Shown here piece after piece: positions 1 to 64,000 of a DNA stretch of 64,000 nucleotides. How positions within the stretch are numbered: the stretch's first letter is position 1; every line of letters begins with the position of its first letter. Under the pieces are notes generated by a model. It was not told where the DNA came from, made no database searches, and was given only the letters and a program-made list of their open reading frames with translations. The DNA lies in assembly GCF_038595065.1 (NCBI RefSeq), contig NZ_CP152003.1:2832001-2896000 (forward strand). Reading direction: 5' to 3'. A program made the translations under genes and the position numbers. This DNA is from Sutcliffiella sp. FSL R7-0096 (GTDB taxonomy: Bacteria; Bacillota; Bacilli; Bacillales; Bacillaceae_I).

Positions 1-47
1 GCAAACAGGAGACTCTCGACAATCGCTTTCCAATTAGTAATAGTCAA
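1..47 (-). CDS. scpB: ScpB, segregation and condensation protein B (5' end only)
   Basis: Only the first 15 codons lie in the window. They read M(TTG)[14 protein letters not shown], which matches the start of ScpB (NWKAIVE-LL). ScpB dimers bind the ScpA kleisin in the SMC-ScpAB condensin that compacts and segregates chromosomes. The TTG start at 45-47 is preceded by AAGGAGG about 11 bases upstream, inside the end of scpA, so the two genes overlap by 14 bases and are probably translationally coupled. The exact start is less certain than the identity. Confidence 0.75.
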
Positions 48-816
48 TTTCCTCGTTTCCTCCTTCCTTGTATGAAACATAGATATCCGCAAAGTTATTA
101 TCCTGCTCCAACAGTATGCTATCTTTCTTTAAAAGTTCCAATATGGCCAAAAAGGTAACAACAATATATTCCTTACTTGATTCAGGAAAAAGTTCATAGA
201 AATGTTTACGACCCTTAAATTGACGCAAATCTTGCATCAGTTCCTCCATCCGCTTTTCTATAGGTATTTCTTGTCTTGTTATTCTCGTTTGCATGGGCTT
301 TTGGATTTTTTTTCTACGCATCAGCTTTTGTAAAGCTCCAAGCATGTCATATAGGGAAACATCGAGTTTGACCTCATCAGGTTGCACATCCCTCATAAGA
401 TCACTGAGGTCACTTGGCGGTTTTGTATAGAGGTGGCTTCTTTCTTCCTCCATCTCTTTCAGGTCATCGGCTGCTTCTTTATACTTTCTGTATTCGATCA
501 GTCGGTTCATTAATTCCTCACGGGGATCTTCTTCATACTCTGCAAATTCATCTTCCTCATCTGGCAACTCTTCATCGTGTTTCGGCAAAAGCATTTTGCT
601 TTTGATTTCAATCAGCGTTGCAGCCATTACAAGGTATTCACTAGCAACATCCAATTGCAATTCTTTCATGGTATGTATGTATAATAAGTATTGCTCGGTG
701 ATCTGAGCAACCGGGATATCATATATATCAATCTCCAGCCTGTTTATCAAATGTAATAATAAATCCAATGGGCCTTCAAAGGCCTCTACTTTCACATTAT
801 ATTCCTGCACAATCAT
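34..816 (-). CDS. scpA: ScpA, segregation and condensation protein A (kleisin)
   Basis: A 260-residue kleisin subunit of the SMC-ScpAB complex. The N-terminus ([19 protein letters not shown]) is the hallmark of ScpA and forms the helical domain that binds the SMC neck. An acidic linker around residues 80-110 and a C-terminal winged-helix domain ([13 protein letters not shown]) that contacts the SMC head complete the usual layout. Length is normal for Bacillus (about 250). The ATG follows a GGTGGA-type ribosome site, and scpB overlaps the 3' end. The divergent neighbour is ypuF, as in B. subtilis. Confidence 0.95.
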
Positions 817-934
817 TCATCCACCTAACATAAACATCAAACTATACAATAGTATAGAGTATTCCGGCATTATTTTATAGAGTTTTCATGATTATGTTAA
901 AATATTATTAGATTTACATAAAGGGGGAAATCCT

Positions 935-1456
935 TTGTATCCGAAAGCTTATCTTGATTATTTATACCATTTTCATTGTGATAGAGACTATTTCGAATGC
1001 CATGAGGTTCTAGAGGAATATTGGAAGGAAAAAGATGCAGCCGAGCGGGAGATTCATTGGGTTGGGCTCATTCAGATTGCTGTGGGGCTCTACCACCAGC
1101 GACGTGGGAATTACAAGGGAGCTTTGCGAATGCTTCAAAATGCCCATTCGATTATCGGTAAAGAGTCAGCAGAAATTAATGCGTTGGGACTTGATAGTCG
1201 TAAATTGGTTATATTGCTTGGAGAGCGGATTGATTGTGTACGAAGGGAAGAACCATATAGCAGCTTGAATTTGCCGATAGCAGACCCTGAACTGCAGATA
1301 TCTTGTGAAGCTATGGCGAAAAAATCGAGAAAAGCTTGGGGTGCAGCAAGTGATTTGCTTGATGGTTCATTGGTGAACAGGCATACTCTCCGAGATCGTA
1401 CTGAAGTGATTGCAGAGAGGCGACGCCAGCTTAACCTGCGGAAGCGGCAAGAATAG
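935..1456 (+). CDS. ypuF: DUF309 family protein, YpuF-like
   Basis: A 173-residue soluble protein of the DUF309 family. The early motif FHCDRDYFECHEVLEEYWKE holds the conserved His/Cys/Glu residues typical of the family, followed by a helical hairpin (GLIQIAVGLYHQRRGNYKGA). No biochemical function is established. The start is TTG at 935, eight bases after AAGGGGGAAA; no good ATG exists upstream. It sits divergently to scpA and next to ribT, the same place as B. subtilis ypuF. The last 25 residues are basic and less conserved-looking. Confidence 0.85.
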   Translation: MYPKAYLDYLYHFHCDRDYFECHEVLEEYWKEKDAAEREIHWVGLIQIAVGLYHQRRGNYKGALRMLQNAHSIIGKESAEINALGLDSRKLVILLGERIDCVRREEPYSSLNLPIADPELQISCEAMAKKSRKAWGAASDLLDGSLVNRHTLRDRTEVIAERRRQLNLRKRQE

Positions 1457-1668
1457 GATTAGTCGGGCTTTAGGGAGTGGGATGGGAAAGGGATTGAATG
1501 TGCTGGCCTATTGTAGAAATGTGAAGTTTTTGTCGAACGGCATGTATTGGGTGCATTTTCGCTTGTATTTTCATTTCCCGGACTCTATTTGCTGCAGTTC
1601 CGCTTGTAATTTCATTTTCCGGATTTTCCCGTATTGTAGCCCACGTGAAAATTCATCTTTACAACGCA
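1457..1668. repeat. Non-coding stretch with weak 20-21 bp periodic repeats
   Basis: No gene is supported here. The segment carries two similar units, GCTTGTATTTTCATTTCC (from 1561) and GCTTGTAATTTCATTTTCC (from 1602), spaced 41 bases apart, with a related GTATT unit 21 bases before the first at 1544. This spacing fits multiples of about 20.5 bp, as in the clearer arrays at 34415 and 62770, but the match is weak. Confidence 0.35.
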
Positions 1669-1706
1669 AAAAACGACGCACTTTCATTAGAAAGCCGTCG
1701 TTTTTC
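1669..1706. terminator. Bidirectional intrinsic terminator between ypuF and ribT
   Basis: Arms AAAAACGACG and CGTCGTTTTT with inner pairing CTTTC/GAAAG form a long hairpin with T runs on both strands. It would end ypuF on the plus strand and ribT on the minus strand. Confidence 0.85.
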
Positions 1707-1718
1707 TCCTATATGCAG

Positions 1719-2081
1719 TTATTCACTACATTCTTTTTCATCTAGATCACATTTTTCAATAAATGCAGTTGTATATTGTGTTGTTTTCACCGCTTTGTTA
1801 GGATAGGTTTCTGTGAGCGCCACGACCATTTTCTTGCCAAAACCTTGTCCACGATGGGATGGTATGACACTGATATGTTGAATGGTGAAGCTGTCCTCCT
1901 CCAACTCGATACCGATCAGTCCAATGATATCGTCTTCTTTCCAAAGAAAAAGCTGCCAGTTTTCTTTATCTTCGTAGTCTCTCATGGATTGCTGTAACTT
2001 CTTCAGCTCTTTTTCAGTTGGCATAAAGGACATAAGACCCATAGCAATTTTCTCAAAGCTCTTCTTATAACGAATTAACAT
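1719..2081 (-). CDS. ribT: RibT, GNAT-type acetyltransferase of the riboflavin cluster
   Basis: A 120-residue GNAT-fold protein. The start MLIRYKKSFEKIAMGLMSF is nearly the B. subtilis RibT start, and HISVIPSHRGQGFGKKMV is the acetyl-CoA-binding motif A (R/Q-x-x-G-x-G). RibT is the last gene of the rib cluster in Bacillus; its substrate is unknown. Here 155 bases separate it from ribH with no clear terminator, so co-transcription from the riboflavin promoter is plausible but not proven. The C-terminus is short and acidic. Confidence 0.9.
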   Translation of the reverse strand: MLIRYKKSFEKIAMGLMSFMPTEKELKKLQQSMRDYEDKENWQLFLWKEDDIIGLIGIELEEDSFTIQHISVIPSHRGQGFGKKMVVALTETYPNKAVKTTQYTTAFIEKCDLDEKECSE

Positions 2082-2236
2082 ATATTACCCCTCATTATCG
2101 AAAAAACTTTCATCAGTGTAACTACAAATAGTATAGGAAAATTACACCAGAATGTTCCTATTTGAAAGATTTTCATACTCTTAAATATACATTCTATCCA
2201 ATCAAAGCTTTAAAGTACACCCTTTTGAAATAAATC

Positions 2237-2701
2237 TTAAAATTCTCGTAATAAATTGGCCATTTCAATGGCAGACGCCGCAGCTTCCCAGCCTTTGTTA
2301 CCTGCTTTCGTACCTGCTCGTTCAATAGCCTGTTCAATGGTTTCTGTTGTCAGCACGCCGAAGATAACAGGAATTCCAGATTGCATGGAAGCTTGGGATA
2401 CCCCTTTAGCTGCCTCATTGCAGACATAATCAAAATGAGGAGTCGAGCCACGGATCACTGTGCCAAGTGTGATTACTGCATCGTATTTCCCGGAATCAGC
2501 CATTCTTTTTGCCACTAAAGGAATTTCAAAAGCACCTGGTACCCAAGCCACATCCACCTGACCCTCTTCCACACCGTGTCTTTTGAGAGCGTCCTGCGCT
2601 CCACCAAGAAGCTTGCTTGTAATAAACTCATTAAATCTTCCAACCACAATCCCTACTCTAAGTCCTGTTCCTACTAAATTCCCTTCAAATACCTTTGCCA
2701 T
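2237..2701 (-). CDS. ribH: 6,7-dimethyl-8-ribityllumazine synthase
   Basis: Condenses 5-amino-6-ribitylaminouracil with 3,4-dihydroxy-2-butanone 4-phosphate to lumazine, the penultimate riboflavin step. At 154 residues it has the family length. Visible motifs are [12 protein letters not shown] (substrate loop), VPGAFEIPL, and [21 protein letters not shown], where His89 is the expected general acid/base. In Bacillus this subunit forms a 60-mer shell enclosing RibE trimers. It ends the ribD-E-BA-H block, 54 bases after ribBA; the ATG has an AGGAGG-type ribosome site. Confidence 0.97.
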
Positions 2702-2755
2702 GAAATGTTCCTCCTATTTTTACGGTACTGTACTATCATACCGGAATAATTAATA

Positions 2756-3958
2756 TTAAAAATGCAACATATGCCCCAATTTTGAATGCTTGGTTTTTAA
2801 ATAGTTTTCGTTCGCTTCTTTTGTTGGCATTTGGAGTGGCACACGGTCCACTACCTCCAACTCATAGCCTTTTAATCCAGCAATTTTACGAGGGTTATTC
2901 GTTAGCAGCTTCATTTGGGAAACCCCAAGATCCCGGAGAATTTGAGCCCCGATTCCATAATCCCTCAAATCTGCGCCAAACCCCAGTTTTTCATTGGCCT
3001 CCACTGTATCGTAACCTTGTTCCTGAAGCTTATAGGCTCGCATCTTGTTCAGAAGCCCGATGCCACGCCCCTCTTGCCTCATATAAAGGAGCACACCGTT
3101 GCCAGCTTCATCTATTTGTGCCAATGCTGCATGCAACTGCGGTCCGCAGTCACAACGGTTCGAACCAAACACATCTCCTGTCAAGCACTCTGAATGGACG
3201 CGAACAAGTGTCGGTTTGTCAGGGCTAATTTCTCCCTTTACCAAGGCCACATGTTCCTTGCCATCAACGATATTGGAATAACCAACGGCTCTAAAATCCC
3301 CGAATTCGGTAGGAAGCTTGATTTCCACTTCCCTTTGAACAAGTTTGTCCTTTCGGTTACGATATTGAATTAAATCTTTGATTGTAATCATTTTCAAGTC
3401 AAACTTATCGGCAATCTTCCTAAGTTCGGGAACACGCGCCATAGATCCGTCTTCGTTCATTATTTCACAGATCACTCCGGCTGGGGAGGATCCGCTCATT
3501 TGAGCCAGGTCTACCGCAGCTTCTGTATGTCCTGCCCTTCTTAAGACCCCACCCTTTTTTGCCACAAGCGGAAAAATGTGTCCAGGGCGTTTGAAATCTC
3601 CTGCTTTTGATGTTGATGATAACAGTTCCAGTATGGTGGTAGAACGTTCAAATGCAGAAATACCCGTTGTCGTCGAAATATGGTCAATACTTACAGTAAA
3701 TGCGGTTCCATGTGAGTCCGTATTGTGGTTCACCATTGGAACTAGGTCCAATTTTTCTGCAAGCTCCTCCTGAACGGGAACACAAATCAATCCACGCCCA
3801 TGAGTGGCCATGAAATTCACGACAGAAGGAGTTGTCTTTTCTGCAAGGGAAACAAAGTCCCCTTCATTTTCCCTGTCCTCATCATCACAAACGATGATGA
3901 CCTTGCCTTCCTGAAGGTCTGCTAATGCTTCTTCAATCGAATTAAAAATTCCACTCAT
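2756..3958 (-). CDS. ribBA: Bifunctional DHBP synthase / GTP cyclohydrolase II
   Basis: Supplies both precursors of riboflavin. The N-terminal half (to about residue 200) is 3,4-dihydroxy-2-butanone 4-phosphate synthase with the acidic metal site [11 protein letters not shown] near residue 25-35. The C-terminal half is GTP cyclohydrolase II, with the zinc motif [16 protein letters not shown] and the RQEGRGIGL loop. A start at 3958 gives 400 residues, close to B. subtilis RibA, and places ATG six bases after GAGGTG; a GTG nine bases upstream is less likely. It is five codons or fewer from ribE, so tightly coupled in the operon. Confidence 0.96.
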
Positions 3959-3973
3959 CGTCCTCACCTCACC

Positions 3974-4633
3974 TTATTTAAATCCATGCTCTTCTAAAAA
4001 TGATGCTGACATACCGGACTTAGGAGATGAACCTACATGTTGATTATGTTGCTTCAACAGATGGTCCATATATTTTGCCAGCATGTCCACTTCAATATTT
4101 ACGGTATCTCCTTTACCTTTTCCTCCAAGAATGGTTTCATTCAATGTGTGTGGAATGAGTGATATGGTAAAGCTATGATCCGATACGCCAAATATCGTTA
4201 AACTGGTACCGTCTACTGTAACCGACCCCTTCAACATCAAGTAGCGTGAAAGATCAGCATTTACCGTGATGGTATAGTAGACAGCGTTTGCCACCCTTTT
4301 TTTATCGTGAATGATACCTGTTCCATCGACATGTCCACTTACAAAATGCCCGCCAAATCTACCATTTGCTATCATGGCCCGTTCGAGGTTTACTTTAGAA
4401 CCTGCATTCAAAGACTGTAAGGAAGTTGCACGAACCGTTTCAGGCATGACATCCACTGTAAAGCGGTTCGCCGAGAAAGTTGTAACAGTCAAACACACAC
4501 CGTTGACAGCGATACTGTCCCCGAGCTTTACATCTTTTAATACCTTCTGAGCTTCTATCTCTAATATTATTGCCTGGTCACCCCTAATGATTTGTTTGAT
4601 TGTTCCTATTTCTTCAATGATTCCCGTAAACAA
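3974..4633 (-). CDS. ribE: Riboflavin synthase, alpha chain
   Basis: Dismutates two lumazine molecules to riboflavin. The start MFTGIIEEIGTI is diagnostic. Two lumazine-binding repeats are visible, each with a GDSIAVNGVCLTV or GSVTVDGTSLTI type signature (near residues 40 and 135), and the interdomain HFVSGHVDGTG. At 219 residues it has the usual length, with a loose C-terminal tail. It is four bases from ribD, so coupled. The trimer is normally housed in the RibH capsid. Confidence 0.97.
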   Translation of the reverse strand: MFTGIIEEIGTIKQIIRGDQAIILEIEAQKVLKDVKLGDSIAVNGVCLTVTTFSANRFTVDVMPETVRATSLQSLNAGSKVNLERAMIANGRFGGHFVSGHVDGTGIIHDKKRVANAVYYTITVNADLSRYLMLKGSVTVDGTSLTIFGVSDHSFTISLIPHTLNETILGGKGKGDTVNIEVDMLAKYMDHLLKQHNQHVGSSPKSGMSASFLEEHGFK

Positions 4634-4637
4634 GTGC

Positions 4638-5744
4638 TCATTCCTCCTTCCCGTTTAATATAGGTACCGAGACAATCTTCAAGTCCTTACCAACTTGCGT
4701 ACATTCTTTTATTTCCAGATCGACAGTTTCTGCCATCGTTGCAAAACCCTCCCCACCTATTAACGTCGGAGCGTCATTTCCTCCGATTAACTTAGGTGCA
4801 ATATAGGTTATGACCTGATTGATGGCTTTTTCTTTAAGGAAACTGCCATTTACCGTGGATCCGCCTTCCACAAATAACGACGTGACCCCTTCCTCTCCCA
4901 ACAAAGATAAGAGTGGTACAATGTCCACTTTCAGCGAAGGTAGAGAAAGGACCCTTACTCCATCTTTGTTCTGAAGAGCTTTTTCTTTTTCCACATCCGG
5001 TTTTGCGCCAGTAATGATCCAAGTCGGTGCCTCTCCATCTGTAACCACCTTTGCATGCAATGGTGTACGCAACTGAGTGTCCAAAATAATTCTTATCGGA
5101 TTTTTTCCACCGTTCGGTAGTCTGGTTGTCAGGCTCGGATTATCGGCTAGCACCGTACCCACCCCGACTAGGATCGCATCGTGTTGATGCCGGTACTGAT
5201 GGACATCCAAGCGTGCTTCCGCTCCTGTAATCCACTTGCTCTCAAATGTATGAGTTGCCGTTTTACCGTCCAAGCTTGCAGCCGTTTTCAACGTCACATA
5301 AGGCTGATTCGTCTTTAAGTAGTGAAAAAACACTTTATTTAAAGCTAGTGCTTCTTCCTGACATATTCCCAAGTCCACCTCTATACCGGCTTTGCGGAGC
5401 TTTTCAATTCCTTTTCCTGCTACCAGAGGATTGGGATCGACTGATGCAATGACTACTCTATTCACTTCGGATTGGATGAGCAAATCCGAGCATGGGGGAG
5501 TTTTACCATAATGACTACAAGGTTCCAAAGTGACATAAACAGTCGAACCTTTTGTTTTATTGGACCCTGCCATCTTGATGGCATTTACTTCCGCGTGTGA
5601 TTCGCCTGCTTTAAGATGTGCACCAAATCCAACAATCTCCCCGTCTTTTACAACGACTGACCCTACCACTGGGTTAGGAGAGGTCTGGCCTGTTGCACGT
5701 TTTGCAAGATCTATTGCAAATTTCATATAGTATTGATCGTCCAA
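4638..5744 (-). CDS. ribD: Bifunctional riboflavin deaminase/reductase
   Basis: First structural gene of the operon. It deaminates and then reduces the pyrimidine intermediate made by GTP cyclohydrolase II. The deaminase domain (1 to about 145) shows HAEVNAI and the zinc ligands TLEPCSHYGKTPPC; the reductase domain follows from about residue 146 (YVTLKTAASLDGK, GxGTVLADNPSLTTR, FVEGGSTV). Length 368 is normal. The start is TTG at 5744, five bases after AAGGAGGGG. Between this gene and its FMN riboswitch lies an inserted 183-bp element, so the leader is unusually long. Confidence 0.96.
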   Translation of the reverse strand: MDDQYYMKFAIDLAKRATGQTSPNPVVGSVVVKDGEIVGFGAHLKAGESHAEVNAIKMAGSNKTKGSTVYVTLEPCSHYGKTPPCSDLLIQSEVNRVVIASVDPNPLVAGKGIEKLRKAGIEVDLGICQEEALALNKVFFHYLKTNQPYVTLKTAASLDGKTATHTFESKWITGAEARLDVHQYRHQHDAILVGVGTVLADNPSLTTRLPNGGKNPIRIILDTQLRTPLHAKVVTDGEAPTWIITGAKPDVEKEKALQNKDGVRVLSLPSLKVDIVPLLSLLGEEGVTSLFVEGGSTVNGSFLKEKAINQVITYIAPKLIGGNDAPTLIGGEGFATMAETVDLEIKECTQVGKDLKIVSVPILNGKEE

Positions 5745-5767
5745 TGTGGCCCCTCCTTTTTACTTAG

Positions 5768-5950
5768 GCTCTTATTTCATTGTTTGTTGCTATCCACTAG
5801 TAAAAAGTCGGCAATTGGACTTTTTACTGCTTACATACTCCAAAATAGGCAGATAATAATTTTATTACAACAAGGAAAAGAGCAGGACAGTATGGAATAT
5901 AACGTTTGATACAAAATACGAAAAATCAACAAAGTTTACAAAAAATAGCC
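5768..5950 (+). mobile_element. MITE-like element, copy 1 (183 bp) in the ribD leader
   Basis: Same orientation and length as the copy at 39148. Begins GCTCTTATTTCATTG and ends TTTACAAAAAATAGCC, imperfect inverted ends. It contains the internal palindrome AGTAAAAAGTC/GACTTTTTACT (from 5800). The 9 bases on each side (TTTACTTAG, TTTACATAT) match at 7 of 9 positions, consistent with an old 9-bp target duplication. No coding capacity. Confidence 0.8.
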
Positions 5951-5963
5951 TTTACATATAAAA

Positions 5964-5993
5964 AAACCTCTAAGAATTTGGCCTTAGAGGTTT
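5964..5993 (-). terminator. Riboswitch-associated intrinsic terminator
   Basis: On the minus strand AAACCTCTAAG and CTTAGAGGTTT pair around a short loop, followed by a run of T. It lies about 70 bases downstream of the FMN aptamer and is the likely expression platform: FMN binding would favour this hairpin and stop transcription before ribD. Confidence 0.85.
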
Positions 5994-6063
5994 GGTGGAT
6001 TAAAATTGCGTATAGGAAAATAAACAGTGTACTGATATTAATTTTACACTGCTTGCAATCTAT

Positions 6064-6210
6064 AATCCTTCTCCCATCCAGACTTTCACTGTCGGCCCTG
6101 GAGTTGCACCAGATCCACCGCTTTTCTTTATCAAGAAAACCGGGTCACGGACTAAGAAGCACTTGGCTTCATCACCGCCGGTAGGGAATTTCACCCACCC
6201 CCGAAGGACA
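6064..6210 (-). promoter_or_regulatory. FMN riboswitch (RFN element)
   Basis: The minus strand carries the RFN signature in order: CTTCGGGGGTGGGTGAAAT, CCCTACCGGCGGTGATGAAG, AGTCCGTGACCCG, GGTGGATCTGGTGC, and the closing CCGACAGTGAAAGTCTGGAT followed by GGGAGAAG. This is the conserved FMN-sensing aptamer found before rib operons of Bacillus. It controls ribD-ribE-ribBA-ribH (and perhaps ribT). Confidence 0.97.
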
Positions 6211-6236
6211 TTCATATGTAGTTGTCTTTCATTATT

Positions 6237-6264
6237 ATTTTAGCATATCTTCACAATAAGTAAA
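6237..6264 (-). promoter_or_regulatory. Candidate sigma-A promoter of the rib operon
   Basis: Minus strand: -35 TTTACT (6259-6264), 16-bp spacer, -10 TAAAAT (6237-6242) preceded by TG one base upstream (extended -10). It lies about 30 bases before the aptamer, where the rib promoter is expected. The -35 matches consensus at only 4 of 6 positions. Confidence 0.5.
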
Positions 6265-6405
6265 ATTTAAAGTTTCAGATAAGTATGTCATACGATGAAA
6301 AACCAGTAGATTAGCCCCCAAATCAGGGACATCGTTAGCAATACACCGAGTAATATCCAATTCTTTTTGTTCAATGTAATTCCCTGCTTCCTTCTCGTAG
6401 TAAAA

Positions 6406-6588
6406 GGCTCTTTTCGTAAACTTGGTTGCTTTTTCGTATGGATACATCAACCGTTGTTTCCCTTGCTGTCGTGCTCTTTTCCTTACTGTACTTAAGATAC
6501 TACTTGTACCTTTTAGAGTAAGTAAGCAGTAAAAAGTCCAATTTCTGACTTTTTACAAGTGAATAGCATCAATCTTTGAGAAAAGAGC
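6406..6588 (-). mobile_element. MITE-like element, copy 2 (183 bp)
   Basis: Reverse orientation relative to the copies at 5768 and 39148. Begins GGCTCTTTTCGTAAAC and ends TTTGAGAAAAGAGC. It is flanked by an exact 9-bp direct repeat GTAGTAAAA (6397-6405 and 6589-6597), the mark of transposition. The internal AGTAAAAAGTC palindrome is present near 6528 with small changes. It lies between ppiB and the rib leader. Confidence 0.88.
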
Positions 6589-6596
6589 GTAGTAAA

Positions 6597-6622
6597 AAAA
6601 GAGAGAGCATCTCTGCTCCCGC
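6597..6622 (-). terminator. Intrinsic terminator of ppiB
   Basis: Minus strand GGGAGCA-GAGA-TGCTCTC hairpin followed by seven T. It starts within the 9-bp duplication of the neighbouring element, so the element inserted just at the end of the T run. Confidence 0.75.
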
Positions 6623-6630
6623 TTTTGGCC

Positions 6631-7071
6631 TTATTCAGCGTCCGTTACTTCCACTTTCTCCATAACATCGCCATTTTTCATGTTTCTAGCAGTCTCTAAA
6701 CCGGAAGTCACTTTACCGAAGACCGTATGAACTCCGTTCAAGTGTGGTTGAGGTTGATGAACGATGAAGAATTGGCTAGAACCAGTGTCTCTTCCAGCGT
6801 GTGCCATGGATAAGCTTCCCGCTTCATGATTATGTGGGTTTCCTTCTGTTTCACACTTGATCGTAGTTCCGCTTCCGCCTGCACCCGTACCAGTCGGGTC
6901 TCCACCTTGGCTTACGAAACCAGGGATAACACGGTGGAAAGTTACACCATTGTAAAACCCTTCGTTCGCTAATTTTTCAAAGTTAGCAACCGTATTAGGT
7001 GCTTCGTTTGGATAAAGTTCGAATTCAATCTTCTCGCCATTTTCCATTAGTATGTATCCTGTTTTTGCCAT
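6631..7071 (-). CDS. ppiB: Peptidyl-prolyl cis-trans isomerase (cyclophilin type)
   Basis: A cytosolic cyclophilin that speeds proline isomerisation. The family core is visible: [21 protein letters not shown] (catalytic Arg in FHRV), [35 protein letters not shown] start at 7071 ([12 protein letters not shown]) gives 146 residues and nine-base spacing from AAAGGAG; the upstream ATG of the longer frame abuts the ribosome site and is unlikely. Monocistronic, with its own terminator. Confidence 0.95.
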
Positions 7072-7195
7072 TATGAACATCTCCTTTGTAATAAATTGAA
7101 CCAGTTTTTATCATACATGAAATCAAGTTGAAAAGGAAGTAAGATGACGGATGGATTTCCTGTTGATTAAACCACCCACCTTTAATACAATCAAA

Positions 7196-7223
7196 AAGCC
7201 CATCTCCAAGGAGAATGGACTCG
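7196..7223 (-). terminator. Intrinsic terminator of lysA
   Basis: Minus strand AGTCCATTCTCC-TT-GGAGATGGGCT hairpin followed by TTTTTG, 15 bases past the lysA stop. Confidence 0.85.
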
Positions 7224-7238
7224 TTTCTTCCAACTAGA

Positions 7239-8564
7239 TTATTTTACAATCTTGCTTTTCGCTTGATATGGCAGATCCAATCTCACAAGATCTTCAAACG
7301 TTTCACGTCTAATGACTAACTGAGCCTCACCATCTTCTACGAACACCACTGCCGGTTTGGTAATCCTATTGTAGTTGTTGGCCATTGCATATCCGTACGC
7401 TCCAGTACAGAATACTGCCAGATAGTCTTCATGGTTGGCTTTTGGTAAAGGAAGGTCCCAAATGAGCATATCACCGGATTCGCAGCATTTTCCTGCTATG
7501 GAAACCTTGTCGTCTGCTTCCTCTTTTACTCTGTTTGCAAGTACTGCTTCATATTTAGCCTGATAGAGAGCAGGTCTGATATTATCCGTCATGCCACCAT
7601 CAATTGCCAAGTAATGTCTTATGTTCGGTATCTCTTTTTTCGATCCTACTGAATAGATGGTTGTGCCGGCATCCCCTACTAAAGAACGGCCTGGCTCAAT
7701 CCAGATCTCCGGCATCTTCAATCCATGGCCGGCAACAAAAGATTGTACATCGGAAATGATTTCTTCTACATAGACCGAGGCAGGAAGAGGATTATCTTCG
7801 GCTGTATAACGGATCCCGAACCCTCCACCTAGGTTTACCACACGTGCTTCAAATCCATCCTGCTCGTTCCATTCCTTTAATGTTTCAAAAAGTTTCCCTG
7901 CTGCAAGCTTAAATCCGGTTGTTTCAAAGATTTGGGAACCGATATGGCAGTGAACCCCCAATAAGTCCAAATGAGGTGCCGTTGAGGCTATTTGCATCGC
8001 TTCATGCGCCTGGCCGCTTTGCAAATCAAATCCAAACTTGGAATCTTCCTGACCTGTTAAAATATAATCATGTGTATGCGCATTGATACCTGGCGTAACT
8101 CGAAGGAGAATCGGCATAACATAGCCTTGGTTCTCGCAAACCTCCTGTAGAAGCTTCAGTTCCAGAAAGTTATCGACTACCACACAACCAATTTTCTTCT
8201 TCACTGCCATTTCTAGCTCCTCAACGCTCTTGTTATTGCCATGGAAATGGATGCGTTCTACGGGAAAATCTGCAATTAAAGCGGTATAAAGCTCTCCTCC
8301 TGACACTACATCCAGAGATAAGCCCTCCTCTTTAACCAATTGAAACATGGCAACAGAAGAAAAAGCTTTACTTGCGTAAGCTACCTGAGCTTTTACACCT
8401 AAGTTTTTAAAAGTTTTCTGAAAATCACGTGCACGCTCTCTTATTAGCGCCACATCATATACATAGAGTGGAGTGCCGTATTCGGTCGCCAACTCGATCG
8501 TGTCGACTCCTCCTATTTCCAAATGTCCTTTTGCGTTCACTTTACTGGTTCCATGAAAATACAT
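7239..8564 (-). CDS. lysA: Diaminopimelate decarboxylase
   Basis: Last step of lysine synthesis, meso-diaminopimelate to L-lysine. It is PLP-dependent: Lys66 in VAYASKAFSS is the cofactor lysine, with GVHCHIGSQI, the GGGFGIRY phosphate loop, EPGRSLVG, and the CESGD motif that supplies an active-site Cys across the dimer. The start MYFHGTSKVNAKGHLEIGGVD matches Bacillus LysA, and 441 residues is the expected length. It lies downstream of spoVAF in the same direction but a terminator (8676-8702) separates them. I saw no lysine riboswitch upstream. Confidence 0.96.
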   Translation of the reverse strand: MYFHGTSKVNAKGHLEIGGVDTIELATEYGTPLYVYDVALIRERARDFQKTFKNLGVKAQVAYASKAFSSVAMFQLVKEEGLSLDVVSGGELYTALIADFPVERIHFHGNNKSVEELEMAVKKKIGCVVVDNFLELKLLQEVCENQGYVMPILLRVTPGINAHTHDYILTGQEDSKFGFDLQSGQAHEAMQIASTAPHLDLLGVHCHIGSQIFETTGFKLAAGKLFETLKEWNEQDGFEARVVNLGGGFGIRYTAEDNPLPASVYVEEIISDVQSFVAGHGLKMPEIWIEPGRSLVGDAGTTIYSVGSKKEIPNIRHYLAIDGGMTDNIRPALYQAKYEAVLANRVKEEADDKVSIAGKCCESGDMLIWDLPLPKANHEDYLAVFCTGAYGYAMANNYNRITKPAVVFVEDGEAQLVIRRETFEDLVRLDLPYQAKSKIVK

Positions 8565-8675
8565 CTGCCGTTTCCCCTTACGCTTTTAGTTTATATGTAG
8601 CTCTATTATATACCATATTCCCTACTAGAGAGATGTGGATGTGTTCTAGCCCCTGTTTACAAAATTTAAGCAAAA

Positions 8676-8702
8676 AACAGCTAAACAGAATCTTTAGCTG
8701 TT
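8676..8702 (-). terminator. Intrinsic terminator of the spoVA operon
   Basis: Minus strand AACAGCTAAA-GATTCTG-TTTAGCTGTT followed by TTTT; perfect 10-bp stem between spoVAF and lysA. Confidence 0.9.
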
Positions 8703-8790
8703 CATATAAATCACTTTCATTCTGCACTTGATTAAACTAAACTCTATCACATCTAACCCCCTCTATCAAGCGAATATTCTTACTAGTTTG

Positions 8791-10266
8791 TTATTGTGGC
8801 TGCCTGAATCGATTCCTTGGATGGACGATACTTGGCCGTATTTTAGCCCCTGGTGTACTTCTGCGAATCATAATCATAAAGAGAGCCTTAGGACTGAATG
8901 GTATTAACGGCCATAAGTATGGTGTGTTTAAGGATCGTGTCCCTGCAAGGAACAACACAAAGATTGTCACACCAACAACCAGTCCAGGCACATGGAATAA
9001 AGCAACCACTATCAACAGTAACAGCCGGACTATTTTATTGGCCACACTTAATTCATAACTTGGCGTAGTGAACGACCCAATGGCCGCAACAGCCACATAT
9101 AGAATGACTTCCGGAACAAACAGTCCTACATCAATAGCGATTTGACCGATTAAAACAGCAGCAATCAGACCCATCGCGGTTGACAACGCAGTAGGGGTGT
9201 GGATGGCTGCCAACCTCAGAAACTCTATCCCGATATCAGCTAAAAAGATTTGAAACACGATTGGTATATTTGATTCTTCATTTGGTCCGACAAAACCGAT
9301 TTGCTCTGGTAATAGACTTGGTTCTAGAACCATGAGGAACCATAGGGGCAAAAGGAATAAAGATGCAAATATACCTAAAAAGCGAACCCATCGGACAAAC
9401 GTACCAACCGCTGGAGATTGACGGTACTCTTCCACATGCTGAACGTGGTGAAAGAAGGTGGTAGGCGTGATGATGACACTTGGCGATGTATCCACCATGA
9501 CAACGACATGGCCTTCTAATAGATGGGTCGCTGCGATATCTGGCCTCTCCGTGTACCGTACGAGCGGAAACGGGTTGAAGCCCTGCTTGACGATGAACTC
9601 TTCCACTGTTTTATCTGCCATCGTCAATCCATCTATGTCGATGTTCTTGGTTTCTTTTCGAATAATATCCACCAAATCGGGATCAGCAACATCTTTTATG
9701 TATGCAAGACATATGTCAGTTTTAGAACGTTCTCCGACTTGGAAAATTTCATAACGAAGTCTCTCATCCCTGATTCTACGGCGTGTTAACGCTGTGTTGA
9801 CAATGATGTTCTCCACATAGCCATCACGTGCTCCACGCACCACTTTTTCTGTGTCAGGTTCTTCAGGATTTCGACCAGGATAGGAACGGGTATCAATCAC
9901 ATATCCGCTATCTTCCCCTTCAAGCAAAATGACGATCAGACCACTTAGCACCTGGTCAACCACTTCATCCATGTATTCAATGCTGTTAACCTGTTGGTTT
10001 ACCAAGCGGTTATGGACAATTTCTTTCACTTTGTATGATTTCTTTTCGAAATCATTGATATGAAGTAATTCTTCCATGATTTCAATGATGAACATCGTAT
10101 CGCATAGTCCATTTACATAATAGATATTCAGCTCTCTTCCAAGTACGGTGATTTTCCTTACCCCAAGGTCAAAGCTTACATCCAGTCCGACTTCATCTTT
10201 GAAGAATTGTTCATTAATCGTCAGCTTCGGTGATATTGGTACTTTTTCCATTCCATTGTGAGACAT
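8791..10266 (-). CDS. spoVAF: SpoVAF, spore-germination protein related to GerA A-subunits
   Basis: A 491-residue membrane protein of the GerA/SpoVAF family. An N-terminal soluble domain of about 280 residues (with YSIEYMDEV-like, [25 protein letters not shown]) precedes a membrane domain with several segments from about residue 295 ([57 protein letters not shown]). It helps early germination in the inner spore membrane. The start at 10266 has AGAGAGGA nine bases before it; it overlaps the end of spoVAEa by about 50 bases, so translation is coupled. Last gene of the operon. Confidence 0.93.
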
Positions 10267-10825
10267 CGTACCCATTCCTCTCTAAAATGATTTCGACCGC
10301 TTTGCTCGTAATGGGAGCTCCTCGACTTACATCATCTTTCCGTGCCATTTTGCCAATATCGCCAATTCCGACAATGAGCGGAAAGTGTAATTCATCTAAA
10401 CAATACACGGTGTCACCGTTTATTCTTCCAATATCCATTTCTTGTATTCCACTTTTATCGACTCCATGAGAAGAGACTTGAAGATCACGATCCACGGTGA
10501 CATGGACCTTGGTCCATTCGGACTGATGAGTCTTGGATGCAACCGCGATAACACCCAACACATCCGTCTGTGGGTGGGTGGCTACGTATCTCAAAGCGCG
10601 CTCCCCTGCCCCTTCCCCAAGGAAGCCACTATCATCAAACATGACAAAAACGGGTTCACTTTTCGCCATTAATATGAGCTTCACCAGTTCTTCCCCACTT
10701 AGCAGAGTAGGATTGCCGAATGAAGCCGAAATGCATCTACCTCCATAATGCTTGGCTACAAGTTGTATTGTTTTTTTGGCATATACATCTCCATCAGTAA
10801 TCAAAATGACCCGTTTTTTTTGCAT
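10214..10825 (-). CDS. spoVAEa: SpoVAEa, stage V sporulation protein
   Basis: A 203-residue soluble protein of the SpoVA operon. It begins [20 protein letters not shown] and carries [18 protein letters not shown] and [21 protein letters not shown], typical of SpoVAEa; no membrane segment is seen. The protein belongs to the spore inner-membrane channel that moves dipicolinic acid, although its exact role is unclear. Six bases separate it from spoVAEb. Normal length. Confidence 0.93.
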
Positions 10826-10831
10826 GAGTAT

Positions 10832-11182
10832 CTACCCTTTCGGCTTAAAGATAAGTGCTACGATAAAGGCAAAAAGAATAGCAGCCGATATCCCTGCAGA
10901 GGTTAATTCAAATATCCCCATCCCTATCCCGATAAAGCCATGTTTTTCAGATTGATGCATGGCACCGTGTAATAAAGAATGACCGAAGCTTGTAATCGGA
11001 ACGGTTGCACCGGCTCCAGCAAAGTCGATTAGCTTGTCATATATCCCGAAGCCATCCAGAACGGCTCCCGCCACCACAAAACTACTCATGACATGTGCAG
11101 GGGTAAGCTTAGCGAAGTCCATTAGTAGCTGGCCAATCACACAAATCAATCCACCGACCACGAATGCTATTAGATATTCCAT
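10832..11182 (-). CDS. spoVAEb: SpoVAEb, dipicolinate channel membrane subunit
   Basis: A 116-residue protein, mostly membrane. Hydrophobic segments fall near residues 1-20, 32-50, 55-75 and 92-113. It shares the repeated motif [27 protein letters not shown] with SpoVAC, showing that the two are paralogues. With SpoVAC it forms the core of the dipicolinate release channel in the spore inner membrane. The ATG directly abuts the spoVAD stop codon. Confidence 0.95.
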
Positions 11183-12190
11183 CTACTCCACCCTCTCTAA
11201 CACGACACCATGGGCAATGGTCGGAATTGATTCGTTTTGTTGAATCATCGTTGGACTCAGCAATGCACCTGTTGCCACAACCAACACCCTGTTCATCATG
11301 CCTGTTTTCAACTCATTGATGATGTGAGAATAAGTGACGACTGCACAGCAGCCACATCCGCTTCCTCCCGCAAAAACCTCTTGGTCTGGCCTGAAAATCA
11401 TCAATCCACAATCACTGTGTTTAACCGTAATATCATACCCTTCTTCCTTCAACAGCTCTTTCAAAATCGGACTGCCCACTCCGGAGAGATCCCCGGTAAC
11501 GATCAGATCGTAGTGATCAGGGTTGACATTCAAATCCTGAAAGTGTGCCTGTATGGTATCTGCAGCAGCTGGCGCCATCGCAGATCCCATATCAAAAGGG
11601 TCTGTGATACCAAGGTCGATCACTCTCCCAATGGTTGCTGATGTAATTTTGATTGGACTTGGTTCCCTACTGACAAGGGCCGTTCCCGATCCGGTAACCG
11701 TGAAGGTGGCTGAATCGGGTTTTTGACCGCCATACTCTGTTGGATAACGAAATTGACGTTCCGCCGTTGCATTATGGCTACTAGTGGATGCCAATACCCT
11801 GTTGGCAAATCCGGCATCCACTAGCGCCGCACCCATCGCCAGCGTCTCCATCGAGGTGGAGCAGGCACCAAACATACATAGAAAAGGAATTTGGTGATGC
11901 CGTGCCACATAATTGGCTGTCACATTCTGGTTCAGCAAGTCACCGGCTAGGAATAAATCAATGTCCTTGTATGACAGGTTCTCTTTCTCCAAGCAGGATT
12001 GGATGGACTGCTCCATCAGTCTCCTTTCCGCAAGCTCCCAGTTGTCCTCACCACAATGAAGCTCCTGGTATGTCTTATCAAACAACTCTCCAAGAGGACC
12101 ATCCGCCTCTTTTGGCCCTACCGCTGTTCCAGTTGAACGGATATAGATTGGATTTTCGAATAGCCAGCTTTGTTTTCCAATAAGTCGCAT
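11183..12190 (-). CDS. spoVAD: SpoVAD, dipicolinate-binding subunit
   Basis: A 335-residue protein with a thiolase-like fold (related to ketoacyl-ACP synthase III) that binds dipicolinic acid on the outer face of the spore inner membrane. Recognisable stretches are GKQSWLFENPIYIRSTGTAVGPKE at the start, FGACSTSMETLAMGAALVDAG (the position of the KAS cysteine) and GDLSGVGSPILKELL. Length matches the family. It lies between spoVAC and spoVAEb without gaps, so it is expressed with them in the forespore. Confidence 0.95.
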   Translation of the reverse strand: MRLIGKQSWLFENPIYIRSTGTAVGPKEADGPLGELFDKTYQELHCGEDNWELAERRLMEQSIQSCLEKENLSYKDIDLFLAGDLLNQNVTANYVARHHQIPFLCMFGACSTSMETLAMGAALVDAGFANRVLASTSSHNATAERQFRYPTEYGGQKPDSATFTVTGSGTALVSREPSPIKITSATIGRVIDLGITDPFDMGSAMAPAAADTIQAHFQDLNVNPDHYDLIVTGDLSGVGSPILKELLKEEGYDITVKHSDCGLMIFRPDQEVFAGGSGCGCCAVVTYSHIINELKTGMMNRVLVVATGALLSPTMIQQNESIPTIAHGVVLERVE

Positions 12191-12201
12191 TTCCTCTCCC
12201 C

Positions 12202-12660
12202 CTAACCAGTAAAACTCATATTGAGAAGATATCTAATCATTCCTACCAGGTATGCGGCTACCACACCGAATACAATGACACTTCCTGCAAGCTTAAACAT
12301 ATTTGTGGCAACACCAAGGACAATTCCCTCACTTCGATGCTCCATGGCGGCGCTTGTCATAGAATTGGCAAATCCAGTAACTGGTACTGCAGAACCCGCA
12401 CCGGCAAATTGACCAAGCTTGTCGTAAATGCCAAATCCGGTAAGAAGGGCAGAAAGGAGGATTAGGGTGCCAACGGTAGGATTACCTACATTTTTTTCCG
12501 AAAAGTTGAAAACATTCATATAGAAATTTTGAATGCCCTGTCCGATCAGGCAAATAAGCCCCCCCACAAGAAATGCTTTTACACAGTTAACAACATAAGG
12601 GGGTTTAGGTTGGAATTTTTTTATGTTTTTTTTATAATCGTCTTTTAGCTTTTCTCCCAT
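12202..12660 (-). CDS. spoVAC: SpoVAC, mechanosensitive dipicolinate channel subunit
   Basis: A 152-residue membrane protein. A basic N-terminus (KDDYKKNIKKFQPKPPYV) is followed by hydrophobic segments and the SpoVA motif [27 protein letters not shown] shared with SpoVAEb. B. subtilis SpoVAC acts as a mechanosensitive channel during germination. The start at 12660 follows GGAGGAGA by five bases and gives the family length; the longer frame adds 14 residues without a ribosome site. Confidence 0.94.
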   Translation of the reverse strand: MGEKLKDDYKKNIKKFQPKPPYVVNCVKAFLVGGLICLIGQGIQNFYMNVFNFSEKNVGNPTVGTLILLSALLTGFGIYDKLGQFAGAGSAVPVTGFANSMTSAAMEHRSEGIVLGVATNMFKLAGSVIVFGVVAAYLVGMIRYLLNMSFTG

Positions 12661-12677
12661 TTTTATCTCTCCTCCAT

Positions 12678-13100
12678 TTACAAATTTACGAACACAAGCC
12701 AATGATAAAGGGAACCGACAATCTTACCGAGCACGATAGCCATCAAAAGAATGACCATCTGTCCATCCACTCCAATACGCTTTGCCAAAATCGGCAATAC
12801 ATTAAGTACTTCCGTCAATGCTGCAGCCAAAAGACCAATAAACACCCCACAAAAAAGGCCAATTGGGATAGCTAGAAAAGAAGGAAGATGAAAGGCAACA
12901 CTATTCAAACTGATCCAGCTCCCGAATAAGGCCCCACCAATCACTCCCCACTCATATCCGTACACAAACTTTGTAGTTTTGGTCAGTTGAGTGAGCCTTG
13001 GGATGATTCCGAGAACCGTTAAAAAAGCAACGAAGCCAGAACCAACTGCAAGACCACCAGCCAACCCCAGAAAAACGACGAATACTATATTAATTGTCAT
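12678..13100 (-). CDS. spoVAB: SpoVAB, membrane protein of the SpoVA complex
   Basis: A 140-residue protein with about four to five membrane helices, starting MTINIVFVVFLGLAGGLAVGS as in B. subtilis SpoVAB. It contains the conserved GFVAFLTVLGIIPRLTQLTKT. It is needed for dipicolinate uptake during sporulation. The start at 13100 overlaps the end of spoVAA by 11 bases; a longer frame (from 13130) has no ribosome site. The ribosome site (GGAGAG, about 14 bases away) is distant, so coupling to spoVAA is likely. Confidence 0.92.
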   Translation of the reverse strand: MTINIVFVVFLGLAGGLAVGSGFVAFLTVLGIIPRLTQLTKTTKFVYGYEWGVIGGALFGSWISLNSVAFHLPSFLAIPIGLFCGVFIGLLAAALTEVLNVLPILAKRIGVDGQMVILLMAIVLGKIVGSLYHWLVFVNL

Positions 13101-13710
13101 CAATTTTCTTCGAGCTCTCCTTGTTTTCATGCATAATCACATACTGATCAAGATCTTGTTGATAATTGAACATTTCCACTTCAAGTGGGCTAGGCTCTTC
13201 GTTAATGCGCTTCCTGAACACATGATTAAAAAATAGAATCATCCCGAGCCCTAAACCTATAGAGTATGGAATCTGGAGGAGTAATGGTTTCTCATCCTCA
13301 AGCCCGGTAATAGTCTTGAATATTTTCTGATGGACGATACGCATACTTACATCCTCATGGAAATTCATGATGGCAAGCGCTGCACCAAGAAAAAGCAATA
13401 TCCAGACCGCAACAAAAAATATAGGCCTAAATCTCTTCTTCTTGTACACGATTTCCACGATGGTTTGAGCAGGACCAAAGGTTTGGATATCGAGATCTTC
13501 CCCGACTTTTCGGATTTCTTTAATGATCCGCATCACATCGAGCACCACAATGGATTTATCGCTCATATTCACTTGATGAATGGCAATGCTGCGTACCTGT
13601 TCAATAATTTCAGTGTCTGCGACAAGCTGCGCAACATCCTCCAATTTTATCGTTTGATTTGGACGAGCTTGTATCCGATGACGAAGGCGAACGTACAGCG
13701 GTTTATCCAT
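13090..13710 (-). CDS. spoVAA: SpoVAA, first protein of the SpoVA operon
   Basis: A 206-residue protein, the same length as in B. subtilis. A soluble N-terminal region (YVRLRHRIQARPNQTIKLEDVA) is followed by two membrane segments (FFVAVWILLFLGAALAIMNF, then PYSIGLGLGMILFFNHVF) and a conserved acidic tail (NEEPSPLEVEMFNYQQDLDQY). I chose ATG at 13710 because of AGGA 12 bases upstream and because it restores the B. subtilis length. It is the first gene after a sigma-G promoter. Confidence 0.94.
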   Translation of the reverse strand: MDKPLYVRLRHRIQARPNQTIKLEDVAQLVADTEIIEQVRSIAIHQVNMSDKSIVVLDVMRIIKEIRKVGEDLDIQTFGPAQTIVEIVYKKKRFRPIFFVAVWILLFLGAALAIMNFHEDVSMRIVHQKIFKTITGLEDEKPLLLQIPYSIGLGLGMILFFNHVFRKRINEEPSPLEVEMFNYQQDLDQYVIMHENKESSKKIDDN

Positions 13711-13746
13711 CTTCCAAACACATCCTGCCAAAAGATATTGTATAGG

Positions 13747-13776
13747 TAGTATGGATTAATGGGAGTTTTACCATGC
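13747..13776 (-). promoter_or_regulatory. Sigma-G promoter of the spoVA operon
   Basis: Minus strand: -35 GCATG (13772-13776), 18-bp spacer, -10 CATACTA (13747-13753). Both fit the forespore sigma-G consensus (GMATR, CATNMTA). It lies 37 bases before spoVAA, matching the known late-forespore expression of the operon. Confidence 0.8.
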
Positions 13777-13822
13777 AAAGGAAAAAAGAACACCAAGAAT
13801 TACCACGTCTCCAAACAAAAAA

Positions 13823-13851
13823 ACCGTATGGACATCATTCATCCATACGGT
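13823..13851 (-). terminator. Intrinsic terminator overlapping the sigF stop codon
   Basis: Minus strand ACCGTATGGA-TGAATGATG-TCCATACGGT followed by a T run. The 5' arm is made of the last sense codons of sigF and the stop lies in the loop. It separates spoIIA from spoVA. Confidence 0.9.
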
Positions 13852-14590
13852 CTTTCATCTGATGCAATATTTTCTTTTCCAATCGGCTCACCTGCACCTG
13901 GGATATACCAAGACGCTGTGCGACCTCTGTTTGAGTCTGGTCCTTATAGTACCGCAAATACACAATCAACTTTTCTCGTTCATCAAGTTCTTCAATTGCC
14001 TCTTTCAAGGCTATTTTATCGAACCAGCGATGTTCAGAATGGTCAGCGATCTGATCCAAGAGCGTAATAGGGTCTCCATCATTTTCATAGACGGTTTCGT
14101 GGATGGATGAAGGTGCACGTGCCGCTTCTTGTGCAAGTACGACTTCCTCCGCTGTAATCTCCAGGAACTCCGCTATTTCGTTGACGGTTGGTACTCTGCC
14201 ATATCTTTTGGACAATTCATCTTTGGCTTTCCTGATTTTGTTCGCCACTTCTTTTAATGAGCGGCTCACCTTTACACTTCCGTCGTCCCGGATAAATCGC
14301 TGAATTTCACCGATAATCATTGGAACTGCGTAGGTGGAAAATTTCACATCATATGACAGGTCGAACTTATCCACAGATTTCAATAGGCCTATGCAACCTA
14401 TCTGGAACAGATCGTCCGGCTCATAGCCTCTGTTCATAAAGCGCTGAACGACAGACCAGACAAGCCTCATATTCTTTTGGACTATCGTATCTCTCGCTTC
14501 TTGTTCACCGGACTGGCTTCTTTTTATCAGTTCTTTCACTTCATGATCTTTTAAGTATGTTTGTGCTTGGTTCTTGACCTCGACATCCAT
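13835..14590 (-). CDS. sigF: RNA polymerase sigma-F factor (forespore)
   Basis: First compartment-specific sigma factor of sporulation. Its 251 residues include region 2 (DDLFQIGCIGLLKSVDKFDLSY), region 3 (VNEIAEFLEITAEEVVLAQEA) and the region 4 helix-turn-helix (QTQTEVAQRLGISQVQVSRLEKKIL) that reads -35 elements. SpoIIAB holds it inactive until SpoIIAA is dephosphorylated in the forespore. Third gene of spoIIA, 12 bases after spoIIAB. Confidence 0.97.
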   Translation of the reverse strand: MDVEVKNQAQTYLKDHEVKELIKRSQSGEQEARDTIVQKNMRLVWSVVQRFMNRGYEPDDLFQIGCIGLLKSVDKFDLSYDVKFSTYAVPMIIGEIQRFIRDDGSVKVSRSLKEVANKIRKAKDELSKRYGRVPTVNEIAEFLEITAEEVVLAQEAARAPSSIHETVYENDGDPITLLDQIADHSEHRWFDKIALKEAIEELDEREKLIVYLRYYKDQTQTEVAQRLGISQVQVSRLEKKILHQMKDRMDE

Positions 14591-14602
14591 AGGCTTAGCT
14601 CC

Positions 14603-15043
14603 TTAATTACAAAGCGCTTTGCTCTTAGCTAAATACTTGGTCATACGGATTGAGGTGCCTGTTTCTCTTGATGAATGAATTTCTACGTAATCCATAAAGT
14701 TTTCCATGATGGTAAACCCCATACCAGAACGCTCGAGCTCAGGCTTAGTAGTGTATAACGGCTGTCTAGCTTCCTCTACATCATCAATTCCCATACCTTC
14801 ATCTTTAATGGTGATATGGACAGCTCCGTCCTCTAATTCGACAGAGATGTAAACAGTGGCTTTAGGGTCGTTGTCATAACCATGAATAATGGCATTTGTC
14901 ACTGCCTCTGATACAACTGTCTTAATTTCAGTCAACTCATCCATGGTCGGATCCAATTGCATGATGAAAGCCGCTACAGTTACCCTTGCGAACGATTCAT
15001 TTTGGCTAAGTGCAGAGAATTGCAGGTGCATTTGATTATTCAT
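14603..15043 (-). CDS. spoIIAB: SpoIIAB, anti-sigma-F factor and protein kinase
   Basis: A 146-residue GHKL-fold kinase. ATP-binding boxes are visible: N-box [17 protein letters not shown]1 [14 protein letters not shown], and [16 protein letters not shown]. It binds sigma-F or phosphorylates SpoIIAA. Its ATG overlaps the spoIIAA stop by one base, which fixes the start and indicates coupled translation. Confidence 0.97.
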
Positions 15044-15393
15044 TATGCCACCCCCAATTTCTGCAGGGCATTTTGTTCGCTTTCTTCAAGACGGATAATC
15101 TTGAACAATCCTGACATTTCAAAAAGTCGTTTAACTGCTGGTGAAATGGAACAAACCACCATTTCTCCACCGTTATTCTTAATTTGCTTGTACCGGCCAA
15201 GTATGACCCCAAGTCCCGAGCTGTCCATAAAGGATAATTGCTCCAAATTCAAAATAATATGTGAAATCTGGTGCTTTTCAATAATGGCTGTGGCTTGATT
15301 TCGCAAGTTTTCAGCTGTATGGTGATCCAATTCTCCTGCTAAACGAACACAAAGAACATTCTGTTTGACTTCTAAATCAACGGTAAGACTCAC
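15043..15393 (-). CDS. spoIIAA: SpoIIAA, anti-anti-sigma factor
   Basis: A 116-residue STAS-domain protein. Ser58 in [15 protein letters not shown] is the residue phosphorylated by SpoIIAB and dephosphorylated by SpoIIE. Unphosphorylated SpoIIAA releases sigma-F. Head of the spoIIA operon, preceded by a sigma-H-type promoter at 15432-15461. Length and start MSLTVDLEV fit the family. Confidence 0.97.
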
Positions 15394-15431
15394 TGCACTT
15401 TCCCCCTTGTGGAAACTTTGTTCAGTGAGTC

Positions 15432-15461
15432 AATTTCTATATTTAAATTCGGAATTCCTGC
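15432..15461 (-). promoter_or_regulatory. Sigma-H-type promoter of spoIIA
   Basis: Minus strand: -35 GCAGGAATT (15453-15461; consensus RNAGGAWWW), 12-bp spacer, -10 ATAGAAATT (15432-15440; one mismatch to RNNGAATWW). The spoIIA operon of B. subtilis is transcribed by sigma-H together with Spo0A-P, so the site fits its position about 40 bases upstream of spoIIAA. Confidence 0.7.
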
Positions 15462-15533
15462 CTAAAGACAAAACTAGTGTTAATTCGCTAAAATCCATTG
15501 TTCTAAAAAGCTACTATAGTTTCTGTGTTATGA

Positions 15534-16697
15534 TTAATCTAGTTTTGAAAAGTGGCCCATGGACCGTTTAAATAATTGCCACCAGCTAGCATCCATGCTG
15601 TCTTTTCCAGCAACAAGGTCGCTTTGCGACAGTACTTTTCCGTCTTTTTTCAGGACGAGGACGCCAACTTTATCTCCTTTTTTAACAGGAGCCTTCACGT
15701 TTTCGTCGACAGTGATCTGTTTTTCCACATTATCAATATTTTCACCTTTTTTCGTTAGAACGGAAATCGGTTCGCTTGTAACGGCGTCCACTTCTTTTTC
15801 AGAACCTTTACTGATATCAACCTTCGCTACCGCTTCGTTTCTTTCATACATCGGGTGCGTTTTAAATTGACTAAAAGCAAAATCAAGCATATTAGTGATT
15901 TGTGCATTTCGATCTTTCGGTGTTGGAGCTCCAAACACAACAGCAATGACACGCATATTGTCTTTTTTTGCCGTTGCTGTCAAACAATACTTAGCTTCTT
16001 GCGTAAAACCGGTTTTAACACCGTCCACTCCAGGATAGAACCTTACTAGCTTATTTGTATTGACCAGCCAGAACTTCTTATCCGTATTTTGTCGAAGATA
16101 GTCCTCGTATTGACCTGTATATTTGGTGATGCCCTCATATTTAAGTAATTCCTTTGCCATTACCGCCATATCATTTGCAGTACTATAATGGTCTTTTGCA
16201 GGCAATCCAGTAGGGTTTTGGAAGTTAGTGTTTTTAAGCCCCAGATCCTTTACTTTTGCATTCATCATCTCAACAAATGCTGCTTCAGAACCCGCAATAC
16301 GCTCAGCCATCGCGACAGAGGCATCGTTCCCTGAAGCTATCGCGATACCACGCAACATTTCATCCGTAGTCATTTCTTCACCAGGCTCAAGGAAAATCTG
16401 CGATCCTCCCATCGATGCTGCATACTCACTTGTTCTGATTTTCTCATCCCACGTCAATTCACCTTTATCAAGGGCTTCCATTATCAATAGCATTGTCATG
16501 ATTTTCGTCATACTCGCCGGCGGCAATTTTTCGTGTCCGTTTTTCTCATACAACACCTGGCCAGTATCTCGTTCAATTAAAATAGCAGATCTTGCATTCT
16601 CTGTAAGTTGAACACCTTTTTCTTCCGCCCCTACAACAGGACTAAATGCGGAAAAAGTAAAAGCAATTGCAATTATTGCGGTTATAAACTTTTTCAT
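15534..16697 (-). CDS. dacF: D-alanyl-D-alanine carboxypeptidase DacF (penicillin-binding protein)
   Basis: A secreted or membrane-anchored low-molecular-weight PBP that trims spore peptidoglycan stem peptides. From the start at 16697: signal peptide (MKKFITAIIAIAFTFSAFSPVVG, residues 1-23), SxxK at Ser62-Lys65 (ASMTKIMTM), SGND near 127, and KTG in GVDGVKTGFTQEA, followed by a C-terminal beta domain and tail anchor. Length 387 is near the B. subtilis 389. GGAGG lies seven bases before ATG. Expressed from a sigma-F promoter; read-through into spoIIA is possible because no terminator is evident in the gap. Confidence 0.95.
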   Translation of the reverse strand: MKKFITAIIAIAFTFSAFSPVVGAEEKGVQLTENARSAILIERDTGQVLYEKNGHEKLPPASMTKIMTMLLIMEALDKGELTWDEKIRTSEYAASMGGSQIFLEPGEEMTTDEMLRGIAIASGNDASVAMAERIAGSEAAFVEMMNAKVKDLGLKNTNFQNPTGLPAKDHYSTANDMAVMAKELLKYEGITKYTGQYEDYLRQNTDKKFWLVNTNKLVRFYPGVDGVKTGFTQEAKYCLTATAKKDNMRVIAVVFGAPTPKDRNAQITNMLDFAFSQFKTHPMYERNEAVAKVDISKGSEKEVDAVTSEPISVLTKKGENIDNVEKQITVDENVKAPVKKGDKVGVLVLKKDGKVLSQSDLVAGKDSMDASWWQLFKRSMGHFSKLD

Positions 16698-16728
16698 CCT
16701 TAGACCTCCAATCATATTCCATACTTCA

Positions 16729-16757
16729 CATTTTTTCCAAAAAGATTGGTTTTATAC
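16729..16757 (-). promoter_or_regulatory. Sigma-F promoter of dacF
   Basis: Minus strand: -35 GTATA (16753-16757), 14-bp spacer, -10 GGAAAAAATG (16729-16738), one mismatch to the sigma-F -10 consensus GGNNANAMTA. dacF is a known forespore sigma-F gene. Confidence 0.7.
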
Positions 16758-16805
16758 TAAGTTTTGGAAGTGGAGGTAAATTATTTAACAAAGAATACAA
16801 AAAAA

Positions 16806-16828
16806 AGCCCCACCACTAAGGCAGGACT
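16806..16828 (-). terminator. Intrinsic terminator of pdp
   Basis: Minus strand AGTCCTGCC-TTAGT-GGTGGGGCT followed by six T, 20 bases beyond the pdp stop. Confidence 0.8.
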
Positions 16829-16847
16829 ATCTCTAAACCATTCATTA

Positions 16848-18152
16848 CTATTCAGAAATCGTATCGTAAACAAGCGGTGGAACTTTTACATCCCCTTTTT
16901 CCACTTTAATACTCTCATACAATGCTTCTTTTACTTTTGTAAGATCTTCTTGGTTACTGTGGATCGTAGCAAGTGATTCTCCAGCTTCCACTTTGTCTCC
17001 AATCTTCTTGCGAAGGACAATACCTACTGCCAGATCGATCTCGGAGTCTTTAGTCGCTCGGCCTGCCCCCAGGAGCATAGCTGCAGTACCAACAGAGTCA
17101 GCTACAATCTCAGAAACCACACCAGCTTCTTTTGCTTCAAGCTCAACCACATGTTTAGCTTGAGGTAACTTCTCTGGATTATCAACAACTGAAGCATCTC
17201 CCCCTTGAGCTTCCAAGAAAGTCTTCAGGGTTTCAATTGCTGCTCCAGAACGGATAACTTCTTCCAGCATACCGCGCGCTTCTTCTAATGTAGAAGCCTT
17301 TTCTGCTAAAAGAACCATGTAGCTACCTAGCTCCAGGCATAACTCTTCCAAATCTTTAGGACCCTTGCCACGTAACGTGTCGATTGCCTCCTTGATTTCC
17401 AAAGCGTTACCGATCGCAAAGCCAAGCGGTTGGCTCATATCAGAGATAACAGCCATTGTTCTACGTCCTACGTTGTTCCCGATATCCACCATGGCTTTTG
17501 CAAGCTTTTTCGCTTCTTCCAAGTCTTTCATAAATGCGCCGGCACCAGTTTTCACGTCCAATACAATGGCGTCTGCTCCAGCGGCAATCTTTTTACTCAT
17601 GATGGAACTTGCAATCAACGGGATGCTGTTTACAGTTGCTGTCACATCACGCAGTGCATAAAGCTTTTTGTCCGCAGGAGTAAGGTTTCCACTCTGTCCG
17701 ATAACGGCTACTTTATTTTTGTTTACATAGTCAATGAATTCCTGATTGTCGATTTCTACGTGGAAGCCAGGAACTGACTCAAGCTTGTCAATTGTTCCAC
17801 CTGTGTGACCAAGGCCGCGTCCGCTCATTTTAGCAACAGGTACACCAACAGCTGCTACTAGTGGAGCAAGTACTAATGTTGTTGTGTCCCCAACCCCGCC
17901 TGTACTGTGCTTGTCTACCTTAATTCCTTCGATTGCAGAAAGATCAATCGTGTCACCGGAGTGAACCATTGCCATTGTCAAGTCTGCGCGCTCTTGATCG
18001 CTCATTCCTTGGAAGAAAATCGCCATGGAAAATGCGCTCATCTGATAGTCAGGAATGGATCCGTCTGTAAATCCTTTGACGATGAATTGAATTTCATCGG
18101 TTGCTAATTCTTTTCCGTCTCGCTTCTTTTGAATAAGGTCTACCATTCTCAT
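16848..18152 (-). CDS. pdp: Pyrimidine-nucleoside phosphorylase
   Basis: Cleaves uridine and thymidine with phosphate to base and (deoxy)ribose 1-phosphate. Motifs: [58 protein letters not shown], and [11 protein letters not shown]. The start [10 protein letters not shown] at 18152 has AGAGGTG seven bases upstream and gives 434 residues, as in B. subtilis Pdp; the open frame continues 33 codons upstream without family similarity. It follows punA and deoB in the same direction, with a decayed GC-rich repeat between pdp and punA. Confidence 0.96.
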
Positions 18153-18199
18153 CCCGAAACACCTCTTATTTTCTTTAAAATAGACTGCAATTGACGCAT

Positions 18200-18309
18200 C
18201 TGTTGATTTCCGGGCTTTGCTTTCCGAGGGGCGAAGCTTAAGCCTCCTCACAACTCTTCAGGGGTCTCAACCAACCGATGGAGTCTTTGCCCTCTGCTAA
18301 ATTCAACAG
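18200..18309. repeat. Decayed copy of the GC-rich structured element, between punA and pdp
   Basis: Ends are inverted (CTGTTGA at 18200, TCAACAG at 18309). The interior shares GGCTTTGCTTTCCG, AAGCCTCCTC, GGGGTCT and GGAGTCTT with the reverse complement of the elements at 26228 and 54578, but it is shorter (110 bp) and AT-enriched, so it looks old. No flanking duplication could be recognised. Confidence 0.6.
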
Positions 18310-18356
18310 CTGAAATATTCTATATTAACCTTGAAATAAACATTTGAAAAAATAAC

Positions 18357-19172
18357 TTACATCCCTTTTACAATTGTTTTTACGAATTGAAGGAAGTTTG
18401 CTTTTACCATTTCTGTTGTTTCCATTACTTCGTCGTGAGTTAATGGTTGGTCAAGGATACCTGCTGCCATGTTTGAAATACAAGAGATTCCAAGCACCTT
18501 CATCCCACTATGACGAGCAACGATAACTTCAGGTACAGTGGACATTCCCACCGCGTCCCCACCAAGTGTACGAAGCATTCTTACTTCTGCAGGTGTTTCA
18601 TAAGAAGGACCAGTGTTCCCAACGTATACACCCTCTTGAACTTTTAGGCCGATTTCTGCCGCAACGTTTTTAGCCAATTTGCGCAATTCTTTGCAATATG
18701 GCTCTGACATATCTGGGAAACGTGCTCCAAGCTCATTGTTGTTTGGTCCGATCAGTGGATTAGTTCCCATGTTGTTGATGTGGTCGGATAGGATCATCAA
18801 ATCTCCTGCTTCAAAACTTTCATTGACACCACCAGCAGCATTGGTAACAATTAATTTTTCTACACCCAAATATTTCATAACACGAACTGGAAATGTCACC
18901 TTATCCATTGCATAGCCTTCATAGAAGTGGAAGCGTCCTTGCATCGCGATGACCGTTTTTCCTTCCAATGTACCGATGACCAGCTGTCCTGCATGCCCTT
19001 CCACTGTGGAAACAGGGAACTCAGGTATCTCTTTGTAAGGAATTACTGTTGGATTTTGGATTTCTTCCGCCAAGACACCTAGTCCTGACCCAAGGATAAG
19101 ACCGATTTCCGGTTTGTTTGATAATTTTGCATTTATATAATCAGCAGATTTTTTGATAGCTTCTAAATTCAT
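18357..19172 (-). CDS. punA: Purine nucleoside phosphorylase (guanosine/inosine type)
   Basis: Phosphorolysis of purine nucleosides to free base and (deoxy)ribose 1-phosphate. Family signatures: IGLILGSGLGVLAEE, PEFPVSTVEGHAGQLVIG, MQGRFHFYEGYAMDKVTFPVRVMK, VTNAAGGVNESFEAGDLMILSDHIN, and MSTVPEVIVARHSGMKVLGISCISN. At 271 residues it is a trimeric, low-molecular-mass type enzyme (PupG in B. subtilis). It lies 13 bases after deoB, which converts its pentose product to ribose 5-phosphate. Confidence 0.96.
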   Translation of the reverse strand: MNLEAIKKSADYINAKLSNKPEIGLILGSGLGVLAEEIQNPTVIPYKEIPEFPVSTVEGHAGQLVIGTLEGKTVIAMQGRFHFYEGYAMDKVTFPVRVMKYLGVEKLIVTNAAGGVNESFEAGDLMILSDHINNMGTNPLIGPNNNELGARFPDMSEPYCKELRKLAKNVAAEIGLKVQEGVYVGNTGPSYETPAEVRMLRTLGGDAVGMSTVPEVIVARHSGMKVLGISCISNMAAGILDQPLTHDEVMETTEMVKANFLQFVKTIVKGM

Positions 19173-19185
19173 GATTACGCTCCTC

Positions 19186-20370
19186 CTAGTTTAAGTCTTG
19201 TAAAAAGCTTTTTCCGTGCTTTGGCATTCTTGTATTAAAGTTGTCTGCAATCGTAGCGCCGATATCGGCAAATGTTTTACGGATATCCAACTGTTTTCCT
19301 TCTTTATGTTGAGGTGAGTACACCAATAACGGAACATATTCACGAGTATGATCTGTACCAGGTGCCGTTGGATCGTTTCCGTGGTCGGCTGTGATGATCA
19401 AAAGGTCTTGTTCTTGAAGGTTCGCAAACACTTCAGGGAGTCGCGCATCATACTCCTCCAAGGCCTTTCCGTATCCTTCCGGGTCCCTTCTATGTCCAAA
19501 AACCGCATCAAAATCAACCAGATTCAAAAAACTTATTCCTGTGAAATCCATTGCAGTCGTTTCCACCAATTTATCCATTCCATCCATATTAGATACGGTG
19601 CGAAGAGATTGAGTGACCCCTTCTCCGTCATAGATATCCGATATCTTCCCGATGGAAATGACATCATAACCGCTATCCTTAAGTTCATTCATGACCGTAC
19701 GTTCGAATGGTTTTAAGGCATAGTCATGACGATTGGATGTACGTTTCCAGTTGCCTGCTTCCCCAATGAAAGGACGCGCAATGATACGGCCTACCATATA
19801 TTTTTCATCCAATGTCAACTCACGTGCAATTTTACAGATGTCATACAATTCTTCAATTGGAACGACGCCTTCATGTGCTGCAATCTGAAGCACGGAATCT
19901 GCAGATGTATAGACAATCAATGCCCCTGTATCAACGTGTTCCTGGCCAAGCTGATCAAGGATTTCCGTTCCGCTCGCAGGGATGTTTCCAATAATTTTGC
20001 GACCAGTCCGCTCTTCCAGTTCCTGAATTAACTCATCAGGGAATCCGTCAGGGAATACACGGAAAGGTGTATCAATCCTCAATCCCATAATCTCCCAGTG
20101 GCCAGTCATGGTGTCTTTGCCGCTTGATGCTTCTTCCATTTTCGTATAATGAGCAAGTGGGTTTTGTGCTTTTGGTACACCCTTTACTTCTTTAATATTA
20201 CTTAGACCGAGCTTCGCCATATTCGGCATGTTTAACCCGTTCATATGTTCCGCAATATGACCTAATGTATCGGCACCTTTGTCACCGAATTTTTCTGCAT
20301 CAGGTGCCTCACCGATCCCAACAGAATCCATCACGACAAGGAACACCCTTTTATATGTATAAGAACTCAT
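19186..20370 (-). CDS. deoB: Phosphopentomutase
   Basis: Interconverts (deoxy)ribose 1- and 5-phosphate (also named drm). Alkaline-phosphatase-superfamily metal ligands are visible: [14 protein letters not shown] at the start, [12 protein letters not shown] (phosphothreonine), and [24 protein letters not shown]. Length 394 is typical. First gene of deoB-punA, downstream of a sigma-A promoter overlapped by a cre site, so carbon catabolite control by CcpA is likely. Confidence 0.97.
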
Positions 20371-20463
20371 TTCGTAACCTCCTACAAACTATCGATCTCG
20401 GTTTACCTCTTGTATTTTCCCCTTTTTTAAAGAGGATAGTCATACATGTGTATACTTCTAATT

Positions 20464-20516
20464 GTCAGAAGTCTGACCTCTAATCCCAGTATAAACAAGC
20501 GCTTTCAATCTTGCAA
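20464..20516 (-). promoter_or_regulatory. deoB promoter with overlapping cre site and a downstream palindrome
   Basis: Minus strand: -35 TTGCAA (20511-20516), exactly 17-bp spacer, -10 TATACT (20488-20493). The spacer holds TGAAAGCGCTTGTT (20494-20507), 13 of 14 matches to the CcpA operator consensus TGWAAGCGYTWNCW, so glucose repression is expected. About 10 bases past the start site is a perfect inverted repeat GTCAGA-AG-TCTGAC (20464-20477) that could bind a second regulator. Confidence 0.75.
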
Positions 20517-20533
20517 TTAAAATGATAAAAAAA

Positions 20534-20558
20534 GACTGTTCAGATAGTTTGAACAGCC
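20534..20558 (-). terminator. Intrinsic terminator of xerD
   Basis: Minus strand GGCTGTTC-AAACTATCT-GAACAGTC followed by seven T. It insulates deoB from xerD. Confidence 0.9.
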
Positions 20559-20586
20559 TCTTCCACTACCGCAAACAGAACTGAAT

Positions 20587-21477
20587 CTATGCTCTTGGGT
20601 GAAACATGGAATAAACATCCTTCATGCGGGTTTTTGTTACATGAGTGTATATTTGGGTGGTGGAGATATCGGCATGTCCTAACATCTCCTGAACTGCGCG
20701 AAGGTCCGCTCCATTTTCCAGTAGATGTGTGGCAAAGGAATGCCTTAATGTGTGCGGAGTCAGCTCTTTTTCGATCCCAGCTTCTTTCGTCAACTTCTTC
20801 AAAATTTTCCAGAAGCCTTGTCGCGTCAAGCGATTTCCATAAAGGTTAACAAATAAAGCATCTGGACTTTTCTTTTTGGTTAATTGATTCCGACTTTCTT
20901 CTATATAAGAAACTAAGGCATTCTGAGCCATTTTCCCCAACGGAATGATTCTTTCTTTATTACCTTTTCCGATACATCTTACAAACCCCATCGTCATATG
21001 AACGTCGCTAAGATTCAGGGATATAAGCTCCGATACACGCATACCAGTTGCATACAGAAGTTCCAACATTGCTTTATCCCGGATTCCAAATACCTTGGAG
21101 GTGTCTGGGACTTCCAGTAAGGCCTGTACCTCTTCCACCGACATTACCTGTGGAAGTTTCTGCTCCTGCTTCGGCCGGTCGATATGTACGGTTGGATCCT
21201 GTGTTGTAACTTTCTCCCTAAGCAGGAACTGATGAAACGAACGAATGGAGGCAATATGCCTGGCTATCGTTTTGGACGATTTTCCTTTATCTGTGAGGAA
21301 TTTCAAGAACTGAATGATGGTGGCACGAGTTACCTCGTCCAAGGATGATACCTCTTCCACCTTATTTAAATAGAGAAGATAGGATTTCAAGTCACGCTCA
21401 TAAGACACCACCGTGTTCGTTGCAAGTCCCTTTTCCACTACCAAGAAATGAATAAAATCTTTTAATTGATCCTGCAA
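20587..21477 (-). CDS. xerD: Tyrosine recombinase XerD (chromosome dimer resolution)
   Basis: Site-specific recombinase acting with XerC/CodV at dif to resolve chromosome dimers (RipX in B. subtilis). The 296-residue protein has a SAM-like N-terminal core-binding domain (1-100) and the catalytic domain. Expected active-site residues: Arg147 (ATGMRVSEL), Lys171, His242 and Arg245 ([13 protein letters not shown]), His268 ([10 protein letters not shown]) and nucleophile Tyr277 (IYTH). All are intact. Placement between deoB and fur follows B. subtilis. Confidence 0.95.
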
Positions 21478-21483
21478 TACCCT

Positions 21484-21711
21484 CTACTCCCCGTAATGAT
21501 AGAAGAACACTAAGCGCTGCAACCAGCCCTCGTCCCTTCCCTCCACCATTTTTGTCACTTTCACCGCCGCACCCTCCGGTTCATCATAGCGGTGATAATT
21601 CTGATACTCTTGATTGATCCACATGATTCCATAGTAGAATAAAACCGTGCAGCCCGTAAATAAAATGAAGACTTTAAATGTATTATAGCATGAATCGATG
21701 ATACTCTTCAT
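21484..21711 (-). CDS. yqzK: YqzK-like small membrane protein
   Basis: A 75-residue protein with one membrane helix (FKVFILFTGCTVLFYYGIMW, residues 13-32) and a soluble tail with RYDEPEGAAVKV near residue 45. This resembles B. subtilis YqzK, which lies at the same place between fur and ripX. Function unknown. The start at 21711 follows GGAGG with nine-base spacing. Six bases separate it from xerD, so the two are probably co-transcribed. Confidence 0.85.
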   Translation of the reverse strand: MKSIIDSCYNTFKVFILFTGCTVLFYYGIMWINQEYQNYHRYDEPEGAAVKVTKMVEGRDEGWLQRLVFFYHYGE

Positions 21712-21822
21712 GAAAGTCGACCTCCAATTGTACAAGTTTCCCTTATACTTGTCTTATTAGAAGGTATGACAAAATAATGAAGATTTATACCTTTTAAATT
21801 CATGTTATGTGGAAAATAAAAA

Positions 21823-21851
21823 AACCTTTTCCATAATGGTTGGAAAAGGTT
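21823..21851 (-). terminator. Intrinsic terminator of fur
   Basis: Minus strand AACCTTTTCC-AACCATTAT-GGAAAAGGTT followed by a T run. The 5' arm begins at the fur stop codon region. Confidence 0.9.
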
Positions 21852-22318
21852 TATGTATTTTCTTCTTCTGTTGAACTTTCCGGCTCCTGGCATCGGTGAC
21901 AAATGCCGTGAAAGGTCAATCGGTGATCTTTAATTTTAAAGTTCCAATCGCGTTCTACTATCGCCTCTACATCTTCCAACAAATCATCCTGGATTTCATC
22001 TACCGCTCCACACTCGATACAAACCAAGTGATGGTGGAAATGCTTGGCTCCCTCTTGACGAAGGTCGTATCTTGATACTCCGTCACCAAAATTTATTTTA
22101 TCGACAATTTTAAGTTCAGTTAGTAGTTCCAATGTACGGTATACCGTAGCTAGTCCAATCTCAGGTGATTTTTCTTTTACGAGGAGGTAGACATCTTCCG
22201 CACTTAAATGATCCTCTTCATGTTCTAGCAACACACGGACCGTTGATTCCCTTTGAGGAGTCAGCTTATAGCTAGCGGAGTGCAGCAGTTTTTTTATGCG
22301 ATCTATCCTGGTTTCCAT
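21851..22318 (-). CDS. fur: Ferric uptake regulator Fur
   Basis: Iron-responsive repressor, 155 residues. N-terminal winged helix (TPQRESTVRVLLEHEEDHLSAEDVYLLV, then EIGLATVYRTLELL) is followed by the metal domain with GAKHFHHHLVCIECGAVDEI and the second structural zinc pair HGICHRCQEP. The sequence GLATVYRTLELLTELKIV and the gene's position favour Fur over PerR or Zur. Upstream are Fur/PerR-like palindromes, consistent with known PerR and auto-control of fur in Bacillus. Confidence 0.93.
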   Translation of the reverse strand: METRIDRIKKLLHSASYKLTPQRESTVRVLLEHEEDHLSAEDVYLLVKEKSPEIGLATVYRTLELLTELKIVDKINFGDGVSRYDLRQEGAKHFHHHLVCIECGAVDEIQDDLLEDVEAIVERDWNFKIKDHRLTFHGICHRCQEPESSTEEENT

Positions 22319-22383
22319 CTTTCGTTCCCTCCCTCGCTTTACCTTTTTATTTTATCGAAAGGGGGGGAAACTGTCAAAGAAAA

Positions 22384-22420
22384 AAATAATGATTATAAAC
22401 AAGTGTAGATAATCATTATC
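22384..22420. promoter_or_regulatory. Two Fur-family operator-like palindromes upstream of fur
   Basis: Box 1, 22384-22398: the minus strand reads TTATAATCATTATTT, 13 of 15 to the PerR box TTATAATNATTATAA. Box 2, 22408-22420: GATAATCATTATC, a perfect 6-1-6 palindrome matching the core of Fur boxes. They lie between fur and spoIIM, 66 to 102 bases before the fur start. Confidence 0.6.
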
Positions 22421-22429
22421 ATATAAGTA

Positions 22430-23071
22430 TCAATCTAATATAGAAATAACTGATTTCATAAACACCGGTGATACTAACGCTTCGATTAGTGATGCTGCCA
22501 CAAGCAATAAACAGATGAAGCCCATCGCCATGCTGTACCTGATGAATTGCTGAAAAAATGGTTCCGAAATCCTTTTCACGAACTGTTGCCTTATCATTTT
22601 CAAGGAAAAAGCCACCGCCAAAGTCCCAATGATAATATAAGCCGGAATGGCAATCATGTTCTGTGGAAGGATAGCCACAAATGATAAAAGGAACCCTTTC
22701 CAGCTAAGCTGGTTCACAAGAAAGCCAACCGTGAATCCCACTACAACCCCTTTAAGGAATAGCAAGATCAAGATCACCGGAAGCCCGATAATAGAAATAC
22801 CAAGCACCCACATAAGTAGAACATATTTTATATTGTGAAAATAGCTTTGAAAGAAAATATCCTTTGAATTTGCGAATTGCCCTTCTTCCACTTGTCCAAA
22901 AAAACGGCTCAGGTACACAAATAGGTCCTGTTTTTGCGAAAAATTCATGCTATTGACCACAATGGCCCCGAATATCACTCCCATAAAAAAAAGTACGACT
23001 ATAAACAGATATAGAGAGGAGTGTTCTTTTAAATGCCCTAGTAAAATAGTAAACCGCGACTGTTTTTTCAT
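22430..23071 (-). CDS. spoIIM: Stage II sporulation protein M
   Basis: Mother-cell membrane protein of the SpoIIDMP engulfment machinery. Its 213 residues (B. subtilis 214) have about five membrane helices: residues 20-40 (LYLFIVVLFFMGVIFGAIVV), 70-90, 95-120 (VILILLFLKGVVVGFTVGFL), 135-160 and 185-205. The start at 23071 follows AGGAGG by about six bases. A sigma-E promoter lies 30 bases upstream. Monocistronic, tail to fur's regulatory region. Confidence 0.94.
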   Translation of the reverse strand: MKKQSRFTILLGHLKEHSSLYLFIVVLFFMGVIFGAIVVNSMNFSQKQDLFVYLSRFFGQVEEGQFANSKDIFFQSYFHNIKYVLLMWVLGISIIGLPVILILLFLKGVVVGFTVGFLVNQLSWKGFLLSFVAILPQNMIAIPAYIIIGTLAVAFSLKMIRQQFVKRISEPFFQQFIRYSMAMGFICLLLVAASLIEALVSPVFMKSVISILD

Positions 23072-23100
23072 CCCTCTTCCTCCTATCACTCACTTAGTAG

Positions 23101-23128
23101 ATTGTATGATAGAGGTGAGGAAGTATGA
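23101..23128 (-). promoter_or_regulatory. Sigma-E promoter of spoIIM
   Basis: Minus strand: -35 TCATACT (23122-23128), 13-bp spacer, -10 CATACAAT (23101-23108), a full match to the sigma-E -10 CATACANT. spoIIM is a mother-cell sigma-E gene in B. subtilis. Confidence 0.8.
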
Positions 23129-23200
23129 CTCTTGAGAGGGAGAAATTTTTTCGGACTTTTCCTTTCCGGAGGAGTCATTGACAACTCATGGGTAGTATTC

Positions 23201-24367
23201 TCATTCTTCACTTATTCGACCAAATCGACCTCCCCCGCCGGCTTTAAAAGCCAATTTTCCACTTCTGGCAGCCACAATCAGACTCGCGACCTTTTCACCG
23301 ACAACTGCCACTAATTCTTCGTAGCTTGCTTCATGCAATATCCCCATCTCTGTTCCAAAGACTCCTCTTAATTTCGCTAAGGTTTTGGGCCCCACCCCTG
23401 GTATGAAATCCAACGGCACCTGATGGATATACGGTGGACGAGTTCTTCCGGGGGCGTTCCTATCAGCAAGCTCCGAAATCCGATCGGAAACCCCTTTTAT
23501 GAATTTGGCATGACCACACACATTACATGCATCCATCCCTTGTAAAGAGTGAGAAAAACACTTTTCACAAACCGTCGTAAAATACTTTCCAAGCTGGGGA
23601 CTCAGACCATAATTAGCCACCACTCTTCTCCCTTCCTCTTCCTTCAAAGCCAGTCGCAACTCCTCGAAACTCGGCTCCTTCATCCTCACCCTTTGGTACT
23701 CCCTCGCAATTTTTCCTACAGAATGAGCATCAGAATTAGAAAGGAAGGCATACATCGCTAGTTCCCCCAACCTCTCTGCCATAGAGGTGTCGGAACTTAA
23801 ACCAAGTTCCACCGCATCAATCAGTTCTGGTTCGAACACCTCGCTCAAGCTCCCTTTCACACCCTTTCCATACAAACTTTTAAAAGGTGTAAAAACATGG
23901 GCTGGTATAAATAAACCGCCCAACCTTTTTACCTCACGCTGAATTTCAGTTGCATTTTCATAAACCCGTTGAGTGGACAACGTCACATTTTTCATGCGCT
24001 TACTTAGCCAGTTTGAGAATTCTACCATTTTCTCCACTGTCTTCATATAACATAGTGCGTGAATCATACCTTGGCAATTCTCATCAAAAATTTCTATTTC
24101 CACTCCTAAAATAAGTGTTAAGTCACCAATCCGGATTCCGCCATCTGATAACTCCGAAACCTCACCAGAAGCCAGAGAATTCCTTAGACTTACCAATACC
24201 TCTGGCACTTGACAATCGATAACTCCGATCATATCCAACCCTTTTCGAAAGCGCGCTTCGTCCAAAACAGCCTCCAATGTCAACTTATTGGAGGCTGTGA
24301 TTTTGACCGGTCTGCCACTGGCAGTACGTCCTAGATGTATATGTAAGTCCACAAAATATTCCTTCAT
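23201..24367 (-). CDS. yqxK: Endonuclease Q-like PHP-domain protein (YqxK)
   Basis: A 388-residue protein related to archaeal endonuclease Q, which nicks DNA 5' of deaminated bases. N-terminal PHP metal site: YFVDLHIHLGR, GVIDCQVPEV, EIEIFDENCQGMIHALCY, FLSNSDAHSVGKIAREY. A zinc-ribbon (CEKCFSHSLQGMDACNVCGH) lies near residue 265-285, followed by a helix-hairpin-helix-like tail (DFIPGVGPKTLAKLRGVFG). Bacillus YqxK has this layout. Activity here is inferred. It is nine bases after nudF, so probably co-transcribed. Confidence 0.88.
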   Translation of the reverse strand: MKEYFVDLHIHLGRTASGRPVKITASNKLTLEAVLDEARFRKGLDMIGVIDCQVPEVLVSLRNSLASGEVSELSDGGIRIGDLTLILGVEIEIFDENCQGMIHALCYMKTVEKMVEFSNWLSKRMKNVTLSTQRVYENATEIQREVKRLGGLFIPAHVFTPFKSLYGKGVKGSLSEVFEPELIDAVELGLSSDTSMAERLGELAMYAFLSNSDAHSVGKIAREYQRVRMKEPSFEELRLALKEEEGRRVVANYGLSPQLGKYFTTVCEKCFSHSLQGMDACNVCGHAKFIKGVSDRISELADRNAPGRTRPPYIHQVPLDFIPGVGPKTLAKLRGVFGTEMGILHEASYEELVAVVGEKVASLIVAARSGKLAFKAGGGGRFGRISEE

Positions 24368-24376
24368 GACCCTTCC

Positions 24377-24928
24377 CTACTTTCGAATCAACGTCTGCAA
24401 TTGCAAATACTGCACCGCATAGGCCGTTTTTGCATCATAGATCTCCTTCTTTTCAATAAGATCCATCGCTTCTTCCAATGAAACTTCCAAAAGGTCTACA
24501 AACTCATCTTCATCTAAATGATGTTCTTCGGAATCTTTTCTCAACCCCTTTGCAATGAATAAGTGAACCAATTCATCTGCAAATCCCGGGGAGGTGTAAA
24601 AAGAAATCAATGGTTCCAACTCCTCACAGGTGTACCCTGTCTCTTCCTGAAGTTCCCTTTTGGCCGTCACTACCGGCTCCTCTCCCTTTTCAAGCTTGCC
24701 AGCAGGAATTTCAACCAATGCCCGCTCCATCGCTTTTCTGTATTGGCGGACCATGACAATTTTATTATCAGCCGTTACCGCAATAACCGCCACTGCCCCT
24801 GGGTGTTTAATTATTTCCCTCTTACTGGTTTTACCGTTCGGGAGTTCAACGTCCTCCATATACAAATCAATGATTCTTCCTGAAAATAATTTTTCACGAT
24901 GTAAAGTTTTTTCTTTTAAATGATCCAT
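24377..24928 (-). CDS. nudF: ADP-ribose pyrophosphatase, Nudix family
   Basis: Hydrolyses ADP-ribose to AMP and ribose 5-phosphate. The Nudix box GKLEKGEEPVVTAKRELQEETGY fits GX5EX7REUXEEXGU. A start at 24928 (MDHLKEKTLHREKLFSG) gives 183 residues, near the 185 of B. subtilis NudF, and has AGGAG with eight-base spacing; the 24 extra codons of the longer frame overlap the divergent mciZ leader. Confidence 0.93.
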   Translation of the reverse strand: MDHLKEKTLHREKLFSGRIIDLYMEDVELPNGKTSKREIIKHPGAVAVIAVTADNKIVMVRQYRKAMERALVEIPAGKLEKGEEPVVTAKRELQEETGYTCEELEPLISFYTSPGFADELVHLFIAKGLRKDSEEHHLDEDEFVDLLEVSLEEAMDLIEKKEIYDAKTAYAVQYLQLQTLIRK

Positions 24929-24964
24929 CCTGACCGCTCCTTGTTCTGTTGTCTTGCACTTCTT

Positions 24965-24972
24965 CATACATT
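24965..24972 (+). promoter_or_regulatory. Candidate sigma-E -10 element for mciZ
   Basis: CATACATT matches the sigma-E -10 consensus CATACANT and lies 30 bases before the mciZ start. A matching -35 is poor (TTGTCTT region), so this is tentative. B. subtilis mciZ is transcribed by sigma-E. Confidence 0.4.
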
Positions 24973-25001
24973 CTACCATACAGGGGATGGGAGGAAGCAA
25001 A

Positions 25002-25151
25002 ATGAAGGTCTATGTTCGTCCACACAATATCATTTTGGTGGGAAAAGCTTGGGAAATCAGAAACAAACTTCAGGAAGCTGCTCTTCATCATGTATATGTT
25101 ACAACCTGGATCAATGCTTTAAAAGATGGTATTGATAAGCACCATTGTTAG
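25002..25151 (+). CDS. mciZ: MciZ, mother-cell inhibitor of FtsZ
   Basis: A 49-residue peptide reading MKVYVRPHNIILVGKAWEIR at its start. The core LVGKAWEIR-KL and the later YV-TWI are those of B. subtilis MciZ (40 residues), which caps FtsZ filaments and blocks Z-ring formation in the mother cell during sporulation. It occupies the same slot, divergent from nudF. ATG at 25002 follows GGGAGG by seven bases. The C-terminus is about nine residues longer than in B. subtilis (NALKDGIDKHHC). Confidence 0.88.
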   Translation: MKVYVRPHNIILVGKAWEIRNKLQEAALHHVYVTTWINALKDGIDKHHC

Positions 25152-25186
25152 TTAACATAAATTTAAAAGGTAATCATTTGTAGAAT

Positions 25187-25223
25187 GCCCCCTCTTTTAG
25201 GTAAAATAGCCAAAAAGGAGGGC
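25187..25223 (+). terminator. Terminator after mciZ that contains the yqkF ribosome site
   Basis: CCCTC-TTTT (25190-25198) pairs with AAAA(G)GAGGG (25213-25222), followed by seven T. The 3' arm is the Shine-Dalgarno sequence of yqkF and the T run abuts its TTG start, so the hairpin would both stop mciZ transcripts and mask yqkF translation on read-through RNA. Confidence 0.65.
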
Positions 25224-25228
25224 TTTTT

Positions 25229-26152
25229 TTGATACCTAAAAAGCAACTTGGAACATCCGAGTTATATGTAAGCCAGCTTGGACTTGGCTGTATGTCTCTT
25301 GGAACGGAAGAAAAGAAAGCGACAGAAATTGTAAAGAAAGCCCTGGACCTTGGGATCAATTATCTTGATACAGCCGATCTCTACGATTTTGGGAAAAATG
25401 AAGAAATAGTGGGGAAGGCTCTAAAGGGACAGCGGGAAAAAGTCATTCTTGCCACCAAAGTTGGAAACAGTTGGACTTCTGGTAAGGAAGGGTGGGAATG
25501 GGATCCCAGCAAAGAACATATCCTCTCTGCAGTAAAAGACAGCTTACATAGACTGCAAACCGACTATATCGACCTGTATCAGCTTCACGGAGGGACGATT
25601 GATGACCCGACTGACGAGACCATTGAAGCATTCGAGGAATTAAAAAAAGGCGGATATATACGTGAATATGGAATATCCTCTATCAGACCCAATGTGATAA
25701 AGAGATTTGTCGAAAGATCATCCATTGTTTCTGTCATGATGCAATATAGCATGCTTGATACACGCCCAGAAGAATGGCTGGATTACTTGCATGAAAACAA
25801 AATCAGTGTGATTGCTCGAGGCCCATTGGCAAAAGGATTACTGTCAGAGCGTGGGCTTGAAAAGCTACAGGATAAATTCAATGGAAAAAGCTACCTTGAT
25901 TATAGCAATGAAGACCTCTCTGCACTTTTGCCTAAGCTCACACAACTATCTGGTGAAAAACCGCTTCAATCGTCCGCTTTCCATTATTGCCTGACACACC
26001 CGGCAGTTGCCGCAGTTATCCCTGGCGCAAGTTCCCTTGGTCAATTAGAGGCAAATGTCAGTGCCATCTACGAACAAGGGCTGTCGGAGGATGATTACAA
26101 AGTATATAAAGAGCTTTTGAAACAGTCTATTTATGAAACACATCGAGGCTAA
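25229..26152 (+). CDS. yqkF: Aldo/keto reductase, YqkF-like
   Basis: A 307-residue NADPH-dependent aldo/keto reductase of the TIM-barrel superfamily. Signatures are LGLGCMSLGTEEKKATEIV, INYLDTADLYDFGKNEEIVGKAL (catalytic Asp and Tyr), ILATKVGN (Lys) and DYIDLYQLHGG (His). The substrate is unknown. The start is TTG at 25229, six bases after AAGGAGGG; the next Met is 21 codons in, too late. Same position as B. subtilis yqkF. Its terminator hairpin begins at the stop codon and has been duplicated around an inserted element. Confidence 0.92.
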   Translation: MIPKKQLGTSELYVSQLGLGCMSLGTEEKKATEIVKKALDLGINYLDTADLYDFGKNEEIVGKALKGQREKVILATKVGNSWTSGKEGWEWDPSKEHILSAVKDSLHRLQTDYIDLYQLHGGTIDDPTDETIEAFEELKKGGYIREYGISSIRPNVIKRFVERSSIVSVMMQYSMLDTRPEEWLDYLHENKISVIARGPLAKGLLSERGLEKLQDKFNGKSYLDYSNEDLSALLPKLTQLSGEKPLQSSAFHYCLTHPAVAAVIPGASSLGQLEANVSAIYEQGLSEDDYKVYKELLKQSIYETHRG

Positions 26153-26437
26153 GCAGTTCCCTAATAGGGAAACTGCTTTTAGTGTGTAGACAAAGTTAAT
26201 TATTATTCAATATGATGAGATTCTCGTGTTGATCGTAGTGAAAGGCGCGAAGACTCCCGCGGGAGGAAGGGACAGGGAAGACCCCGCAGGGCGTAAGCCC
26301 GAGGAGGCTTCCGGACCGCCCGCAGGAAAGCGAAGCGCCTGGAACGAAGATCAACAGTTACTTTTAAATCTTAAAATATATAAGGTTTGTCAACAGTCAG
26401 TCTGTAAGCAGTGTCCCTAATAGGGATACTGCTTTTA
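26150..26437 (+). mobile_element. GC-rich structured element flanked by a duplicated terminator hairpin (copy A)
   Basis: Outer direct repeats of about 32 bp: 26150-26181 and 26405-26437, each a hairpin (AAGCAGTTCCCTAATAGGG and partner; one insertion and one substitution between copies). Between them lies a 223-bp insert whose ends are loosely inverted (AGTGTGTAGACAAAG; TTTGTCAACAGTC). Its core, 26228-26355, is GC-rich, closed by GTTGATC/GATCAAC, with inner pairs AGGCGC/GCGCCT, CTCCCGCGGGAG and GGGC-GTAA-GCCC. The core matches 54578-54703 almost base for base. No ORF of note. Confidence 0.8.
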
Positions 26438-26536
26438 CTTTATTTAAAATAAGGAGTTAGGAAGAGCAATAAATTGAAACTTTTTCCATACTAAAACGTA
26501 TAGTAAATGACTCATTCTTTGGAAGGAGGAGGATAT

Positions 26537-26851
26537 ATGAAAAAATACATTATTACATTATTGCTTGTATTAGCAATTGAAATTGGTATTCTCTTTGGAA
26601 TTTCCACATACTTTGACTTCAACCTGTTAAGCACCATGTTTTTTGGTTCACTCTTCTTTGTCTTCATTGCATTCTTCACAAGCTCGTCCGGAGATATTTT
26701 CACCAAAAATTCCGAAGCAGCAGTATTAGACTCCATGGCTGGCAGATATACCCCTAAGCATACAACACCTACTCTAAGAATAGGACCATTCTTACTAGGA
26801 TCTATGCTTTGTGTGGGAGTATACTTTGGAATGACAATTTTCATGGGCTAG
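26537..26851 (+). CDS. Small membrane protein, function unknown
   Basis: A 104-residue protein with three clear hydrophobic segments (residues 2-23, 28-49, 83-102) and a hydrophilic loop rich in Thr and Ser (NSEAAVLDSMAGRYTPKHTT). I do not recognise the family. ATG at 26537 follows GGAGGAGG by four bases. It stands alone between the repeat element and the convergent grpB-like gene, sharing a hairpin terminator near 26861-26899 with it. Confidence 0.75.
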   Translation: MKKYIITLLLVLAIEIGILFGISTYFDFNLLSTMFFGSLFFVFIAFFTSSSGDIFTKNSEAAVLDSMAGRYTPKHTTPTLRIGPFLLGSMLCVGVYFGMTIFMG

Positions 26852-26886
26852 ATTTCACCAATAGAGATAACGATTCCTTTGGGCCA

Positions 26887-27408
26887 TTATCTCTTATTGT
26901 TTCCCCATATCAATGCATCTCTATCTGTTCGACGTACAAACTCTGACTTTCCATTCACATACCTTTCCGGGTCATATAGAAATGCGGCAGACAGCTCTTC
27001 TTTTAATTTACTATACTCAAGGGCCTTTAGAGGAAAAGCCCTTAGGTAGTCCCTGAACAAGAGATGCCTTCTAATTTCCTCATTTTCTTCCAAATAGCAA
27101 TGTACATGATGAGACCTTGCTTCTCCCCCCTTTTGAAAGTAACGTCGACCTTTTATTCCATTTTCTCCCTTAGCCTCGTAGCCCAATTCTTTCATTTCCT
27201 TAGTTAGTTCATCCAATTCATCTATTGAAGTAACTTCTATTAAGATATCAATTATCGGCTTTGCCTTAATTCCTGGAATGGCAGTACTACCGATATGATG
27301 AATTTTTATGGCCACTTCCTTTAAAACATGTTGCAAGCGATTCTTTTCTAACAGATACTCTCTTTCCCATTCAGGATTGTAATCCTGTACTTCCATTTTT
27401 CTAGGCAT
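26887..27408 (-). CDS. GrpB/UPF0157 family nucleotidyltransferase-fold protein
   Basis: A 173-residue member of the GrpB (UPF0157) family, a nucleotidyltransferase-like fold. Visible are VQDYNPEWEREYLLEKNRL, IHHIGSTAIPGIKAKPIIDILIEV (the GSTAIPG and PIIDI strand-loop), YFQKGGEARSHHVHCYLEEN and LLFRDYLRAFP. Some relatives are fused to dephospho-CoA kinase, but the free-standing form has no proven role. It starts directly after the yqkE stop, so the two form an operon. Confidence 0.88.
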   Translation of the reverse strand: MPRKMEVQDYNPEWEREYLLEKNRLQHVLKEVAIKIHHIGSTAIPGIKAKPIIDILIEVTSIDELDELTKEMKELGYEAKGENGIKGRRYFQKGGEARSHHVHCYLEENEEIRRHLLFRDYLRAFPLKALEYSKLKEELSAAFLYDPERYVNGKSEFVRRTDRDALIWGNNKR

Positions 27409-27663
27409 CTACTTAAACTCTTTCCAATTCTGATTGCTCTCCTCAAACAACTCTTCAAATGATTTATTTTTCTCTTTCATTCGCTTCTCTTCTTTTATTC
27501 TTGCTGCTTCTTGCTCTTTTTGCTGTTGTTCTGTTTGGACAAGCTTGTCTTTCATGGATTTCAGTTTAGAAAAGACATCTCCCTCTAATTGATCCTTCAA
27601 TGACACTTTCTCCTCCTTCTTACCCGTCACTGGACTATGATTCTTCCTATGCTTTTTCTTCAA
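27409..27663 (-). CDS. yqkE: YqkE-like small charged protein (DUF3886)
   Basis: An 84-residue, lysine- and glutamate-rich protein. It opens MKKKHRKNHSPVTGKKEE and continues as a likely coiled coil (residues 25-70, KLKSMKDKLVQTEQQQKEQEAARIKEEKRMKEK), ending FEELFEESNQNWKEFK. This is the layout of B. subtilis YqkE, found near yqkF. Function unknown. No membrane segment or signal. Confidence 0.85.
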   Translation of the reverse strand: MKKKHRKNHSPVTGKKEEKVSLKDQLEGDVFSKLKSMKDKLVQTEQQQKEQEAARIKEEKRMKEKNKSFEELFEESNQNWKEFK

Positions 27664-27768
27664 GACAAGCTCACTCCTATCAACATTTTCTAATAGTATA
27701 GCAAATTACTATTTGTCTATAAACACACATTAAATTATAAACCATTTTTAAAGATATATATTATTACT

Positions 27769-27817
27769 TTATAATAATTATAAAAAAGTATTGATTTTTG
27801 ATTGATAACTGTTATCA
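27769..27817 (+). promoter_or_regulatory. PerR box and second Fur-family palindrome upstream of katA
   Basis: 27769-27783 reads TTATAATAATTATAA, a 15/15 match to the PerR box. 27803-27817 reads TGATAACTGTTATCA, a perfect 7-1-7 palindrome of the same class, overlapping plausible promoter elements (TTGATT at 27798, TATAAA near 27819). Peroxide-inducible expression of katA through PerR is expected; the second palindrome could be another PerR site or bind a paralogue. Confidence 0.8.
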
Positions 27818-27858
27818 TTATAAATGTAATCTTATTTTTTAAATCGAGGTGAAGGATA

Positions 27859-29316
27859 TTGACAACAAATAATAGACTTACAACAAGCTGGGGGGCTCCA
27901 GTGGGAGATAACCAAAACTCCATCACTGCAGGCTCAAGAGGGCCAACCCTCATACAAGATGTACATCTTTTAGAGAAACTTGCCCATTTCAACCGCGAAC
28001 GCGTACCTGAGCGTGTAGTGCACGCCAAAGGTGCAGGTGCACATGGATACTTCCAAGTCACAAATGATGTAACAAAATATACGAAGGCAAAATTCCTTTC
28101 AGAAATAGGAAAACGCACCCCCCTATTTGTCCGATTTTCTACAGTAGCGGGTGAGAATGGTTCCGCGGATTCAGTTCGTGACCCACGAGGGTTTGCTGTG
28201 AAATTCTATACAGAGGACGGGAACTATGACATTGTCGGAAACAATACACCGGTGTTCTTCATTAGAGATGCCATAAAGTTTCCCGACTTCATCCATACCC
28301 AAAAACGTCATCCTCGAACTCATCTGAAAAATCCAAATGCCGTTTGGGATTTCTGGTCACTTTCACCTGAATCCCTTCACCAAGTGACCATCCTGATGTC
28401 TGATCGTGGCATTCCTGCTACTTACAGACACATGCATGGTTTTGGAAGCCACACGTTCAAATGGGTGAATGAAGAAGGTGAAGGAGTTTGGATCAAGTAT
28501 CATTTTAAAACAGAACAAGGTATAAAAAACCTGACTGAAGAGGTTGGAACGAAGATTGCCGGTGAGAACCCTGATTATCATACAGAGGATCTATTTAATT
28601 CGATCGATAAAGGCGATTATCCGGCTTGGAAGCTTTATGTCCAGATTATGCCTATGGAGGATGCAGATACTTATCGTTTTGATCCATTTGATGTAACGAA
28701 GGTATGGTCACAAAAAGATTATCCGTTGATGGAAGTTGGACGGATGGTATTGGATCGAAATCCAGAGAATTATTTCGCTGAGGTGGAGCAGGCAACTTTC
28801 TCTCCAGGAACACTTGTACCTGGTATTGATGTATCGCCTGACAAAATGCTGCAGGGTCGTCTCTTTGCCTATCATGATGCACATCGTTACCGTGTTGGAG
28901 CCAATCACCAAGCTCTGCCAATTAATCGCGCACGCAATGAAGTGCATAACTATCAACGCGATGGCCAGATGAGATTTGACAACAACGGTGGAGGTTCCGT
29001 CTATTATGAGCCGAACAGCTTAAATGGCCCTAAGGAAACTCCAGAAAACAAGCAGGCTGCCTATACCGTTTCAGGTGTGGTGGACAGCGTAGGATATGAT
29101 CACAATGATCACTATACACAAGCTGGGGACCTATATCGCCTTTTAAGTGGGGAGGAGCGTTCCCGCTTAGTAAAAAATATTGTCGGGGCAATGGCGCCTG
29201 TGGAAAATGAAGAAATCAAGCTTCGACAAGTCGACCACTTTTACAAAGCTGATCCGGATTACGGCAATCGCGTTGCAGAAGGGCTTGGATTAAAAAGCCC
29301 ACAAAATGTACGCTAG
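27859..29316 (+). CDS. katA: Catalase (vegetative, KatA type)
   Basis: Haem catalase of the small-subunit clade, 485 residues, breaking hydrogen peroxide to water and oxygen in the cytosol. Active site: His55 in [13 protein letters not shown] and Asn128 in [14 protein letters not shown]; proximal Tyr in [18 protein letters not shown]. Substrate/NADPH region [24 protein letters not shown] is intact. The start is TTG at 27859 after GAGGTGAAGGA. It is monocistronic and preceded by a perfect PerR box. Confidence 0.97.
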
Positions 29317-29421
29317 TTAACCATTTTACTAACTTTACTTTTCTCTTTTATTCTCACTTCTGTCAAGCAGGCGCTGTTTTCAGGTGCCTGCCTTAAATCT
29401 AATCAATCGGAGGTTATCTTT

Positions 29422-29517
29422 ATGAATACAAAAATATGCAAAACATGTGAAAAGCCTGCTAAGCAACTGAAGCATTCCATACTATGTGGTTGTGGAGTGA
29501 AAATACGAATTAGATAA
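29422..29517 (+). CDS. 31-residue cysteine-rich peptide, zinc-ribbon-like
   Basis: ATG at 29422 follows GGAGG at an eight-base spacing. The peptide begins MNTKICKTCEKPAKQLKHSI and ends LCGCGVKIRIR, so it carries CxxC at residues 6-9 and CxC at 22-24, a minimal zinc-knuckle pattern. It lies 105 bases after katA in the same direction with a GC-rich hairpin between. Function unknown; I do not recognise the family, but the ribosome site and Cys spacing argue that it is real. Confidence 0.6.
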   Translation: MNTKICKTCEKPAKQLKHSILCGCGVKIRIR

Positions 29518-29532
29518 TTGGGAGCAGCTACT

Positions 29533-30147
29533 TTAATATTCAATCCAGAAGCCGGCAATATTAATTGCCCGGAAAGGCTGCTCTCCTTCAAGTTCCATAT
29601 AGCCCTTTCCAAACACTAAATACCAATCATAAATGGATTCTCTTACGGGTAGAATTTCAACATTCGTGCTTAATGTATCATCCTCCGCTATCACCGTCGT
29701 CAGTTTAGCGCATTCAAAAGATAATAAGCATTCAAACCCTTCCTTGGAATCGATATATTGTTCAAATGAACCAGGGTGCGTCGGGACTCTTATGACAGCA
29801 AATATAATTAATACGATGGCAATCAATAATACAACCTTCGATTTCTCTAACACTTTAATTGGATAAAATATAATTATTATCCCTATTATCCCTATCAAAC
29901 TTATCCAGAGTAATGGATCATAGTCAAATACCTCGGAACCTACAAAAGAATTTACTGAAATGAAGCATAAATAAACAAATATTCCCTTTCTTTCACCTAA
30001 ATCGTGAAGTTCTTTTTTATGCCTTGAACTTAAAAACAATATAAATATAGAAAATAAAAATATGAAGCCCATAAAAACAAAATTAATAATCAAACCTTCA
30101 TTCAGCTCCATCTCTCTATGTGATACTTTATGTATTCTTGTTATCAT
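29533..30147 (-). CDS. Uncharacterised membrane protein
   Basis: About 204 residues. The N-terminal half has three hydrophobic segments (INFVFMGFIFLFSIFILFL near 20-40; a second near 55-75; LISLIGIIGIIIIFYPI followed by VVLLIAIVLIIFAVI near 90-125). The C-terminal 80 residues are soluble (YIDSKEGFECLLSFECAKL, LPVRESIYDWYLVFGKGY). No family recognised. The start is uncertain: Met1 has a weak site, and Met13 (MELNEGL) lies just after AGAGAG. AT-rich, like accessory genes nearby. Confidence 0.6.
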   Translation of the reverse strand: MITRIHKVSHREMELNEGLIINFVFMGFIFLFSIFILFLSSRHKKELHDLGERKGIFVYLCFISVNSFVGSEVFDYDPLLWISLIGIIGIIIIFYPIKVLEKSKVVLLIAIVLIIFAVIRVPTHPGSFEQYIDSKEGFECLLSFECAKLTTVIAEDDTLSTNVEILPVRESIYDWYLVFGKGYMELEGEQPFRAINIAGFWIEY

Positions 30148-30219
30148 CCCAATTTTCCCAGTTTAATAGGCATAAAAATAAGACTGGTAGAATGCAAGAA
30201 TCCAACCAGCCTCCCCCCT

Positions 30220-30534
30220 TTAGCTGCCTACCTTTTCAAGATATACGAATTTATTCTCTTTTGACATGGAAACAGAAGATAGGAGAATCCTCCACCCCTT
30301 TAAAGGACTTCCACATTTAAAATGCAACGTGTCCGTTTCTCCAAGCTCCAATGTATAACTTCTACTTACACACCAATCCACCTTTATCTGAAAGGTGTAA
30401 GTTCCCGGTTCTAAATCAATGGTTTCCTTACCACCATTCGCAATTTCACCGATGATTTTTTCATTAGCCAGGATCTGATAGTTTCTCATCTTGTTTGCAA
30501 ATTGATCATCTCGTTCAAAGACTACTTTAGCCAT
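30220..30534 (-). CDS. Uncharacterised beta-rich protein, PEGA-like
   Basis: A 104-residue soluble protein without signal peptide. The central stretch GEIANGGKETIDLEPGTYTFQIKVDWC resembles PEGA/DUF2846-type beta domains (a turn then an ELEPGTYT strand), followed by a Cys-containing strand (LHFKCGSPLKG). ATG follows GGAGG by seven bases. Function unknown; no partner is evident. Confidence 0.65.
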   Translation of the reverse strand: MAKVVFERDDQFANKMRNYQILANEKIIGEIANGGKETIDLEPGTYTFQIKVDWCVSRSYTLELGETDTLHFKCGSPLKGWRILLSSVSMSKENKFVYLEKVGS

Positions 30535-30719
30535 CTACATTCCTCCTACTCTATTTCACTAAATTATACCAGAAACCTTACTCATTTACTAAATTTTACA
30601 AACCTCTCCCATCCACTCTAATTTCTTCAAACAGCTTTTATGACTCCTCTTCCGGGCTAGATGAATAGATAAGATATTCAGCTCGTGGAATGGAGGGATG
30701 GACTTCTCTCATAGAAAAA

Positions 30720-30741
30720 GGCAGCTTTACCGTAAGCTACC
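30720..30741 (-). terminator. Intrinsic terminator of the WG-repeat gene
   Basis: Minus strand GGTAGCTT-ACGGT-AAAGCTGCC followed by TTTTTC. The 236-base gap around it (30535-30770) holds nothing else I can support. Confidence 0.8.
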
Positions 30742-30770
30742 CTTTCCGTTTTCATTGTTCTATACAATTT

Positions 30771-32492
30771 CTAATGAAAGGAACGCCAAAAAGCTCCTTT
30801 TTTATCAATGATACTAGCAATCTGCTTAAAAGGTATTTTAAAGGTCGGAAACCCTGCTGCATATGGAGCAATTTCATAAGGTGTAAAGTAAAGAAACAAG
30901 GAATCACTCGACACGTAGAATGGCTGATCGGGTTGAATCCCTTTAAACGCATCAGGAAAATAATTATCAGGGTTTTCCTGTATTTGTTTCTCAACCAAAT
31001 CACTTAACACCTTTACAAAGTCACTATTCGGTTTGAACAAATCTTTTAATACATAAATTTTACCAGAATCAATGTCTATCGGTACCATGATTTGTGTCGG
31101 CATCCCATGAGCGGCGCCAAAAGGATAATTGTAACCGTTAAGCTCTAAGATTAATAAGTTCTTTTTATAATATTGCACAGAAAAATCACCTGTGTAATTA
31201 TAATCCAGCTGTTTATCCGATGGAACGGGTATAATTTGAGATTGCGTACGTAGGTCTTCGTTCACTTTTTTCTCTGCTTCTTTATTTTTCATCCCTTGCA
31301 GCTGGGGAAAATACACTAGATAATCCTTATTCGGGCGGTACTTTTCCTCTCGGATAGTAACGTTCCTATTTACCGGGATGACCGAATTTTGAGCATACAC
31401 TAGATTTCCACTTTTATCATAATAGGACAACCTCTGATCCACAAACGCTTTTACTAATTGCCCTTCCAGAGATAGCGTTCCAATACCATCAATAACAGGA
31501 AGTTCTTTCGCCTGTCTGCCACTTTTGTTGATAAAGAAACTTTTAAGTCCTTGTGTTACAGAGCTGTATTCCCCCTTGAAATTGTTAACTGCATCATATT
31601 GAAAGTCTGTCAGAATTTGTCCGCTCAACGTATCGGCTATTGCGTATATGGAGCCAACAAAAGGTTCCTCAGGGTTAATAGCTCTACCGATTGCTGCTCT
31701 GTTCCCACCTAGTTGGTTAATATCGTTGAATCTTGGAGAAATGATGTAATTTCCGGCCGTATCAATTAATCCGTATCTATTTTTATAGTCATAAGAAGCA
31801 TTGACAACAGCCCTTCCCCCTTGAAAAGGTAAGGCCATCCCAAATTGCGGCTTAATTACAATATTCCCAGCCACATCAACATACCCGGCTTTATCTTGGT
31901 AGTTCCTTTTAAAAGAAATAAGCCCTTCACTCAATCCACTCATCTGTTCATACGGATAAGTTTGAAGTTGGGTTCCCGTTGAATCTAACAAGGCATACAA
32001 GCCATCTTTCACCTGTACAAGTGCTTTTCCCTCACTCATATCAAAAGCATACTGATATTGGGCAGGTATTGCTACATTCCCGTTGAGATCTAGGTATCCA
32101 TAAAGGGTGTTTCCCCCATTTTTGTAATCCTGAAAAACCGCTCGGCCTCCCTGATAAGGACTGATGAACGAATATGGTCTTTGGGTCAATACTTTACCTT
32201 TCTCATTTAAAACAACTGAACCACCCTCATTTAACATGGCAATGGCACGGCCCTCGGTAAAAGGTAAAATAGAACTATACATGGGGCGAACCACGAATTT
32301 ACCTGTTTGTGTAATAACCCCTGCCCCACCCTTGCGAACAATCGCTAGCCCGTTATGCTGGAATTCTCCGGCATCTTCAAAGGTCGGTTTTAGCACAAAC
32401 TTCCCCTTTTCATCTATATATCCCCACTTTGTTCCTTCAACTGTTCTAACAGAAGCAGGAAACAAACGCGGTTTAATTATTCTTCCGAACAT
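30771..32492 (-). CDS. WG-repeat protein with C-terminal DUF3298/RsiV-like domain
   Basis: A 573-residue protein. From residue 20 to about 330 there are repeated WG-type beta units (KWGYIDEKGKFVLKPTFED, AGVITQTGKFVVRPMY, YGYLDLNGNVAIPAQY, AGYVDVAGNIVIKPQF, YGLIDTAGNYIISPRF). From about 385 the protein changes to a DUF3298/DUF4163-like domain (YNYPFGAAHGMPTQIMVP, LKDLFKPNSDF, YFTPYEIAPYAAGFPTFKIPF), as in RsiV and related sensors. No signal peptide is clear. ATG at 32492 follows GGGGTG. Ligand binding or cell-envelope sensing is possible but unproven. Confidence 0.8.
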   Translation of the reverse strand: MFGRIIKPRLFPASVRTVEGTKWGYIDEKGKFVLKPTFEDAGEFQHNGLAIVRKGGAGVITQTGKFVVRPMYSSILPFTEGRAIAMLNEGGSVVLNEKGKVLTQRPYSFISPYQGGRAVFQDYKNGGNTLYGYLDLNGNVAIPAQYQYAFDMSEGKALVQVKDGLYALLDSTGTQLQTYPYEQMSGLSEGLISFKRNYQDKAGYVDVAGNIVIKPQFGMALPFQGGRAVVNASYDYKNRYGLIDTAGNYIISPRFNDINQLGGNRAAIGRAINPEEPFVGSIYAIADTLSGQILTDFQYDAVNNFKGEYSSVTQGLKSFFINKSGRQAKELPVIDGIGTLSLEGQLVKAFVDQRLSYYDKSGNLVYAQNSVIPVNRNVTIREEKYRPNKDYLVYFPQLQGMKNKEAEKKVNEDLRTQSQIIPVPSDKQLDYNYTGDFSVQYYKKNLLILELNGYNYPFGAAHGMPTQIMVPIDIDSGKIYVLKDLFKPNSDFVKVLSDLVEKQIQENPDNYFPDAFKGIQPDQPFYVSSDSLFLYFTPYEIAPYAAGFPTFKIPFKQIASIIDKKGAFWRSFH

Positions 32493-32596
32493 ATATGTGG
32501 TCACCCCATTAGTTTTTGATATCTTATGGGGTTATGCCACGATAGGTGAAAGCCTAACAAGTCCAGTTAAAAAAAGATCGTCTCACTAATTATTTG

Positions 32597-33112
32597 TTAG
32601 AAACTTGTGGTTTTCATTATCTTCAATAATCTACGCAAAACATAATTTTCCCTTTCGATCCAACCATTATGTTCTGGTAGAGTCATAGCATACTCATTTT
32701 GAGTAATCACTTCTTCCACCAACATCCACTTAGGTGTAAATTCCTGTTCTATCTCATATCCCTCTAACTGTTGAGCAACAGTCTTTCCGCTGCACTGGCA
32801 TAAGAAGTAATGAGAGATCATTTCAAAAAGACCATCTTTATTGTAGGTGTCCTCAATTCTTTCCACATACACACCAAATTTCTTACCTATTGTCACATCT
32901 ATGTAGCCTGTTTCTTCACCAATTTCCCGGACAAGCGCTGCTCTATGGGTTTCACCAGCTTCCACTCCCCCGCCAGGAAATTTGAAATCCCCTTTATTGG
33001 AGTGAACCATCAATATTTGGCCATCGCGGATAACAACAGCCCTCACCGCTTCCCTAACTTTTAACTCTTTATCTTGTATTTTTTCTATCCCTATAAATTT
33101 ATTAAAATACAT
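32597..33112 (-). CDS. Nudix hydrolase
   Basis: A 171-residue Nudix protein. The Nudix box GGGVEAGETHRAALVREIGEETGY is complete (REIGEE). The N-terminal extension (MYFNKFIGIEKIQDKELKVREAVRAVVI) and the C-terminal insert with FEMISHYFLCQC are as in bacterial Nudix proteins of unknown substrate. ATG at 33112 follows AAAGGTG by six bases; a GTG three codons earlier is possible. It starts 16 bases after the SMP-30-like gene. Confidence 0.85.
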   Translation of the reverse strand: MYFNKFIGIEKIQDKELKVREAVRAVVIRDGQILMVHSNKGDFKFPGGGVEAGETHRAALVREIGEETGYIDVTIGKKFGVYVERIEDTYNKDGLFEMISHYFLCQCSGKTVAQQLEGYEIEQEFTPKWMLVEEVITQNEYAMTLPEHNGWIERENYVLRRLLKIMKTTSF

Positions 33113-33128
33113 ATCTAACACCTTTCAT

Positions 33129-34274
33129 CTAAAAGCCTACTTCTTCTTTTTTTAACCACCCAATAGCATTCATATTATTAAGATGGTGGAAATACAGAGC
33201 ATCGTCTGTTTCTGTTACTCCCGTTATATTCGTATAGGGTATGGAATTACTTTGCATATCTTCTACTACTTCACCCGATTCATTAATTGCGATAACATGT
33301 GAGTAACCTGCCCCTTTTGGCAACATTTTAGCTGGTAGACGCATTGCCATTTTCCTTAATACCGGCTTATCAGAACTAAGTTCCAAAAATTCATTTCTGG
33401 GCATGATTAATCCAATCCATATCCTGCCTTGCTCTCCACGCATCATATTATCAGGTAGTCCTGGTAGATTATCCATGAGAACTTCTGCAAATTCACTTTC
33501 TTTCTTAGTGCTCACTTCCTGGCCTGCTTCTAAATTTAATTTCCACACTCGGTATCTTCCCGTTTCATTTATAAGGAGAAATTTTTCGTCCTCACTTAAG
33601 GCAATTCCGTTTGCAAAGCTAATATCCTTCATTAGAACTTTAGTCTTTTTTGTAGACGGATTAAACGCCAATACTCTTCCTGTACTTCTATTCTCAAGAA
33701 TATCTATCTCTCCTGCGCGTCCTACATCACCTATTTCTTTCGCTTTAATTCTTTGAGATGCATCTGTAAAATAAATTGTGCCACTGTTAGATACTACTAC
33801 CGCATCAATAAAGTGTGTGGGATTCTCTTCACCAATATCTGTTATAAGTTCAATATCCCCGTCACCTTTTTCAAAATTGCTTATCTTAAGTAACCCGCCA
33901 TGATTACCATACATTGGATCAGCAACTATGATTGATCCTTCATTATCAAAATCAAAGCCTAAAGGCCTGCCTTTTGTATTTGCGATTTCTTGCAACTCCG
34001 TACCATCCTCTCGTACACGGATAATTGCACCAGTTTTTGTAGCTGCATATAACCAACCTTCACGATAGACTATATGCTCTGGCTCTGCGTATTCCTTAAT
34101 AGATAGATATTCCATCCCACTTAGTCTAATATTCTTCTCAAAAACACCAACATATCCTTCGGGTTTTGGAGATTCCCATGCAACAGGGTCAATCGAGACA
34201 GGCCAAAATAAAAGATACAAAACAAATACTGTACCGATAAAAGTAATAACTTTAAGACTGATGCGTTTTTTCAT
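33129..34274 (-). CDS. SMP-30/gluconolactonase/strictosidine synthase-like beta-propeller
   Basis: A 381-residue protein with an N-terminal membrane anchor (VITFIGTVFVLYLLFWPV, residues 8-25) and a six-blade propeller. Typical stretches are PEHIVYREGWLYAATKTGAIIRV, RPLGFDFDNEGSIIVADPMYG, THFIDAVVVSNSGTIYFTDAS, and SFANGIALSEDEKFLLINETGRYRVWKL, close to strictosidine-synthase-like hydrolases. The substrate is unknown. ATG at 34274 has GGAGG eight bases before it. Paired with the Nudix gene. Confidence 0.85.
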   Translation of the reverse strand: MKKRISLKVITFIGTVFVLYLLFWPVSIDPVAWESPKPEGYVGVFEKNIRLSGMEYLSIKEYAEPEHIVYREGWLYAATKTGAIIRVREDGTELQEIANTKGRPLGFDFDNEGSIIVADPMYGNHGGLLKISNFEKGDGDIELITDIGEENPTHFIDAVVVSNSGTIYFTDASQRIKAKEIGDVGRAGEIDILENRSTGRVLAFNPSTKKTKVLMKDISFANGIALSEDEKFLLINETGRYRVWKLNLEAGQEVSTKKESEFAEVLMDNLPGLPDNMMRGEQGRIWIGLIMPRNEFLELSSDKPVLRKMAMRLPAKMLPKGAGYSHVIAINESGEVVEDMQSNSIPYTNITGVTETDDALYFHHLNNMNAIGWLKKEEVGF

Positions 34275-34414
34275 AGTTATTCCTCCAACTCCAATAACTA
34301 CCATATATTACTTATTATCTATCATACATGCGTATCAGTAAATAAAAATAAGGATAACCAACAGGATTGTATACTTTCAATGTTATTCTACCTACTTTTA
34401 AATATGTAGCTATT

Positions 34415-34540
34415 AAGCGAAATGGCAGAAGTTTAGAGTTTAAGTGTAGAAGTTTACTTGGGAAATGTAGAAGTTATTGTGGGAAATGTAGAACTAGGCA
34501 ATAAAATGGTAGAATTCGAAGCGTAAACGGTAGAAGCACC
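34415..34540. repeat. Array of six degenerate 21-bp units
   Basis: The core GTAGAA (GCAGAA in the first unit) starts at 34425, 34446, 34467, 34488, 34509 and 34530, exactly 21 bases apart each time. Fuller unit: GGGAAATGTAGAAGTT. The variable part alternates GGGAAAT and AAGCGNAAA types. No open frame spans it. It occupies most of the 510-base gap between the SMP-30-like gene and the TPR gene; the rest holds two hairpins. Confidence 0.8.
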
Positions 34541-34563
34541 TTTACTTCACACAAAAATAAAAA

Positions 34564-34596
34564 AGCAGGTGCACTCTCATCAGAGTTACACCTGCT
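34564..34596 (-). terminator. Second hairpin terminator downstream of the TPR gene
   Basis: Minus strand AGCAGGTGTAACTC-TGAT-GAGAGTGCACCTGCT with a T-rich run after it. It lies about 170 bases past the first terminator, so it may back it up or end an unseen transcript. Confidence 0.7.
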
Positions 34597-34770
34597 AATC
34601 TTCGTTTCTTATCACTTGATAGTGAGTTTGTACAAGTCCTGATGGGAATGACCTGCTCTCAAGAAGCTCTAGCTTGTTTTATTTTCGGTTTCTTTAAATA
34701 ATCTTACGGCACCATCAAATTTCCCTCCAATACAAGCATCGCATTCATTTCATTGATAGTAGCAATTAAA

Positions 34771-34807
34771 ACAACAGGAACAAGCACCATGTGCAATGTC
34801 CCTGTTG
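34771..34807 (-). terminator. Intrinsic terminator of the TPR/C39 gene
   Basis: Minus strand CAACAGGGACA / TGTTCCTGTTG arms around a GC-containing loop, followed by TTTTAATT; eight bases past the stop codon. Confidence 0.8.
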
Positions 34808-34814
34808 CTCTTTC

Positions 34815-37800
34815 CTATTGTTCAGTCACTTCCAAAGGAAACATCCCAGCTTCCTTCAATGGATCAAGATCTTCATCTTCCATAGACATTTCAATAAATA
34901 GTCCATCCTCATCCGCATCAAACAGTTCACCCAAATGAGCGGCTGATTCCTCGAATCTACCTAACAAAGATAAGTAGCATGCACGATTATATAAAAGCAT
35001 GGCGTCTTCGGGATCCAATTCTAATGCCCTATCCACCATTTCTAAAGCCTCGGGGAATTCGCCATTTAACCTTAAGGCTATACTGGCTTCATTTATAATC
35101 TGCGTGTCTTCGGGATCTATTTCTAATGCTTTCCAAATCGTTTCTTTTGCTTCCAAGAATCGATTGTTTTCTCTATACAGGAGTGCCAGCTGGTAGTACG
35201 CTCCTGGATCTTCGAGATTGGACTCGATCGCTTGCCTATATGTTGATTCCGCTTCTTCTATGTGACCCTGTAATTTAAGTATATATCCATATTGCAATAG
35301 ATACCTCGAAGCTTCTTCTTCCGCTAGACACCTTTCCACTAGCTCTTGTGCTTGAAGCAAATATTGATGATGTTTTTTCTCAGGCGCTTCTTCCAAGTAT
35401 TCCAGTATGGTAGAAGTTAGTTGATATGCGACATCGTAGTCCCAATGATATTTAAGGGATTTTTCGTACGTCTTGATGGCATCTGTTTTCATATCGAGTT
35501 GCAGGTACACCTCCGCCATCCAGAAGACTGCTGTTACATTTTCTCTGTCATGTTTCAACGCATTTTCGTAAAGGCTGATTAAAATCCCGAAATCTACACT
35601 TAGTCTTCCAAAGTTTTTAATTTTTTTGAACCAATTCCTTTTGGTAAGATCGTATTCTTCTTTTTCTCTTCTTTCCAAAAGCACTTTATCAAAGGCAGCT
35701 GCTGTGTACATGCTGACTTTACTCTTATCTTGATCAGAAAGCTTAAGTCGATTTACGACTTTTTCCAAAGTGAGCATGGAACCCGCACTGACATGGATTT
35801 CTACCAAAAGCTCATACAAATTGCGGTTTTCTAATTCCCTATCAATTAATGGCAGAATCGCTTTTTTGGCTGCTGAAAATTTCTTCTTTCGTATCATGAT
35901 TTGTATTTGATGCATGAGAAGTGGCGTCTCCTCAGGTTCCAAAGCAAGAGCTTTCAACACATACTCCTCTTCTTTCCCATAGTCGCCCAATGCTCCATAT
36001 ACATATCCAAGACTGTCATATACAAAAGAAGCATTTCTTTCATTCAAAAGATTTTCTAACTCCTCTTTTAGTTCCATCAATTCGTTTTCCTTTAAAAGAG
36101 AGGCGAAATATTCAATATTTATGGCATATGGGTTAAGAGCAAAAGCCTTCCGGATATGAAAAAGCTCTTGTACGTTATGATTCAGCCGTTGACAGATATC
36201 AGCAATATTGATGTGGGCCTGAACATGGGTCGGATCAAGCTCAATAACCATTTTGTAATATTTTCTCGCATCTTTATCTTCATCGAGCTTAACCAAAATT
36301 TCACCTAAACGATAAAGAGGTAATATTTCGTATGCCTTGGAAAGACCTAATTCATAACATTCTCTTGCTTGATACCACAACCCGCTACTCTCATATAAAC
36401 AGCCTATATACGTTGGATAGAGATAGTTTTCCACATCCTCTTCGTGTTTGACCTGCAGGAAATGGATCCCCCTTTCGTTATAAGGAGTATCTTCAATCAG
36501 ATTGACATACAGTTCTAGTGCGTCTTCAATATTTGCTGGCGCAAGGTTGATTCCTTTTTCTAACAAGGAAAGGGCCTGTTCCAAATGGCCTGGGGGGGCT
36601 TCCATTTCCAGGGCGGCTTCCCACATATATTTTCCTGCATTCACCAAATACTCACTGTCATCCTGGAATCTTTCATAATGCTCATTAAGCCAAGTATACG
36701 CTTCATTAAATTTCCCTTCTTCTTTTAACAGATGCCCAATATTCACCCAGCCTGACGGATCCTCCGGATACTTCTCTGTTGCACGTAAGTATAGAACCCT
36801 TGCATTCTCATACTCTTTCTGGCGTTCATAGAAGTCACCAAGTTCAAGAAGAAGGAGGATCGCTTCCTCGGTTTCTTTTAACCCCTCCTGTAAAAGAAGT
36901 TCCGCCTTTTCTGGTTGCATAAAGACAAATTCGTAAAGATGGGACAGCTCACGATACGGTACGGCTATTTCGGGATCGAGTGAAATGGCTGTCCTGAATC
37001 CTCTTTCTGCATGAGAGTAGCGTTCTAACTCCTTGTCACATCTTGCTCTTTCAAACCATGCATGACCATGCGACTTTACTTCCTTTAAGACCGAACTAAA
37101 TTGTCCTCTTGCCTCTGTATAAAACTTATTATCAAACAAAATCATTCCATGGTTGATCTTGATGAATGTATCCAGATCGTTTATATCCATTGCAATCGTC
37201 GAGTAATTAAGAGCATGTTCATCCAGCCCTTGAAAGGAAGAGGAAAGGGCAAGGTAGGACCACAGAATAAAGTCATCCGATTCAAAAGCGATGCCTTTTT
37301 TGAAACATCTTGCCGCCTCTTCATGTTCATTCTTCTCGTAATTGATCCTTCCTTTTAAATACCAGTAGGCGGATTGATAATAATGCGCTTTCACCTGTTC
37401 AAGGTATTCTTCCGCCTGGCTCCATTTTTTAACTCGGACATACGCCATCACAATAATCAGGTATTTATATTCTTTTTCAAAATTGGACAGTTCCACAGCC
37501 TTTACAGCTTGTGCCAGCAGATCTTCCTCATCCTGTTTTGCAAGGAACTTCAAGAAACTTGCAGTAACGATGATATCCGTTATATTTTTGCGAATAAAGG
37601 ATTTATCCTCTTCGGCAAATTCCTCATTACAGTTTTCTCCGAGTACCTGGATTCTCGCAGCAACCTCATGGTCTTTTTCTTCTATAAAATAAAGAGAAGC
37701 TGCCTGTTGTGATGGAACGACCGCAATTGCCAACGCGTGACTATTGCTAAATTCTTCATGGAATTTTTCATATTCCACATAGACGACATCCGTCAGGTTT

Positions 37801-39038
37801 GGATCCTGAATAAGAAGACACTGTAAATTATCATCATAGCCTACCACTAACTGTACATGGGAGGAGGTAGGATACTCCAGGCTCATGATGACAGAAATGC
37901 CTGACTGTAACATCTGTTTGATCAACTTGACATTGCTATAGAAATATCTGCTATAGAATCCCCTTTCCTCCAAGAAAGTTATAGCCTTCGAGATACTAGA
38001 ACCTGAAACCGTAAAGATGGACTCTGCCACTTCCTCTTGAGAAACGTGATGGCCATACATGCTGAATACCATCTCAAGACTCGCTGGTACACAGTAGTTG
38101 CTCTTTTGAATGGTCGGTTTGTACTCTTTAATAAATATGGATTCTCTATTTACCGTTTCTGGCAGATGTTTAAAATGAGTCTGAGTAGCGATCCTTTCGT
38201 ACTTTTGCAGGAAATTACGTAAAGATGAAATATCATGTTGATGGTAATAGCTTTCTGCCACCCACAAGCTGGTAATCGTTTGATAGCTATGAAAAGGAGT
38301 AACCTTTTGAAGTGCCTTAACGCTCTCCCTCAGTTCGGACCATTCTTTTGTTTTATAATGGTATCGCAGTTTCTCCATTTGCAATCTTGGAAAATCAGGA
38401 TATTGTAGCATGGCACGGTCGATATAACTTTTTGCTTCCTGCCAATTCCCTTGAAGCATAAAATGCCTGATTAACATTCCAAAAGAATAGACGGCGTCTT
38501 TCTTGTCCTGAAGACCTTCAAGAAGAAGTCTTATTCCTTCGTCCCATTCACCTTTTTGGAGATAGTAATAGCCCCAGCGTGTTTTCATGGAATCGGAAGT
38601 CAATTCTTCGCATTTTTTCATATAATCATAGGCAGCTTGGTATCGGCGCATTCGTATACACGCAATTGCCAGGTTATAGGCGATTTTTTCTTCTTCTTTT
38701 GGTGTTATATCTTCGTGTAATAATGTTAATAGCAAGCTCTCCGCTTCGATAAGCTCTCCTTGGTCCATTAGCTCTTCACAATACCAGATGGTGGACGTTA
38801 CCGTTTTCTTTTTACGGTGATTGGCCCTTATTAAAATTCCAGAAACATCATCCATCAGAGCAATGTCCAACACCTGTAAAAGTGGTCTCATTTCATCATC
38901 CGTTAGTGCCAGAACTTCCCGGAACGCTGACAATTTCGGCTTTTTCAATAATTCGGTGAAAGTATCCATAAATAGTTGGAGCGCAGCTTGATAATCAGTT
39001 TGTTCCATTAGTTGTGCCAACTGTTGTGTTTTTAACAT
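34815..39038 (-). CDS. Giant TPR protein with an embedded C39-like cysteine peptidase domain
   Basis: A 1407-residue cytosolic-looking protein without a signal peptide. Residues 90-300 and about 480-1400 are helical TPR-type repeats (AAYDYMKKCEEL, ARGQFSSVLKEVKSHGHAWFERAR, AESTYRQAIESNLEDPGAYYQLALLY, EALEMVDRALELDPEDAMLLYNRAC). Between them, about 305-460, is a Peptidase_C39_2-like domain with catalytic Cys316 (KSNYCVPASLEM), His394 (SSHVQLVVGYDD) and Asp412 (IQDPNLTDVVYVEY). All three residues are present, so proteolytic activity is possible. It stands alone with its own terminator. Substrate unknown. Confidence 0.85.
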   Translation of the reverse strand: MLKTQQLAQLMEQTDYQAALQLFMDTFTELLKKPKLSAFREVLALTDDEMRPLLQVLDIALMDDVSGILIRANHRKKKTVTSTIWYCEELMDQGELIEAESLLLTLLHEDITPKEEEKIAYNLAIACIRMRRYQAAYDYMKKCEELTSDSMKTRWGYYYLQKGEWDEGIRLLLEGLQDKKDAVYSFGMLIRHFMLQGNWQEAKSYIDRAMLQYPDFPRLQMEKLRYHYKTKEWSELRESVKALQKVTPFHSYQTITSLWVAESYYHQHDISSLRNFLQKYERIATQTHFKHLPETVNRESIFIKEYKPTIQKSNYCVPASLEMVFSMYGHHVSQEEVAESIFTVSGSSISKAITFLEERGFYSRYFYSNVKLIKQMLQSGISVIMSLEYPTSSHVQLVVGYDDNLQCLLIQDPNLTDVVYVEYEKFHEEFSNSHALAIAVVPSQQAASLYFIEEKDHEVAARIQVLGENCNEEFAEEDKSFIRKNITDIIVTASFLKFLAKQDEEDLLAQAVKAVELSNFEKEYKYLIIVMAYVRVKKWSQAEEYLEQVKAHYYQSAYWYLKGRINYEKNEHEEAARCFKKGIAFESDDFILWSYLALSSSFQGLDEHALNYSTIAMDINDLDTFIKINHGMILFDNKFYTEARGQFSSVLKEVKSHGHAWFERARCDKELERYSHAERGFRTAISLDPEIAVPYRELSHLYEFVFMQPEKAELLLQEGLKETEEAILLLLELGDFYERQKEYENARVLYLRATEKYPEDPSGWVNIGHLLKEEGKFNEAYTWLNEHYERFQDDSEYLVNAGKYMWEAALEMEAPPGHLEQALSLLEKGINLAPANIEDALELYVNLIEDTPYNERGIHFLQVKHEEDVENYLYPTYIGCLYESSGLWYQARECYELGLSKAYEILPLYRLGEILVKLDEDKDARKYYKMVIELDPTHVQAHINIADICQRLNHNVQELFHIRKAFALNPYAINIEYFASLLKENELMELKEELENLLNERNASFVYDSLGYVYGALGDYGKEEEYVLKALALEPEETPLLMHQIQIMIRKKKFSAAKKAILPLIDRELENRNLYELLVEIHVSAGSMLTLEKVVNRLKLSDQDKSKVSMYTAAAFDKVLLERREKEEYDLTKRNWFKKIKNFGRLSVDFGILISLYENALKHDRENVTAVFWMAEVYLQLDMKTDAIKTYEKSLKYHWDYDVAYQLTSTILEYLEEAPEKKHHQYLLQAQELVERCLAEEEASRYLLQYGYILKLQGHIEEAESTYRQAIESNLEDPGAYYQLALLYRENNRFLEAKETIWKALEIDPEDTQIINEASIALRLNGEFPEALEMVDRALELDPEDAMLLYNRACYLSLLGRFEESAAHLGELFDADEDGLFIEMSMEDEDLDPLKEAGMFPLEVTEQ

Positions 39039-39147
39039 GAATTCTCCTCAGATCCCATTCAAAATTTTTACATATCTAGATTAAATATACGATGATTCCA
39101 TTCTATTTACCATCTATTTTTTAAGGTAAAATGACTTATTATATAAA

Positions 39148-39330
39148 GCTCTTTTCTCAAAGATTGTTGTTATTTTCTAGTAAAAAGTCGGCAATTGGAC
39201 TTTTTACTGCTTTCATACTCTATAGGGTGCAAGTAGTTTCTTAAGTTCGGCAGGGAAAAGAGCACGACAGTAAGGAAAATAACGGTTGATGTATCCATAC
39301 GAAAAAGCAACAAAGTTTACGAAAAGAGCC
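39148..39330 (+). mobile_element. MITE-like element, copy 3 (183 bp)
   Basis: Best-preserved copy. Begins GCTCTTTTCTCAAAG and ends GTTTACGAAAAGAGCC, imperfect terminal inverted repeats of about 22 bp. It is flanked by an exact 9-bp duplication TTATATAAA (39139-39147, 39331-39339). The internal palindrome AGTAAAAAGTC/GACTTTTTACT is perfect. Non-coding. It lies between the TPR gene start and the YiiX-like gene terminator. Confidence 0.9.
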
Positions 39331-39345
39331 TTATATAAAGAAAAA

Positions 39346-39366
39346 AGCTGCCCATTTTGGGCAACT
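39346..39366 (-). terminator. Intrinsic terminator of the YiiX-like gene
   Basis: Minus strand AGTTGCCC-AAAAT-GGGCAGCT followed by six T, directly after the 9-bp duplication of element copy 3. Confidence 0.85.
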
Positions 39367-39378
39367 TTTCTCCCGGTC

Positions 39379-39906
39379 TCATCCGCTTTTTTTGAAACTA
39401 CCTTTTTCTATTTTAGAACCCTTGACTCTATATATGGAAGAGACATATTCTATACGTTCTGACCGCATGATATCTAACGGTGTTACATCCCCTGTAACCA
39501 AATCCTCCACCAGATCTATCCCTATATGTTGAAAAGCCTTATCGATTATTTCCGAACAGATATACCGGTCCTGTTCATGTATGATGATATTCCATCGAAA
39601 ATAACGTTTCACACATAAAGAAATAAGTCGCCACCAATCATACCCTTTGGAGGTGGATACCTTTTTATGAAGAAACTGAAGCAGCTCTTTTTGTTGATCA
39701 ACTGTCAAGTCCACTTTCAATCTGTATAAATCATATTCCTTATACGGATTCTTCATGATCTCCATTTTACGATACAAATCAACTTCACATATATGCTCTT
39801 CATCCACGGCAATGGTCACATGGGTGTATTCAGATTTCAGAAAAAAACGGATAAAAGGGCTGAAATTACAATTCCCTTTTACAAAAAGTAAATCTCCAAC
39901 TTTCAT
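39379..39906 (-). CDS. YiiX/YebB-like permuted NlpC/P60 cysteine hydrolase
   Basis: A 175-residue protein with the circularly permuted papain-like layout: KVGDLLFVKG at the start, His29 in EYTHVTIAVDE (general base), and Cys117 in DRYICSEIIDKAFQHIGIDL. These enzymes usually act on amide or lipid ester bonds. No signal peptide. ATG at 39906 follows GGGGTGA by nine bases. No obvious operon partner. Confidence 0.8.
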   Translation of the reverse strand: MKVGDLLFVKGNCNFSPFIRFFLKSEYTHVTIAVDEEHICEVDLYRKMEIMKNPYKEYDLYRLKVDLTVDQQKELLQFLHKKVSTSKGYDWWRLISLCVKRYFRWNIIIHEQDRYICSEIIDKAFQHIGIDLVEDLVTGDVTPLDIMRSERIEYVSSIYRVKGSKIEKGSFKKSG

Positions 39907-40091
39907 TTTCACTCATCACCCCAAAACTATAAAATCAGGTAAAATATTCCTATATGTATCTTCCTTATTATATAATAAACTTTAAGACTTTTTTACTAAT
40001 CATTTAAATAATGTCTTTAATTAGAACGACTTGGTTCAAAAGTGGATTTACACTATAATGGGAGTACTAGAATTAAAGGAGTTAGCCGATA

Positions 40092-40394
40092 ATGGACAAA
40101 AAAGAATTGGAACAAACAATCATACAAAACTATCAAAAAGAAGAGAATATGATGATACTCATTTTTGCTCAATGGTGTATTAATCAGGACTTGGATCCTT
40201 TTACGCTTTATACGAAGGCATACCCTAATCAGTCAAATAATCCTGCACTTGCCCAAGCCTTGGAATTGACAGTGCCTAAGGAAGAAGCTGGGGATATATC
40301 AAACGATACGTTGTTAGGGGTATTAGCCATGTTTGGTAATGATGACTTAGCTTTTGTAGTGTCGGAGGAAATGGAAAAGGTAAAGAAAAAATAG
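40092..40394 (+). CDS. Uncharacterised small acidic protein
   Basis: A 100-residue soluble, acidic protein: MDKKELEQTIIQNYQKEENM at the start, then FAQWCINQDLDPFTLYTKAYP and a C-terminal helix (NDDLAFVVSEEMEKVKKK). No membrane segment and no family I recognise; length and style resemble uncharacterised Bacillus proteins. AAAGGAG lies ten bases before ATG. Element copy 4 and a terminator follow. Confidence 0.7.
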   Translation: MDKKELEQTIIQNYQKEENMMILIFAQWCINQDLDPFTLYTKAYPNQSNNPALAQALELTVPKEEAGDISNDTLLGVLAMFGNDDLAFVVSEEMEKVKKK

Positions 40395-40415
40395 GTATTC
40401 ATTGTATAAGCAAAA

Positions 40416-40493
40416 GGCTGTTTTCGTAAACTTTGTTGCTTATCCGTATTTTTGAATCAATCGTTATATTACTTACTGCTTTGAGAAAAGAGC
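40416..40493 (-). mobile_element. MITE-like element, copy 4, internally deleted (78 bp)
   Basis: Retains both ends (GGCTGTTTTCGTAAAC and CTTTGAGAAAAGAGC) but lacks about 105 internal bases, including the AGTAAAAAGTC palindrome. Flanking 9-mers TAAGCAAAA (40407-40415) and CAAACAAAA (40494-40502) match at 7 of 9. Same orientation as copy 2. Confidence 0.75.
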
Positions 40494-40502
40494 CAAACAA
40501 AA

Positions 40503-40542
40503 AGAACGGCGTAAGCAGCCTGTTTCCTGCTTACGCCGTTCT
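40503..40542. terminator. Strong bidirectional terminator between a small protein and an MFS gene
   Basis: AGAACGGCGTAAGCA and TGCTTACGCCGTTCT form a perfect 15-bp stem around GCCTGTTTCC, with T-rich sequence on both sides. The MFS stop codon lies inside the stem. Confidence 0.92.
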
Positions 40543-41826
40543 CTTATTTTTTTCGTGTTTAGCAATTACGTTTCCTCTGTTAGACCATATGATTAAAGGC
40601 AACAAGAGAAGAGATAAAAGTCCCCCGCCAATTGACAGTACCGAATAGCTAGTATGTGAGACTACCATACCCGACATCATGCCTCCAGTTGCCCCAGATA
40701 ATGCGACCAGCACATCCATGGAGCCTTGAACCCTTGCACGTGTGGAAGGCGTCGTGGCATCCACGATCGTTGCCGTCCCGCTTATCAAACCGAAGTTCCA
40801 GCCAAGACCAAGTAGTGCCAAAGCCAAAATCAATACAAATAAATTGTCACCAGGAGCAGTCGCTGCAACGATCCCCGCAAAAAGCAGCGTTACACCCGCA
40901 GCTGAAGCCATTGTGGTTCGTCCGACCTTATCGACCAGTACACCGGTAATTAATGAAGGTAAATACATGGCGCCAATATGAATCCCGATTACAAGACCTA
41001 TAGCATCCAGCCCGTGTCCGTGGTGACCCATATGAATTGGTGTCATCGTCATGATTGCAACCATCACCATCTGAGTCAACACCATTACAGATCCACCGAC
41101 GATGATTCCTCGATTATTCTTTGCATGACTGGTATTTGTGGTTTTCTCCGGACTTACCAGTTTCTCATTTTCCAATGCTTTAGAAACCAATAAAGGATCT
41201 GGTCTCATTAGGACAAGTAATATCAATCCAGCCAAAATAAATGCTGCCGCTCCTAAAATAAATGGACCCGCTAACGACGGTACACCTATTGAAACCGCAA
41301 AATCTCCCATTACACCAACGAGATTAGGTCCTGCTACTGCCCCGAGTGTCGTCGAAACTAGTGCAATACTAATTGCCTTACCTCGTTGCTTGGCAGATGC
41401 CAGATCTGTTCCGGCATATCTCGCTTGAAGATTGGACGCTGTTCCAGCACCATAGAATAGAAGGGAGAAAAACAGCAACCACACATTATTGGTGACAGCT
41501 GCAAGCACCACACCAAGGGCACTAATTCCTCCGGTTAGAAAACCTCCTGCCAAACCAATCCGGCGACCAGACTTTTGCGATACTCGGCCTATCAAATAAG
41601 CCGCTCCTGCTGAACCTAGTGTCAATAAGGCAACGGGAACTCCGGAATAAGCATCGGTACCAAGCATATCTTGAGCCAACAAGGCCCCTACCGTAATACC
41701 TGCTGCTAGACCTGCCCCACCGAATATTTGTGATAGCACAACTATAAAAAGTGTTCTTCGATATAATTGATGCATTTTTTCAGGGGAAGCGACTATCTCT
41801 TCCAATGTTGTTTTATGACCATGCAT
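40531..41826 (-). CDS. Major facilitator superfamily transporter
   Basis: A 431-residue permease with about 12 membrane helices. Between helices 2 and 3 is the MFS motif region YLIGRVSQKSGRRIGLAGGF, and the second half has the matching VLVDKVGRTTMASAAG. A central hydrophilic loop (residues 200-230) separates the halves. The substrate cannot be told; drug or sugar efflux are typical. ATG at 41826 follows GGGGAG by six bases. Monocistronic with its own terminator overlapping the stop. Confidence 0.88.
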   Translation of the reverse strand: MHGHKTTLEEIVASPEKMHQLYRRTLFIVVLSQIFGGAGLAAGITVGALLAQDMLGTDAYSGVPVALLTLGSAGAAYLIGRVSQKSGRRIGLAGGFLTGGISALGVVLAAVTNNVWLLFFSLLFYGAGTASNLQARYAGTDLASAKQRGKAISIALVSTTLGAVAGPNLVGVMGDFAVSIGVPSLAGPFILGAAAFILAGLILLVLMRPDPLLVSKALENEKLVSPEKTTNTSHAKNNRGIIVGGSVMVLTQMVMVAIMTMTPIHMGHHGHGLDAIGLVIGIHIGAMYLPSLITGVLVDKVGRTTMASAAGVTLLFAGIVAATAPGDNLFVLILALALLGLGWNFGLISGTATIVDATTPSTRARVQGSMDVLVALSGATGGMMSGMVVSHTSYSVLSIGGGLLSLLLLPLIIWSNRGNVIAKHEKNKRTA

Positions 41827-41964
41827 TATATTCTCCCCTTTTATTCTGAACAAACATTTCTTCCTATTTTAGCACGCTTTCCTCAAAAGGCTTACTGTTT
41901 TTAACATATATTTATTTAACCCATCATAAAGAATTTTAGAAGAACTTTATTAGGGGTTGAATCT

Positions 41965-42675
41965 ATGCGTACAGTATACAGGCGGTGGTCTCAATATCCA
42001 TATCAAGGAGAACAAATTCCCCCTGTTGGAAATCCTAACGCTGGCTTTTGGCCGATGTTTTTCATTAGGAGAGAGGGAAGCAATAGATTCCTGGATCCAT
42101 TTGGAAAGGAAATTACTTGGCAGATAAAAGATCCTTTATCAATAGATTGGAATGGCGAATTACAGATTGTAGAACAAACCATGAGTGTCATTACTCCTCA
42201 GCAAATACAGAGCGCACAATATTGGGCTACTGGTGAGATAGCTGAAAGATTTTCTACTTTGCTTTATGATTTTGCTGAGCAATTTCCAAAGGGATCGCCA
42301 AACTGTGCCCGCATGCAAGGATTTTTTCATGCAACCATGAATGACGTCTTGGTAGTTTGTTGGTATTTAAAGTATTTATGGGATGTTGCCCGTCCGAGTC
42401 AGTATGGGAGAAATATCAGAAAGCTAATGGATACACCACGATTTCCAGGCTATCCATCTGCACACGCATGCTTAGCAGGCGCAGCTCAAGAAATTATGAC
42501 GTATTATTTTCCACAAGAACAAGCCCGAATTAAAACTACTACCGACGCTTCCGCTCAGTCCCGGTTGTATGCAGGCGTTCACTTTAAAGTGGATAATGAT
42601 GAAGGATTAAGACTGGGACGGCAAATTGGAAGGATGGTAGTGGAAGTGTTAAAGGTTCAGAATGTGAAACAGTAG
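41965..42675 (+). CDS. PAP2 superfamily / vanadium haloperoxidase-like protein
   Basis: A 236-residue protein with the full acid-phosphatase-type signature: KX6RP at Lys136-Pro144 (KYLWDVARP), PSAH at 164-167 and SRX5HX3D at Ser199-Asp210 (SRLYAGVHFKVD). No signal peptide and few hydrophobic stretches, so it is closer to soluble vanadium-haloperoxidase-like proteins than to membrane PAP2 phosphatases. Some relatives are found in Bacillus with unknown substrates. AGGGG lies about eight bases before ATG. Confidence 0.82.
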   Translation: MRTVYRRWSQYPYQGEQIPPVGNPNAGFWPMFFIRREGSNRFLDPFGKEITWQIKDPLSIDWNGELQIVEQTMSVITPQQIQSAQYWATGEIAERFSTLLYDFAEQFPKGSPNCARMQGFFHATMNDVLVVCWYLKYLWDVARPSQYGRNIRKLMDTPRFPGYPSAHACLAGAAQEIMTYYFPQEQARIKTTTDASAQSRLYAGVHFKVDNDEGLRLGRQIGRMVVEVLKVQNVKQ

Positions 42676-42725
42676 ATAGTTGTTTTAAGTATGAAACTTT
42701 CATAACACTTAACCGTATAGGTTAA

Positions 42726-42774
42726 GTATGAAGACACTTTAAGCTACCATTTCTGATTTAAAATGTCTTCATAC
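42726..42774. other. Long imperfect inverted repeat (49 bp)
   Basis: GTATGAAGACACTTTAA and its complement TTTAAAATGTCTTCATAC pair over 17 positions with one mismatch, with a 14-base loop. No T run follows, so it is not a standard terminator. A shorter palindrome TTAAC-CGTATAG-GTTAA directly precedes it at 42709-42725. Role unknown; could be a 5' RNA structure for the 42806 gene or an operator. Confidence 0.6.
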
Positions 42775-42805
42775 ATAAAAACAATCTCTCATAGGAGTAG
42801 TATTC

Positions 42806-43114
42806 ATGAAAAAATTCACAATGAAAGGCTTAATGAACTTATTGGGTCTAATGATCTTTCTAGGCATGATCATCATGGCCTTTACCAATCCATTGACCAT
42901 AGATCCAAACATAGGAATCTATCAAAATGAGAAGGTTGTCATGAAAGGAACAACGATACACAAGTTTGCCATCTTTCTTTTACTTTCTAGCTTCACCTAT
43001 TTTCTTCTTGTTCAATTATACTTTTCCACAAAAATGGGACGAAAATTATTTTTTATTATTCTAATTATCTTTGCCATCGCAGCACCGATTGTTGCTATAT
43101 TTCTTGAAAGGTGA
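42806..43114 (+). CDS. Small membrane protein, function unknown
   Basis: A 102-residue protein with three hydrophobic helices (about residues 8-28, 52-72, 80-100) and a short external loop (TIDPNIGIYQNEKVVMKGTTIHK). Family not recognised. ATG follows AGGAGT-type sequence about nine bases upstream. A terminator overlaps its last codons. Confidence 0.7.
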   Translation: MKKFTMKGLMNLLGLMIFLGMIIMAFTNPLTIDPNIGIYQNEKVVMKGTTIHKFAIFLLLSSFTYFLLVQLYFSTKMGRKLFFIILIIFAIAAPIVAIFLER

Positions 43115-43132
43115 TTAATTCTGAGTCACCTT
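43108..43132 (+). terminator. Intrinsic terminator of the 42806 gene
   Basis: AAGGTGA-TTAATTCTGAG-TCACCTTTTTT; the 5' arm is made of the last codons of the gene. Confidence 0.8.
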
Positions 43133-43158
43133 TTTTGTTTTGACCAAAAGTCCACAGC

Positions 43159-43218
43159 TTATTCTATTGATGTGGCCTCTAAAACAATTTCTGGTAAATC
43201 TGCTGTATGTATTTTCAT
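43159..43218 (-). CDS. Possible 19-residue peptide
   Basis: ATG at 43218 follows GGGGGATG by six bases; the peptide reads MKIHTADLPEIVLEATSIE. No family is recognised and no signal sequence is seen. It could be a short regulatory or leader peptide or the stump of a lost gene. The ribosome site is the only support. Confidence 0.25.
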   Translation of the reverse strand: MKIHTADLPEIVLEATSIE

Positions 43219-43260
43219 TTGTCATCCCCCAAAATCAATACAAAAATCATTTTTCTCTCG

Positions 43261-43824
43261 TTATTTCGTTATCGCGTAAATGCATGTGTCCGTGAGTTTT
43301 TTTCCATCCGCCGACAAATCTTCATTCTTCAATATTCCTTCCAATTCGAAGCCTAATTTTTCAGGAATGGACCTGCTTTTGTAATTGGTAGACTCACATT
43401 TGATTTCCATTCTATTAAACTTGAAATAATTTGTACCTAGTTCCTTTAGAGATGTGACTGCCTCATTCATATACCCTTTTCCTGTTGCGCGGGTATCCGA
43501 CCAATACCCGATCTCGCATTTAGGAACCTCCCAGTTGATGGACAACAAGGTGACAACACCGACAAACTCCAATGTATTCTTATTGAAAATCAAGTATCTA
43601 AAAGATTTTCTATTAATGAAATCATCATAGGCTTGCTTGAGATTTTTCTCTGTCTCTTCCAATAGTGGTACACTCTGTGCAAAGGGTAACCATTCTTTCA
43701 GTTCATTATGGGAGTGTCGAATAGCTGTATTGACAGTGGCACCATCGCTCTTTTCAAATGGTGCACGTAAAATCAATCTATCTGTTTCAAGAATTTGTGG
43801 AGCATTTCTGGAAAATGTGTTCAT
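43261..43824 (-). CDS. GNAT acetyltransferase, RimJ/RimL type
   Basis: A 187-residue protein of the RimJ/RimL-like acetyltransferases: ILETDRLILRAPFEKSDGATV at the start, YLIFNKNTLEFVGVVTLLSIN, CEIGYWSDTRATGKGYMNEAV (acetyl-CoA loop) and RMEIKCESTNYKSRSIPEKLGFE. Substrate unknown; may acetylate protein N-termini or a small amine. Its ATG overlaps the stop of the preceding hydrolase (ATGA), so it is co-translated. GGAGGAG precedes it. Confidence 0.88.
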   Translation of the reverse strand: MNTFSRNAPQILETDRLILRAPFEKSDGATVNTAIRHSHNELKEWLPFAQSVPLLEETEKNLKQAYDDFINRKSFRYLIFNKNTLEFVGVVTLLSINWEVPKCEIGYWSDTRATGKGYMNEAVTSLKELGTNYFKFNRMEIKCESTNYKSRSIPEKLGFELEGILKNEDLSADGKKLTDTCIYAITK

Positions 43825-44924
43825 TTATCTCCTCCAGCCTTGATCGCCTTCAAAACATTTTCCTTTAATTTTAGATACTGCTTCAAATGTGTATCTTGAA
43901 AGGCTTCGGCTCTGTTGGAGAGAATATCGGCGTATAGTAACTCATTTTCAAATTGTGAAACAGTAAAATCATGGCGATTACCGTTTACACTGTTATAAAA
44001 ATGCCACCCTTCTGACATCAAGGTTTTTACAATTTCTCCTCCTAACAAGTCCTGGACTACTAATGCCGTAACTCCACATTGCCCTTTGGCAGGAATCTCT
44101 GGACTCCACTTTGAACTTGTCGATATGGACCAAGATTCTAAAAGAGCGTCTAATAAAGTACCTTTTTCGGTAGTTATTTGTTCATTGGAATAATCATTAG
44201 CCTGCAATGATTCTATCAATCTTTCAATTGAGTTTATTACCAGATTTGGTTCATCATTTTGTATATAGTGTGTACTATTTTCAGCAATTATAAATTGACC
44301 ATTTGAGGTGAACCTTAGAATCTCCTGTTGCATCCTGTTCCATAAAAGTTGGGATTCTTTAGAGTAATGTGCTTTTTTCCCTGCTGACACTATGATTGTT
44401 GGGGCATCCGTCACTCTGTTACTTATATGAAGCTGTTCCAAACTTTCCGTGAAATCTTGGAGGTCTCCTTCAAGAGTGAACTGTTTATTGTAGGACTCCT
44501 TGAATTCTTCAGACATGGTGGGAAGAAACCTTTCTGGATAATCTTCGGGAGTAGAATCTATTAAAACTAACCCAGCTACCTCCTGAGGATACAGGTTATT
44601 GAATAAACGCATGTTCACACCACCGTATGAATGGCCTACAAGAATATAGGGTGGCAATACTTTCTTACTCTTTAAAAGTTCTCTTAATTCCTCTACCATA
44701 AATAAGCTGGTCCTTGGATTATTGCTTCTTTCACTTTTCCCCAGTCCAGCTCTGTCATAGAGAAAAACCTGAGTTATTTTTGAGATTGCAGGATAGATTG
44801 ATTCCCAAGCCTTTGAATAGTCTCCATAGCCAGAGTCCATAATGACAGTTGGAAATTCACTTAATTCTCCATAAAGTTTACAACCCAAGTGGAAACTGTT
44901 TAACTTTAATCGACTATCAGTCAT
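43821..44924 (-). CDS. Alpha/beta hydrolase fused to a YunG-like domain
   Basis: A 367-residue two-domain protein. Residues 1-240 are an alpha/beta hydrolase: VIMDSGYGDYSKAWESI, QVFLYDRAGLGKSERSN, nucleophile Ser in LVGHSYGGVNMRLF, and His in AENSTHYIQNDEP. Residues 255-367 resemble B. subtilis YunG (LLESWSISTSSKWSPEIPAKGQCGVTALVVQDLLGGEIVK, HFYNSVNGNRHDFTVSQF), normally a separate protein. ATG at 44924 follows AAGGGTG by six bases. Part of a minus-strand run (43261-47841) of tightly spaced enzymes. Confidence 0.85.
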   Translation of the reverse strand: MTDSRLKLNSFHLGCKLYGELSEFPTVIMDSGYGDYSKAWESIYPAISKITQVFLYDRAGLGKSERSNNPRTSLFMVEELRELLKSKKVLPPYILVGHSYGGVNMRLFNNLYPQEVAGLVLIDSTPEDYPERFLPTMSEEFKESYNKQFTLEGDLQDFTESLEQLHISNRVTDAPTIIVSAGKKAHYSKESQLLWNRMQQEILRFTSNGQFIIAENSTHYIQNDEPNLVINSIERLIESLQANDYSNEQITTEKGTLLDALLESWSISTSSKWSPEIPAKGQCGVTALVVQDLLGGEIVKTLMSEGWHFYNSVNGNRHDFTVSQFENELLYADILSNRAEAFQDTHLKQYLKLKENVLKAIKAGGDK

Positions 44925-44935
44925 TCGCTTCACCC

Positions 44936-45760
44936 TTACTTTACATAACTACTTTCACGCTTTTGTTTTTCCATATTTATTTCGGTCTTATGTAATTCCA
45001 CCAATTTAAAAACTTCGTCTACTAAATGTTCCAAATCTCTTATACTCTCCCTCGGGTTCCCCAGTAAGATTTTATTCATTCTTATAAGAAAATCATCTGG
45101 TTTTAGCTGCATTTGTTCTATTTTATGCGGCATCCACTTGTAAGCAGGATGATGCACATACAGGGAGTTTAGTCCAAACAGAACACCCATCAATTTCTTT
45201 TGCACACCACATAAAACATCGTATAACATTAGCCAATCCTTACGTTCTAGAAGAGCATGACGATTATTCCACCTGCCTCCAAGATTAAGATTTTCTAAAA
45301 TCATTTTGACTGCGAGCTCACTTGGGTAATTATCCACACTTCTTTTAAACGCATTGATTAAACTCTGACCATACAATCCTACCCCATCTTGAATCGAAGC
45401 AATCAGACACTGTTTATCAAAACTAACGTCATATCTCATCACTACATCTTTTATGAAAGATTGGATGGTTGAGATGAGAAAATTACTAATCTCCAATTTA
45501 ATCCCGTCATGTGTTATATATGACTCTGACCACTCTTCATCTTCATAAGGATGATACGCTAAGATATTTCCCTGTACAGACTGAATAGGTCCATTTCTAT
45601 CGTCATCGGTAGGGGCTTCCTTCCAATAAATATGTAATTCAATGTCTGAAAACTCGTCCTCCCAACCCATAGCGACGGAGCCAGCTAGCAGAATAGCATC
45701 TATTTTTGGGTTAGCTTTATAAATGGCTGCGATTTCTATGGCTTTTTGTTTTAAATTCAT
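44936..45760 (-). CDS. Nucleotidyltransferase-fold protein (antibiotic NTase-like)
   Basis: A 274-residue protein with an N-terminal nucleotidyltransferase motif (IDAILLAGSVAMGWEDEFSDIELHIYW), where GS and the spaced Asp/Glu pair form the metal site, and a helical C-terminal domain (WLMLYDVLCGVQKKLMGVLF). Resembles minor aminoglycoside-type NTases and DUF4037 proteins; resistance is not shown. ATG at 45760 follows GGAG by six bases; an upstream ATG is weaker. 11 bases separate it from the hydrolase-YunG gene. Confidence 0.82.
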   Translation of the reverse strand: MNLKQKAIEIAAIYKANPKIDAILLAGSVAMGWEDEFSDIELHIYWKEAPTDDDRNGPIQSVQGNILAYHPYEDEEWSESYITHDGIKLEISNFLISTIQSFIKDVVMRYDVSFDKQCLIASIQDGVGLYGQSLINAFKRSVDNYPSELAVKMILENLNLGGRWNNRHALLERKDWLMLYDVLCGVQKKLMGVLFGLNSLYVHHPAYKWMPHKIEQMQLKPDDFLIRMNKILLGNPRESIRDLEHLVDEVFKLVELHKTEINMEKQKRESSYVK

Positions 45761-45823
45761 TTTATTCTCCATCCAAACTTACTAAATTCAATATAAATAT
45801 GATAAATCGAAATTCTCAGCTAC

Positions 45824-46300
45824 TTATTTTATGTATTCATCCAATTGCTGTTCTTCTATGAGGTCGAGGTTGCGTTTATTATCTACATAACGAAGGATGT
45901 GCTCCTTGATATTCGGATAGAGAATCACCTGATCCAATTCGGTTAAAGGAATCCATTTCACTCCTGTCTGATTGGGATCTGGATTAGCCGGCAATCTAGG
46001 AGTACATCCCACATTAATAGTACATTCAAACATTAACCCCAACGAGTGCACGTCTCCGTACTTATTGTTGTTTAGGTGAGGAGCATATTCATAAACAAAT
46101 GCTAAAGGCCCCACTTGCACATCAATGGATGCTTCCTCTTTCGCTTCTCTTTTAACAGCTTCCTTTACCGTTTCCCCTGGCTCGGTACCTCCAGAAGGCA
46201 AATTGTAATGTAAACCATTTTCATCATTGAATTCAATCAATAAAATTGATTCGTCCTGAATGATCAATGCACCAGCTCTAACTCTAATAGGAAATGACAT
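45824..46300 (-). CDS. Nudix hydrolase
   Basis: A 158-residue Nudix protein, starting MSFPIRVRAGALIIQDESILL. The box GGTEPGETVKEAVKREAKEEASI is complete (REAKEE). It resembles YjhB/MutT-like Nudix proteins of Bacillus with unspecified nucleotide substrate. It follows the PP2C-like gene by 20 bases in the minus-strand run. Normal length. Confidence 0.87.
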   Translation of the reverse strand: MSFPIRVRAGALIIQDESILLIEFNDENGLHYNLPSGGTEPGETVKEAVKREAKEEASIDVQVGPLAFVYEYAPHLNNNKYGDVHSLGLMFECTINVGCTPRLPANPDPNQTGVKWIPLTELDQVILYPNIKEHILRYVDNKRNLDLIEEQQLDEYIK

Positions 46301-46320
46301 CTATCAAGTACCTACCTTTT

Positions 46321-47133
46321 TTATTTTAAATCACTCGGAATGGTTGCTTCTTTATTGATTTGTACGATCCATGAAATAATCGTTGTACTATCCCGTACGT
46401 TTTTTGATTGAATATCCTTCAGTAGTTTCCAGACACCTATCTCACAAGTCGCCACACCCTGAAACAAATGGTAGATATTTTTTGCATTACTATATGATGT
46501 GTTCGGGCATTCCACTAACCCGTCCGTTGTCATGAAAATATGATTTTCACCAGTTCGCAGTTCCTTCACACCCGTGCTATAACAAGGAATGTCCTTATTA
46601 AATGTACTTTCTTTACCGACCCATTCAAAAAAGCTACGGTGATTCTGTTGATATTCGCCTAACCGCTCTAGTTCAGGGTGATGTAGTAGCAATAAACAGT
46701 CCCCAACTGAAAACCACCATAAATACTTATCTTTGCGAAATGCAAATAAACAGGCTGTTTCTCCCTGCACATTCTCACACTCCTGTATGAAGCTTTCGCT
46801 TTGAAAGATTTCCAAAATCATGGAGTTGAGACTTGCAAATGTACTTTTTACTGGCAAAGTAAAAATGTCCAAAAACCTTGATTCGTTCTGATCAATTGTT
46901 GAAATAACCAATTCAGCACTCTCCGCTGAAAAATGTGCATCTAAGATTATAACAAACTCCCAATCTCGTTTATCATCACACCAGATTAAACAACCATCCT
47001 CATTTTTATATTGTCCCTCAGTGGAATTTCCACCAAAGCGGCCAAGAACAATATCTTCCCCCACCTTCATTACACTTATTTCGTCCACATAATGCTTCTT
47101 GCTTCCTACCCAGCTTAGTTTCTTTACCACCAA
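46321..47133 (-). CDS. PP2C-like serine/threonine phosphatase
   Basis: A 270-residue protein with PP2C-type features: GGNSTEGQYKNEDGCLIW (NEDG metal site), VIILDAHFSAESAELV, GETACLFAFRKDKYLWWFSVGDC, IFMTTDGLVECP and a C-terminal DSTTIISWIV. The metal-binding Asp residues at NED, DAH, GD and TTDG positions are kept. Target unknown. The start is TTG (GTG next) at 47133 five bases after GGAGGG. Similar stand-alone phosphatases occur in Bacillus accessory regions. Confidence 0.8.
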   Translation of the reverse strand: MVVKKLSWVGSKKHYVDEISVMKVGEDIVLGRFGGNSTEGQYKNEDGCLIWCDDKRDWEFVIILDAHFSAESAELVISTIDQNESRFLDIFTLPVKSTFASLNSMILEIFQSESFIQECENVQGETACLFAFRKDKYLWWFSVGDCLLLLHHPELERLGEYQQNHRSFFEWVGKESTFNKDIPCYSTGVKELRTGENHIFMTTDGLVECPNTSYSNAKNIYHLFQGVATCEIGVWKLLKDIQSKNVRDSTTIISWIVQINKEATIPSDLK

Positions 47134-47145
47134 AGTATCCCTCCC

Positions 47146-47841
47146 TTATTGTCCTAAATACTTTGTTGGAAGCTCTTCTTCAATCAGCGTTTTCTCGAAA
47201 TAGACTTTATATGCTTTTGCACTTGGCCTTGAACTAACAATATGTTCGAGTTTATTGTTCACGTAATGAAGTGCTACTCCATCGTCGGTTGCGGAGCCAG
47301 CGGTGATTTTATTGCCTGCCACCATTTCTTGATAGGCTGGTCTCCTTTTTTCTTCCCCGTCATAATGAGGACAGTTGCTACCTTCTAGAAACCCCAGGCA
47401 CTCAATAGGTTCCAACACATCTCCAAAGGAGTCGGTCACTCCTTCTTGAAACCAACAGATGGATCCCGCGCTGATACCTGCCATTATAACTCCCTTGTCA
47501 TATGCTTTTTTGAGAATGATATCCAGTCCCCACTCTCTCCAGAGTGTCAACAGATTCCGAGTGTTTCCTCCTCCGACATAGATGATATCCTTTTCTAATA
47601 AAAATTTTTCAAAGTCTCTTGTAGGAGGGGTAAAAAGGGAAAGATGGGAAGGTTCACATTCCTGCTTCTCAAAGAACTGATAAAACCTAGCAATATAATT
47701 ATCTGCATCACCACTGGCAGTGGGAATAAAGCAGATTTTAGGTATGGACTCACCAGATTGTTGAAGGATGTAACTATCTAGCAATGGATTTTCAGGCTCC
47801 ATAGAAAAGCCTCCTCCACCGAGGGCGATGATTTGTTTCAT
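47146..47841 (-). CDS. Peptidase E-like protein (S51 family)
   Basis: A 231-residue class-I glutamine-amidotransferase-like serine peptidase. Ser124 in VIMAGISAGSICWFQ is the likely nucleophile; FIPTASGDADNYIARFY, IIYVGGGNTRNLLTLWREWGLD and a His/Glu-containing C-terminus complete the site. Family members cleave Asp-X dipeptides or cyanophycin fragments. ATG follows AAGGTG by ten bases. First gene of the minus-strand run. Confidence 0.88.
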   Translation of the reverse strand: MKQIIALGGGGFSMEPENPLLDSYILQQSGESIPKICFIPTASGDADNYIARFYQFFEKQECEPSHLSLFTPPTRDFEKFLLEKDIIYVGGGNTRNLLTLWREWGLDIILKKAYDKGVIMAGISAGSICWFQEGVTDSFGDVLEPIECLGFLEGSNCPHYDGEEKRRPAYQEMVAGNKITAGSATDDGVALHYVNNKLEHIVSSRPSAKAYKVYFEKTLIEEELPTKYLGQ

Positions 47842-47967
47842 ATGTTACTCGCACCTTTCTTCTTTAGTATGATCGATTAGGATTGTATGTGGTATATTGT
47901 ACCATATTGGCAAGAGAGAAAATTAATTATTTAGAATTGGCTAATTTCTAAGAAAATAGGTACAAAA

Positions 47968-47992
47968 AAACACCGGAAACAAACCGATGTTT
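47968..47992 (-). terminator. Hairpin after the 13-residue peptide ORF
   Basis: Minus strand AACATCGG-TTTGTTT-CCGGTGTT followed by TTTTTT, directly next to the stop codon of the 13-codon frame. Confidence 0.75.
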
Positions 47993-48034
47993 TTAGCTTT
48001 TCATGATACTATGTGAGAAAATATCAAATTTCAT
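47993..48034 (-). CDS. Possible 13-residue peptide with strong ribosome site
   Basis: ATG at 48034 is preceded by AGGAGGGG six bases upstream; the frame reads MKFDIFSHSIMKS and ends one base before a terminator hairpin. A tiny unit of ribosome site, peptide and terminator is compatible with a signal peptide, leader or small regulatory RNA. No family recognised. Confidence 0.4.
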   Translation of the reverse strand: MKFDIFSHSIMKS

Positions 48035-48076
48035 GGTTCTCCCCTCCTAATCATTACACAAGCTTCTATCAAGGGG

Positions 48077-48265
48077 CTGATTGTTTTTAATAAGAATAAC
48101 CACAAAAACTTAATCATCTGTTTGTGTATTTTCCTATTATTTTTTCTTGTTGTAAATGTTGTTCGTCACGTTCGGATTTATGATGTATATAGTTCAGGTG
48201 TAGGTCCATTCATTATAGTAGGATTAATAATTTTTGCTATTGTGGTTCTTTATATTAAACGTTAA
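48077..48265 (+). CDS. Possible small membrane protein with non-standard start
   Basis: A frame of 62 codons encoding two hydrophobic helices (NLIICLCIFLLFFLVVNVV and FIIVGLIIFAIVVLYIKR) joined by RHVRIYDVYSSGVGP, a plausible two-TM miniprotein. The only upstream start near AAGGGG is CTG (48077) or ATT; no ATG/GTG/TTG is in frame. Either a start codon was lost or an alternative start is used. Confidence 0.4.
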   Translation: MIVFNKNNHKNLIICLCIFLLFFLVVNVVRHVRIYDVYSSGVGPFIIVGLIIFAIVVLYIKR

Positions 48266-48281
48266 GTTAATTCCAATAAAA

Positions 48282-48306
48282 AACAGGAAGGAGTAAGTCC
48301 TTCCCG
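48282..48306 (-). terminator. Intrinsic terminator of the sco operon
   Basis: Minus strand AACGGGAAGGA-CTTAC-TCCTTCCTGTT followed by TTTTATT, 33 bases past the scoB stop. Confidence 0.85.
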
Positions 48307-48338
48307 TTGGTTCGTAAGCAAGATCAAAAAACAACTTT

Positions 48339-49001
48339 TTAAAAAGCCTCCAGCTTCACATGCTCATCTACAATCAACGTCGGTTCCGTCGTGTTTTGTA
48401 TATCCTCCACTGTAAAGCCGCTTGCAACTTCCACAAGCTTTAAGCCCTGCTCTGTTACATCCATAACTGCACGGTCTGTGATGATTCTGTCCACCACACC
48501 TTTACCGGTCAAAGGCAATGTGCACTCTTTCAAAATTTTTGCTTCTCCTGCTTTATTGACGTGATCCATTATGACAATGATTCGTTCAGCCCCATGAACA
48601 AGGTCCATCGCGCCACCCATGCCTTTGATCATTTTGCCTGGGATCATCCAATTGGCAAGGTCGCCATTTTCGCTCACTTCCATGCCCCCCAGAATTGCGA
48701 TGTTAACATGACCGCCACGAATCATCGCAAATGATTCAGCGCTATCGAAGTAGGCTGCTCCAGGGATAGCTGTTACGGTTTCTTTTCCGGCATTTATTAG
48801 ATCTGCATCCACATTCTCTTTTGTCGGGTATGGTCCGATACCTAATAGACCGTTTTCTGATTGCAGGACTACCTGTTTGTTATCGGATATGTAATTCGCC
48901 ACAAGGGTGGGCATTCCGATTCCAAGGTTCACATAGTAGCCGTTCTCGATTTCCTTTTCAGCTCTTTTTGCTATTTTTTCACGGTTATTTATTGTTGTCA
49001 T
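48339..49001 (-). CDS. scoB: Succinyl-CoA:3-ketoacid CoA transferase, subunit B
   Basis: Beta subunit of the 3-oxoacid CoA-transferase that activates acetoacetate with succinyl-CoA. Its 220 residues include [18 protein letters not shown], the catalytic Glu49 in [12 protein letters not shown], and [39 protein letters not shown]. Follows scoA by 18 bases. With the thiolase it allows growth on acetoacetate or poly-hydroxybutyrate products. Confidence 0.93.
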
Positions 49002-49019
49002 CGTTTGTTCCCCTCCTTG

Positions 49020-49709
49020 CTAGTCTCTTGTGGTAACACGTTCGATTTTCTTTTCTTGTTGACCTACGATTAGTCGTTGAACATAAATGCTTGGTGTTTG
49101 AATCAGGTTTGGATCCAAGTCACCGATTTCTACAAGCTCTTCCACTTCAGCAATGGTCACTTTTCCTGCTGCAGCAATCATGGGATTAAAGTTGCGAGCC
49201 GTTTTGTTGTAAATTAGGTTCCCCATTTTGTCTGCTTTGGTTGCTCTAACTAAACTAAAATCAGCGCTATAAGCTTCTTCAAGTAAGTATTCTTTTCCGT
49301 TAAATTCACGGACTTCTTTGCCTTCAGCAATCGGCGTCCCTACTCCTGCTGGGGTATAAAAAGCAGGGATTCCCGCTCCGCCCGCTCTGATTTTCTCCGC
49401 AAGCGTACCTTGTGGTGTTAGTTCTACTTCAAGCTCACCAGATAATACTTGACGTTCAAACTCTTTGTTTTCTCCGACATAGGAGCCGATCATTTTCTTG
49501 ATCTGCTTATTTTTCAATAGCAATCCAAGTCCCCATTCATCAACACCGCAATTATTGGAAATGACCGTTAAGTCTTTTACTCCTGTTTCTACAAGTGCAA
49601 GGATCAAGTTCTCTGGTATCCCGCACAATCCAAATCCGCCCACCATGATGGTTGCCCCATCATGGATATCTTTTACCGCTTCCGTAAAGGATGTATATAC
49701 TGGTTTCAT
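49020..49709 (-). CDS. scoA: Succinyl-CoA:3-ketoacid CoA transferase, subunit A
   Basis: Alpha subunit, 229 residues from the start at 49709 ([22 protein letters not shown]), with [13 protein letters not shown] (the glycine-rich oxyanion region), [24 protein letters not shown] and [34 protein letters not shown] lies nine bases before ATG; the longer frame runs back into the thiolase gene. Coupled with scoB and the upstream thiolase. Confidence 0.92.
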
Positions 49710-49729
49710 CTTAAGTTGCACCTCTCTCT

Positions 49730-50914
49730 TTATAAGTTTTCTACAATTGTAGCGACACCTTGTCCGCCGCCTATACATAGTGTTGCAAGTCCTTTTTTCG
49801 CTTCACGACGTTTCATTTCATGGATAAGTGTCACCAAGATCCTAGTTCCACTAGCACCAATAGGATGACCAAGTGCGATTGCTCCACCATTTACGTTCAG
49901 CTTATCCGGATCAAACTGCAATTCTCTTCCAACCGCAAGTGCTTGTGCTGCAAAAGCTTCATTCGCTTCCACCAAGTCCATCTCTTCCATGGACTGGCCG
50001 CCTTTTTCCATCGCTTTTTTCACAGCGGTAACAGGACCGATTCCCATGATGCTTGGATCTACTCCACTGCTTGCGTTGGCTACGATTTTCACAAGGGGTT
50101 TGATTCCAAGCTCTTCTGCTTTTTCCTTGCTCATTACCACTACAGCCGCAGCTCCGTCATTTATCCCGGATGCGTTACCAGCTGTAACAGTACCATCCTT
50201 TTTAAATGCAGGACGCAATCCGCCAAGCTTTTCGGCCGTGGTTCCTTTTCTAGGATATTCGTCTGTATCTATAGTCAGAATTTCTTTTTTCTTTTTCACT
50301 TCTACAGGTACGATCTCGTCTTTGAACTTGCCGTCCTCCATTGCTTGGACTGCTTTTTGTTGACTGTTTGCAGCAAATTCATCTTGTTCTTCTCTTGTTA
50401 ATTCATATTTGGTGCAAAGGTTTTCTGCTGTCACACCCATATGGTAGTCGTTGAAGGAGCAAGTCAATCCATCAGCCACCATCGTATCGACTAATTTCTG
50501 GTCTCCCATACGGAATCCGTCACGCGCGCCTTTTAACAGATAAGGTGCTTGAGACATATTTTCCATCCCACCGGCAACGACAATGTCTGCATCTCCAGCA
50601 AGGATTGCTTGTGTCGCAAGATGTACTGCTTTTAACCCTGATCCACATACTTTATTAATTGTCATCGAAGACACTTCTTGCGGAAGGCCTGCAGCCATTG
50701 CTGCTTGCCTTGCTGGATTCTGTCCCAGACCCGCCTGCAATACATTCCCCATAATCACTTCATCTACACTATCTGGTGCAAGCCCGGCTTTTGCGAGCGC
50801 TTCTTTAATTACTACTGATCCTAACTGTGGAGCGGAAACATCTTTAAATGCCCCACCAAAACTTCCAATCGCTGTTCTGACAGCGCTTACAATAACTACT
50901 TCTTTATTCGACAT
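49730..50914 (-). CDS. Acetyl-CoA acetyltransferase (thiolase)
   Basis: A 394-residue biosynthetic-type thiolase, cleaving or making acetoacetyl-CoA. Cys90 in [15 protein letters not shown] is the acylated cysteine, His in [17 protein letters not shown], and the second Cys in TLCIGGGQG. From the start at 50914 ([17 protein letters not shown]) it has GGAGAGGAAATT just upstream. First gene of a thiolase-scoA-scoB operon. Confidence 0.95.
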
Positions 50915-51061
50915 AATTTCCTCTCCTCTCGACTGATTAATTTCTAGATTCATGTCGAAAATCCTTCTTTTTTTATAAAATTTCTATTATTCTTGCTTTT
51001 AGACCACTCTATTCCATAAAATTAAGGATGGGAGAAATTATTCGTGAAGGGGGAAACAACT

Positions 51062-51982
51062 ATGAACTTGCCGTCCAAAGCCATTATTATTGAAGTAGGC
51101 CCTCGTGATGGGTTACAAAACTTGAAAACATTTGTACCAACGGATGCGAAAATTGAATTTATAAAAGAATTGAAGAAAGCCGGAGTTCCGGAGATGGAGC
51201 TGACCTCCTTTGTTTCACCAAGGTGGGTACCACAAATGTCAGATGCCGCTACTATCATTGAAAGTTGCAATGATAGTGAGTCTAGAAATTTTGTTTTGGT
51301 ACCTAACCAGAAAGGCATTGAGAGATTAAGAAGCACCTCTTGTAAAAATGCCGCTGTGTTCGTTGGGGTGAGTGATACCTTCAATAAGAAAAATATCAAT
51401 AAAACTACCGAGGAAAGCTTGGTGGAATTGGAACCTTTAGTAAAAGAATTAAAAGAACAGGGGTACTTTGTGCGTGCCTGTATTTCAACTTCCTTTTATT
51501 GTCCATATGAAGGGAAAGTAGCAGTGGAAGATGTCGTTTCATTATGTAAGCGCTTTGTTGCTTTTGGAGTGGATGAGTTGAGTGTAGCGGATACGATCGG
51601 GATGGCGAATCCAAGGGAAGCCTTTGAGCTTTTCTCTGTTTTGAAAGAGGAGGTAAGAGATGTCATGTTAACCGCCCATTTCCATAACACCCGTGGTATG
51701 GCCCTAGCTAATATTTTTGCCGCCCTTCAAGCAGGCGTGGATAGATTTGATACGTCAGCAGGCGGGCTTGGTGGCTGTCCATTTGCCCCGGGAGCATCAG
51801 GAAATGTTGCAACGGAGGACGTTGTCTATATGCTAGAACAAATGGGAATTGAAACCGGCATCAATTTGAAGCGTGTCGTAAAAGCATTGGAGAACCTCCT
51901 GCCCCATTTGGACAAGCAATATGAAAGTCAGTATTATAAACTTGTCCAAGCAAATGGGACTGCTGTCCCTCCTGGTGTATAA
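51062..51982 (+). CDS. Hydroxymethylglutaryl-CoA lyase-like enzyme (YngG type)
   Basis: A 306-residue DRE-TIM metallolyase cleaving HMG-CoA to acetyl-CoA and acetoacetate. IIIEVGPRDGLQNLKTF, VLVPNQKGIERL, LTAHFHNTRGMALANI and GGLGGCPFAPGASGNVATEDVVYML match the family, including the Cys of the catalytic loop. ATG at 51062 follows AAGGGGGA. It is divergent from the thiolase-sco operon, and its product acetoacetate is their substrate. Confidence 0.92.
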   Translation: MNLPSKAIIIEVGPRDGLQNLKTFVPTDAKIEFIKELKKAGVPEMELTSFVSPRWVPQMSDAATIIESCNDSESRNFVLVPNQKGIERLRSTSCKNAAVFVGVSDTFNKKNINKTTEESLVELEPLVKELKEQGYFVRACISTSFYCPYEGKVAVEDVVSLCKRFVAFGVDELSVADTIGMANPREAFELFSVLKEEVRDVMLTAHFHNTRGMALANIFAALQAGVDRFDTSAGGLGGCPFAPGASGNVATEDVVYMLEQMGIETGINLKRVVKALENLLPHLDKQYESQYYKLVQANGTAVPPGV

Positions 51983-52037
51983 ATCCTTGCTCCCTTACTC
52001 ACTATAAATAGGGAGAATAAGGAAGGGAGAGACCAAT

Positions 52038-52172
52038 ATGTCCAAGCATAATAACCACAAAGGTCCCAGCCAAAAGGGACAGCCTAATGCTGAAAGCGTA
52101 AAACAGGTTGTTTCTGCTGAAGAAGTGGAACGTGCGAGCCATCCGACAAAGCGTCAGAACTCGGAGCAATAA
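52038..52172 (+). CDS. 44-residue hydrophilic protein
   Basis: Reads MSKHNNHKGPSQKGQPNAES at its start and then KQVVSAEEVERASHPTKRQN. ATG follows GGAAGGGAGAG at an eight-base spacing, and an intrinsic terminator lies just downstream. Small, charged, Asn/Gln/Lys/Ser-rich; could be a minor spore protein of the Ssp type, but I do not recognise it firmly. Confidence 0.6.
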   Translation: MSKHNNHKGPSQKGQPNAESVKQVVSAEEVERASHPTKRQNSEQ

Positions 52173-52190
52173 TCGGTCGTTTAATGTATG

Positions 52191-52222
52191 GAAACTGCAG
52201 CGAACTTTTTGCTTGCAGTTTC
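52191..52222 (+). terminator. Intrinsic terminator of the 52038 gene
   Basis: GAAACTGCA and TGCAGTTTC flank a 14-base loop, followed by TTTCTTTT; starts 19 bases after the stop. Confidence 0.8.
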
Positions 52223-52340
52223 TTTCTTTTGGAATTAATTCTCTATGAATCCCGGTGATTCAATTATATGAGAGCATTGTTTTCTTTGACCCACTATGTA
52301 CAACTTAGAATTGTCGCGAACATGTGCTCATTCCTATCCA

Positions 52341-52667
52341 TTATGTCCTAGGGGCAAATAACATGACAGTCACCCCTATCAAGCAGATCCCTGCCCCAAA
52401 CCAGTCATAAAAATCTGGAGTCTTTCTATCTACTCCCCAACCCCAAAGTACCGAAAGTATAATAAACACTCCTCCATATGCAGCATATACCCTACCAAAT
52501 GAAGGGAAACTTTGAAACGTTGCCAGGACTCCGTATAGTGCAAGGGCAAGTGCCCCAACCAATCCCAAGTAAGCAGATTTTCCTTCCCTTAGCCAAAGCC
52601 ATATTAAATAGCCCCCTCCTATCTCCGCTAAGCCAGCCATGAAAAAAAGACCAAAAGCATGAACCAA
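52341..52667 (-). CDS. YnfA/UPF0060 family membrane protein
   Basis: A 108-residue protein with four membrane helices typical of UPF0060 (YnfA): [77 protein letters not shown]. Function unknown; related to small multidrug resistance proteins by fold. The start TTG at 52667 has GGGAG eight bases upstream and gives the family length; a GTG three codons before is the alternative. Confidence 0.85.
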
Positions 52668-52813
52668 GATAAACACTCCCTAAATAATCATATCAATTCT
52701 ATTTTTCATACCTCCAAATGAGGTCTAAATCAATGTATACAAACATAATTTGTAAAAAGTGTTATATGAGCGAACTCCTATAACCCATTCTAAATGAAAT
52801 AGGTGAGATCTCT

Positions 52814-53029
52814 ATGTATTTCGTATACTTTATGGAAAATAAAAATGTTGTTTTAAGTCAATATCGGAAAGAGTTGCCGAATGTGGATGAGGAATTGAGG
52901 ATAAAAGGAAGAAAAGGCAAAGTCTTGAGTGTGAGTCATGTGGATGACCGACATATAAATGTCCACGTTGCCTTGGAGAAAGTAGTGAAAAAAGGTTTTG
53001 TGGACTTATCGAAAAAGAAGAAGAAATAG
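52814..53029 (+). CDS. Uncharacterised small basic protein
   Basis: A 71-residue protein: MYFVYFMENKNVVLSQYRKE at the start, then LRIKGRKGKVLSVSHVDDRHINVHVALE and a lysine tail (SKKKKK). The middle has the look of a small beta barrel. ATG follows AGGTGAG by six bases. Family not recognised. Confidence 0.6.
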   Translation: MYFVYFMENKNVVLSQYRKELPNVDEELRIKGRKGKVLSVSHVDDRHINVHVALEKVVKKGFVDLSKKKKK

Positions 53030-53043
53030 TTAAGGTGTATCTG

Positions 53044-53075
53044 GAGGGAGGTTCTCAATTAAAGAACCTCTCTTC
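53044..53075 (+). terminator. Intrinsic terminator of the 52814 gene
   Basis: GAGGGAGGTTCT and AGAACCTCTCTTC arms around CAATTAA, followed by a short T-rich tail (TGTCT). Confidence 0.7.
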
Positions 53076-53132
53076 TGTCTAATAAAAGCGTCTATATTTG
53101 ACTGAAGCCAACCTCCGAACCTAGTGTTTTGT

Positions 53133-54059
53133 CTAATATAAAGTCTCTTCCCACCGCATCACCCTATACCACCGAGGAATATTCTCCCTAAAATCATTAT
53201 GATCCTTCAAGACATCCATGGCATAACCGGACAGTAGTTCATACTGCTCTTCTCCCATCTTCTTCCCCCACACAAATGATGACACCACGTGCATGGCACT
53301 ATAAAGAGCAAATAGTTGCCAAAACTCCTCACTAATTTTCTCTCCACCATTATATCCATCAATTGCTCCAATGGAAAAAGGAACACTTACCTTTATTCCA
53401 AAGAAACCGAGTTTTTGTAAGTCATGGAGGGGATCTCCCCAGTCCATCCTCTGAAAATCAATAAACCCAGTAAATTCTTTCCCTTCCACAATGAGATTGC
53501 AAGGGTGAAAATCATCATGTTGGAATCTGTTAGGGCGCCCATCCATTAAATACTCATTTGACTTTATGTAGCTTTCGAGTTTACTTACTATCTCTTTGTC
53601 TAAATCTTCAAGCTGCTTTAATTCTTCTATGTATCTGTCACTTTTTCTTTTCTTAAGTATGTTCCATGGTTCGGTACCTTCAGGTGCAGAATACTCGTGT
53701 AATTTTTCCAATTCCTCCCCCGCTTGAAACCCAACATGATACTGCTCCATTTCTGTCAAACTACTTAAGGCCTCTTCCCCATCTTTACCTGGCAGATATG
53801 TCAATACCATATAAGCCAACCCTAAGGTTTCCTGTACACCAAATCCGATTGCTTCTGGCACAAAATTCGAGAGTGAGGATAACACCTTAATTGTTTCAAA
53901 TTCAATCCTTCTCTGATTTGCATCTTCTATAGGAAAAAGACGGATAAGATACTTATCATCAATTACGAACTTCTTATCTTTGGAAAAACCCTTGGTTAGC
54001 TGTTGTATGCTTTTTGCTTCTCTCATGAACGGAATTTCTTGCTCAATAATTTTAACCAA
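53133..54059 (-). CDS. Aminoglycoside phosphotransferase family kinase
   Basis: A 308-residue APH/choline-kinase-fold protein. The catalytic loop FQHDDFHPCNLIVEGKEFTGFIDFQRMDWGDPLHDL holds the Asp base (HDD) and the metal-binding Asp (IDF); the N-lobe includes KKFVIDDKYLIRLFP. Substrate may be an aminoglycoside, macrolide or metabolite; not assignable. The start is TTG at 54059 after AAAGGGGATG. Monocistronic. Confidence 0.85.
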   Translation of the reverse strand: MVKIIEQEIPFMREAKSIQQLTKGFSKDKKFVIDDKYLIRLFPIEDANQRRIEFETIKVLSSLSNFVPEAIGFGVQETLGLAYMVLTYLPGKDGEEALSSLTEMEQYHVGFQAGEELEKLHEYSAPEGTEPWNILKKRKSDRYIEELKQLEDLDKEIVSKLESYIKSNEYLMDGRPNRFQHDDFHPCNLIVEGKEFTGFIDFQRMDWGDPLHDLQKLGFFGIKVSVPFSIGAIDGYNGGEKISEEFWQLFALYSAMHVVSSFVWGKKMGEEQYELLSGYAMDVLKDHNDFRENIPRWYRVMRWEETLY

Positions 54060-54134
54060 TTAACCACATCCCCTTTATAACGACGTAAGAATATTTTATT
54101 ATCCCCCATAACTCCATTCCGGTCCATGAGATTT

Positions 54135-54341
54135 TTAAAAAATTGCCACTACAATGAGGACAACAATCAAGATAATAATGAAAACCCCTGTAACCTTCCA
54201 ACTCACACCTCCTACAAGGTCAACCAAGCTACCGACCATCCCCCGAGTCAAACCGTCATTAAATGCTCCACCGGGATTCTTTTTCCATTCCTTTTGTCTC
54301 AATCTTTCCCTCTTCTTCTCAGCTCTATCTTTCTCTCCCAT
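54135..54341 (-). CDS. Small single-pass membrane protein
   Basis: A 68-residue protein with a basic, helical N-terminus (EKDRAEKKRERLRQKEWKKN, residues 3-22), a middle GAFNDGLTRGMVGSLVDLVGG and a C-terminal membrane helix (VTGVFIIILIVVLIVVAIF). This layout is common among Bacillus miniproteins of unknown role. GGAGG lies eight bases before ATG. Confidence 0.75.
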   Translation of the reverse strand: MGEKDRAEKKRERLRQKEWKKNPGGAFNDGLTRGMVGSLVDLVGGVSWKVTGVFIIILIVVLIVVAIF

Positions 54342-54514
54342 TTAGAAAACCTCCTATCAGTCCAGTAGCCATTTAAAACCATAGTTACAACTTGTTGAAA
54401 GTTTCATAATAAAATCTAAAAGATTTGATTATAACTTGGCAGCTCTACTTACATTGTTAGGTGACATTTCCGCTGCGATTGCTACTTCATTTACACTTAA
54501 CAAAAAAAGATAGA

Positions 54515-54774
54515 GAGGGAATAATCTTAATTATTCCTTCAGTTTGTAGACAATGGTTAAAATAATGAAATTCTCTAGTTGATCGCAGTGAAAGGAGCGA
54601 AGACTCCTGCGGGAGGAAAGGACATGGAAGACCCCGCAGGGCGTAGCCCGAGGAGGCTTCCGGACTGCCCGCGGAAAGCGAAGCTCCTGCAACGAAGATC
54701 AACTCTTCCAATCGATAACCTAACTAGTTTATAGTTTGTCAACAGTCTGAGGGAATAATCTTAATTATTCCTTC
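54515..54774. mobile_element. GC-rich structured element flanked by a 26-bp duplicated hairpin (copy B)
   Basis: Exact 26-bp direct repeats at 54515-54540 and 54749-54774, each a hairpin (GGAATAAT-CTTA-ATTATTCC). Between them lies a 208-bp insert, ends AGTTTGTAGACAA and TTTGTCAACAGTCT. The core 54578-54703 is closed by GTTGATC/GATCAAC and contains AGGAGC/GCTCCT where copy A has AGGCGC/GCGCCT (pairing kept). The right repeat includes the stop codon of the 54765 gene; the left repeat keeps the T run of its terminator. Confidence 0.82.
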
Positions 54775-55319
54775 TCCCATACTAAATCCTCCCTTTCCTC
54801 TAACTCTTTGATTGTCTTTAAATGATCCTTCTCGTTCACTATTTTGTAGTCATTAATATACTCATTTCCAACTGTAATTTGGAGAGTACCTGTTTTCATC
54901 AAATTATCTTTAGAATTAGATATCAACAAATCAAGTACATAATCCGCTCCGCCTGGTTCCTTGTCAAATTCCCTTTTTAACTCAAGACCTGACAAGTCTT
55001 TCATTATTTCTCGAATCGTCGCCTCTTCTTCAATCAGGATGCTTTCCTTGAATGTATAGGTACTCCTCTCCAATTCAACCTTTCTAATTTTCAAATGCCT
55101 TATCACACTATCTTCACGAACTTTGTCAAATACAACTGCATCAGAAGTAGTGGATCTTATTTGGTCATATAAAAAGTACCCTCCTACAAACACCACCAAA
55201 GCAACTAAGAGTGGCCCGAATCGATTTCTTCTAAGCATTAGCCTAACCGCACCGGCAAATAATGCTCCAAATACCACTAAACTAATAAGAAACTTTAACG
55301 TAAGAACACTGTCAACCAT
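54765..55319 (-). CDS. Uncharacterised membrane-anchored protein
   Basis: A 184-residue protein with two N-terminal hydrophobic segments (LTLKFLISLVVFGALFAGAV near 5-25; FGPLLVALVVFVGGYFLY near 33-50) and a soluble C-terminal domain of about 120 residues (KVRKVELERSTYTFKESILIEEEATIREI, YVLDLLISNSKDNLMKTGTLQITVGN). No family recognised. GGGGAG is five bases before ATG. Its stop and terminator were duplicated by element copy B. Confidence 0.7.
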   Translation of the reverse strand: MVDSVLTLKFLISLVVFGALFAGAVRLMLRRNRFGPLLVALVVFVGGYFLYDQIRSTTSDAVVFDKVREDSVIRHLKIRKVELERSTYTFKESILIEEEATIREIMKDLSGLELKREFDKEPGGADYVLDLLISNSKDNLMKTGTLQITVGNEYINDYKIVNEKDHLKTIKELEEREDLVWEKE

Positions 55320-55466
55320 CCAAACTCCCCTTTTTCTATTTTCTATTAATCTATAACGAATTAAACATAAAATTACATATTTATCTCCCCAATTTTAATC
55401 CGACATTGCCAATAGCATTTTATGAGAGTAAAATTAAACCTAATTAAACTTACAAGGAAAGTGATT

Positions 55467-55799
55467 ATGATGGAAAAACGCCTATACATAATTATAGCTA
55501 TCTTAATTCTTTCTTTTCCTTGTTTGGCATATGGAGAAATTGCACACTCTTTTCCATTATCCAGTGATACGATATCAACTCATAGCGACATGCAGATTGA
55601 ACCGGCTGTACAGGCTCCTAATACAAATGGCTGGCAAAAAAATAAGGACATTACTTTTCAATCATCGCTTCCTATATCAATGGACATTCATCATTTTCCA
55701 TACAAGCATTCAATCAGTCGAGATGTCCTTGCAAAACCTCACCTATTTCTTACACCTTACTTTTATGAAGGTGGCTACCTCTCCTTTACAGTGATTTAG
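55467..55799 (+). CDS. Small secreted protein of unknown function
   Basis: A 110-residue protein with a typical signal peptide (MMEKRLYIIIAILILSFPCLAYG, residues 1-23, cleavage likely after LAYG). The mature part has no Cys and no known motif (ATCRL-like shadow frames aside), with Pro/Ser/His-rich tracts (QSSLPISMDIHHFPYKHSI). ATG at 55467 follows AAGGA by eight bases. Not recognised; neighbour of another membrane miniprotein. Confidence 0.6.
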   Translation: MMEKRLYIIIAILILSFPCLAYGEIAHSFPLSSDTISTHSDMQIEPAVQAPNTNGWQKNKDITFQSSLPISMDIHHFPYKHSISRDVLAKPHLFLTPYFYEGGYLSFTVI

Positions 55800-55839
55800 T
55801 TAGTTATTGGATATTAGATCACAGAAAAGAGGAAAGATG

Positions 55840-56022
55840 ATGAATCAAAAAACTGAGTTTCAAAAATCTATGGAAACTTATGCTTTTATAATTGCTATGA
55901 CCGGTTTGTTTCTTACGTCGATTGTAATTGGAGCCATGGTAACCGACCAACATTTATTTTCGATGTTACCGAAGTTTTCTTGGGAAATGGTAAATAGCTG
56001 GGACGAAATTTTTAATCGGTAA
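55840..56022 (+). CDS. Small membrane protein
   Basis: A 60-residue protein with one membrane helix (AFIIAMTGLFLTSIVIGAMV, residues 15-34), then TDQHLFSMLPKFSWEMVNSWDEIFNR. Start M at 55840 after AGAGGAAAG; the preceding Met codon is also possible. Follows the secreted protein by 40 bases, perhaps in an operon. Family unknown. Confidence 0.6.
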   Translation: MNQKTEFQKSMETYAFIIAMTGLFLTSIVIGAMVTDQHLFSMLPKFSWEMVNSWDEIFNR

Positions 56023-56030
56023 AAATAACA

Positions 56031-56074
56031 AAGGTCGACTTGTTGAGGGGATCCTCCCCATACAAGTCGACTTT
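56031..56074. terminator. Strong bidirectional terminator
   Basis: AAGGTCGACTTGT and ACAAGTCGACTTTT with an inner GGGGA/TCCCC stem form a long hairpin between the 55840 gene and the convergent VOC gene. Confidence 0.9.
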
Positions 56075-56077
56075 TAT

Positions 56078-56449
56078 TTATCTATGTTGATCAATTAAGA
56101 TAGGATTGCCATCTGGATCTTCTATTGTAAGGCTGGCCGGTCCCTTAGTTGATTCATCAGCTTCTGTCAGGATTTTGATTCCTTTTTCTTTAAGTTTCTT
56201 TTGAAGGACTCTGACCTCTGTAAATTCATCTAAATTCTCTGCATTTTGATTCCATCCCGGATTAAATGTCAAAATATTTTTCTCAAACATCCCTTGGAAA
56301 ATCCCGATAACACAACTTTCATTCTTCATAATCAACCAATTATGGCTGATTTCCCCTCCCAATACTTCAAAACCGAGACACTCATAAAATTCCTTTGATT
56401 TATGGATGTCTTTAACCGTTAAACTGACTGAAAATGCGCCTAGTTTCAT
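56078..56449 (-). CDS. VOC/glyoxalase superfamily protein
   Basis: A 123-residue protein of the glyoxalase/bleomycin-resistance/dioxygenase fold: MKLGAFSVSLTVKDIHKSKE at the start, YECLGFEVLGGEISHNWLIMK, and the C-terminal SLTIEDPDGNPILIDQHR metal strand. Function unassigned. GGGAGG precedes ATG at 56449. Confidence 0.87.
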   Translation of the reverse strand: MKLGAFSVSLTVKDIHKSKEFYECLGFEVLGGEISHNWLIMKNESCVIGIFQGMFEKNILTFNPGWNQNAENLDEFTEVRVLQKKLKEKGIKILTEADESTKGPASLTIEDPDGNPILIDQHR

Positions 56450-56582
56450 CGTTCCTCCCTTTGGATAAGGAAATACCCTAGCCTTTTTAGTTAACTCTTC
56501 CCTATTATATCAACAATATGGAGAGAAAGTAGGGAATTTTCATACTATTTACTTTATACTAATCTTATAGGGGGGGATATGA

Positions 56583-57119
56583 TTGAATTTTACATATGAA
56601 GTAATACCAATTGATAGGTTAGATATTTGCAAAGAATGTTGTAATGAATTAATGGTATACCAGAAATCACTGGCGTATATTACACCTGGACGCTTCGATG
56701 ACATGATATATGAAACCAGATTGATTCCCACTGTAGAAAAAGCTCAACACAATTATGTGGTGGTAGTTAAAGATGAGGATGACGTCATTGGCTATGTTTA
56801 TGCAAACATCTCTTCAAAAGAGGTATATTCTTCTGAATTTGCCACTTTTTTTGACATGAATTCCGTTGAGAAAACGCATGTTGGATGTTTATCTCAATTT
56901 TACATTAAGGACAAATATCGCCAATACGGAATTGGTTCAAAGCTGTTTTCAATGTCAATGAATTGGCTACAGAGCTTTGATCAAGTGGAAGATTACTTCA
57001 TTTTTGTTTCAAATGGGAATGAAGAGGCACTTAAGTTTTATAAACGAAAAGGCTTTTTTGTAAGTCACGATATCTTGGAAGGATTTATATCGGTTTTAAG
57101 AAACAAAAAGGGGGCATGA
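56583..57119 (+). CDS. GNAT family acetyltransferase
   Basis: A 178-residue GNAT protein with LSQFYIKDKYRQYGIGSKLFSMSMNWLQ (acetyl-CoA loop RQYGIG) and NGNEEALKFYKRKGFF at the C-terminus. The N-terminal half is atypical, with MVYQKSLAYITPGRFDDM. The start is TTG at 56583 after AGGGGGGG. Its stop overlaps the ATG run of the following methyltransferase gene, so they form an operon. Confidence 0.82.
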   Translation: MNFTYEVIPIDRLDICKECCNELMVYQKSLAYITPGRFDDMIYETRLIPTVEKAQHNYVVVVKDEDDVIGYVYANISSKEVYSSEFATFFDMNSVEKTHVGCLSQFYIKDKYRQYGIGSKLFSMSMNWLQSFDQVEDYFIFVSNGNEEALKFYKRKGFFVSHDILEGFISVLRNKKGA

Positions 57120-57121
57120 TG

Positions 57122-57883
57122 ATGAATAGTATTTTCAATGAAAATCTCGAAAAATATGCAGACGCTAATGAGTATGATCGTATTCATGAAAACTTTTTAG
57201 TAGATTTGCCACTAATTCTCGAATGGGCACCGGAGAAAGGTCCTATTATTGAATTGGCGTGTGGAACGGGAAGATTGACAATTCCATTGGCTGAACAAGG
57301 GCATGAAATGATTGGTGTGGATATTCATGGAGGGATGCTCGAACGGGCAAAAGCCAAGGCTAATGATAAGAATTTAACCGTTCAATGGCTCTTACAGGAT
57401 TGCACTCAGTTATCTCTTAAACCATCCTCTAAGTTCATGTTCATGAGTGGCAACTCATTTCAACATTTCTTGACCAATGAGGTACAAGATGCACTTTTTC
57501 AATCCGTTCACCGACAACTAGAAGATGAAGGGATATTCATTTTTGATACAAGAAATCCGATTATGGATGAGTTATCAAAGATGGATGATTATGAAGAGCA
57601 TTTTAAGCATTCAAATGGTATGCAGGTGAGCGAATATCATAAAGAAACTTATTATCCCATGACACAGATACTTCAATGTGAGACTGAAAGAAGATTTTTT
57701 AAGGGCACAAATTTAGAATCAATAGAGAAAGATAAAATTTCTTTACGTTATGTTTTCCCATTGGAAATGCGCCGTCTTATTAATGTACATGGATTTAGGA
57801 TATTACATGAATATGGGGACTGGAATAAGAGTCCATTAACTCCTAAAAGTCCCCAAATGGTCTATGTTTGCCAAAAGAAATAA
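57122..57883 (+). CDS. SAM-dependent methyltransferase
   Basis: A 253-residue class-I methyltransferase. The SAM-binding motif I IIELACGTGRLTIPLAEQGHEMIGVDIHGGML and motif II/III (LLQDCTQLSLKPSSKFMFMSGNSFQHF) are clear. Substrate unknown. Three ATG codons occur in a row at 57116-57124; I used the third because GGGGGC lies seven bases upstream. Coupled to the GNAT gene. Confidence 0.88.
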   Translation: MNSIFNENLEKYADANEYDRIHENFLVDLPLILEWAPEKGPIIELACGTGRLTIPLAEQGHEMIGVDIHGGMLERAKAKANDKNLTVQWLLQDCTQLSLKPSSKFMFMSGNSFQHFLTNEVQDALFQSVHRQLEDEGIFIFDTRNPIMDELSKMDDYEEHFKHSNGMQVSEYHKETYYPMTQILQCETERRFFKGTNLESIEKDKISLRYVFPLEMRRLINVHGFRILHEYGDWNKSPLTPKSPQMVYVCQKK

Positions 57884-57887
57884 TAAG

Positions 57888-57918
57888 AAGGGAGTAGTTA
57901 TTAAAGTGGCTACTCCTT
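57888..57918. terminator. Bidirectional terminator overlapping the VOC stop codon
   Basis: AAGGGAGTAG and CTACTCCTT pair around TTATTAAAGTGG between the convergent methyltransferase and VOC genes; the VOC stop is within the 3' arm. Confidence 0.75.
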
Positions 57919-58308
57919 TCCATTAAGGTCCTTCTGGTCTACATTAAATTCAATTAAATTATTGGAAGGATCCATACAAAAGATTTGTGCAAAACCGCTA
58001 TTACTATGAGGTTTTTGTACTATTTCAATGTCTTTACTTTGAAGATATTCCACTGTTTGATAATAATCCTCTACTCTGATGGCAAAATGACCATCTCTAC
58101 TATCGATATTGTTTTCATGTCTCAAGGTTTCTGCCTGTTTATTTTGTATTAAATGAAGCTGCGAATTCCCCACCTGATACCATGCACCAGGAAAATCAAA
58201 GTCTGGTCTTTTTAACTCCGTAAAGCCTAGAAGTCTTCCATAAAAGTGTTTTGCTTCTTCAACGTCATTCACTGCTAGGCTGACATGATGTAGGTCCGAT
58301 ATTTTCAT
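57910..58308 (-). CDS. VOC/glyoxalase superfamily protein
   Basis: A 132-residue VOC protein. MKISDLHHVSLAVNDVEEAK starts it; GRLLGFTELKRPDFDFPGAWYQVGNSQLHLI and the paired IEFNVDQKDLN-type metal strand follow. Distinct in sequence from the VOC protein at 56078. Function unassigned. AAAGGTG precedes ATG. Confidence 0.87.
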   Translation of the reverse strand: MKISDLHHVSLAVNDVEEAKHFYGRLLGFTELKRPDFDFPGAWYQVGNSQLHLIQNKQAETLRHENNIDSRDGHFAIRVEDYYQTVEYLQSKDIEIVQKPHSNSGFAQIFCMDPSNNLIEFNVDQKDLNGKE

Positions 58309-58365
58309 CTTTGTTGCACACCTTTCTAAAAGGTTTTAGTGCTAGTATATCACTAATTAATAAAC

Positions 58366-58566
58366 TCATTGTTTTTTACCTAACGAAAAACCCTCAAAAA
58401 AATTACCACCATGCGGATCTAATATATCTTGTACAATATCTATAACCTTGTTTTTATCATTCATTTTTTCTGCAAGTAACGCCCCTTCACAATTCGGAAA
58501 AAGTCTATTTATGATTTGCTTTGCAGCTTCCATTGCAGGTAAACGTTTTAAATGATTAACTTTCAC
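58366..58566 (-). pseudogene. Internally deleted nucleotidyltransferase relic
   Basis: A 66-codon frame whose first half (KVNHLKRLPAMEAAKQIINRLFPNCEGALLA) matches the start of a family of nucleotidyltransferases that normally continues GSVVRGE-type, and whose second half (KNKVIDIVQDILDPHGGNFFEGFSLGK) matches their C-terminus. The catalytic centre is missing. GTG start after GAGGGG. Most likely a deletion remnant, or a stabilised miniprotein. Based on recall of the family, not an alignment. Confidence 0.55.
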
Positions 58567-58708
58567 GCTGTAAACCCCTCTTTTCTCAAAAGCATATCAT
58601 AAAAAAAAACAGTTTCAGAAAATATTTAGCCTTCTCTCCTCTTCTATTTCCCTTCTTGCTTATCCAAATGATAAACTATGGTATATATACCCTTATGGAG
58701 GTTATTCG

Positions 58709-59635
58709 GTGAAACAGTTAAAGCGCATTTTAATCATTATGGGCATTTTGCTATCCTATATTTTATTTGTCGGAATTTTTTTCACCAATAAAGTAATGTA
58801 CATTCGTAAAAAAACTAATGAGGAAATTTTACAACGTGAGAAATTACTTGGACATTTTAAAGAAGATGTTTATTTAAAGCTACCTAAACGAGAATTGACC
58901 ATCCCCTCTCCACTTGGATACAATATTTACGGGGAAATGTATGACGTAGCTGGGTCAACACGATATATGATTTTCAGCCATGGTGTAACACAAAACACCC
59001 TAAATTCTATTAAGTACATGAATATTTTCCTTGATAGAGGATGGAATGTCATTTTATATGATCACCGTCGCCACGGAAAGTCCGGTGGAAAGACTACAAG
59101 TTACGGATTTTATGAAAAACATGATTTAAAAGCGGTCGTAGATTGGGTTCGTGAACATGGAGGAAGTGACGCAACCATTGGGATCCATGGTGAATCGATG
59201 GGTGCAGCGACATTATTGATGTATGCAGGAGGCATTGAGGATGGTGCGAATTTCTATATCGCAGATTGTCCGTTTTCGGATCTTGAGGAACAATTGACCT
59301 ATCGTTTAAAAGCGGATTTCAAAATTCCCAAGCAGCTTGTGATGCCAATTGCCAATACTTTTTTACGAATAAGAGATAAATACTCCATCCGGGATGTCTC
59401 ACCTATCAATGTCATTGAAAATATTGAGAATCCTGTGTTATTTATACACAGTGAACCGGATGACTTCATTCCCATTATGATGACCCAGCAACTTTTTGAA
59501 AAGAAAAAAGGAAAAAAGCAGCTGTATGTTGCTAGAAACGGGATGCATGCCATGAGTTATTCCGAAAACCGGGAAGAATATGAGAAAGCGATTGATGAGT
59601 TTTTAGAACAAATCGGGTACGGCCGAGATAAATAG
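58709..59635 (+). CDS. yqkD: Alpha/beta hydrolase YqkD
   Basis: A 308-residue hydrolase with an N-terminal membrane anchor (ILIIMGILLSYILFVGIFF, residues 7-25). Catalytic serine in IGIHGESMGAATLLM, oxyanion region YMIFSHGVTQNTLNS, LYDHRRHGKSGGKTTSYGFYEKHDL, and His in NGMHAMSYS. It matches B. subtilis YqkD closely, though here it lies about 31 kb from yqkE. GTG start after GGAGG. Substrate unknown. Confidence 0.9.
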   Translation: MKQLKRILIIMGILLSYILFVGIFFTNKVMYIRKKTNEEILQREKLLGHFKEDVYLKLPKRELTIPSPLGYNIYGEMYDVAGSTRYMIFSHGVTQNTLNSIKYMNIFLDRGWNVILYDHRRHGKSGGKTTSYGFYEKHDLKAVVDWVREHGGSDATIGIHGESMGAATLLMYAGGIEDGANFYIADCPFSDLEEQLTYRLKADFKIPKQLVMPIANTFLRIRDKYSIRDVSPINVIENIENPVLFIHSEPDDFIPIMMTQQLFEKKKGKKQLYVARNGMHAMSYSENREEYEKAIDEFLEQIGYGRDK

Positions 59636-59642
59636 CAAGGAA

Positions 59643-59672
59643 AAGGGGCAATCACCTCTGTGGTTGTTCCTT
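59643..59672 (+). terminator. Intrinsic terminator of yqkD
   Basis: AAGGGGCAATCAC and GTGGTTGTTCCTT pair around CTCT; T-rich tail weak. Confidence 0.7.
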
Positions 59673-59699
59673 CAACTTTTGAGTTTATTTGGCCAGTCT

Positions 59700-60269
59700 T
59701 CACTTCCCGTTCCTAGATATTTTCTCCCCATGACACTCTTTTTCAAACACGTAAAGTTCTCCATTATTCGCGATTTTAAATTGCGGGCCTCGAAATCCAC
59801 GTCGAATCAGTTCTTTTCTTAAAAGCATCATAATACCGCCATGGCTGACAATTAACACATTTTCTTTTGATACCAATATCTTATCTAGCGTATCACCTAT
59901 ACTTTTTTTTAACTCCTTTCTGCTTACAGGCTGTGATTTATGGTTCAGCAGCCATGCCGCTCGAATGAACAGTAAGTGCAGGTGTAGTGGTAGACGTGCA
60001 TGGGAAGGAAGAACAGGAGCCAAATGGATTTCCCTTAATTCCTTGAGTAGATGAATTTCACCGCTATAAATTGCTTTCGCAGTAGTTTGTGCGCGAGGAA
60101 GATCACTTGAATAGCATTTCGTCCATTCAATACCTCCTAAATCGACCTCATTTTCTTCTATCTCTGAAACGTCATACTCTTTTATCCAGCTAAGGAGTTC
60201 CAGTGAAGAAACTATTTTATTCGGATATCCTCTTGTTACCTTAAAGTGTCGTATCAAGCCTACTTTCAA
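59700..60269 (-). CDS. Histidine phosphatase family protein
   Basis: A 189-residue phosphoglycerate-mutase-like protein. The catalytic RHF motif is present (LIRHFKVTRG) rather than the classical RHG; further motifs are YSSDLPRAQTTAKAI and LIVSHGGIMMLLRK. The TTG start at 60269 lies after GAGGTG. Substrate unknown. Confidence 0.82.
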   Translation of the reverse strand: MKVGLIRHFKVTRGYPNKIVSSLELLSWIKEYDVSEIEENEVDLGGIEWTKCYSSDLPRAQTTAKAIYSGEIHLLKELREIHLAPVLPSHARLPLHLHLLFIRAAWLLNHKSQPVSRKELKKSIGDTLDKILVSKENVLIVSHGGIMMLLRKELIRRGFRGPQFKIANNGELYVFEKECHGEKISRNGK

Positions 60270-60420
60270 TTGATCACCTCTATTAATGTATGACTATAAC
60301 TTTTTATCACTCTTAATGATAATTTTAGCATATAATTCCATTTAACTCTTGGTATTCTATTACTAACTTCTTAAATTTTTACTATAATATAAGAAATATG
60401 GAAATTAAGGAGACAATGAC

Positions 60421-61191
60421 ATGCTCGAGCATTTCAACATAAATATCACCCCCTTTCAATCTGACCGAAGAATAAGCGTCCTCTTACCTAAAGGATATGA
60501 AACGACGGACAAGCGTTATCCTGTTTTATATATGCATGATGGACAAAATCTTTTTATCGACAGCGAAGCAAGCTTTGGAGTAAGCTGGGGTATAAAAGAC
60601 TATTTAGAGAAGCAGTCAGACCTTGAGATTATTGTGGTTGGTATTGACTGCAACCATGAAGGTTTTGAACGTTTTAATGAATATGCACCATGGGAAAATA
60701 AAGAACTTGGGCAAAGACTTTTTAACGATGACAAACTTACAGGCGGGAAGGGCAAAGAATATATTGATTATCTAACTTTTGAATTAAAGCCTTTGATTGA
60801 TGAAAAATATCGAACCCAATCAAATGAGACGGCAATGGCAGGAAGTTCAATGGGTGGACTGATTTCTACTTATGCGGCATGTAAATACCCTCATATCTAT
60901 AAACGGATTGCTTCCCTGTCTTCTGCCTATTGGATTAATCAAATTGAAATACAAGCTTACATACAAGAAAGTGATTTAAGTGAAATAGAACGATTTTATC
61001 TAGATGTCGGCACTAAAGAAGATACATCTTTTATAAACCATCAAATATATATCGACTCAAGTCAAAGTGTTTATGATTTATTGGTGAAGAAAATCGACAA
61101 GGTACGTTTTGATATAGTGGAAGATGCGATTCATAACGAGGCTGCTTGGCGAGAGAGGCTCCCTGCCATGTTTGAGTTTTTGTTTAAATAA
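60421..61191 (+). CDS. Esterase family alpha/beta hydrolase (Fes/YbbA-like)
   Basis: A 256-residue esterase of the esterase D / enterochelin-esterase-like family: ISVLLPKGYETTDKRYPVLYMHDGQNLFID, nucleophile in MAGSSMGGLISTYAACKYP, Asp in YLDVGTKEDT, and His in EDAIHNEAAWRERL. No signal peptide. Ribosome site AAGGAG about eight bases before ATG. Monocistronic. Confidence 0.87.
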   Translation: MLEHFNINITPFQSDRRISVLLPKGYETTDKRYPVLYMHDGQNLFIDSEASFGVSWGIKDYLEKQSDLEIIVVGIDCNHEGFERFNEYAPWENKELGQRLFNDDKLTGGKGKEYIDYLTFELKPLIDEKYRTQSNETAMAGSSMGGLISTYAACKYPHIYKRIASLSSAYWINQIEIQAYIQESDLSEIERFYLDVGTKEDTSFINHQIYIDSSQSVYDLLVKKIDKVRFDIVEDAIHNEAAWRERLPAMFEFLFK

Positions 61192-61209
61192 ATCGTTTTT
61201 CAGATTAAA

Positions 61210-61237
61210 AAGGACTCACCACTAAGAATGAGTCCCT
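61210..61237. terminator. Bidirectional terminator, esterase and nitroreductase
   Basis: AAGGACTCA-CCACTAAGAA-TGAGTCCCTT hairpin; T-rich on the plus side, AAAA on the minus side, between convergent genes. Confidence 0.8.
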
Positions 61238-61252
61238 TTCATATTTATTTTC

Positions 61253-61879
61253 TTAAAATGTTTCATATATTACATTTTCATCCAATGGAAAACGTAAAGT
61301 ACCGTGAGCTTCAGCGGCTGCTTTACCAACTGATATTAACATAATAGGGATATAGCGTTCCGGAATGTTAAATTCTCTTCTGAATGCAACTTTATCAAAT
61401 CCACCCATCGGCACAGTGTCATAGCCTTTTTCTTTTGCAGCTAGCATCAATTGCATGGAAGCTAGAGAAGCATTCATAACTGCTTCATCACGGGCAAATT
61501 GATCGTTCGTATATGCGCCGTGGATCTGGTTCGTCAGAATTTCTTTTACCTCCGGAGTCATGAACCCCTTCTTCACCACTTCACTGTACACTCTTTCCGC
61601 ATTGTGGTTTGCTTCAAGATCACCTAATATTGCAATAGTGACAGAGCTATCCACCACTTGCTGTTGATTGTAGGCAATTGGTAAAAGTCTTTCTTTCTGA
61701 TTTTCAGATTGTATCACAAGGAACTTCCAATGTTGCAGGTTCCAAGAAGATGGTGCAGTGATGGTTGCCTCTAATATGTCTTGAAGATCTTTTTGAGGCA
61801 TATCGTATTGGGTATATTTGCGGACAGAATGACGGTCTTTCATTGTTTCGATTGCTGATTTTGTAGTTGTGTTATTCAT
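61253..61879 (-). CDS. NAD(P)H nitroreductase family protein
   Basis: A 208-residue FMN-dependent nitroreductase. DRHSVRKYTQYDMPQKDL (FMN Arg-x-Ser), APSSWNLQHWKFLVIQ and GGFDKVAFRREFNIPERYIPIMLISVGKA are typical; resembles Bacillus YdgI or YodC. Likely reduces nitro compounds or quinones. GGAGAG before ATG. Monocistronic. Confidence 0.9.
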   Translation of the reverse strand: MNNTTTKSAIETMKDRHSVRKYTQYDMPQKDLQDILEATITAPSSWNLQHWKFLVIQSENQKERLLPIAYNQQQVVDSSVTIAILGDLEANHNAERVYSEVVKKGFMTPEVKEILTNQIHGAYTNDQFARDEAVMNASLASMQLMLAAKEKGYDTVPMGGFDKVAFRREFNIPERYIPIMLISVGKAAAEAHGTLRFPLDENVIYETF

Positions 61880-62086
61880 GAAGAATTCTCTCCTTCTTCT
61901 TGTTGAATTTATTTACTAATCATTTTTAACACATGAATATCTCAATGTCAAAATATATATATTCGAGATAATCGGAGGTTTCATGTGTCATTTGAACGAA
62001 ATGGAATGAATCGATATATATTTTTCCCGGTTCACAAGAAAAAACTCCATTTAAATAGTAAAGATTTTTTTAGCAACGTGCAACAA

Positions 62087-62123
62087 AAAAGGTGTCTCCA
62101 TTACTTCATAGAATACACCTTTT
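62087..62123 (-). terminator. Intrinsic terminator of the DinB gene
   Basis: Minus strand AAAAGGTGT and ACACCTTTT arms flank a loose 19-base loop; T run follows. Located just past the DinB stop. Confidence 0.7.
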
Positions 62124-62129
62124 ACTTTA

Positions 62130-62666
62130 TTAACTATTTCTTTTCATATGACTCCATATTAATCTGATTTGCCCACGATGGTTCAATTCATCCTCAAATA
62201 CATGAAACCAACGAAAATAGTTGTTTGCCTTATGTTTAGGACCAAATGGGAACTCTTCGTCCAACCACTTATCTTCTTTTTTCTTAAGTTGGGATTTAGT
62301 CTGCTCCCTAACTTTGTCGAGCTTTTGAATATAGAAGGAAGCATCATTACCTTTGGATTCTTTAAACGCACTATCACCTAGTATCAAGCCAGCCTCCAAC
62401 TTCTGCATTTCTTCCTCTGTAGGATTTCTTTCTTCAAAGGTGAGTATTTGATAAACCTCTTCAACACATGCAATATGTAATAATAAACTACCTATAGAAT
62501 TTCCTTGTCCTTTTATTCTGTAGTCTAATTCTTCCACCGATAAATCCTGTATAGCCTCAATCGTAGTCCCCCTGGCATACTCCATCATAGCCAAAAGCCG
62601 ACCTATCTCATGTGAATATCCTTCAGTAGATTCCAAAATAAACGTTTTATCCTTTATTGTTGCCAT
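62130..62666 (-). CDS. DinB superfamily protein
   Basis: A 178-residue four-helix-bundle protein of the DinB/YfiT superfamily. Metal-ligand His residues are visible in LLLHIACVEEVYQ and in FEDELNHRGQIRLIWSHM; SVEELDYRIKGQGNSIGSLL is typical. Family members are thiol-dependent transferases or hydrolases; function here unknown. AAGGGGG precedes ATG. Confidence 0.85.
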   Translation of the reverse strand: MATIKDKTFILESTEGYSHEIGRLLAMMEYARGTTIEAIQDLSVEELDYRIKGQGNSIGSLLLHIACVEEVYQILTFEERNPTEEEMQKLEAGLILGDSAFKESKGNDASFYIQKLDKVREQTKSQLKKKEDKWLDEEFPFGPKHKANNYFRWFHVFEDELNHRGQIRLIWSHMKRNS

Positions 62667-62769
62667 GATATAGCCCCCTTATTGTTTCAAATGATTTCAA
62701 CCAGTTAATGATTGTAAAAAAGACATTTACTGAGGCCATCACGTTATTTGTTATTAAATAAAAGATATC

Positions 62770-62895
62770 TTTGTCAATTTACTGTCCAAAACATCCCACT
62801 TACAAGCGATACTGGAGTAAATACTGTCCGAAAATTAATAATACAATCCAAGTGGAAGCTTTTACCGTCCAAAGGCTTGCAAATACATGCGAACC
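62770..62895. repeat. Array of about six degenerate 20-21 bp units
   Basis: The core TAC-NNN-CC/CG (TACTGTCC, TACAAGCG, TACTGTCC, TACAATCC, TACCGTCC, TACATGCG) starts at 62780, 62801, 62822, 62842, 62863 and 62884: spacings 21, 21, 20, 21, 21. Unlike the array at 34415 in sequence but identical in period. It fills the 357-base gap between DinB and the GNAT gene; no gene is supported there. Confidence 0.7.
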
Positions 62896-63023
62896 GACAA
62901 AAAAACGACCTATCTCCCTAAGCACCTCCGTTCTAGGTACTCTCGATATATGCGTTTTCCTTGAATTTGTGTTGACCTACACTGCCAGGCAAAAAATTTA
63001 GTTGCTAAAGTAAATTCGCTAAT

Positions 63024-63479
63024 TTATAATTTCTTCATCATAAAAACACAATTAGGATCTTCTTCATAATCAGCAAACGGCTCACAATAGTCAAAGCCAT
63101 AACTTTTATAAAGTTTCTGTGCAGGATAAAAAGCCTCCATTGAACCCGTTTCAAGATACAGCCTCTGATACCCCCGTTCATTTGCTGCCCTAATAATGGA
63201 TTGAAGCATTTGTCCTCCTATACCCTTTCTCAAATGCAACGATGAGGTGCGCATAGATTTAACTTCTCCACTTTCTGCATCCAACTCCTTAAGAGCTCCA
63301 CACCCAACAACCTCTTCACCTTCCCACACGCTCCAAAAAGTAACATCTGGTTTTCTCAAAGCCTCAAGGTCTAAATAATGGTTGCTCTCTGGCGGAGAGA
63401 GAAGATTTAATTTTCTCATATGCTCCTCTACAAAAGTAATGACAGCTGGGTGTTTGACATCATCAATTAATATTTTCAT
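63024..63479 (-). CDS. GNAT family acetyltransferase
   Basis: A 151-residue GNAT protein: FWSVWEGEEVVGCGALKELDAESGEVKSMRT, HLRKGIGGQMLQSIIRAANERG (acetyl-CoA loop RKGIGG) and LYKSYGFDYCEPFADYEEDPNCVFMMKKL at the end, close to Bacillus YsnE-like acetyltransferases. GGAGAG before ATG. Substrate unknown. Confidence 0.87.
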   Translation of the reverse strand: MKILIDDVKHPAVITFVEEHMRKLNLLSPPESNHYLDLEALRKPDVTFWSVWEGEEVVGCGALKELDAESGEVKSMRTSSLHLRKGIGGQMLQSIIRAANERGYQRLYLETGSMEAFYPAQKLYKSYGFDYCEPFADYEEDPNCVFMMKKL

Positions 63480-63558
63480 TTGGCATCTCTCCTCTTTGAA
63501 ATTTATACCGAAATTATCCTGTTATCCTTTGTGCTTTTTCACTTATTCATTTCTTTCC

Positions 63559-63702
63559 TTATTTTTTTAATTGTACAACCATATATATGTTAAAAAACAT
63601 GGATGCAATAAGAAAGGTGTAGAGCATTTCTTCCATCCCCATTATTCCAAAAAGTAGAGAAAAAAGGACTACTAAAATAGCTAGAATAATTCCATTAAAC
63701 AT
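63559..63702 (-). CDS. 47-residue membrane miniprotein
   Basis: Reads MFNGIILAILVVLFSLLFGI at the start, then GMEEMLYTFLIASMFFNIYM and VVQLKK: two hydrophobic segments. AGGAGGG lies five bases before ATG at 63702. It follows the 44-residue gene by 11 bases and they likely form an operon. Not recognised. Confidence 0.6.
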   Translation of the reverse strand: MFNGIILAILVVLFSLLFGIMGMEEMLYTFLIASMFFNIYMVVQLKK

Positions 63703-63713
63703 TAGCCCTCCTC

Positions 63714-63848
63714 CTATATGATTGATACAGCATGATTTGGAAATCTTAAAGCAATGGAAGCACCTGAAGAGAAAATCACTTCGAAGGAAATTGTGAACGG
63801 TTTCTCATCGTTTTGAGCAAGAAATAATTCATATGTAAAATATTTCAC
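63714..63848 (-). CDS. 44-residue protein upstream of a membrane miniprotein
   Basis: GTG start at 63848 after AGGGGAAGAG. The peptide begins VKYFTYELFLAQNDEKPFTI (Met-initiated) and ends FPNHAVSII; it looks like a short beta-rich soluble protein. The stop codon overlaps the ribosome site of the 47-residue gene, so the two are coupled. Family unknown. Confidence 0.55.
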   Translation of the reverse strand: MKYFTYELFLAQNDEKPFTISFEVIFSSGASIALRFPNHAVSII

Positions 63849-63917
63849 TTTCTCTTCCCCTTTTACACCTCTGACCGATATCTTATTTTAGCATTAAATT
63901 CCAATAACTGACCATAA

Positions 63918-63943
63918 AAAAATGAATCCAAAAAAGGATTCAT
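63918..63943 (-). terminator. Intrinsic terminator of the gene entering from the right
   Basis: Minus strand GATGAATCC-TTTTTT-GGATTCATTTTTTT, directly after the stop at 63945. Confidence 0.85.
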
Positions 63944-63944
63944 C

Positions 63945-64000
63945 CTACACTTTCTTTACAAACTCCGTCTTCAGCTGCATGGCACCAAATCCATCAATTT
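63945..64000 (-). CDS. C-terminal 18 codons of a gene cut by the window edge
   Basis: The frame ends IDGFGAMQLKTEFVKKV and stops at 63945-63947. It is too short to assign. A good terminator directly downstream supports that this is a real gene end. Confidence 0.6.
   Translation of the reverse strand, partial: IDGFGAMQLKTEFVKKV

Follow-up and report, generated by a model that had tools for sequence, protein, structure and literature searches.

Within the IS1182 family, IS1272 and TnSha1 of Staphylococcus are the closest described systems to the elements analysed here. Their transposases are of the same family, and their targets are inverted repeats of varying sequence and length, terminator hairpins included, according to the passages on target choice in PMC5678879 and PMC4923244. 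In the corresponding passages of Furi et al., 2016 (PMC4923244) both elements delete the stem-loop and make no duplication. Wan et al., 2017 set out, in the part devoted to the transposition model, both alternatives for a cruciform target, with duplication following from attack at the 5' feet and loss from attack at the 3' feet, and placed IS1272 in the deleting pathway (PMC5678879). Unlike IS1272, which in these accounts replaces the hairpin without target duplication, the miniature elements and insertion sequences described below duplicate the whole hairpin.

The window element and its flanking hairpins

The window is a stretch of 64,000 nucleotides from Sutcliffiella sp. FSL R7-0096 (contig NZ_CP152003.1, positions 2,832,001 to 2,896,000). 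An earlier note on this DNA had reported identical palindromic repeats of 26 nt at 54515-54540 and 54749-54774. These are indeed identical and are the sole direct-repeat family reported in 54300-55000, and each can form a stem GGAATAAT/ATTATTCC with a loop of 4. When the element ends are anchored on the consensus CAG...CTG of 65 copies, the element occupies 54540-54749 on the plus strand (210 bp), and the exact duplication is 24 bp rather than 26 (54516-54539 = 54750-54773). The outer G and C of the 26-nt repeat agree by chance, one base per side.

The inserted sequence is a non-autonomous element (MITE) with a left terminal inverted repeat at 54540-54555 (plus strand; consensus CAGTGTGTAGACAAAG) and a right one at 54734-54749 (minus strand; consensus read inward CAGACTGTTGACAAAC). 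A GC-rich core lies between AGTTGATC and GATCAACT at 54577-54704 and resembles a repeat group that is widespread in the genus. As a whole, the element has a fold modestly more stable than those of its shuffles (z -2.07). It is too short for an IS1182 transposase and encodes none; the ORF list has a single frame of 60 aa or more across it, of 74 codons, and only the ends of the element match the IS1182 family. An RNA-family identity was considered and set aside, the sole gathering-level Rfam match in the window being an FMN riboswitch (RF00050) elsewhere, on the minus strand at 6062-6212.

The target hairpin stands at the 3' end of a minus-strand gene at 54765-55319, whose 184-aa product had no Pfam or NCBIfam match at E 0.001. 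The gene-proximal copy (54750-54773) holds the TAA stop codon of this gene and has no T run behind it. The copy distal to the gene (54516-54539) is followed on the minus strand by a T7 run, which starts 6 nt after the extended stem and 9 nt after the core stem; the observation that a T run survives only beyond the distal hairpin was therefore correct. The note had also placed the stop codon and the terminator stem within the repeats; the stop codon is there, but 'terminator stem' is too strong. An intrinsic terminator has a GC-containing stem directly followed by a T run, whereas here the stem is AT-rich and the T7 run is offset by 6-9 nt, and a consensus scan for intrinsic terminators called none in 54300-55000. 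The window hairpin is a palindrome located at a gene end, with the T run set off from the stem, and does not qualify as a canonical terminator. Its stability is moderate only. The 26-mer folds at -6.8 kcal/mol (z -2.3; 8 of 200 shuffles equally good), and in their own context the copies are less exceptional, with z -1.7 for the distal copy with its T run and z -0.6 for the proximal copy. Adjoining the insertion site is a small DUF6366 gene (PF19893) at 54135-54341; a similar small gene, judged by eye, directly follows the orthologue in two relatives, G009 and G003.

A related element lies at 26180-26404 on the plus strand, the copy that the note had linked to yqkF. It sits between two diverged copies of a hairpin unlike the one above, the left at 26151-26179, at the end of an aldo/keto reductase gene, and the right at 26406-26435, changed by an indel and substitutions. 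This hairpin overlaps the stop codon of the reductase gene, and the description of two insertions with the same core at gene-end hairpins holds. Core matches in the window number two, vs. none in 100 shuffles.

Copies across the genome and in relatives

The note had called for a genome-wide survey of positions relative to stop codons and for an alignment with related strains. Using the window element as a BLAST query, at least 40 copies were found in the 4.9 Mb genome of the strain itself (40 of 255 candidates scored). A second copy search, in which 40 of 240 candidates were scored, gave 13 rows new with respect to the first, and these 13 were added; the MITE copy number is thus a lower bound. 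Patterns for the element ends gave 61 matches for the right end (at most one mismatch) and 59 for the left, with no match for either reversed control. Merging the searches yielded at least 75 clusters, 65 of them with both ends. The other ten, without both recognised ends, were left out, though repeats of 19-27 nt were seen at three of these (1008741, 1268595, 1629589). Duplication boundaries were anchored on the element ends, replacing estimates from the best direct repeat.

Direct repeats of 14 bp or longer, with an identity of 80% or higher, flank 54 of the 65 two-ended copies, with lengths of 15-34 bp, a median of 24.5 bp and 30 perfect cases. At least six of eight foot positions are complementary at 55/65 copies vs. 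205/5000 combinations of left and right flanks swapped between different copies. By one or the other measure, which together formed our automatic test for a duplicated or symmetric hairpin, 60 of the 65 copies are positive. Four of the five that fail show a hairpin on both sides by eye, with indels or substitutions, among them the copy at 26180, which fails because its two hairpins differ by an indel. Only 1404163, a copy with doubtful ends, has no hairpin pair by eye (1/65). The repeats themselves fold better than 95% of their shuffles in 51 of 54 cases (median z -6.4).

These hairpins lie close to gene ends. We joined the flanks of each copy to the empty site and, among predicted ORFs of 70 aa or more directed towards the hairpin, took the stop codon closest to it, allowing an overlap of up to 40 nt. 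On this count, 58/65 MITE hairpins are within 60 nt of a predicted stop, as compared with 10% of positions drawn at random from the window and 41% of those drawn from intergenic DNA. The median distance is 9 nt among the 63 sites with a stop within 600 nt, and 31/65 sites fall between convergent genes, judged by the two nearest gene ends. At one site (L199; 4549957/4551007 in the same genome) there are apparently two tandem elements with three diverged copies of one hairpin, one between the elements and one on either outer side, which suggests that duplicated hairpins may serve as targets a second time. Beyond this genome, the element, often as the GC-rich core alone, has matches in all 16 genomes of the genus (this one included), and partial matches occur on plasmids of Priestia, Peribacillus, Bacillus and Paenibacillus; among the 13 plasmid records with partial matches, none covers 80% of the element.

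Relatives provide sites without the insertion. The gene next to the window element has matches in 15/16 genomes of the genus (its own included), and we read the downstream region in the eight strong matches outside its own genome (67-84% identical). In G013 and G014 a single hairpin (GGAATAAATGAGTTTATTCC) without an element is followed by a T run, interrupted in G014; in G006 and G007, inspection by eye shows one weaker inverted repeat. The hairpin is absent downstream of the match in G003, G004, G008 and G009. For the other sites the comparison covered 1.2 Mb of the closest relative, G009, plus two loci (L201, L086), in which 15 of the 65 sites could be placed. On our reading, eight of these have a single hairpin without the element (1453210, 1599047, 1643451, 1680205, 1878335, 3484680, 3861514, 4675592), four have an element at the same hairpin (1738706, 3356259, 3659203, 3836947), and three are ambiguous (960814, 1533411 and the window's own site, 2886541, whose hairpin G009 lacks). 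At the eight empty sites the flanks from the insertion-bearing genome overlap on the relative's sequence by 9-30 bp, which is what a target duplication requires. Taken with the genome survey, these empty sites bear out the note's proposal of hairpin-targeted insertion with duplication, a reading that the comparison of sites strongly supports.

An element scan of the same 1.2 Mb of G009 returned 24 rows, representing 14 unique elements, most entered once per strand. Repeats of at least 14 bp flank 11 of the 14, and 8 have at least 6/8 complementary feet; counted over all rows, the latter figure is 12 of 24, vs. 118/1903 for swapped flanks. By eye, two further elements seem to have diverged hairpins, and at one (C2:103394) there is no duplication. 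The hairpin pattern is weaker in these copies than in those of the window's own genome, and the G009 copies look older.

IS1182-family elements as candidate helpers

The genome of the strain contains no PF13751 match and no intact IS1182 transposase was found in it; a single 55-residue match to an IS1182 transposase reaches 36% identity (E 1e-5). PF13751 proteins were found in seven of the 16 genomes of the genus. A complete element of about 1.5 kb in G008 (L087) has the ends CAGCTTGTAGACAAAG and, read outward, TTTGTCTACGGTCTG, and is flanked by a perfect 30-bp hairpin repeat. Its protein is an IS1182-type DDE transposase (NCBIfam NF033551, 477 bits against a cut-off of 270; PF05598, PF13751 and PF01609 over cut-off).

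Searching named genomes with this transposase gave 463 loci, of which we analysed the best 80. Of the 80, 66 had both ends together with 60 nt of flank or more; the 14 left out comprise nine near a contig edge and five with an unrecognised end (L104, L107, L138, L151, L153), although L138 has a 32-nt repeat by the best-direct-repeat estimate. Among these best 80 of 463 loci, 62 of the 66 usable copies carry a direct repeat of 19-42 bp (median 25), 60 of them perfect. Complementary feet (at least 6/8) are present at 59/66 copies vs. 170/5000 swapped flanks, and all 62 repeats fold better than 95% of shuffles (median z -7.1). The 62 ISs come from about 31 species by record titles, 12 copies from Bacillus sp. 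OV166 alone, and we take these species to belong to Bacillaceae, Planococcaceae and Thermoactinomycetaceae. Of the four without a common repeat, L164 has a different hairpin on each side, L108 and L160 have a hairpin on the right only and L161 on the left only, all by eye; these four are perhaps products of recombination between copies. Hairpin repeats were also seen by eye at all four copies of another element with PF13751, in G012 (ends TCAGGCTGTCGAGAAAG).

The ends connect the two kinds of element. Comparing consensuses from 65 MITEs and 62 ISs, the IS left end (CAGACTGTAGACAAAC) agrees with the MITE right end at 15 of 16 positions and with the MITE left end at 13 of 16, so that the MITE and this IS1182 subgroup have terminal inverted repeats in common. 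They also match in target choice and in duplication (15-34 bp at 54/65 MITEs; 19-42 bp at 62/66 ISs). On this comparison the window element is a MITE, a non-autonomous relative of a Bacillaceae-centred IS1182 subgroup, whose transposase presumably moved it.

We considered a more direct parent, an IS1182 transposase gene that lies between two MITE halves in G009 (L067/L086). At the junctions, however, a different IS (ends GAGGCCACTG...) proved to sit inside the core of the MITE, and this candidate was rejected. A PF13751/IS1182-type element (ends GAGGCCACTGAAAA) lies inside GC-rich cores of the MITE repeat group at L066, L071, L074, L078 and L082 in G006 and at L086 in G009, where NCBIfam assigns the protein to IS1182. 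Where read, the nested element is flanked by short repeats such as GGCTACGCC, itself a tiny inverted repeat; it is one parasite inside another. Some GC-rich cores occur in other contexts, e.g. with the nested IS of L086.

Target structure and comparison with known systems

Most DDE transposons make a target duplication of fixed length, set by the geometry of the protein. In the elements described here the length varies, although in perfect repeats the best palindrome is centred with zero dyad shift in 58/60 ISs and 29/30 MITEs. A fixed stagger does not predict zero dyad shift with varying length; attack at equivalent feet of a folded palindrome's two arms does. Inside the repeat, Watson-Crick pairs are found at each of the first nine foot positions in 50-61 of 66 ISs and 49-60 of 65 MITEs. 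Outside it, pairing declines: in ISs the first pair is complementary in 47/60 and pairs five to seven in 24-30/60, and in MITEs the first two pairs reach 33/54 and 34/54 and those beyond 13-24/54. Such an outer tail is consistent with the A and T tracts found at terminators. Since pairing often runs past the duplication, the cut lies in the A/T zone at the stem base and not exactly at the last possible pair; the foot sequence is roughly AA-A[AG][AG]C across the repeat boundary. A run of at least four A or T stands at one foot of 48/54 MITE and 60/62 IS targets, and a run of at least five at 37/54 and 49/62, respectively, vs. 4.7% of positions taken at random in the window. Flanks rich in A and T make it easier for a cruciform to extrude.

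Comparison among copies and relatives establishes the element, its ends, the duplicated hairpins, their dyad symmetry, the empty sites and the matching pattern around full IS1182-family elements. The account that we consider quite probable for the window site is that of an IS1182-type MITE whose ends were joined by a trans-supplied DDE transposase at the 5' feet of the palindrome, with gap repair copying the hairpin. An IS1182-family transposase, supplied in the past, would have linked both of the element's 3' ends to a gene-end or terminator palindrome, one end at the 5' foot of each arm, the target being most simply the two arms of an extruded cruciform. Joining at the 5' feet would leave a hairpin strand on each side for fill-in, and gap repair would copy the whole hairpin to give X-hairpin-element-hairpin-Y, with a target duplication that matches the hairpin in length. 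Attack at the 3' feet would leave the hairpins as flaps to be lost, giving X-element-Y as for IS1272. We infer the extruded cruciform and the gap repair from these patterns. The more general proposal, a DDE transposase whose duplication is measured by DNA structure, with each strand transfer made to one of the 5' feet of an extruded cruciform and a hairpin of about 15-42 bp duplicated whole and centred on the axis, is one that we favour with some reserve.

Other explanations account for parts of these data. Were the hairpins palindromic ends of the element itself, they would be expected beside nearly every copy, as they are; their sequence, however, varies from site to site and a single hairpin stands at empty sites, which refutes this idea. 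A transposase might also choose targets at random or with a short stagger, selection then sparing only the insertions at harmless gene ends; this view draws on the tolerance of gene ends and on the 8/65 sites inside a predicted ORF of at least 70 aa. Yet selection for gene ends cannot centre a duplication on a palindrome, and the proximity to stop codons far exceeds that of random intergenic positions, so this explanation is very improbable.

Two further possibilities concern what the transposase recognises. It might act on a single-stranded hairpin exposed in replication, on the lagging strand, rather than on a double-stranded cruciform; the targets fold readily when single-stranded, and other elements are known to target hairpins in single strands. 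A symmetric duplication, however, needs both strands cut at matching feet, as seen in 58/60 ISs, and there is no significant bias by replication arm (36/65 MITEs, p 0.46, with arms split at an assumed terminus at 2.45 Mb and the origin not located) or by direction relative to a one-sided T run, with which 23/36 MITEs (p 0.13) and 22/38 ISs (p 0.42) are aligned. We regard recognition of a single strand as unlikely. Recruitment by RNA polymerase or terminator RNA, with insertion following transcription termination and the hairpin a mere correlate, is slightly less likely still. The A/T runs at the feet and the 58/65 sites near a stop codon speak for it, but the cuts are symmetric on the DNA dyad, the window target is no canonical terminator and, again, no orientation is significantly preferred. 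A lack of significant orientation bias is as expected for a two-fold symmetric target.

Because the whole hairpin is duplicated, the genes flanking an element probably keep a hairpin and T run beyond it. Either neighbour would thus still reach a hairpin followed by its own T run, and the insertions are likely to be mild; at the window site, where the proximal copy lacks a T run, the distal hairpin would be the one that terminates transcription. Hairpin duplication, together with the 31/65 convergent sites, may help to explain the tolerance of a high copy number and may explain how such elements reach dozens of copies at gene ends.

Among other known systems, group IIC introns likewise insert at intrinsic terminator hairpins, but they are retroelements and insert beside the hairpin without duplicating it. 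The short repeats BOX, RUP and SPRITE (reviewed in PMC10969869) and bcr1 (PMC2267715) are similarly intergenic or structured, with no hairpin-length target duplication reported in the passages on them in these two sources. The main text of that 2024 review of prokaryotic MITEs contains neither 'IS1182' nor 'hairpin' (PMC10969869). Two IS1182 members of similar size, ISCaa15 (1434 bp; PMC3196728) and ISPse1 (1653 bp; PMC3281130), have direct repeats of 4 bp each in the tables of these papers, as against the hairpin repeats of 19-42 bp found here. Among the matches listed in a search of open-licence papers, none describes, in the parts matched, an IS or MITE that regularly duplicates a hairpin.

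The nearest precedent is a prediction. Pathway b of the structure-dependent transposition model, as given in the legend to Figure 13 of Wan et al., 2017, would duplicate the whole stem-loop through attack of the 3' ends at the 5' feet of a cruciform; there it is hypothetical and not the mode of IS1272 (PMC5678879), whereas here the duplicated product is the regular outcome at dozens of sites. A hairpin-replacing mode like that of IS1272 does not describe our elements, which have a hairpin on both sides where empty sites have one. What appears new is that duplication is regularly seen for an IS1182 subgroup present in many Bacillaceae and for the MITEs that have its ends, providing many natural examples of an alternative only sketched in the IS1272 model. 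A duplication that follows the palindrome over 15-42 bp is strong comparative evidence for a folded DNA structure as the target. The contrast lets one ask which feature of the transposase decides between hairpin duplication and deletion, and offers a possible way of mapping which palindromes extrude in living cells. If the reading of attack at the 5' feet of a cruciform is true, the family is a natural in vivo recorder of cruciform extrusion and the mirror image of IS1272, in which attack is at the 3' feet and the hairpin is lost.
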